Shown piece after piece: positions 1-21,586 of a stretch of 21,586 nt of DNA (its first letter is position 1; each line of letters opens with the position of its first letter). A program made the translations under genes and the position numbers. Under the pieces are notes generated by a model, which made no database searches, was not told the DNA's origin, and was given only the letters and a program-made list of their open reading frames with translations. Source of the stretch: a virus; IMG/VR virus record IMGVR_UViG_3300044858_002477, positions 1-21,586 of that record; one strand, given 5' to 3'.

Positions 1-444
1 TTCTAATTCTTGGTAACTTGGTAGATTTTTCATTTTCTGCCATCTTCTTGGCTCATCATATCTAATTCCATTAAATATTGTCCATTCTTTTAATCCAATG
101 CTTTGTAAATATCTTCTACCCGTTTGAATTTTTAGAGCATCGGTGCAAAATCTTGTTCTGTTGTTCGGTAAAAAGTGCTTTTTATGTGCAATTAATTCCT
201 CAAATGGTCTGCTATCCCTTGAAGCGGTTTCATAATTTACAACCTCAAAATTGTTACCATATCGGTATTCAAGCCAAACAATATTCAAATTCCAGCGTTT
301 ATCACATTCATTAATGAAATCCAATGTTTGCGGCATTTCCTTTCCCGTGTTCTGAAACGTAATCAAGTATTCACCACCTTCATCGATTAGCCTTTTGGTC
401 ATATATGCCGATGTTCTGCCACCGCTGAAATTTATTATATTCAT
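1..444 (-). CDS. PAPS reductase-family (PP-loop) protein, partial
   Basis: This reading frame stays open to the left window edge, so only the first 148 residues are seen. The N-terminus has a PP-loop of the phosphoadenosine phosphosulfate reductase type (SGGRTSAYM, residues 7-15), the ATP-pyrophosphatase fold that adenylates or reduces sulfur compounds. Further family-like motifs are RFCTDALKI (about residues 105-113) and GIRYDEPRRW (about 131-140). The start ATG overlaps the stop of the upstream 49-aa gene as ATGA, which suggests translational coupling. Phage members are common but their substrate is usually unknown; DNA phosphorothioation (DndC-like) or cysteine/thiol metabolism are possibilities that the sequence does not decide. 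The family call is firm; the function is open. Confidence 0.85.
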   Translation of the reverse strand, partial: MNIINFSGGRTSAYMTKRLIDEGGEYLITFQNTGKEMPQTLDFINECDKRWNLNIVWLEYRYGNNFEVVNYETASRDSRPFEELIAHKKHFLPNNRTRFCTDALKIQTGRRYLQSIGLKEWTIFNGIRYDEPRRWQKMKNLPSYQELE

Positions 445-590
445 TTGTATAGCGATTTGAAAAAATTACTAATCCATTCTTGTACTTCTTCAAATGTACC
501 TATAAAAATAGGTTGCTTTTGATTCGTGTAAATTTCAGGTTTAAAATTAAAACCAACGCAGTATTTATTTTTCATACAATTTATATTCAT
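441..590 (-). CDS. Small hypothetical protein, 49 aa
   Basis: A short reading frame between the terminase large subunit and the PAPS reductase-like gene. It begins at ATG 590 and ends with a TGA that overlaps the next ATG (ATGA). The protein starts MNINCMKNKYCVGFNFKP and has an aromatic, amphipathic C-terminal half (EEVQEWISNFFKSLYK). A second in-frame ATG lies five codons in. I recognise no family. Tight packing and the coupled overlap are the reasons to call it a gene. Confidence 0.55.
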   Translation of the reverse strand: MNINCMKNKYCVGFNFKPEIYTNQKQPIFIGTFEEVQEWISNFFKSLYK

Positions 591-610
591 TTTTCAAATA
601 TAAAAAATAA

Positions 611-1768
611 TTACCTAACATCATAACTTCCAAAATTCTTTTTCAGCCCAAGTGATTCCATCTCAAAGTAACGCCAAGCATCAATGATGTGGTCATCACC
701 TACGGGAATCGGTAAGGTTTTCCCATCCTTGCCTTTATCCCAGCAGTACCCACGCAATTCTTTTATGAGGTTGGTTGAATCTTTGGTTATCATATAGTTT
801 TGACCTTGCATCACCTGTATGCCGTAATTGATTGAATCTTTACCTTTGGTTACTCCTTTGATGCTGATTCCAAATCTGCGTATTTCTTCTATTGATTTAG
901 GTTCAGCCGAATCGGCATAGACGGGAATTCCCTTTGGAAGCACTTTGGCAATGTCGGAATTGAGCATCCCGGTACGATAACAAATTTCTTTAATTATCCT
1001 TTGGTCGTTGTATTGGTACACCTCAACGATGGCAGTCGGATCAACAGAATATCCAAAGTCAACACCGCAACCCAATAACCTTGCATCGCTTGGGATGGTG
1101 TCAATAAGTTGGTAGTTTGAGAATATAACCCCTTCAAGATTTCCGATTTGACCAAGTCCGTAAACCGCCCACCAATTACGCCAATACTCGCTTGTTTCGG
1201 CTTTTTCCTTTGCTTTTTCTATCTCGGCAACGATTGATGAATCCAACGCCTCATTATCTTTGTAGGTAAGGACTATCATTTCGGAATCCGCATCGTGTAC
1301 AAGTTCCGTATCTACCCAAAATTCACTTACTGGGTTGTAATCAAGGTATATAAACTTTCGGGTACGAATCGCAAGTTGGTAGTAACTCTCCCAATCTACG
1401 TTATTACACTCGTTGATGAATAACACGTCACGCCTCGCACCCCTTAATTTATCAGGTTGGTCAGCGGAGAAAAACTCAATAAAACTATTGTTGGAAAAAG
1501 TATAGGTCAAAGATGATTTATTCCATTTGTTGGGGTCGTACATCCCCACCATTTGCATAATTTTAAGAAAATCACGGATAGCACCACGCCTCAAATGTGG
1601 GATGGATTCCGATACGATACTTATCTCGGTGTTATCTTTCTGCACCGCATAGGTAATAAGCATCGGAATAATGCTGAACGTCTTGGAACTGGATGTACCA
1701 CCTCTGACAATGCGAACCCTTTTTTTGAGTTGGGCTATCTTATTTTGTGCGGTGGTCTTTTGTAGCAT
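611..1768 (-). CDS. terL: Terminase large subunit (ATPase and nuclease)
   Basis: The packaging motor: it drives DNA into the prohead with ATP and cuts concatemers. The N-terminal ATPase has a Walker A-type loop GGTSSSKT (residues 23-30, K29) and a Walker B strand ending VLFINE (115-120). The C-terminal RNase H-like nuclease has acidic residues in VDFGYSVDPTA (D237), VYADSAEP (D286) and DDHIIDAWRY (D363). At 385 aa it is slightly short for the family, mostly at the N-terminus, but all catalytic motifs are present. It lies 34 bases downstream of the probable small subunit. No Shine-Dalgarno sequence precedes the ATG. It is separated from the portal and capsid genes by the early region, unlike the compact lambdoid order. 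Confidence 0.95.
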   Translation of the reverse strand: MLQKTTAQNKIAQLKKRVRIVRGGTSSSKTFSIIPMLITYAVQKDNTEISIVSESIPHLRRGAIRDFLKIMQMVGMYDPNKWNKSSLTYTFSNNSFIEFFSADQPDKLRGARRDVLFINECNNVDWESYYQLAIRTRKFIYLDYNPVSEFWVDTELVHDADSEMIVLTYKDNEALDSSIVAEIEKAKEKAETSEYWRNWWAVYGLGQIGNLEGVIFSNYQLIDTIPSDARLLGCGVDFGYSVDPTAIVEVYQYNDQRIIKEICYRTGMLNSDIAKVLPKGIPVYADSAEPKSIEEIRRFGISIKGVTKGKDSINYGIQVMQGQNYMITKDSTNLIKELRGYCWDKGKDGKTLPIPVGDDHIIDAWRYFEMESLGLKKNFGSYDVR

Positions 1769-1802
1769 ATCGTTGATGTCACCGAAATGGTGTCATTGCT
1801 TT

Positions 1803-2153
1803 TTATTTTACATCCAAATCAATTCCATTGAAGATAGGCTTTTCAAAGTCCTCATTCACCTGATGTTGCATTGATAATTTTCTCAACTCCTCATCGGTAG
1901 ATACCAACTTCATCAACGCCAGTTGCAAGGTTGGATTTTCTGACCTATACCACTTGGAACGCATATTAACTTTAAGGTTTGTTTTTACCTCGGTAAGTGC
2001 ATCTTTTATCTTTTCCGATTTTTCCAATTCCAAATGATAAAAGGTACTACTTGTACAAGGTAGATATGCAATAATATCCTGAATGAAAAACAATTTATGC
2101 TTCTCAATTACTTCAAGTGATTTTTGTTCTAATTCATCTCTATTATAAGCCAT
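1803..2153 (-). CDS. terS: Probable terminase small subunit
   Basis: A 116-aa protein directly before the large terminase gene. The N-terminal half (residues about 10-50, with IEKHKLFFIQDIIAYLPCTS) looks like a helix-turn-helix that could bind the packaging site. The middle has the pattern NMRSKWYRSENPTLQLALMK, which I associate with small terminase-like proteins of Bacteroidetes phages. The ATG overlaps the last 11 bases of the glycosyltransferase gene. The call rests on position, size and this motif; no structure-level evidence is available. Confidence 0.7.
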   Translation of the reverse strand: MAYNRDELEQKSLEVIEKHKLFFIQDIIAYLPCTSSTFYHLELEKSEKIKDALTEVKTNLKVNMRSKWYRSENPTLQLALMKLVSTDEELRKLSMQHQVNEDFEKPIFNGIDLDVK

Positions 2154-3183
2154 AAATTAAACTTATTCTTTTTTGGTTAATGGTTTCAATGTTGTGGTGT
2201 TCAAGACAATACTTGTAATTCTTTTCACCAAGTTCCTTTTGGTTCTTAATCACCTCACCAATTACTGACCAGTCATTATTCTTGACAAAAGTTACACCTT
2301 CATTATCTCGGTGGTTGGTGTATGGTTCAACTTCGCTTACAAGTATCGGTAATTTATAGGCTGCCGCCTCAACAATCTTTAATTCTGATTTGTGTTTGTT
2401 GAAATGGGTTTCAGTCAATGGGGCAAGTACTATATCAATGTGGGAATAATACTTACCGTAGTTCAATACACTTGTAACTTCACCCACCCAAAACCAATCA
2501 GGTCGCTGACGGCTTCCTGTAATTTGATATTCCATTTCTGCGGAATTTGGATCGGTTGAATTGTAACCGCAAAATAAAAACCTTGCGTTATACTTCTCAC
2601 ATATTTCCCCTATCTGCCCACGCAGTAACTTTACATCTTCCAAGTGCGAAAACCCTCCAACGTAACCGATGGTCAAAGGATGGTCATTCTTTTCTAACCA
2701 TTGGTTTTCTTGGTGGTCAATGTAGTTTGGTAGTATATGTACATTGGGGTTTATTTCCTTTACTTTCTCTGCAAGTTGTGGCGTGGTTGTCCAAACCATT
2801 GATGCAGCCTTCAAGGACTTTAATACCGCCTCTTTGCCCTTTTCTTTGTAAACCTTGTATGCTGGGTTGTACTTGGGTACATTCCAATAGTCATCAATGT
2901 CAACGATTAATTTAACCTTTGCAGCGATGCAGCGGTCAACGATTGACATATTTAACAAGTATCGTGAAAAAATCACAATGTCGTAATCTTCAACCTTCGC
3001 TTCGTTTACCTCTTTTTCTTGGATGGCAAAGTCAATGTGAAAAATGTTTTTTTCGTAGATGTATCGTAAAGGCATAGCAATTCGATGGTAATCAACCGCA
3101 CCGATTTGGTCGATAAGAACTAACACCCTTTTTTTGGAGGGTTGCTCGTCATCGGCTATTGTGGCTCGTTCTATTTTAGTCAT
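2143..3183 (-). CDS. Glycosyltransferase, GT-B (GT4-like) fold
   Basis: A 346-aa protein with the layout of a GT-B glycosyltransferase: an N-terminal Rossmann part with DIDDYW (residues 95-100), a linker with LPNYID (151-156), the second Rossmann start IGYVGG (172-177) and the donor-site segment HKSELKIVEAAAYKLPIL (264-281), whose glutamate matches the nucleotide-sugar-binding glutamate of GT4 enzymes. It would transfer a sugar from a nucleotide sugar to an unknown acceptor, such as a virion protein, phage DNA or a host surface glycan. It overlaps the DUF551-like gene upstream and the small terminase downstream, so it is co-transcribed with packaging genes. The fold call is good; the acceptor is unknown. 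Confidence 0.8.
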   Translation of the reverse strand: MTKIERATIADDEQPSKKRVLVLIDQIGAVDYHRIAMPLRYIYEKNIFHIDFAIQEKEVNEAKVEDYDIVIFSRYLLNMSIVDRCIAAKVKLIVDIDDYWNVPKYNPAYKVYKEKGKEAVLKSLKAASMVWTTTPQLAEKVKEINPNVHILPNYIDHQENQWLEKNDHPLTIGYVGGFSHLEDVKLLRGQIGEICEKYNARFLFCGYNSTDPNSAEMEYQITGSRQRPDWFWVGEVTSVLNYGKYYSHIDIVLAPLTETHFNKHKSELKIVEAAAYKLPILVSEVEPYTNHRDNEGVTFVKNNDWSVIGEVIKNQKELGEKNYKYCLEHHNIETINQKRISLIYGL

Positions 3184-3364
3184 TGGGAAATAAAGGGATA
3201 TACATCCAAATGCTTACATTGTGTAACACTTCGTTGGTGTGGGCTTCAAAATAATGATCTTCATCCCAGTAGGCAACATATGCCACATCTTCATTTTCTA
3301 ACTTAACCAAAACGTATTCAAAAGGGTTTGGTTGCTGAATTTCTGATTTTCTCCACATTTTCAT
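3176..3364 (-). CDS. DUF551-like small protein
   Basis: A 62-aa protein with the layout of DUF551 proteins common in phages: an early tryptophan (MKMWRKSEIQQP), a central VLVKLENEDVAYVAYW strand pair and a C-terminal SIWMYIPLFP that resembles the family's HWMPLPEPP ending. Its ATG overlaps the TGA of the ParB-like gene (ATGA), and its end overlaps the glycosyltransferase start by 8 bases. The family has no established function. The assignment is by pattern only. Confidence 0.6.
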   Translation of the reverse strand: MKMWRKSEIQQPNPFEYVLVKLENEDVAYVAYWDEDHYFEAHTNEVLHNVSIWMYIPLFPND

Positions 3365-3873
3365 TTTTGTAGTAGTATTTGTATTGCTTGTTCTAATGTT
3401 GACGCTATGCGATAAAGTTCCTCTTCTATTCTATCGGCTTCCTCTATCGAATAAGTTAACGTGATATTTTTCGTGTGTTTGATTGATTGTTCTTTTTCTT
3501 CCTCAACTACCTCAATCGGAATATCTACTCCCCAATGGGCTAATTCTTCAACTTCCCATTCGTTGGCAAGGGCTTCCCAATCCCATTCGCCTGAACTTGC
3601 GTTGTCCTTGATGGCAAATTCTCGTTCTTGCTCCTGTGTTAAATCCACCTGAATGATGGGTATTTCTTTCAAATCAATTTCAACGGCTGCCTTGTATCGT
3701 TGGTTACCACCAATCACCACCATATCTTTGTTGACAACGATGGGGCGAATGTCAAGCATTTCGGGGAACTCCTTTAAACTCCGACAAAGGGATTTAAATT
3801 TCGCATCACGAATTAGACGGGGATTTGATCCATTCGGAAAAACCTCTTTGATGCTTACTTTTTTAATTTTCAT
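3361..3873 (-). CDS. ParB/Srx-like domain protein
   Basis: A 170-aa protein with a ParB/sulfiredoxin-like N-terminal domain: SNPRLIRDAKFKSL, then IRPIVVN and the signature VIGGNQRYKAAV. In ParB relatives this fold binds nucleotides or DNA; in phages it often sits next to, or is fused to, a DNA methyltransferase. Here the chain ends with a helical tail (EEADRIEEELYRIASTL) and no methyltransferase domain, and no methyltransferase is visible in the window. An ATG three codons upstream (3882) is also possible; I prefer 3873 because it overlaps the TGA of the preceding 52-aa frame as ATGA. Confidence 0.8.
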   Translation of the reverse strand: MKIKKVSIKEVFPNGSNPRLIRDAKFKSLCRSLKEFPEMLDIRPIVVNKDMVVIGGNQRYKAAVEIDLKEIPIIQVDLTQEQEREFAIKDNASSGEWDWEALANEWEVEELAHWGVDIPIEVVEEEKEQSIKHTKNITLTYSIEEADRIEEELYRIASTLEQAIQILLQK

Positions 3874-4028
3874 TTCAACCATTCAAATTGTATTGACCAA
3901 AATCCAAACGCTATGCCTATTGAATAATCAATTTGGTTCTTCGTTGTTATTTTGTTGTAAAATACTCCAAGATGGAAGCATCTTTCCTCCTCAAAATAAC
4001 TATTTCTTTTTAGTGTTATTGCTGCCAT
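3870..4028 (-). CDS. Small hypothetical protein, 52 aa
   Basis: This frame fills the gap between the HNH gene and the ParB-like gene. Its ATG comes immediately after the HNH stop (TAAATG), and its TGA overlaps the ParB-like ATG. The protein begins MAAITLKRNSYFEEERCF and ends with an aromatic stretch (GIAFGFWSIQFEWLK). I recognise no family. The exact fit to both neighbours, in a genome with almost no free space, is the main evidence. Confidence 0.6.
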   Translation of the reverse strand: MAAITLKRNSYFEEERCFHLGVFYNKITTKNQIDYSIGIAFGFWSIQFEWLK

Positions 4029-4280
4029 TTACTTACGCATTTTTATTGTATGCAGTTTTATTAACCATTCTTTCCATTGTTTCTTATCTCCAAATTCCTC
4101 GTGGTGTTTACGACATAAAGCCATTATATTTTCTATCCTATCTGCTGACTTACTCCCACCCATTCCACGCCTTTCGATGTGATGCAAATCAACCGCCTTC
4201 GCTCCGCAAACCTCACATTCGATAAATGAATTTTTATCATATCCAAAATAATCAAAATATATTTTAGTGTGATTTTTCAT
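4029..4280 (-). CDS. HNH endonuclease
   Basis: An 83-aa HNH nuclease with a zinc site: CEVCG (first Cys pair, residues about 22-26), the catalytic-type segment VDLHHIERRGMGG (about 30-42) and ENIMALCRKHHEEFG (about 50-64) carrying the second Cys and paired histidines. Small HNH proteins near terminase genes are known to assist terminase cleavage in several HK97-like phages, and a packaging role is likely here because the gene is in the terminase operon. A DNA-repair-associated (NinG-like) role cannot be excluded. The start overlaps the previous gene by 17 bases. Confidence 0.85.
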   Translation of the reverse strand: MKNHTKIYFDYFGYDKNSFIECEVCGAKAVDLHHIERRGMGGSKSADRIENIMALCRKHHEEFGDKKQWKEWLIKLHTIKMRK

Positions 4281-4425
4281 CTAAAAACATATCAAATAGT
4301 AATTCCGTTGGAACGTGTGACATTCCTTTACTTTCGCTTTGCCAATAATAAGCCCCATTTTGACATAGGCAACAACCCCAATGGTTCTCGGCTATCCATT
4401 CAGCAAATTTAACTTCCAGCATCAT
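4264..4425 (-). CDS. Small conserved phage protein, 53 aa
   Basis: The protein starts MMLEVKFAEWIAENHWG and ends PTELLFDMFLDEKSH. The pattern FAEWI-x-EN near the start and TEL-x-x-x-F near the end is one I associate with a small, widespread Bacteroidetes-phage protein of unknown function. A longer frame extends upstream to 4593, but that part lies inside the 133-aa gene, so I place the start at the double ATG near the end of that gene. Confidence 0.6.
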   Translation of the reverse strand: MMLEVKFAEWIAENHWGCCLCQNGAYYWQSESKGMSHVPTELLFDMFLDEKSH

Positions 4426-4810
4426 AGGTATCATAAACTTGGTGAATATCATTAACCATCCTTTGCCATTCCTTTGGGTTACAGGTACAAGGGCGGTAAA
4501 ATTTACGGGTGTTAAATAGTTTATTCCAAAGTTGAGCGACCAAATCCGCTTCTTCTTTTGAAAGGGTATCGGTAGTTGAAGCCCGTAATTCACCCCAACG
4601 CTGGTATTCCTGTTCAGTCATACATTCTTTGGGTTGTCTACCTATCGGAAATAACTTATTTAGTTTTGCCTTTCGTTCCTCACAACCGCAATCCTCACCC
4701 AAAACAAACTTGGCAACCTTGTCAATCCCAGTCGCCTTCGTTACTATCTCGACTGCATCCCCCAAGCCTTGCAACCTCTTCCGTGGAGATTTTTTGTTCG
4801 CAATATTCAT
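4409..4810 (-). CDS. Hypothetical protein with DCGC motif, 133 aa
   Basis: A basic N-terminus (MNIANKKSPRKRLQ) leads into GLGDAVEIVTKATGIDKVAK, then DCGCEERKAKLNKLFP and a C-terminal Cys pair (RPCTCNPKEW). This GLGDxVE-TKATGI-DCGC arrangement recurs in Bacteroidetes phages near packaging genes. The four cysteines could bind a metal, but that is inference. Its first 89 bases overlap the end of the sigma-like gene in another frame, an unusually long overlap for this window. The function is unknown. Confidence 0.7.
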   Translation of the reverse strand: MNIANKKSPRKRLQGLGDAVEIVTKATGIDKVAKFVLGEDCGCEERKAKLNKLFPIGRQPKECMTEQEYQRWGELRASTTDTLSKEEADLVAQLWNKLFNTRKFYRPCTCNPKEWQRMVNDIHQVYDTYDAGS

Positions 4811-5291
4811 AATATTTATCCTTTGTTTTTTGTTTAATGATGTTTTTTGATACCTGTAATCGGTTAAAAATGGAATGCAATGGTATTCCCGTGCGGCTTT
4901 CTATCTCTCTCATTGAGAATCCATACACGAAATATAGTTCCAACAACATTTGGTCATAATCACCCATCTCATCAATGGTTGACTTTACGCACGACATCAG
5001 GTCCTCAAATGCGTATTCGCATTCTTGTATCGGTTCTACTGGGTTAAACTGCTGCTCATCGTACACCTCACGTTTCTTTTGCCTAAAAGCATCGATAACC
5101 TTGGATTGAAGAATCTTAAAAATGTACATCGTGTTCACTTGCCCGTGATACTCAAACCTATTTAGGCTGCCTTCAACCTCGTTTATCTCACACAATTTCA
5201 GGTACATTTCTTGCACGGCATCTTCGGGGTGGTCAGAGCCGAGATAATTTGCCATTTTTATCCATTCACGATGTCTTGATGCTATCATCAT
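4722..5291 (-). CDS. Sigma-70-family RNA polymerase sigma factor-like protein
   Basis: A 189-aa protein with two sigma-like parts. Near the start, HREWIKMANYL and HPEDAVQEMYLKLCEI match region 2 (core-polymerase binding and -10 recognition), followed by IFKILQSKVIDAFRQKKRE. Near the end, YDQMLLELYFVYGFSMREIE and IPLHSIFNRLQVSKNIIKQK form a region 4-type helix-turn-helix. It probably redirects host RNA polymerase to a set of phage promoters. A GTG at 5303 could extend it by four codons; the tandem ATGs at 5291/5288 are better starts. The last part overlaps the next gene by 89 bases. Confidence 0.75.
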   Translation of the reverse strand: MMIASRHREWIKMANYLGSDHPEDAVQEMYLKLCEINEVEGSLNRFEYHGQVNTMYIFKILQSKVIDAFRQKKREVYDEQQFNPVEPIQECEYAFEDLMSCVKSTIDEMGDYDQMLLELYFVYGFSMREIESRTGIPLHSIFNRLQVSKNIIKQKTKDKYYEYCEQKISTEEVARLGGCSRDSNEGDWD

Positions 5292-5312
5292 AATAGTGAC
5301 CACTTTTCAAAT

Positions 5313-5663
5313 TTACAAAATAGAAAGGTATTTTGTTATAATTTCTTGAAATTCGTCAAAGTTTCTACACACCTGATAATCGTAACCCCTTTGTTTTGCC
5401 TTGCGTTCAAATTCTTTTTGGTAGGGGCTTTGTTTTCCTTTCTCGGTTTTTACCTCTATATACAACCCGTGGTAATCTTTGTTGGGTTGCATCAAAAAAA
5501 GGTCAGCAACACCAGCCAATACCCCTTCGGCTTTCATAATTGCTGCGGTAATTACCGACCTTTTACCACCGTTGGGGATGGCATATAAAACGTGTTCAGG
5601 GTATTTCAGCCTAAACCACTTGACTAAATTAATTTGTAGTTGGCTTTCGGTGAAAGATGGCAT
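5313..5663 (-). CDS. VRR-NUC domain nuclease
   Basis: A compact 116-aa VRR-NUC protein of the PD-(D/E)XK superfamily. The sequence shows the early helix ESQLQINLVKWFRLKYP, the glycine-rich IPNGGKRS, then GVLAGVADLFLM with the catalytic aspartate, and LYIEVKTEKGKQSPYQKEF with the ExK pair and downstream glutamine. VRR-NUC enzymes cut branched or single-stranded structures in DNA repair and phage replication. A TTG start at 5681 is possible; I use the first ATG, which still overlaps the 69-aa gene by 35 bases. Confidence 0.88.
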   Translation of the reverse strand: MPSFTESQLQINLVKWFRLKYPEHVLYAIPNGGKRSVITAAIMKAEGVLAGVADLFLMQPNKDYHGLYIEVKTEKGKQSPYQKEFERKAKQRGYDYQVCRNFDEFQEIITKYLSIL

Positions 5664-5838
5664 TGCAATAATCCTTTTCAACTGCTTTTAAGTCCCCATA
5701 AAAATCAACTATAACGGTTTTTTCTCCAACCTCATCAATTATTCCGTACTGGGTTTTGGTTGCACCTGGTGGGTGATATCCCACCTCTTGACCTTTGCGG
5801 AGGTAATATTCTTTCCATTTATCAATTTTAGTCTTCAT
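5629..5838 (-). CDS. Hypothetical protein, 69 aa
   Basis: A small basic protein (MKTKIDKWKEYYLRKGQ) with a likely all-beta core: YGIIDEVGEKTVIVDFYGDL. The spacing suggests a small SH3-like or KOW-like barrel, but this is inferred from strand pattern only. Its ATG overlaps the TGA of the 75-aa gene as ATGA. I recognise no named family. Confidence 0.6.
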   Translation of the reverse strand: MKTKIDKWKEYYLRKGQEVGYHPPGATKTQYGIIDEVGEKTVIVDFYGDLKAVEKDYCNAIFHRKPTTN

Positions 5839-6062
5839 TGGTTACCTCCGTATGTTTCGTTGTAGTAGTCTTCTCCTTCAGTTGTAAATGTTATTGTGTC
5901 ACCGTGTTCATCAGTCACACCCTGCTGATACGCTTCAATTATCTGCTCCTTCTCCATTTCTTTGGCTATTACAAAAAATACCCTTAATGGTTTCATATCA
6001 TTTCCAAAGGAAATTTTTAGTTTTTCTTCCAACAACCCTACTGCCGTTTGTTTTTTATCCAT
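5835..6062 (-). CDS. Small conserved phage protein, 75 aa (paralogue of 9032-9262)
   Basis: The protein has KQTAVGLLEEKL at the start, then an amphipathic helix AKEMEKEQIIEAYQQGVTDEHGD and a final DYYNETYGG. This KQTA...IIxAYxxG...YYNETYG pattern is one I associate with many Bacteroidetes phages, without a known function. A clear second copy lies at 9032-9262. It overlaps the winged-helix gene upstream by 8 bases and is coupled by ATGA to the gene downstream. Confidence 0.7.
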   Translation of the reverse strand: MDKKQTAVGLLEEKLKISFGNDMKPLRVFFVIAKEMEKEQIIEAYQQGVTDEHGDTITFTTEGEDYYNETYGGNQ

Positions 6063-6426
6063 TGGGTGAGTCCTCCATTGTTAAGCCTCCAAATCTTTCA
6101 AACCATCCGTTCTTTTTGCCTTGCCTTACCCAAGCGTGGTACTTATCGTGAGCAATCATTTTGCTGCGTTGCTTTTGCATATCTTCGCTGGGTTCGTAAG
6201 TCCAAAGGGTGAAATATCTTTTACCTCCTTTGATTCTGCCGTTTTTGTAAATAACGCCTTTGGCTTCCAGTTGAGAAAGTGCAGATGTCAACGTCTGATG
6301 GGCAATGTGCTGCCTCAATTCTTCGGTGGTTCGTGAACGATCCTGTAATAATTTAACCAATAATTGCTTGTTGGTTTTCGGGGCGTTATCTTCCGACTTC
6401 GCCCTACTTTTGAAAATGTTTAGCAT
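6055..6426 (-). CDS. Winged-helix DNA-binding protein
   Basis: A 123-aa protein whose central part (residues about 18-75) reads as a winged helix: LLVKLLQDRSRTTEELRQHI, then TLTSALSQLEAKGVIYKNGR and a wing GGKRYFTLWTY. The C-terminal part is basic (KYHAWVRQGKKNGWFERFGG). It may regulate phage genes or take part in replication. It follows the DnaA domain IV-like gene with a 23-base overlap. The fold is likely; the role is open. Confidence 0.6.
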   Translation of the reverse strand: MLNIFKSRAKSEDNAPKTNKQLLVKLLQDRSRTTEELRQHIAHQTLTSALSQLEAKGVIYKNGRIKGGKRYFTLWTYEPSEDMQKQRSKMIAHDKYHAWVRQGKKNGWFERFGGLTMEDSPNG

Positions 6427-6790
6427 AATTTATCTGATTTAGTAGTTTGTTTTCAAATATGTAAATTTTTGGGTATAAAAGCCAATCTTCAACTAATTTA
6501 ACTGAATGAATTATAGATGAATGGTGACGCTTTAAAACCTTCCCACATTCGCTATATGGTAGTCCTAACCCCATCCGCAAGTAATGCCCCAACAACTGGC
6601 GGCAAACAACAATATCTCTAATTCGTGAACGCCCCATTATTTCCGCCTCGGTTACTCCCGTTGCCCTTATCATTGCCACAATTAAATCTTGGTAGTCAAC
6701 TATCATCGGTATTCCTTTCAGTTCCCTGATTTCGTTTTCTAACTCGTTAATTCGGGATTTAAGGTAATAAATCTCTTTATCCTTGTCCAT
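6404..6790 (-). CDS. DnaA domain IV-like DNA-binding protein
   Basis: A short coiled coil (KEIYYLKSRINELENEIREL) precedes a domain resembling the DNA-binding domain IV of DnaA: SRIRDIVVCRQLLGHYLRM, then LPYSECGKVLKRHHSSIIHS and VKLVEDWL. The RxxxIVxxRQ helix and the KRHHSSIIHSV segment correspond to the DnaA signature that reads DnaA boxes. The AAA+ ATPase domain is absent. It probably binds specific phage DNA sites, perhaps an origin. An ATG at 6844 would add 18 residues but lies deep in the upstream gene, so I choose the ATG at 6790. Confidence 0.8.
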   Translation of the reverse strand: MDKDKEIYYLKSRINELENEIRELKGIPMIVDYQDLIVAMIRATGVTEAEIMGRSRIRDIVVCRQLLGHYLRMGLGLPYSECGKVLKRHHSSIIHSVKLVEDWLLYPKIYIFENKLLNQINYAKHFQK

Positions 6791-7379
6791 CGCACCAAAG
6801 GGCAAATTTTGCGGCTTTGTGGTAAATTTCGTCATTAATGCCATAATCTGATTTTATTTTATTTTTTCCTAACTTATTCAACATCTCGTTTCTCATTGCC
6901 GCTTCGTGTGTTTTGATAAACTCTATTTTATCCAACACGTTCCCAGTAGGATCAACCCCCAACTCATCAAATGCCAATGCCATTGTCAAGGGGTAAATAT
7001 TGACCTTCTCACCGTTCTTGACCTTGGTATAATTGGTTTTTGCCACCTGAATCATATCCGCTTTTCGGTTTTCCTCGGCTTTTATCATCAAATATTCACG
7101 TTCCTTTTTCTGAATGTTGTGTCGGTTGCTTTCTATGTACAACCGAACCACATCACTCATAAATTTTACGTTCATTACCTTTGGGGCTTTTACATCTATA
7201 TGCCCATTAACCCAACTAATCACCGCCTTATCTAAAATGTCATAAGGATATTTTCCGTAACTGATTTGAATAAAGGCTATGAATTCCCTCCCGTTGGGTG
7301 GTGGATCGATTCCACCCAGACGGCAAATCTTGGAAACAGGCTCAACCATCATTTCTACCGTGGCTTGTTCTATAAACAT
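6777..7379 (-). CDS. Hypothetical replication-region protein, 200 aa
   Basis: A largely helical protein between the DnaD-like initiator and the DnaA domain IV-like gene. It starts MFIEQATVEMMVEPVSKICRLGG; the middle is rich in charged helices (KKEREYLMIKAEENRKADMI), and the C-terminus contains FIKTHEAAMRNEMLNKLGKN. By position it could be a helicase loader or replication accessory factor, but I see no Walker motif and no diagnostic signature. A GTG two codons upstream (7385) is an alternative start. Confidence 0.65.
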   Translation of the reverse strand: MFIEQATVEMMVEPVSKICRLGGIDPPPNGREFIAFIQISYGKYPYDILDKAVISWVNGHIDVKAPKVMNVKFMSDVVRLYIESNRHNIQKKEREYLMIKAEENRKADMIQVAKTNYTKVKNGEKVNIYPLTMALAFDELGVDPTGNVLDKIEFIKTHEAAMRNEMLNKLGKNKIKSDYGINDEIYHKAAKFALWCDGQG

Positions 7380-7420
7380 ATTCACAATTATAGTATTTTA
7401 TTTTTGAAAAACAAAATTAT

Positions 7421-8176
7421 TTACTCTTTGTACCAATTATTCAGGTTATTTTCAAACTCCGCAACCTTATCGGCGTAGGGCATTTTCTCGTCCTCAAACT
7501 TTCGTTGGTTTAAGTACACCGTAAAATTCGGGAAATACTCGGTCTTTTTTGTGCGTTGGTGGTTAACGATGTATTTCGGCAAGTGTACACGAATCTTCTC
7601 TAAATCTTCCTTTTCTAAAAGTTTAAATTTTTTGAGGGCTTCTTGTTTACTTCCAACTTGTCTATCGGAAGCCCCTTGATATGCCTTCCAGCATTGTTCA
7701 AAGATTTCTTCAATAGAAAAAGGATTTACACTTACACCCGTTTCTTTTTCTGGGTCTTGTTCTTTTTCTTCTTTTTGTTCTTGTTCTTCTTCTTCTTGTA
7801 ATGGAGTATGTATACCATTTACATACTCTATCAATACCCTATTTTTGACATTGCAAAGTTCTGATTTTATGCACTTTACAACCAATGGAGATGTCGAACC
7901 ATTAAATTTATTCCAGTTCTTTATCGCAATCTCTTTCGTTTCTTCGGAGTACATAATTTTACCCGTTTTAACAAAGTATGTAAGAAGTTTGGATACTCTA
8001 TCAATAGAGTACCCAAGTTCAAATGAGATTTGCTTTTTACTTATTTCGTATATTCCGCATTGTTTTGTTTTCTCGTTGGTCAACAAATACAGATAGAACA
8101 ACTTGTGGTCATTATCTAAATCTTGAATAAATGGATCAGACCAAAATGAAGTGTGTATTTTTCTAAAAATAGCCAT
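7421..8176 (-). CDS. Replication initiator / DnaD-like replisome organiser
   Basis: The N-terminal 110 residues form a winged-helix domain like those of phage replisome organisers: MAIFRKIHTSFWSDPFIQDL, LFYLYLLTNEKTKQCGIYEI, SKKQISFELGYSIDRVSKLL and EIAIKNWNKFN. An acidic low-complexity linker (about 125-147) follows, then a C-terminal helical part (FEQCWKAYQG ... RVHLPKYIVNHQRTK ... FPNFTVYLNQRKFED) similar to the end of DnaD/DnaB-like proteins. It likely binds the origin and recruits a helicase. It starts 2 bases after the nuclease-like gene ends. Confidence 0.8.
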   Translation of the reverse strand: MAIFRKIHTSFWSDPFIQDLDNDHKLFYLYLLTNEKTKQCGIYEISKKQISFELGYSIDRVSKLLTYFVKTGKIMYSEETKEIAIKNWNKFNGSTSPLVVKCIKSELCNVKNRVLIEYVNGIHTPLQEEEEQEQKEEKEQDPEKETGVSVNPFSIEEIFEQCWKAYQGASDRQVGSKQEALKKFKLLEKEDLEKIRVHLPKYIVNHQRTKKTEYFPNFTVYLNQRKFEDEKMPYADKVAEFENNLNNWYKE

Positions 8177-8178
8177 AA

Positions 8179-8682
8179 TTAAAACCCCTCATTTTTTAAT
8201 TCATATGATCCTGATTTACTTTGAAATTCAATACCATAAACTCCATAATAATATTGGATAAACTCTATATATCCATCCATTCCAATAGTTAGTAATTCTT
8301 GAATGTAAACAAATTGACTATTCATATCAATATTTCTACCTATAATTACAATATTGATATTATATAAATGCTCCTTATTTCGCTTTCTTAAATAATTTTG
8401 AATTCCCTTTGCATATCCTAATGCTTGTAAAAAAGCGGATATTGAAATATTATCCAGTTTTAATTCATAGATCGTAATACTTCCCTTTTCAAAGTGATCC
8501 CTTTTTTCCGTCCTATTATAACCATAATAAGGACGCCTAAATTCAATTAAATCAGCAATACCATAATTGCCAATTCTAACTTGTCTCTTCAATTTGCCTT
8601 CAATTAGCAAACCTTTTTCCTCTAAGACATCCCTTCCAGATGTGTAGATGATTTCTTCTAAATCTTTTTCTAAAAAATTCAT
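8179..8682 (-). CDS. PD-(D/E)XK nuclease-like protein, 167 aa
   Basis: The core fits a PD-(D/E)XK nuclease: EEIIYTSGRDVLEEKGL with an early acidic residue, GIADLIEFRRPYYG with a candidate aspartate, SITIYELKLDN with the ExK pair and SAFLQALGYAKGIQNYL with a downstream glutamine. I cannot tell whether it cuts DNA or RNA, or is inactive. By eye it is richer in AT, with more A/T-ending codons, than its neighbours, hinting at separate acquisition. Its ATG lies three bases beyond the U-run of a strong hairpin, and an independent promoter lies about 155 bases upstream. That makes its expression likely to depend on read-through or RNA refolding. Confidence 0.65.
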   Translation of the reverse strand: MNFLEKDLEEIIYTSGRDVLEEKGLLIEGKLKRQVRIGNYGIADLIEFRRPYYGYNRTEKRDHFEKGSITIYELKLDNISISAFLQALGYAKGIQNYLRKRNKEHLYNINIVIIGRNIDMNSQFVYIQELLTIGMDGYIEFIQYYYGVYGIEFQSKSGSYELKNEGF

Positions 8683-8685
8683 AAT

Positions 8686-8739
8686 AAAAAAAGCCTCATC
8701 GAATTAGCGTGGTAAGAGCACAACTAATTCAACAAGGCT
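8686..8739 (-). terminator. Intrinsic terminator hairpin before the nuclease-like gene
   Basis: On the minus-strand RNA, 8724-8739 pairs with 8692-8707: AGCCU, then UGUU against GAUG through wobble and U-A pairs, then GAAUUAG with CUAAUUC, giving 16 continuous pairs. Three more pairs (GUG/CAC) close a 7-base loop, and seven U residues (8692-8686) follow the stem. The G-U pairs exist only in the minus-strand RNA and would be A-C mismatches in the plus-strand RNA, which fixes the direction. It ends three bases before an ATG, so it could act as an attenuator as well as a terminator. Confidence 0.85.
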
Positions 8740-8830
8740 AATATCGTTTTAAACTTTGGACTCTCTTACAATCCAGTTTGTTCTATTTTCAAACAAAAGA
8801 GAGCAGTCGGTGTGTTACTACTCCCTTTGG
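8686..8830 (-). ncRNA. Structured leader or small RNA between promoter and terminator
   Basis: This stretch has no convincing reading frame. It lies between a promoter match and the terminator, giving a transcript of roughly 145 bases. A first hairpin is formed by CTCTCTT (8803-8797) and AAGAGAG (8767-8761), with an inner GTTTG/CAAAC stem (8794-8790 with 8780-8776). The terminator hairpin follows. The terminator loop CTCTTAC (8718-8712) is exactly complementary to GTAAGAG (8769-8763) in the first hairpin. It could be an independent small RNA or a cis-acting attenuator for the nuclease-like gene. I recognise no known RNA family. The 5' end is estimated from the promoter. Confidence 0.55.
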
Positions 8831-8835
8831 TTTAA

Positions 8836-8865
8836 CAAATATAACTATTTATTTTCTAATTGCAA
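8836..8865 (-). promoter_or_regulatory. Bacteroidetes-type promoter
   Basis: On the minus strand a TTG (within TTTTTG, 8865-8863) is followed after 19 bases by TATATTTG (8843-8836). This matches the TTG-N19-TAnnTTTG pattern of Bacteroidetes primary-sigma promoters. Transcription should start a few bases downstream, near 8830, within the structured non-coding stretch. The -33 element lies inside the end of the preceding gene. Confidence 0.7.
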
Positions 8866-9051
8866 AAATCCTGTGTGTTTATTTGTTTCAAGTGCTTTAA
8901 TGTAAGCCACTTCAACTTTTGCGGTCTCAACAATCACCTGTGCAACTCCGACAATCGCCTCGGCTTTGTCGACTGCCAGTTCACCATCTTTCAGCATTTC
9001 CAACGCTTCAAAGAGGTGGTTGCGTAAATCTTCAATTTTGTTTTTCGGCAT
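8845..9051 (-). CDS. Conserved phage protein, 68 aa, helical
   Basis: The protein begins MPKNKIEDLRNHLFEALEML and continues ELAVDKAEAIVGVAQVIVET and AKVEVAYIKALE. This arrangement of a short first helix and a long second helix matches a small phage family I recognise by pattern; its function is not known to me. The open frame extends upstream to 9123, but that part lies inside the preceding gene, so the ATG at 9051 is preferred. The promoter for the downstream RNA lies across the end of this gene. Confidence 0.75.
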   Translation of the reverse strand: MPKNKIEDLRNHLFEALEMLKDGELAVDKAEAIVGVAQVIVETAKVEVAYIKALETNKHTGFLQLENK

Positions 9052-9262
9052 CTCCGTAATTTTCGTTAAAATAAATTTCCCCATCAGGGTTATTTGTAAA
9101 GTCCAAAGTGTCACCATATCCATCCGTCATACCTTGTTGGTATGCTTTAATGATATTATCCCTTTCTATCTTTTCGGCTTGTTCTAATTGCTTGATGCCA
9201 ATAGCCCCTTCGTTATCGTAGTATTGACCAATAAGCCATTGTAGTGCGGTTTGTTTATTCAT
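9032..9262 (-). CDS. Small conserved phage protein, 76 aa (paralogue of 5835-6062)
   Basis: The protein shares KQTA at its start, IIKAYQQGMTDGYGDT in the middle and YFNENYG at its end with the 75-aa protein at 5835-6062, so the two are paralogues. The central insert differs (YYDNEGAIGIKQLEQAEK). The function is unknown. Its ATG overlaps the TGA of the 77-aa gene as ATGA. Confidence 0.7.
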   Translation of the reverse strand: MNKQTALQWLIGQYYDNEGAIGIKQLEQAEKIERDNIIKAYQQGMTDGYGDTLDFTNNPDGEIYFNENYGDAEKQN

Positions 9263-9492
9263 ACTCCTTCGTTAATTAAAGGCACTCCTTCAAGAATGGG
9301 TGCATCTTTTAATGGTTTGTGTGCGATGATTAATTTGCAGTCACTTAAATCCGTTAGGTAATCGGGAAATTGATTAATGATGTAACCTTTTTCAAGATGA
9401 TATTTACCTTTATAAGGTCTTACATCATTAATTTCTTCATCACTTACAATAAGTTCGTAGTTTTCCGTATAGATAATTTCTTGTTGTTTCAT
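9259..9492 (-). CDS. Small conserved phage protein, 77 aa
   Basis: The pattern YELIVSDEEI at the start, a middle part with no cysteine cluster, and CKLIIAHKPLKDAPILEGVP near the end recur in small Bacteroidetes-phage proteins of unknown function. The ATG overlaps the TGA of the Myb-like gene as ATGA, and its own TGA overlaps the next ATG. I see no catalytic signature. Confidence 0.65.
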   Translation of the reverse strand: MKQQEIIYTENYELIVSDEEINDVRPYKGKYHLEKGYIINQFPDYLTDLSDCKLIIAHKPLKDAPILEGVPLINEGV

Positions 9493-9980
9493 ATTCTTGC
9501 GATTTGTTTTTTAAGTTTTCTGATTAATCCGTTTACTTCCTTTATTTCAGTTGGTAACTTGTTGTGAGGTTCTTGACCTTTTTGGAATCGTGTGTGAACA
9601 CCACCCCAATCACTACCAAGTTTTAAACCTTTATTCCAAGCCTCTTGACCTTTTTTAAAGTGGGATGAGTTAGGAATCTTTGCAGTTTTTGACCTGTATT
9701 CCTTTGTCTTGGATAATCCAAGTTCACTTGCCTTGGTCCTGATGGCTGCAACGCTGCGTTTTAAATCCGCTGCAATCTTTTTTGTGGATCGTGTTGGGTA
9801 AAATGCTTTCAGGAATTTAATCTCATTGGGTGTGAACCTATGGTATACCTTTAAACCCATCTCATTACCCTTTGCATACACCGAGTAATAAGTCCTTCCA
9901 AGGTTATTTGCAATCATCAAGACCGATAAAGTACCCCAATTATCTTTGAGGTACTGAATCTCTTTATTACTCCATTTCAT
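9489..9980 (-). CDS. Double Myb/SANT-like DNA-binding protein with NUMOD-like tail
   Basis: There are two tandem helix-turn-helix repeats of Myb/SANT type: WSNKEIQYLKDNWGTLS to GNEMGL (residues 3-43) and RFTPNEIKFLKAFYPTRS to KASELGL (48-94). After them come two copies of a short motif seen in homing-endonuclease tails: HFKKGQEAWNKGLK (about 107-120) and RFQKGQEPHNK (about 131-141). The HNH or GIY-YIG catalytic domain normally found with such motifs is absent. It may be a regulator or the DNA-binding remnant of a homing endonuclease. It overlaps the SSB-like gene by one base (TAATG). Confidence 0.65.
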   Translation of the reverse strand: MKWSNKEIQYLKDNWGTLSVLMIANNLGRTYYSVYAKGNEMGLKVYHRFTPNEIKFLKAFYPTRSTKKIAADLKRSVAAIRTKASELGLSKTKEYRSKTAKIPNSSHFKKGQEAWNKGLKLGSDWGGVHTRFQKGQEPHNKLPTEIKEVNGLIRKLKKQIARI

Positions 9981-10465
9981 TAGAATGGCATATCATCGTT
10001 TAAGGTTGCCTTCGGTGGGTGAGCCTCCGAATAAATACTTGTCATTGTATCTTGCCCAGTCATAACGTATTGCTCTAAAAATGATGCAACCTTTGTTAAG
10101 TCGTGCATCTTGATAACTCCGTTGGTAACCAAGTCACCAGCAACTTTAAGCACTGACATTCTTGCAATACGTTTTTCGGTTTCAGGATCTTTTTGAAACG
10201 CTGGTTTACCACCTCCACCAAAACTTTGTTGTTGTGGTTGTACAGGCTTTATTGTGTAGTACATTGCCCCACCCGTTGCTTGTTTTGAATCACGGGTGTA
10301 TGTCGCTTCTTGTCCAACGACAAACTTGTTTTGCTCTAAACTCTTGGACATATATGTCCCGTACTCTCCATTCTCAAAATGTACCTCAAATTTGTACAAT
10401 AATCCGTACTGACTGTTCCAAGTTCCGTTTCCTGTTACTTGTGTTACTTTGCTTCTTGTTTCCAT
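9980..10465 (-). CDS. ssb: SSB-like single-stranded DNA-binding protein
   Basis: The N-terminal 75 residues look like an OB fold (KVTQVTGNGTWNSQYGLLYK, FEVHFENGEYGTYMSKSLEQ), followed by a flexible Gln/Gly linker (QPQQQSFGGGGKPAF) and a helical region. The extreme C-terminus is NDDMPF, the acidic-hydrophobic tip by which SSB proteins recruit replication partners. It would coat single-stranded DNA at phage replication forks. The OB part is not the standard SSB sequence, so the call rests on layout plus the tail. The start overlaps the preceding HTH gene by 22 bases. Confidence 0.75.
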   Translation of the reverse strand: METRSKVTQVTGNGTWNSQYGLLYKFEVHFENGEYGTYMSKSLEQNKFVVGQEATYTRDSKQATGGAMYYTIKPVQPQQQSFGGGGKPAFQKDPETEKRIARMSVLKVAGDLVTNGVIKMHDLTKVASFLEQYVMTGQDTMTSIYSEAHPPKATLNDDMPF

Positions 10466-10653
10466 AATAATAATGATTTTAATTTATAGTTTGTTCTTGT
10501 TAAAATTTCGATTTGTTTCTCTACTGATAGTTGATTTTGTTTGAATTTCCAACGCCAAGTGGCTACCGTGTAGTAATTTACGCCAGTAGCCTGTGCGATT
10601 TGGGTGTTGGTGTTTTTAGTGAATAAATCAAATAGTGCTTCGTGTGTTTCCAT
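10444..10653 (-). CDS. Small helix-turn-helix protein, 69 aa
   Basis: A helix-turn-helix is readable in residues about 5-45: EALFDLFTKNTNTQIAQATG, VNYYTVATWRWKFKQNQLS. The second half is a helix (EKQIEILTRTNYKLKSLLLW). It is probably a DNA-binding regulator at the head of the SSB-containing gene cluster. The DNA just before the ATG contains TATATTTG (10665-10658) but without a well-spaced -33 element. Confidence 0.7.
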   Translation of the reverse strand: METHEALFDLFTKNTNTQIAQATGVNYYTVATWRWKFKQNQLSVEKQIEILTRTNYKLKSLLLWKQEAK

Positions 10654-10670
10654 ATTTCAAATATAAACAA

Positions 10671-10886
10671 TTACTCTGACTTTTCGTGCAAGTAATTATA
10701 AAAATCTTCCTTGCGTGGGTTCTCAAATTTAGCATCATCGTAGCCCATTTTGTAAGCCAAGTTGACTTCCAGTTCAATGGATTTTTCCAATCGGTCAACA
10801 ATGGAGTTGATGAATGTCATTGGTACATCTTTCATCCCTGTGTCGGCAAGGATCTCTTTTAATAGTTGGTGTGGTTTTGTTATCAT
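10671..10886 (-). CDS. Hypothetical protein, 71 aa
   Basis: An all-helical small protein: HQLLKEILADTGMKDVPM, then INSIVDRLEKSIELEVNLAYKMGY... with a final DFYNYLHEKSE. The E-x-AY-x-x-G-Y-D-A and YNY-L features loosely recall the AYQQG proteins elsewhere in the window, but the match is weak. Its ATG overlaps the TGA of the small membrane protein gene as ATGA. Confidence 0.6.
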   Translation of the reverse strand: MITKPHQLLKEILADTGMKDVPMTFINSIVDRLEKSIELEVNLAYKMGYDDAKFENPRKEDFYNYLHEKSE

Positions 10887-10987
10887 TTTGTTTTTTTATT
10901 GGTTAATTTAATTGATAACCACCAAAGTCCGTAAATAACTGCTATGGTGGTGTAAACTGCGAATCTTAAAAAGTTTTGGTCGTACAT
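10883..10987 (-). CDS. Small membrane protein, 34 aa
   Basis: A very short frame with one predicted membrane span: MYDQNFLRFAVYTTIAVIYG then LWWLSIKLTNKKTK. The basic C-terminal tail suggests the C-terminus is in the cytoplasm. It sits between the terminator after the 80-aa gene and the 71-aa gene, and its TGA overlaps the next ATG. It may be a membrane-acting early protein or simply a leader for the next gene. Confidence 0.5.
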   Translation of the reverse strand: MYDQNFLRFAVYTTIAVIYGLWWLSIKLTNKKTK

Positions 10988-10996
10988 ATTATTTAG

Positions 10997-11021
10997 TTTT
11001 AAAAGGGGCGGTTAAGCCCCT
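10997..11021 (-). terminator. Intrinsic terminator after the 80-aa early gene
   Basis: On the minus strand AGGGGC and GCCCCT form a 6-bp GC-rich stem with a 6-base loop (TTAACC), followed by TTTTAAAA. It lies 6 bases after the stop codon of the 80-aa gene, so that gene is probably transcribed mostly alone, with some read-through to the genes below. Confidence 0.75.
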
Positions 11022-11026
11022 GTGAA

Positions 11027-11269
11027 TTATTTATTTAAATTGCTGAATTGAATTTTATGAATGTCTTGTGCTATATATACATACACTTGGTGTGTGTTAC
11101 GAATACCTGATTTTTTAAAATAGTTCATTGATTCTTCAACGCTTTTACCTGTCAAATACATAAAATAGTAAAGCAAATCTTCATAAGTAGCAAAATCATA
11201 ACCTTTAACACTTAACTTCTCGATGAATTTTGCGATAACCGTTTCTTTGTTGTTTTGTGCGTTTTTCAT
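11027..11269 (-). CDS. Hypothetical early protein, 80 aa
   Basis: This is the first gene after a strong promoter match and it ends at an intrinsic terminator, so it is probably an independently transcribed early gene. The protein (MKNAQNNKETVIAKFIEKLS, then YEDLLYYFMYLTGKSVEESM) is mostly helical with many tyrosines and a basic end. I recognise no family. Position and expression design resemble host-takeover or anti-defence genes of phages, but that is inference. A GTG at 11302 in the same frame lies upstream of the likely transcription start, so I use the ATG at 11269. Confidence 0.65.
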   Translation of the reverse strand: MKNAQNNKETVIAKFIEKLSVKGYDFATYEDLLYYFMYLTGKSVEESMNYFKKSGIRNTHQVYVYIAQDIHKIQFSNLNK

Positions 11270-11291
11270 ATTGTTTCGTTTAATTGTATAG

Positions 11292-11320
11292 CAAATATAC
11301 ACTCATATTTTATATTTCAA
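11292..11320 (-). promoter_or_regulatory. Bacteroidetes-type promoter, probable early promoter
   Basis: On the minus strand a TTG (end of TTTTTG, 11320-11318) is followed after 18 bases by TATATTTG (11299-11292), matching the TTG-N-TAnnTTTG consensus. The predicted transcript starts near 11285 and gives a short AT-rich leader before the ATG at 11269. It separates the late genes (structure and lysis) from the early/replication genes. Confidence 0.75.
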
Positions 11321-11341
11321 AAATAAAAAGAACGAATAAGT

Positions 11342-11374
11342 AAAAATACCGCACATTTTTTGTGAATGAACGGT
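11342..11374 (-). terminator. Weak terminator candidate after the endolysin gene
   Basis: On the minus strand ACCG (11374-11371) pairs with CGGT (11351-11348), and CACA pairs with TGTG around an AAAAA loop, with a 6-base bulge on one side, followed by ATTTTTA. It lies between the endolysin stop and the early promoter, where a terminator of the late transcript would be expected. The bulge and low GC make it uncertain. Confidence 0.35.
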
Positions 11375-11392
11375 TTTTATGAGTGAATGGAA

Positions 11393-12037
11393 TTAAAGCG
11401 TTTTAAGAGCCTCGATTAATTCGGGTTGGGGAAATGTATCAACCTTGTCTTTTCTTACACTACAATGCGTAAAAACGCCATTCTCACCACTCAAAGCACG
11501 TTTAGTTACATCCCAAATATCTTCATTGTAAGAAATATCAATCGAATACTTTTCTTTCCACAACTTTAATAGGTGTACAACTGCATCAATTTGAGCCTGT
11601 GTATATGAATGGTAATGTTTGAACCCTCGGTGTGGCTTTGCCAATGTGGTTACCTCATCACCTTGGATTTCTTTACCTGTATAAGAATAGTATTTCTCAC
11701 CTTTTTTGGTTAGTTGCCCCCAAGCAATTAGTTCAATTCCGATGCTCAACTTGTCCAAGTTCAGGTAACTCAACCCGTTTTCCTTAAACACGGAGTTGGG
11801 CAGTCCTAAATGATACGCCCAAAATTGTGAGCCAAAACCTTGTTTGATGCTTCCATCCCTATCAATTACAACACAAGTTGCAATGCGTGGTTTATCTTTT
11901 CCCCACCATCCAAAAACATCATCGCCCTTACCAGTACCAGCGGTGTGGTGTAAGTAGATTTGAGTTTTGTTGGTTGGTTCTTTGTAATAATCGTTAAATG
12001 GTACTTGTGTTATTTTCATCTGACTTATTTTTACCAT
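11393..12037 (-). CDS. N-acetylmuramoyl-L-alanine amidase endolysin (Amidase_2)
   Basis: A 214-aa single-domain amidase that cuts the bond between the glycan strand and the stem peptide in peptidoglycan. Zinc-site motifs are LHHTAG (residues 29-34, H30), the core strand GIELIAWG (100-107), and THCSVRKDKVDTFP (190-203) giving H191 and D200. HYHSYTQAQIDAVVHLL is the usual helix before the last motif. There is no cell-wall-binding domain and no signal peptide, as usual for phages of Gram-negative hosts that rely on a holin. An alternative ATG lies six codons in (12019). It overlaps the holin-like gene. Confidence 0.92.
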   Translation of the reverse strand: MVKISQMKITQVPFNDYYKEPTNKTQIYLHHTAGTGKGDDVFGWWGKDKPRIATCVVIDRDGSIKQGFGSQFWAYHLGLPNSVFKENGLSYLNLDKLSIGIELIAWGQLTKKGEKYYSYTGKEIQGDEVTTLAKPHRGFKHYHSYTQAQIDAVVHLLKLWKEKYSIDISYNEDIWDVTKRALSGENGVFTHCSVRKDKVDTFPQPELIEALKTL

Positions 12038-12221
12038 TCGTGTATTTATCTATAACCGTGTAACCCAATGAGAAAATAGTGATAAACTCCACCGCTTCAA
12101 CCAAAGGATCAGTATTGTAATAAACCAGGCTGCCAAAAAGCACCAAAGCCCCAAAAATACCAACAAATCTTTTGGATGAAAATTCGCCCTTGTCACCTTT
12201 GAATAACTCACTTATTCTCAT
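11994..12221 (-). CDS. Holin-like membrane protein, 75 aa
   Basis: The protein has two predicted membrane spans, KRFVGIFGALVLFGSLVYY and EAVEFITIFSLGYTVI, between a charged N-terminus (ELFKGDKGEFSS) and a hydrophilic tail (DKYTNGKNKSDENN). Size, topology and position directly before and overlapping the amidase support a holin, which would release the endolysin through the inner membrane. A TTG start at 12236 is possible; the ATG at 12221 is preferred. Confidence 0.65.
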   Translation of the reverse strand: MRISELFKGDKGEFSSKRFVGIFGALVLFGSLVYYNTDPLVEAVEFITIFSLGYTVIDKYTNGKNKSDENNTSTI

Positions 12222-12402
12222 AGAAATATTTTTCAATTAAAAGACTATCGTTCAAATTGTGAATCTCCTCTAAAACCATTGCAGCACTATCGCACATCAT
12301 TTCCGAGTGATGGATTTGCTCTTCGGCTTTCTGCTCAACATCAGGTTCAATTGCAACCGCCATAATTAAGGCTATTATTGCTATTCCGTAAAGTAGTTTC
12401 AT
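12208..12402 (-). CDS. Small membrane-anchored or exported protein, 64 aa
   Basis: A hydrophobic N-terminus (KLLYGIAIIALIMAVAI) is followed by an acidic helical tail (EQKAEEQIHHSEMMCDSAAM, VLEEIHNLNDSLL). The segment may be a signal anchor or an uncleaved signal peptide; there is no lipobox. It lies in the lysis cassette and is coupled by ATGA to the gene before it. It could assist the holin or belong to a spanin pair, without proof. Confidence 0.6.
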   Translation of the reverse strand: MKLLYGIAIIALIMAVAIEPDVEQKAEEQIHHSEMMCDSAAMVLEEIHNLNDSLLIEKYFYENK

Positions 12403-12656
12403 ATCTTACCTAAATTTTTATAAATGCTTATTTCAGTAATTAACGCACTACAAAGCGAATCTTGCGTTTTTAACATCTTTGACATCTTTTCTAACTTCGC
12501 CTCACATAACTCCAACCGCTTTTCGCAGCGGTCATTGATGGCTTTGCTTTGGCGTTCAGCACGATAATATAGCACACTCACAACGACCAACATAAGGAAT
12601 GTTATTGCCTTGGTTGGATCGCTCTTAAATTCGTCAAAGGTTATTGGTAGTTTCAT
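12399..12656 (-). CDS. Single-span membrane protein with coiled coil, 85 aa (i-spanin-like)
   Basis: After a short N-terminal segment there is one membrane span (AITFLMLVVVSVLYY, residues about 17-31), then a long charged helix (RAERQSKAINDRCEKRLELC and EAKLEKMSKMLKTQDSL). This N-in, coiled-coil-out layout is that of an inner-membrane spanin (Rz-like), and it is in the lysis cassette. However, no partner lipoprotein lies beside it. A different membrane-associated role is possible. Confidence 0.5.
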   Translation of the reverse strand: MKLPITFDEFKSDPTKAITFLMLVVVSVLYYRAERQSKAINDRCEKRLELCEAKLEKMSKMLKTQDSLCSALITEISIYKNLGKI

Positions 12657-12661
12657 TGGTA

Positions 12662-12874
12662 TCAGTTAGTTTCATCAGGGAAAGGTGTATATTCAATGCG
12701 TTCAAGTTCGTTTAATTGCTTGTGTATTGCTTCAAAAGTAGGATCGTTTAAAACTTCTGTTCCAACTATCCATCTATCAGAGCCGTCTTTTACAAATAGT
12801 AATTCACTTGAATTATTCTTGTACCCATTAAGAGCAGAATATTGTTCATTATTTGGATGTAGTACAATTATCAT
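12662..12874 (-). CDS. Small phage protein, 70 aa
   Basis: The pattern MIIVLHPNNEQYSALNGY, then LLFVKDGSDRWIVGTEVLND and PTFEAIHKQLNELERIEY resembles a small protein found after tail-fibre genes in Bacteroidetes phages, function unknown to me. A role in fibre assembly is a guess from position only. It is coupled by ATGA to the 253-aa tail protein. Confidence 0.6.
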   Translation of the reverse strand: MIIVLHPNNEQYSALNGYKNNSSELLFVKDGSDRWIVGTEVLNDPTFEAIHKQLNELERIEYTPFPDETN

Positions 12875-13632
12875 AGTGATGTTAAATAAGTGTTTAATGC
12901 GTTATAAAAATTCGTATTCTCAGAAACTAATGAAGCACCCATCCCATAAAATGCTACTTTATAACTTGAACGATTGGCACTACTTTGAAGTATTTGTTGT
13001 GATTGAGTAGGAAGTGATAATGATGTTTGCGTTCTTGAATATTGTGTTGTTCCTACAAATAATTCAGTATTTGTAGATGATGTTCTATTATATAGTCTAT
13101 ATCCGTCAGGACTATTATCAGCTATAGCACTTAAATTACTTGATGAATTAAATCTTTGAGAATTTGAATTGCTCTTGTTCATAAAACTATTATTTTGACC
13201 GCCATTTCCGTCAATGATAGTATTTGTTGATGTACCGCTAACCCAAGCCATGCGACTTGCATTATTTAAAGTAAAATTAACCCCATTAGTAGATGGAATA
13301 AAATTTGTATCAATATAACTACTTGTTCCGTTTCCTGTAAATCCTTCATTTGTTGTAAATGTAGGACTATTAATAGCAGTATATTGAGATAGCCTTTTCC
13401 AATCAATCAATGCAAAATTATTATTCCCATCTGTTGCAAATACTGCAAAAGTGTCAAGTTTAGACCAAACACCAGCAGCCTTTAAATCAAGAACTAATTT
13501 ATTTTGTTTTATTTGTTGTGCAGCACTCGGCTTTGTATAGCCTTGTGTTGTTGCATAATTTAATATTGCCTGATAAGACACATCAAACTGACCAATCTGA
13601 CTTCCAACTATCCCGTGTGTTGCTAAAATCAT
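12871..13632 (-). CDS. Tail/adhesin-like structural protein, 253 aa
   Basis: The protein begins MILATHGIVGSQIGQFDVSY, a start I associate with Bacteroidetes phage tail-end proteins. The C-terminal two-thirds is rich in Ser, Thr, Asn and Gly with regular strand-like segments (FTGNGTSSYIDTNFIPS, ELFVGTTQYSRTQTSLSL), consistent with a beta-sandwich such as a LamG/concanavalin-like receptor-binding domain. It sits directly after the repeat-containing fibre gene. Host recognition is probable but not shown. Confidence 0.6.
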   Translation of the reverse strand: MILATHGIVGSQIGQFDVSYQAILNYATTQGYTKPSAAQQIKQNKLVLDLKAAGVWSKLDTFAVFATDGNNNFALIDWKRLSQYTAINSPTFTTNEGFTGNGTSSYIDTNFIPSTNGVNFTLNNASRMAWVSGTSTNTIIDGNGGQNNSFMNKSNSNSQRFNSSSNLSAIADNSPDGYRLYNRTSSTNTELFVGTTQYSRTQTSLSLPTQSQQILQSSANRSSYKVAFYGMGASLVSENTNFYNALNTYLTSL

Positions 13633-13637
13633 ATTTT

Positions 13638-14999
13638 TTAACTTACGATGTCACCAAAAAGGTAGGCTTCACTTGACGATAAAAAAATTAAAGTCGCACC
13701 GCTATATTGAACATTTAGTTTAAGTTTGCCCCCATTACTGCGGATAGTCATACCAGAACCTGCAACAATAGTAGTTTGACCTGCTCCGTATTGTGCAAGT
13801 AAAATTTGTTGCCCTGCTGAAAAAACCGAAGCAGGAACAGTCAAGTTATTTGCACTTCCTACGTTCATTTCAACTAACTTGTCAGCATCAGATAAAACAA
13901 GCGTGTAAGATGCCGTTTGGCGGTTGGTAGTGATTAGTTTAGCGGTCTTTGAATCTACTTGTGTTTGCACCGCACTTGTAACGCCATTTAAATAACCAAA
14001 TTCAGTGTTGTCAACCGTGCCACTTCCAATAGCAGTTGCATCAATTCCTGTTGCAGGTGCGACACTAATATTTCCACTACCTAAAAGAGATGTAGAATTA
14101 ATGGTTTTTATGTTTGTGCCTGAAACTAAAGTTTCTTGAACTGCAAGATTTCCTGAACCTAATAAACTTGTAGAGTTAACGGTTTTAATGTTTGTTCCGC
14201 TTTGCAATAAATCTTGCTTACCTCCAAACTGCGTTTGAATATTATCAGTTACACCGTTAAGATATTGAAACTCAGTGTTTGATATCGTGCCGTTTGCAAT
14301 TTTAGCCGCATCGATTCCGCTTGGTAAATCAGTAGCCGCAAGGTCATCCCCAGCAGTTACTAAACCCTTTGCATCGTAGGTTATTTTAGTTTTTGTCGCT
14401 CCTGTAATTGCAGCGTTTTCGTCAACTTTGCCGTCTAATTGGGTTTGAATTGCACTTGTAACACCGTTCAATGTTTGAAACTCCGCATTACTTACAGTGC
14501 CGTCAGCCAACTTTGCAGCGTCAATTCCTGTGCCTAATTTAGCATTACTTACAACACCGTTGTCAATAGTCCAAGTCGCTCCACTTGCAGAAACTGTTAT
14601 ATCACCTTTGTCACCATCGGTAACACCACCACTTGCAGCGGCTATCGTGATTTGATTTGTGCCGTTATCGGTGATGGTTACATTTGCACCTTCAATCAAT
14701 GTTATCGCACCACTTAACCCGTCAAGGGTAGTAACTCCACCACTTCCCGAAATGGTTATATTTCCGCTTCCTAAAAGTGATTCATTATTGATGGTTTTGA
14801 TATTGCTTCCACTTACCAAAGTAGGTTGTACGGTAACTGAACCAGTTGAACCATTTACACTTTGAACGGGTGATTGAGCCGCTATTTGGGAAATACTTAT
14901 TTTCTTGGTTGTATCATCACTCACATCCACAATGGGAAGCACATCCGTAGAGGCTACCGTGGTTATTGCCGTGAGTTGACTTATCTTTTGATCTGCCAT
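13638..14999 (-). CDS. Repeat-containing tail fibre-like protein, 453 aa
   Basis: The N-terminus MADQKISQLTAITTVASTDV with VLPIVDVSD matches a common attachment segment of phage fibres. The shaft holds two families of internal repeats: SGTNIKTINSTSLLGSGNI-type at residues 61-83, 264-287 and 291-313, and GIDAAKIANGTISNTEF-type at 157-192, 228-262 and 318-352. A segment AAITGATKTKITYDAKGLVT is typical of fibre proteins. The C-terminal domain (ASYTLVLSDADKLVEMN to YLFGDIVS) is a widespread fibre-tip domain. The repeats would allow changes in shaft length by recombination. Confidence 0.85.
   Translation of the reverse strand: MADQKISQLTAITTVASTDVLPIVDVSDDTTKKISISQIAAQSPVQSVNGSTGSVTVQPTLVSGSNIKTINNESLLGSGNITISGSGGVTTLDGLSGAITLIEGANVTITDNGTNQITIAAASGGVTDGDKGDITVSASGATWTIDNGVVSNAKLGTGIDAAKLADGTVSNAEFQTLNGVTSAIQTQLDGKVDENAAITGATKTKITYDAKGLVTAGDDLAATDLPSGIDAAKIANGTISNTEFQYLNGVTDNIQTQFGGKQDLLQSGTNIKTVNSTSLLGSGNLAVQETLVSGTNIKTINSTSLLGSGNISVAPATGIDATAIGSGTVDNTEFGYLNGVTSAVQTQVDSKTAKLITTNRQTASYTLVLSDADKLVEMNVGSANNLTVPASVFSAGQQILLAQYGAGQTTIVAGSGMTIRSNGGKLKLNVQYSGATLIFLSSSEAYLFGDIVS
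13944..14048 (-). repeat. Fibre repeat type B, copy 3
   Basis: Encodes TGIDATAIGSGTVDNTEFGY and LNGVTSAVQTQVDSKT. It is the most diverged of three type B copies in the fibre gene. Confidence 0.75.
14061..14129 (-). repeat. Fibre repeat type A, copy 3
   Basis: Encodes LVSGTNIKTINSTSLLGSG plus NISV; nearly the same as copy 2 at the protein level and close to copy 1. Confidence 0.8.
14139..14210 (-). repeat. Fibre repeat type A, copy 2
   Basis: Encodes LLQSGTNIKTVNSTSLLGSG plus NLAV. It lies only about 10 bases before copy 3, so the two form a tandem pair. Confidence 0.8.
14214..14318 (-). repeat. Fibre repeat type B, copy 2
   Basis: Encodes SGIDAAKIANGTISNTEFQY and LNGVTDNIQTQFGGKQ; very similar to copy 1. 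Confidence 0.8.
14424..14531 (-). repeat. Fibre repeat type B, copy 1
   Basis: Encodes GTGIDAAKLADGTVSNAEFQ and TLNGVTSAIQTQLDGKV; the three type B copies share the core LNGVT-x-x-x-QTQ. Confidence 0.8.
14751..14819 (-). repeat. Fibre repeat type A, copy 1
   Basis: Encodes LVSGSNIKTINNESLLGSG plus NITI, the first of three copies in the fibre gene. Confidence 0.8.
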
Positions 15000-15013
15000 A
15001 ATTAATTAACGAT

Positions 15014-15172
15014 TTAAGGTGTTTTTGTTATCGGTCCAATTCCTTGCGCCCATAGTGTGCCGTCACAACATTTCACACTATATTTTAAGGTATTTTTGCA
15101 GAGGCATCCACGCTTTGAACTTGGAGGTGAGGACCTCGATGGGGTTTCTTTTAAAACTTTTTTATCAACCAT
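15014..15172 (-). CDS. Small Cys-rich protein, 52 aa
   Basis: The protein has a basic, Ser/Pro-rich start (ETPSRSSPPSSKR) followed by GCLCKNTLKYSVKCCDGTLW and AQGIGPI. The four closely spaced cysteines and the final AQGIG are a pattern I associate with small proteins near the head-tail genes of Bacteroidetes phages; they could bind a metal. The frame is open to 15217, but the first part lies inside the previous gene, so I use the ATG at 15172. Confidence 0.65.
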   Translation of the reverse strand: MVDKKVLKETPSRSSPPSSKRGCLCKNTLKYSVKCCDGTLWAQGIGPITKTP

Positions 15173-15642
15173 AATAAAATTGAAATTAACGCTATCAGAA
15201 TAACCCACGGATTCCAATCATTTTCCTTCATTATCACTTGGGGTACATTTACGGTTTTAGTGATTTTAATCGTGTCAGGGCGTTGCTTTATGTATGTACG
15301 AATAACATCGTGGTCACGATAAATTTCAACCCTCACGCTACCCGTATCAATGATAATAGTATCGTGTACTTCGGTTTCAAAAGTCTCATAAATCTCTACC
15401 GAATCGGTATAAATGATGGTGTCTAATTTTATAACTTGTGGTTTACAAATTGCCCCATCTTTTTTACAGGCTTGTTTTAAGTGCCATTGAGCCGAGCAAG
15501 ATGATAGCAATACTATCAACACAACTGCCTTGGCAAATAAAAAGGATTTCACGGGCTTGGAAGCCTTGATTTCCTTGTACACTTTCTCCAACTTTTGCAC
15601 CTTGTCGGGCTTGGGTTTATAGGGTTTTTTTATAGATTCCAT
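15151..15642 (-). CDS. Lipoprotein with C-terminal membrane anchor, u-spanin candidate
   Basis: A 163-aa protein with a hydrophobic stretch AKAVVLIVLLSSC ending in a lipobox (LSSC, C49), a strand-rich middle (DTIIYTDSVEIYETFETEV, VRVEIYRDHDVIRTYIK) and a C-terminal membrane span WVILIALISILLWLI (146-160) before KKF. A lipidated N-terminus plus a C-terminal inner-membrane anchor with a beta-rich periplasmic part is the layout of unimolecular spanins such as T1 gp11, which fuse the two membranes at lysis. The 48-residue region before the lipid Cys is unusually long and basic. The gene is in the structural region, not beside the endolysin. Confidence 0.6.
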   Translation of the reverse strand: MESIKKPYKPKPDKVQKLEKVYKEIKASKPVKSFLFAKAVVLIVLLSSCSAQWHLKQACKKDGAICKPQVIKLDTIIYTDSVEIYETFETEVHDTIIIDTGSVRVEIYRDHDVIRTYIKQRPDTIKITKTVNVPQVIMKENDWNPWVILIALISILLWLIKKF

Positions 15643-16142
15643 CCTGTGTAATTACTTGGATCTTGGTCGGGGTACATTCCACTTTGTTGGTCCTGTGTAA
15701 ATTCAGGGAATAGTTGAGGATAATAATTCAAATAACTCACCGTCTTTTGGCGATAAGTTTCTGCAATATCCCTTTGTCTTTTCACAATCATATCAATCTC
15801 AACCCTATCAGGTAACTGCGTATTTTCGGGATTATTCCGAACAATACCAGCGTTGCTTATCTCATAGCCGTGGAATAACAAAAAGTCAGCCATTGCATAG
15901 TGAATGAGCATCGGTTGTAGGTATTGATTCACCAAAGTCAAATAGTTCCCAGCAAGGGTGTTCCCTTGCACCTTGGTTAAGATTGACCGATACAAAGCCG
16001 TGCCACACACCTCTTGGATTTGAATGTCTTGGGCTATCTTTATAAATGGCGTAACTTTATCAATGTCCACATTGCCACCCAACTGGGTGTATTTAAACAA
16101 GTGGTCTTTGGTTATTAAAAGTACATTATCGTTTGCGTACAT
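15630..16142 (-). CDS. Head-tail connector protein
   Basis: A 170-aa mostly helical protein with LLITKDHLFKYTQLGGNV, KVTPFIKIAQDIQIQEVCGT and ALYRSIL near the start, then MLIHYAMADFLLFHGYE and a tail VSYLNYYPQLFPEF. This resembles the DUF6712 / gp6-like connector family of Bacteroidetes phages, which closes the portal and joins the tail. It starts 2 bases after the portal gene ends, the usual place for such a protein. Confidence 0.75.
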   Translation of the reverse strand: MYANDNVLLITKDHLFKYTQLGGNVDIDKVTPFIKIAQDIQIQEVCGTALYRSILTKVQGNTLAGNYLTLVNQYLQPMLIHYAMADFLLFHGYEISNAGIVRNNPENTQLPDRVEIDMIVKRQRDIAETYRQKTVSYLNYYPQLFPEFTQDQQSGMYPDQDPSNYTGWNL

Positions 16143-16144
16143 TT

Positions 16145-18361
16145 CTATTTATTCTTTAAACTTCCTTTGTTCGGTAAATCAATGGTCTTGGTTGATGCAG
16201 TTTGCCAATCAGGTGGACTGAAAGGTACACCAGCTGCATCCGCACTTTGGTTACTTACCCTTTTGTAATTATCTAAATCTTTAATGGCTTGGCTTTTCTC
16301 TTCGGGTGTTAATGGGATAAATTTACCACCACTTACACGTTTACGCATATAGGTCAAGCGATACCATTGATGTTTGCAATTAACACCCCCTTTATACTTC
16401 CAAATAGAATAATTTGATTTTCCACTTGGTGCAAATTGACCGTTAACACCATCATCGCCCATCGTATCAATGTCCTCCCTTCGGTATACCACGCCTAACT
16501 TGGCATTGGCAACCATATCTTTGCAAAACTGACGTGAATTACCACTTGCACTCATTGGGGCATAACGATAGCGAATTAAATAAACCCCTTTATCATCCTT
16601 TGATTTATCTTCGGGGTTAGCAAATCTTTTGAAGAACTTGTATTCGTTGTCATCAGTAACGGGGCTTTCATCAATTAATTCAAACTCCTCACCAATAACT
16701 TCGCCTTTGTCTTTCAAATAGTCCAACCATTCGTTCTCTATTTCTTCGGTAAATTCAGGTAAGTCTGCACTTAACTGCAAATTTTTAACCTTGGTTTCTG
16801 CCCAACTGATTCCTGAATCACCGCCCCAAGCATCCCACATCAATCCACCACATCCCTCGGAATATGGCACATCTTTATTTTGTTGATGCCTACGAAATGC
16901 AGCCATTCTTTTAACGGTCTCAATTGAGATGGGTTCTTTATTGGCTAATTGGTGCGCCCTTGCTTTACCTACGTTTGTACCGCAGTCACCCCAACCGTGT
17001 TGCATCACCCATTTTAACGCCCTTTTGGCATTGTTGGATGCCCCTTCGGGGTAATCGGTAAATGATTCTTCAAGTTCTACCTTCTCACCCTCAAAATATG
17101 AATAACAAATTGCAGCCGCTTGATCCGCATCCTTGCCCTCTTTAACGACAACAGGGATGCAACGTGCTAAAAAATCATTTTTGCTCTCACTTGGGTTAGG
17201 TTTAACAAGTTCAACTTTGCTGAACCCAAATTCTTTTTCTTTGGTTTCTTCGTTTACTACCTTACCACTCAAATCAGTAAATTCCAAAGGCTGCAATGTC
17301 TTGAAATAAATATCCAAGTTGTAACCATTGGCATTCATTATCTTTCTAACCCCATCTAAAAGTAATCTTTGGAATGGGCGAATAACCGTATTATCAAATA
17401 AAATAGATGCGGTTTTCAATTCATCGGCATTGTTTCCAAAACCAGTTGAATCTTTGATACCTAAAAGCATTGGTGAGGTCACACGGTGCGACATCATTAC
17501 CTTTTGCATACTTTCGGTAGAAAGAAACTGATATTGGTTGTGTGCGTCAGATAACTGAACAGGTGTTATATCCGCTTTGCTTTCTGCGTTATCGTTAAAA
17601 GATAGGATGAATTTACCCGTATTTGATGAGCCTGTGAACTTATTGATTATTTGGGCTTCAATCATATCCTTCACTTCCGCTGGTGGTTGTCCATTGTTGA
17701 AGTTGATCAACATTGACGGTGCCATACCATTTTTGATGTTATTGATATGATAGTTTGAAATCTCGGTTTCAAGTTCTGCCCATTGTGTACCCCCTTGATA
17801 ATCTACTGGGCTGAAATAATAGTTACCAGTTGAGTAAGGTTTAATCACCAATACGCACTCGGTTGCATTTTCATCAAATCCAAAAGACGCAAATCGGTGA
17901 GGTTTTTGACCTCTCTTCAATTTACTCCAATCGGGTGCGAAATAATAACCTTCAATTTCTCCCTTATCGTTGCATTTTTCGGGGCGTAAAGTTTGTATTG
18001 CCCAATGTTCAGCCTTAACGTACTTTTTTCTATCCTTGGACTTCACCAAGTGAATAGCACATTGCCCTAACATCTTCAAATCCATTGCGGCATTTCGCAA
18101 ACAATCTTCGTGGAATAGTTTTTTTAAGTCAAGGTAACCCGATAAATGCCTATCGGCACGAACCACCTCTAAACCATCCCCATAAATTAAGTCAGATATA
18201 CCCTTTATACAAGCGTTATTGGTTGCTGAGCCATAGTAAAGGTCAATAAGGTATTGATAATAATTATTATCTTGACCGTATTCAACCCACTCTTTATTTT
18301 TCTGCTCAACGATGGTTGGGCTTGTATAGGTTTCTAATTGTATAAATTTCAAGTTACTCAT
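16145..18361 (-). CDS. Portal protein with long C-terminal extension
   Basis: Residues to about 370 form a portal: EWVEYGQDNNYYQYLIDLYY, GSATNNACIKGISDLIYG and later HRVTSPMLLGIKDSTGFGNN and NADELKTASILFDNTVIRP. The portal ring is the DNA entry port of the head. About 370 further residues hold three short modules: FLARCIPVVVKEGKDADQAA with AICYSYFE (396-429), a segment with GTNVGKARAHQLA and WDAWGGDSGISWAETKV (438-528), and SRQFCKDMVANAKLGVVYRR with SIWKYKGGVNCKHQWYRL (578-675). I associate these modules more often with prohead protease proteins. The ATG at 18361 forms ATGA with the preceding stop; an ATG four codons upstream is possible. Residue numbers count from that earlier ATG. Confidence 0.85.
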   Translation of the reverse strand: MSNLKFIQLETYTSPTIVEQKNKEWVEYGQDNNYYQYLIDLYYGSATNNACIKGISDLIYGDGLEVVRADRHLSGYLDLKKLFHEDCLRNAAMDLKMLGQCAIHLVKSKDRKKYVKAEHWAIQTLRPEKCNDKGEIEGYYFAPDWSKLKRGQKPHRFASFGFDENATECVLVIKPYSTGNYYFSPVDYQGGTQWAELETEISNYHINNIKNGMAPSMLINFNNGQPPAEVKDMIEAQIINKFTGSSNTGKFILSFNDNAESKADITPVQLSDAHNQYQFLSTESMQKVMMSHRVTSPMLLGIKDSTGFGNNADELKTASILFDNTVIRPFQRLLLDGVRKIMNANGYNLDIYFKTLQPLEFTDLSGKVVNEETKEKEFGFSKVELVKPNPSESKNDFLARCIPVVVKEGKDADQAAAICYSYFEGEKVELEESFTDYPEGASNNAKRALKWVMQHGWGDCGTNVGKARAHQLANKEPISIETVKRMAAFRRHQQNKDVPYSEGCGGLMWDAWGGDSGISWAETKVKNLQLSADLPEFTEEIENEWLDYLKDKGEVIGEEFELIDESPVTDDNEYKFFKRFANPEDKSKDDKGVYLIRYRYAPMSASGNSRQFCKDMVANAKLGVVYRREDIDTMGDDGVNGQFAPSGKSNYSIWKYKGGVNCKHQWYRLTYMRKRVSGGKFIPLTPEEKSQAIKDLDNYKRVSNQSADAAGVPFSPPDWQTASTKTIDLPNKGSLKNK

Positions 18362-18804
18362 ATCGTTATCCATTCAGGGCTTTCATCCGCAGTTGTGTCC
18401 CAAGTTTTAAAGGTGTTATTAATGTTTGTTGATTCGGTTGACCAAGTAGCCACATATTCCCACATCAGTTTACCTTCGTATTTAATTCGTATCAAAATAG
18501 TATCGAGGTCCTGTGCCACCGCAGTAATGTTTGACAATGACGGCAAAGTAACCGTCACCTTGCTGCCTACTATTGTAACTGATGATTCCGCTTCAACCAT
18601 TGTTTTTGTATTTTTGTGCCACACCTCAACATCTACCGTGCCCCCAGCGTAGGCAATTACGATTTTTGATCCATTTTCCTGTAAAAGAAAATCACCACTT
18701 TGCAGCAATAAAAATGAATCATTCCCACCGCCCCCTTGACTGACATCGTCAAACGATACAAAGGGGAAAAATGAAATAGATGATGTGGTATTATTGATAA
18801 CCAT
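18358..18804 (-). CDS. Beta-rich structural protein, 148 aa
   Basis: The protein has a glycine-rich early part (SQGGGGNDSF) and the strand pair LLLQSGDFLLQENGSKIVI, common in phage virion proteins, followed by a domain of alternating hydrophobic residues (SSVTIVGSKVTVTLPSLSN, TILIRIKYEGKLMWEYVATW) like an immunoglobulin-type or decoration fold. It lies between the capsid block and the portal gene. A head decoration or head-tail role is likely; the exact role is unknown. Confidence 0.55.
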   Translation of the reverse strand: MVINNTTSSISFFPFVSFDDVSQGGGGNDSFLLLQSGDFLLQENGSKIVIAYAGGTVDVEVWHKNTKTMVEAESSVTIVGSKVTVTLPSLSNITAVAQDLDTILIRIKYEGKLMWEYVATWSTESTNINNTFKTWDTTADESPEWITI

Positions 18805-18832
18805 TTTATAATTAACGTAAAATCAAAATCTT

Positions 18833-18863
18833 GTTATAAAAGAAAAGGGGCGTGATGCCCCTT
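18833..18863 (-). terminator. Intrinsic terminator between structural genes
   Basis: On the minus strand AAGGGGC pairs with GCCCCTT across a 5-base loop (ATCAC), followed by TTCTTTTATAA. It lies after the stop of the 187-aa structural gene and before the 148-aa gene, and would lower expression of the portal and later genes relative to the capsid genes. Confidence 0.75.
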
Positions 18864-18894
18864 CCCTTGAAACCTAAACAAGAAATATGGAAAA

Positions 18895-19458
18895 CTAAGA
18901 AGCCAATGTTACCACCGATGACATATCTGAATATGATTCAGCATCCACGATTGCTTTTGGGGTTGGTTCCATTCCCACAAGGGTAATGGTGTTCAAACGA
19001 GCATCACCCATTTGTGTCCCCCACGATTCAACGTCAGTTGTTGCATCCATACCTTCGGTTTCTCCCAAAAGTGTGAATACATCATTTCTATCCCAAACGA
19101 TTACTCTCCAACGACCTTTTGTCAAGGTGTCGAAGATTTCCGCATCACTATCAGCAGCGTTCGGAGTGCTTCCGCTTGGCTTCAAAGATAGTGTTAAAGT
19201 TTGGGTGTAAGCAGTTGTGCCATTGTCACGTGACGCAGCACCACTTACTTCCAAGGTTGATAAACCTTTTAATTCCCAAAAATATGCAGTTGATTTAACA
19301 GGCGTTGGAGACGCACCGTTATTGATTGAGGTTACTAAACCACTCGCATCTTTACTAACTACGTTTGAAAAAACGTAAGGAACTAAAAATACGCCACGCA
19401 AACCACCGACAAATTCTTTGCAGGGTTCACTTCTATTTGCTAATGTATTACAAGCCAT
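18895..19458 (-). CDS. Structural protein, tail tube- or decoration-like, 187 aa
   Basis: The protein begins MACNTLANRSEPCKEFVGGL and has a beta-rich body with YFWELKGLSTLEVSGAAS, TQTLTLSLKPSG, GRWRVIVWDRNDVFTLLGET and a closing ITLVGMEPTPKAIVD. The strand pattern and its isolation between two terminators suggest a highly expressed virion protein, such as a tail tube or head decoration protein. I cannot separate these two by sequence alone. Confidence 0.6.
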   Translation of the reverse strand: MACNTLANRSEPCKEFVGGLRGVFLVPYVFSNVVSKDASGLVTSINNGASPTPVKSTAYFWELKGLSTLEVSGAASRDNGTTAYTQTLTLSLKPSGSTPNAADSDAEIFDTLTKGRWRVIVWDRNDVFTLLGETEGMDATTDVESWGTQMGDARLNTITLVGMEPTPKAIVDAESYSDMSSVVTLAS

Positions 19459-19471
19459 TTTATTTTGATTT

Positions 19472-19502
19472 TTAAATAAAAAGGGAGGGAATCACCCCTC
19501 CC
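19472..19502 (-). terminator. Intrinsic terminator after the major capsid gene
   Basis: On the minus strand GGGAGGG pairs with CCCTCCC across a 6-base loop, followed by TTTTTATTTAAAA. It sits between the capsid stop and the next ATG, as is common for allowing high capsid mRNA with partial read-through. Confidence 0.85.
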
Positions 19503-19532
19503 CCTTTGATGAACTACAAATCAGATTATTAA

Positions 19533-20468
19533 TTAGGAAATATTAAGAATTACTTGTTGAGTTGGGTTAGTTGCGATGATACCACCAGTGAAACGCATGA
19601 TTACACGCACGTTTTGGCTTCCATCAATGTCGCTCATATCGATAACCTTAACTTCGTTAGTATCGCTCAACAAACCAGTACCAAAGTGTAAGTCAGATTT
19701 AAGACCAAGTACACAATCAGAATCGTTAAGACCTGGGCAAAGGTTTACAGGAATACCTTGGAAGTTCATAGGCTTCTCACCAACGTAGAATTGGAAGTTA
19801 TAGTTACCAGCAGAAAGAGCCGCTTGGTAAGCCTTCATTGTAGTTGGACCAACATAGTATTGGAATCCTTCTTTACCGTACAAAGCAGCTGGAGAAGCAT
19901 CCAACATCGCTTGTAAACGAGCAACTACGTTTGAACCAGTTGTTGCACCTGAACCTGTTACTGCGATTGCAGAGTTATCAGCCAAGTAACCGAACATACC
20001 GTCTTGACCAGCAGTTACCGCTGAATCATAGAACAAAGATGATTTCCAAATACCCAATTCGATTGATTGAGCAACCTCGGCAGCAACTTGTGCCAACAAG
20101 AACTCTTCAAACGATGCTGGTAATTTTTCAAATGCAGAGTAACCCGCTTCAGCCGCTTCCCAAGTTGTACGCAAGTTATTTTTGCACAATTGCAAGTTAA
20201 CTTGTTTTTCAGTTGTGGTCAAAACGTATTCACCCAAAGTTACTGAAGAAGAATCAGTAAAGTCGCAAGTTGCGTCAGCAACGGCAACGGTGTTCTGCCA
20301 GTTACGAATAACTTGCTTGAACGCTACGTTAGGATGAAGAGTGATTAAATCTTTTGCAAGGGTATCACCTGACAAAAGTGATGCGGCAATATATTTACCA
20401 GCAAACTGACCAGCGTAGGTGTTTGGACTGATAGTAGGTCCGCTTAAATGAATTTTTCTATTTGACAT
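19533..20468 (-). CDS. Major capsid protein
   Basis: A 311-aa protein with MSNRKIHLSGPTISPNTYAG, then DLITLHPNVAFKQVIRNW, FTDSSSVTLGEYVLTTTEKQ and NNLRTTWEAAEAGYSAFEKL, and a C-terminal part with GIPVNLCPGLNDSDCVLGLK and DMSDIDGSQNVRVIMRFTGG. These features, the size, the position after the scaffold-like gene and the strong terminator fit a major capsid protein (probably HK97 fold). By eye its codon use favours C-ending codons more than neighbouring hypothetical genes, consistent with high expression. Confidence 0.85.
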   Translation of the reverse strand: MSNRKIHLSGPTISPNTYAGQFAGKYIAASLLSGDTLAKDLITLHPNVAFKQVIRNWQNTVAVADATCDFTDSSSVTLGEYVLTTTEKQVNLQLCKNNLRTTWEAAEAGYSAFEKLPASFEEFLLAQVAAEVAQSIELGIWKSSLFYDSAVTAGQDGMFGYLADNSAIAVTGSGATTGSNVVARLQAMLDASPAALYGKEGFQYYVGPTTMKAYQAALSAGNYNFQFYVGEKPMNFQGIPVNLCPGLNDSDCVLGLKSDLHFGTGLLSDTNEVKVIDMSDIDGSQNVRVIMRFTGGIIATNPTQQVILNIS

Positions 20469-20480
20469 GATTTTTGGTTT

Positions 20481-21116
20481 TTAAAATAATTGGTTAAATA
20501 CTCTATCTTGGATTGTTTCGCCTCTTCTTGAACCAAGTTTAAATTGAACATTGGTTTGTGTAGTGGCTTCGGGGTTGAACTTTGTGTGTTCTGCTGGGCT
20601 TTCAGCAAGTTGCTTTTTCAACTCTTCGTTCTCGGCAGATAACTGCACGTTAACGGCTTTCAAATCTTCGTTGGCTTTCTCGATAGCAGATAAACGAGTT
20701 TCGATTTTAGAGAAATAAGATTCTTCCATTTCGGTTTTTGACTTCACAACCTTTTTAGGCATTGATTCCATCATACCAGTTTCCTCTTTTTCGATTTCAT
20801 CCTTCGCTTCGATAACTTCTTCAACGATTTCCTCTTCTTTTTCTTCGCCTTCGATTGAAACTTCAACGATAACGCCTTGCTCATCAACTTCAATTTTCAT
20901 TCCATCTTCAAGCATATATTCGCCCATAGGAACGGGGATGTTACCCTCTTCGGTTACGATGAAAACTGCATTACCTATCTCAAACGCCTCTGCATCAAAG
21001 ATGGCTTCACCATCCATTGTTTTTACCTGTGCTAATTCAACCTTTGTTTCCTCGGTTGATTCCTTACCCATTACGATATCGTATACACGGTTAAGGATGT
21101 CTTTTGCGTTGCTCAT
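20481..21116 (-). CDS. Scaffold-like capsid assembly protein, 211 aa
   Basis: Three parts are visible. The first is a strand-rich part with TMDGEAIFDAEAFEIGNAVF, VTEEGNIPVPMGEYMLEDG and VDEQGVIVEV. The second is a very acidic stretch (about residues 92-118). The third is a coiled coil (ETRLSAIEKANEDLKAVNVQ, LSAENEELKKQLAESP) with a basic end. A protein with a terminal coiled coil between protease and capsid genes is usually an internal scaffold. The first part recurs in Bacteroidetes phage proteins of this position. It starts 364 bases after the visible end of the protease-like gene. Confidence 0.65.
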   Translation of the reverse strand: MSNAKDILNRVYDIVMGKESTEETKVELAQVKTMDGEAIFDAEAFEIGNAVFIVTEEGNIPVPMGEYMLEDGMKIEVDEQGVIVEVSIEGEEKEEEIVEEVIEAKDEIEKEETGMMESMPKKVVKSKTEMEESYFSKIETRLSAIEKANEDLKAVNVQLSAENEELKKQLAESPAEHTKFNPEATTQTNVQFKLGSRRGETIQDRVFNQLF

Positions 21117-21154
21117 ATAATTAATTAACGATTGGTTTAAATGGTGTTGGGTTT

Positions 21155-21484
21155 TTAGAATTTCTTTGTATAATATTCAACATTTTTCACTTGGTATTGT
21201 AGAATATTAAGTACATCCCATAATTTATTATATTCAGCACTACTTCTTGGATCTAATCCAATATTCTCCATTTGACTTGCAATTTTTGTTCCAATAGATT
21301 TACCATTGTCATAAATATTCATACTTTCCTTTACTTTGGCTTCTGCTTTATCAACCATAAAACTCAATTTTTGAAATTGTTCAACAAATTGAATTAATTC
21401 TTTTTGTGCAGTAATTGCGTTTTGAGTAATTTTAGATGCTTCATCTAATAACGCAAATTCTACTTTAATTACTTTCTTTTGCAT
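21155..21484 (-). CDS. Coiled-coil protein, 109 aa
   Basis: An almost entirely helical protein: EFALLDEASKITQNAITAQK, LIQFVEQFQKLSFMVDKAEA and a second helix region RSSAEYNKLWDVLNILQYQV. It overlaps the protease-like gene by 20 bases. By place and form it could help head assembly, but I recognise no family. Confidence 0.6.
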   Translation of the reverse strand: MQKKVIKVEFALLDEASKITQNAITAQKELIQFVEQFQKLSFMVDKAEAKVKESMNIYDNGKSIGTKIASQMENIGLDPRSSAEYNKLWDVLNILQYQVKNVEYYTKKF

Positions 21485-21586
21485 ATTGTTTTAATAATTT
21501 TTTTAGTTCTGTTAACATCACTTCCTCTTTGCTCATAGTGGTTGACTTATCGGCAAAGAAACCTTCAATGGAAAATCCCTTTACTT
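21465..21586 (-). CDS. XkdF-like prohead protease, C-terminal end only
   Basis: Only the last 39 residues lie in the window. They begin VKGFSIEGFFADKSTTMSKE, which resembles the end of the XkdF-like prohead protease domain (GFS-x-EG-x-F), followed by a short helical tail. Such proteases process scaffold and capsid proteins during head maturation. Its position directly before the scaffold and capsid genes agrees. The catalytic part is outside the window. Confidence 0.7.
   Translation of the reverse strand, partial: VKGFSIEGFFADKSTTMSKEEVMLTELKKLLKQYAKESN

Follow-up and report, generated by a model that had tools for sequence, protein, structure and literature searches.

A leader RNA with a predicted kissing-loop terminator at the head of the replication operon of Bacteroidota phages

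In the pR′–tR′ (6S RNA) gate of phage lambda, a constitutive promoter is followed by a short terminated leader and then by the operon. Another phage-encoded structured RNA, the C4 antisense RNA of P1/P7-like phages (Rfam RF01695), acts by complementary loops. The C4 RNA is listed in PMC2864571, and the IsrK leader small RNA of Gifsy-1 is a case in which one promoter gives rise to a terminated small RNA and to the read-through mRNA of the operon (PMC4825925). The CI RNA of the satellite phage P4 base-pairs with its own transcript at two complementary sites (PMC4825925). Among plasmids, the rep leaders of the I-complex/IncI-alpha group (RNAI kissing, repZ pseudoknot) and the RNAI/RNAII pair of ColE1 control the replication initiator by loop-loop contacts (PMC10724649, PMC9458437), and a few loop bases fix the compatibility of IncK plasmids (PMC10724649). 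Here we describe a leader that stands before the replication block of many Bacteroidota viruses. Two of its hairpin loops match each other exactly although their letters differ from one virus to the next, so that it resembles a switch RNA not described before that carries its own identity tag.

Anatomy of the leader in the window

The window, i.e., the whole 21.6-kb stretch analysed, is the IMG/VR virus record IMGVR_UViG_3300044858_002477. Its phage genes lie mostly on the minus strand and include those for terminase, portal, amidase and replisome organizer. The gap 8844-8683 (minus strand) holds a TTTG-N19-TATATTTG promoter, three hairpins and an intrinsic terminator, and is followed by a nuclease gene (Table 1). 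A preliminary description of this DNA had called it the longest non-coding gap between genes, which is correct, since the sole longer gap (445-610, after the terminase gene) contains a 49-aa ORF (441-590, minus strand) with its own TATATTTG promoter box. The TTG-N19 promoter recognised at that time was also borne out, as the 19-nt spacer and the two elements agree with the Bacteroidota −33/−7 consensus, TTTG / TAHHTTTG (PMC6847099). Flavobacterium start sites lie 4-5 nt past the −7 element (PMC6847099), and the position of this element therefore predicts a start at about 8831 and an RNA of about 145 nt, close to the start near 8830 and the 145 bases originally proposed.

Table 1. Leader features and the first two genes of the operon, in positions of the window
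Feature	Positions	Strand	Basis
−33 promoter element TTTG	8866-8863	−	sequence; consensus from PMC6847099
−7 promoter element TATATTTG	8843-8836	−	sequence; consensus and spacing from PMC6847099
Hairpin 1 (5′ hairpin)	8835-8788	−	fold; found in the window, L001 and L006 only
Hairpin 2, AAAC-U-GGAUU-[K]-AGUCC-AAA-GUUU, with A-rich bulge	8779-8751	−	fold, class-1 alignment
K, 7-nt apical loop of hairpin 2, GUAAGAG	8769-8763	−	sequence, fold, covariation
Intrinsic terminator: 20-pair stem 8739-8693 and U7 tail 8692-8686	8739-8686	−	fold, covariation
K′, 7-nt terminator loop CUCUUAC, exact complement of K	8718-8712	−	sequence, fold, covariation
First gene, 167-aa PD-(D/E)XK nuclease, EndoMS/NucS-like	8682-8179	−	alignment, AlphaFold2 model, Foldseek
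DnaA/DnaD-like replisome organizer	8176-7421	−	PHROG 6251 E 2e-45, PHROG 1701 E 1e-34

The preliminary description counted two hairpins and the fold gives three. Hairpin 2 is the homologue of a hairpin that is near-invariant among the class-1 leaders described below. The U-run of the terminator is followed by AUU and then by the AUG at 8682-8680, so that the terminator ends three bases before the nuclease-like gene, and its stem is intact in minus-strand RNA only (−23.4 kcal/mol, versus −14.6 kcal/mol for the plus strand, where the stem is broken), both as first reported. The whole leader folded at −50.7 kcal/mol on the minus strand with a z score of −6.6 (0 of 200 shuffles), versus a z score of −2.0 on the plus strand. 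A generic sigma-70 promoter/terminator scan of the window did not report the leader's terminator, so such scans would miss the element. We regard the anatomy as near certain.

Absent from the preliminary description was the complementarity between K and K′, which form a predicted kissing loop, formally a pseudoknot of the order 5′-K...T...K′...T′-U7. Pairing of K with the 3′ arm of hairpin 1, possible in the window, is lost in L001 and L006 and hence was put down to chance. The leader's own K was not enriched as a second target within 2.5 kb (0.065 versus 0.078 per kb), and the leaders share no ORF, one of at least 8 codons being present in 14 of 71. A leader-peptide attenuator was discarded on this count, and the sole partner found for K is therefore the same RNA. 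The folds of the window and its relatives showed no conserved alternative pairing of the antiterminator kind.

The alignment of the nuclease has invariant residues D44, E73, K75, Q86 and Y90. Its AlphaFold2 model (pLDDT 90) had EndoMS/NucS structures 5gke and 2vld as top Foldseek matches, which are distant (probability 1.00, E 4e-3, TM about 0.46), and a sequence-profile search in PDB and Pfam gave no match. The model suggests that the protein is a distant, minimal EndoMS-like relative. The replisome organizer encoded next is the conserved kind of downstream gene. Its N-terminal half shares 58% identity with a part of Listeria phage LP-030-3 that bears no annotation, and is near Geobacillus phage initiators too, unexpectedly close across phyla. 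On the other side of the leader, a 92-aa protein (8845-9123, minus strand) matches PHROG 2044, labelled 'RNA polymerase beta subunit'; given the small size of the protein, this label is probably spurious. A partnership between this protein and the RNA, after the manner of Rop, was rejected because outside the window the protein occurs only in L001; the gene upstream of the leader is not conserved across relatives.

Related leaders and the genes that follow them

Homologous leaders were found in more than 100 phage records, including those of cultured Flavobacterium, Cellulophaga and Tenacibaculum phages, with the complementarity kept and different K sequences. Relatives of the 167-aa nuclease are encoded on 68 viral contigs, and nearly all of their upstream regions have the promoter, K, a terminator with K′, the U-run and the AUG. 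An alignment-free comparison was carried out on 46 non-redundant loci chosen solely by the downstream nuclease, with loops swapped between loci as the control. The longest complement between the 5′ region and the terminator loop reached at least 7 nt in 80% of these loci versus 7.7% after swapping, and at least 8 nt in 39% versus 2.3%. K lies within a hairpin loop in class 1, to which the window belongs, in a larger loop in class 2 (e.g., L020 and L034), and in a free 5′ segment of 10-12 nt in L044 and L070. L006 has the promoter and hairpin 1 in common with the window and a different RNA body, and Bacteroides phage BF1-TP2 encodes a relative of the nuclease without such a leader. In leaders with a longer spacer (L020, L023, L027, L034, L041, L062 and L071), the stretch from the U-run to the ATG contains a conserved box resembling AATACGGAATGT / TACGGAACGT; similar letters, AACGGAATGT, sit in hairpin 2 of class-1 leaders.

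A pattern scan that required the promoter and the class-1 hairpin, left K free and made no demand on K′ matched 64 stretches. Full leaders made up 43 of them, every one with an exact 7-nt K′ (43/43); the remainder were two leaders truncated by the contig end and 19 chance matches without such a K′. The nuclease follows in 11 of the 43 full leaders and other genes in 32, which led us to reject an association of the RNA with the nuclease. The tie to this gene implied by the preliminary description did not hold for the same reason: the RNA precedes many unrelated first genes, and in cultured phages it stands before replication modules that have no nuclease. The nuclease is an optional passenger of the RNA. 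The other first genes encode DUF6291-, DUF4373- and other helix-turn-helix-like replication initiators (family names by inspection), followed by small genes and then by a DnaB-like helicase. The initiators belong to several unrelated families. At least five unrelated initiators follow leaders of the K type GUCGCAU, and no fewer than six K types accompany the initiator family MAIFRKIH.... K type and initiator family thus vary independently, and K is not the DNA site of the initiator. Most genomes have one copy of the leader. The 62-kb record IMGVR_UViG_3300043436_000818 has two (L138 and L139), with different K and two different initiators; at about twice the size of its relatives, it may consist of two phages of about 30 kb joined in assembly.

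The leader heads the replication operon in all of the cultured phages in which it was found. These are Tenacibaculum phage JQ (K AGCAUCCUAC, with a 10-pair K:K′), Cellulophaga phages phi10:1 and phi19:1 (K GUACGAC), Cellulophaga phages Nekkels_1 and Nekkels_2 (two nested pairs, AUUGGAA and GUCUAAC) and 46 records of Flavobacterium phages, Lillamyvirus and Muminvirus included. Four such genomes were scanned gap by gap, and in each of them the replication leader was a strong match, with 0 of 60 shuffles reaching its score and 0 of 60 reversed-gap controls scoring 25 or more. The parts of the leader are exchanged as modules: phi10:1 and the Nekkels phages have a common promoter (49 nt, 98%) and different RNA bodies, and Lillamyvirus snork (GUGAGACG), Lillamyvirus morran (GUGAGAAG) and Muminvirus snusmum/mumin (GUGGAACG) differ in K. 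In snork, morran and snusmum, the changes in K are matched in K′ within near-identical RNAs, and the downstream genes differ (primase or helicase).

Two possible second cassettes were also observed. One, in Nekkels_1 (L145, 13447-13697), has K CUACCUUAC, nine pairs and a terminator; it precedes the portal gene and has a further hairpin terminator immediately upstream, and it suggests that late operons could use the same device. The other, in Flavobacterium phage snork6-1 (L146, 12836-12979), has GUCGUCG / CGACGAC before an endonuclease gene, and its K differs from that of the replication cassette.

The class-1 pattern was found in 0 of 395 Bacteroidia genomes, and a prophage or plasmid state was rejected on this ground. 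Of 397 genomes of the Maribacter family, one was found to have the nuclease. The annotations of JQ, of 49 kb of Nekkels_1 and of 50 kb of phi10:1 list no integrase. Most carriers of the leader thus seem to be virulent phages, and this speaks against prophage immunity of the classic kind.

Covariation and replacement of the loop pair

The class-1 alignment comprises 35 RNAs. In this alignment, 97.7% of the cells were paired versus 84.2% after shuffling, and covariation was 0.489 versus 0.224 ± 0.010 (0 of 500 shuffles), with slid controls at or below 0.145. The stem of hairpin 2, GGAAU/AUUCC, is highly conserved. The terminator helix varies on both sides at 12 of its 20 pairs, with many G-U steps. 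The K:K′ helix is 100% paired and varies on both sides at five of its seven pairs, with 71 double-changed cells, no one-sided ones and strict inverted identity without G-U pairs. The mean pairwise difference is 0.40 in K and 0.028 in the stem that holds it. These results strongly support the function at the RNA level that had been proposed, through the compensatory changes in the terminator stem and above all in the loop-loop helix. The covariance analysis recommended in the preliminary description gave the reverse of a sequence kept while its stems are lost, as the stems of the relatives keep their pairing by compensatory change. An attenuator or an independent small RNA, the two functions it offered, remains the right pair of alternatives.

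The loops are replaced as a block. Among sequences with 10-16% divergence elsewhere, 41.5% of the variable K pairs were double-changed and 0% single-changed, versus 2.9% and 17%, respectively, of the terminator pairs; this replacement, about 10 times faster than that of the terminator pairs, is indicative, as the sequences are not independent. The K duplex energy had a mean of −9.2 kcal/mol and an sd of 0.86, versus an sd of 2.24 for all GUNNNNN (P 0.00025 by sampling), and is likewise to be taken as indicative, since K types are phylogenetically non-independent. Two explanations of the block replacement remain: selection may favour new matched tags, or template switching may copy one inverted loop into the other.

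Proposed working and comparison with known systems

Between the promoter and the first gene lies an intrinsic terminator, and in Flavobacterium RNA structure close to the start codon tunes translation (PMC6847099). As promoter and terminator bracket a compact RNA immediately ahead of the first gene, the simplest reading is that the leader gates the replication operon by attenuation. The strength of K:K′ is held at about −9 kcal/mol while its sequence is rapidly replaced, so that a self-recognition tag is its most likely role. We propose that the leader is a pseudoknotted transcription attenuator of the replication operon with K:K′ as the tag, and assign to this reading of the sequences a probability of roughly 0.45. 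The host-type promoter would fire straight into the compact RNA, whose first hairpin would present loop K. As the terminator hairpin emerges, K′ would kiss K by seven Watson-Crick pairs (7-12 in relatives), and RNA polymerase would stop at the U-run, short of the first gene of the operon, releasing an RNA of about 95-145 nt; read-through would give the operon mRNA. The tag would let a leader recognise its own kind, in cis and possibly in other copies in trans, and ignore the leaders of other phages.

The same pairing could be a structural element acting in cis only, which locks the terminator or shields the short RNA from nucleases while K drifts and any match works. The kissing is conserved almost everywhere, always with an adjoining terminator, and no other partner of K was found nearby, as expected for such an element. 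However, drift should leave one-sided or G-U intermediates, as it does in the terminator stem with its 17% single-changed pairs, and K:K′ has neither kind in the 35 aligned RNAs, with double changes 10 times more frequent. We hold this reading possible, on the unlikely side.

A trans-acting immunity or copy-control RNA would fit a K that is hypervariable, strictly complementary and of near-constant strength, in a leader that opens a replication operon, as the P4 leader does. Once released, the leader would use K or K′ to base-pair with leaders of its own phage type while they are being transcribed, and force them to terminate; a replicating genome would thereby repress the replication genes of itself and of incoming kin, and K would define an exclusion group, after the manner of P4 CI RNA or of plasmid incompatibility. 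Yet K and K′ satisfy each other in cis, which should blunt pairing in trans, the phages seem non-lysogenic from the genome counts given above, and their own K is not enriched nearby. We consider such a role unlikely. An RNA-based self/non-self system, widespread in virulent Bacteroidota phages, in which a fast-evolving kissing-loop code in the replication-operon leader would let the leader RNA of each phage act on its own kind during co-infection and pass over others, is a reading that we also regard as doubtful.

We give little weight to an independent small RNA or ribonucleoprotein, for example one in which a phage or host protein binds the kissing helix, with a target other than the downstream operon. 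Its own promoter adjoining the first structured base, the strong terminator and the conserved hairpin 2 stem would suit it, but the leader constantly opens replication operons whose genes are otherwise unrelated, and the genes upstream of it are not conserved, which argues for a link to the operon. A DNA-level role, with K and K′ as an inverted pair of sites bound by the replication initiator, is very improbable: their strict inverted identity would agree with it, but K type and initiator family are uncoupled, the stems surrounding the two loops show RNA-type covariation that includes G-U pairs, and the folding is strand-specific.

Little is known about gene regulation in this phylum, to whose phages the proposed attenuator adds an abundant, undescribed RNA family, placed at the decision point of genome replication. 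Its evolutionary signature is unusual: the frame stays invariant, and the loop pair it holds is interchangeable but strictly matched. This signature predicts K-specific self-recognition, and cultured phages already carry natural K variants.

That no known RNA family had been recognised at first was confirmed with Rfam 15, in which the window and 15 loci had no match at the gathering threshold and sub-threshold matches at chance level. No published description was found in the open-access literature. The leader RNA is a new, undescribed family, and its way of working is closest to those of P4-type leaders and plasmid copy-control RNAs. It shares with the lambda gate the order of promoter, short terminated leader and operon; in lambda, however, Q acts through DNA and the paused polymerase, and there are no kissing loops. 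Like the C4 RNA, it is phage-encoded and structured and has complementary loops, with a different architecture and no Rfam match. One promoter would give a terminated small RNA and a read-through mRNA as for IsrK, but IsrK controls translation of the downstream ORF and AntQ, and no kissing terminator is described for it. The plasmid rep leaders and ColE1 have in common with the leader loop-loop pairing at the point where the replication initiator is controlled, and there a few loop bases define compatibility. In those plasmids the regulating RNA is antisense and comes from the other strand, whereas both loops of the leader are on one strand and one of them is the terminator loop. The replication operon of P4 likewise opens with a short leader RNA (CI RNA / seqA-seqC leader), with complementary segments on one transcript and premature termination (PMC4825925), to which K, K′ and the predicted termination of the leader correspond. 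The P4 RNA is processed from its transcript, acts as a prophage immunity factor and has further target copies up- or downstream, whereas K showed no enrichment within 2.5 kb; the leader, in contrast, ends at an intrinsic terminator, pairs loop-to-loop with that terminator and is carried by phages that are seemingly not prophages.
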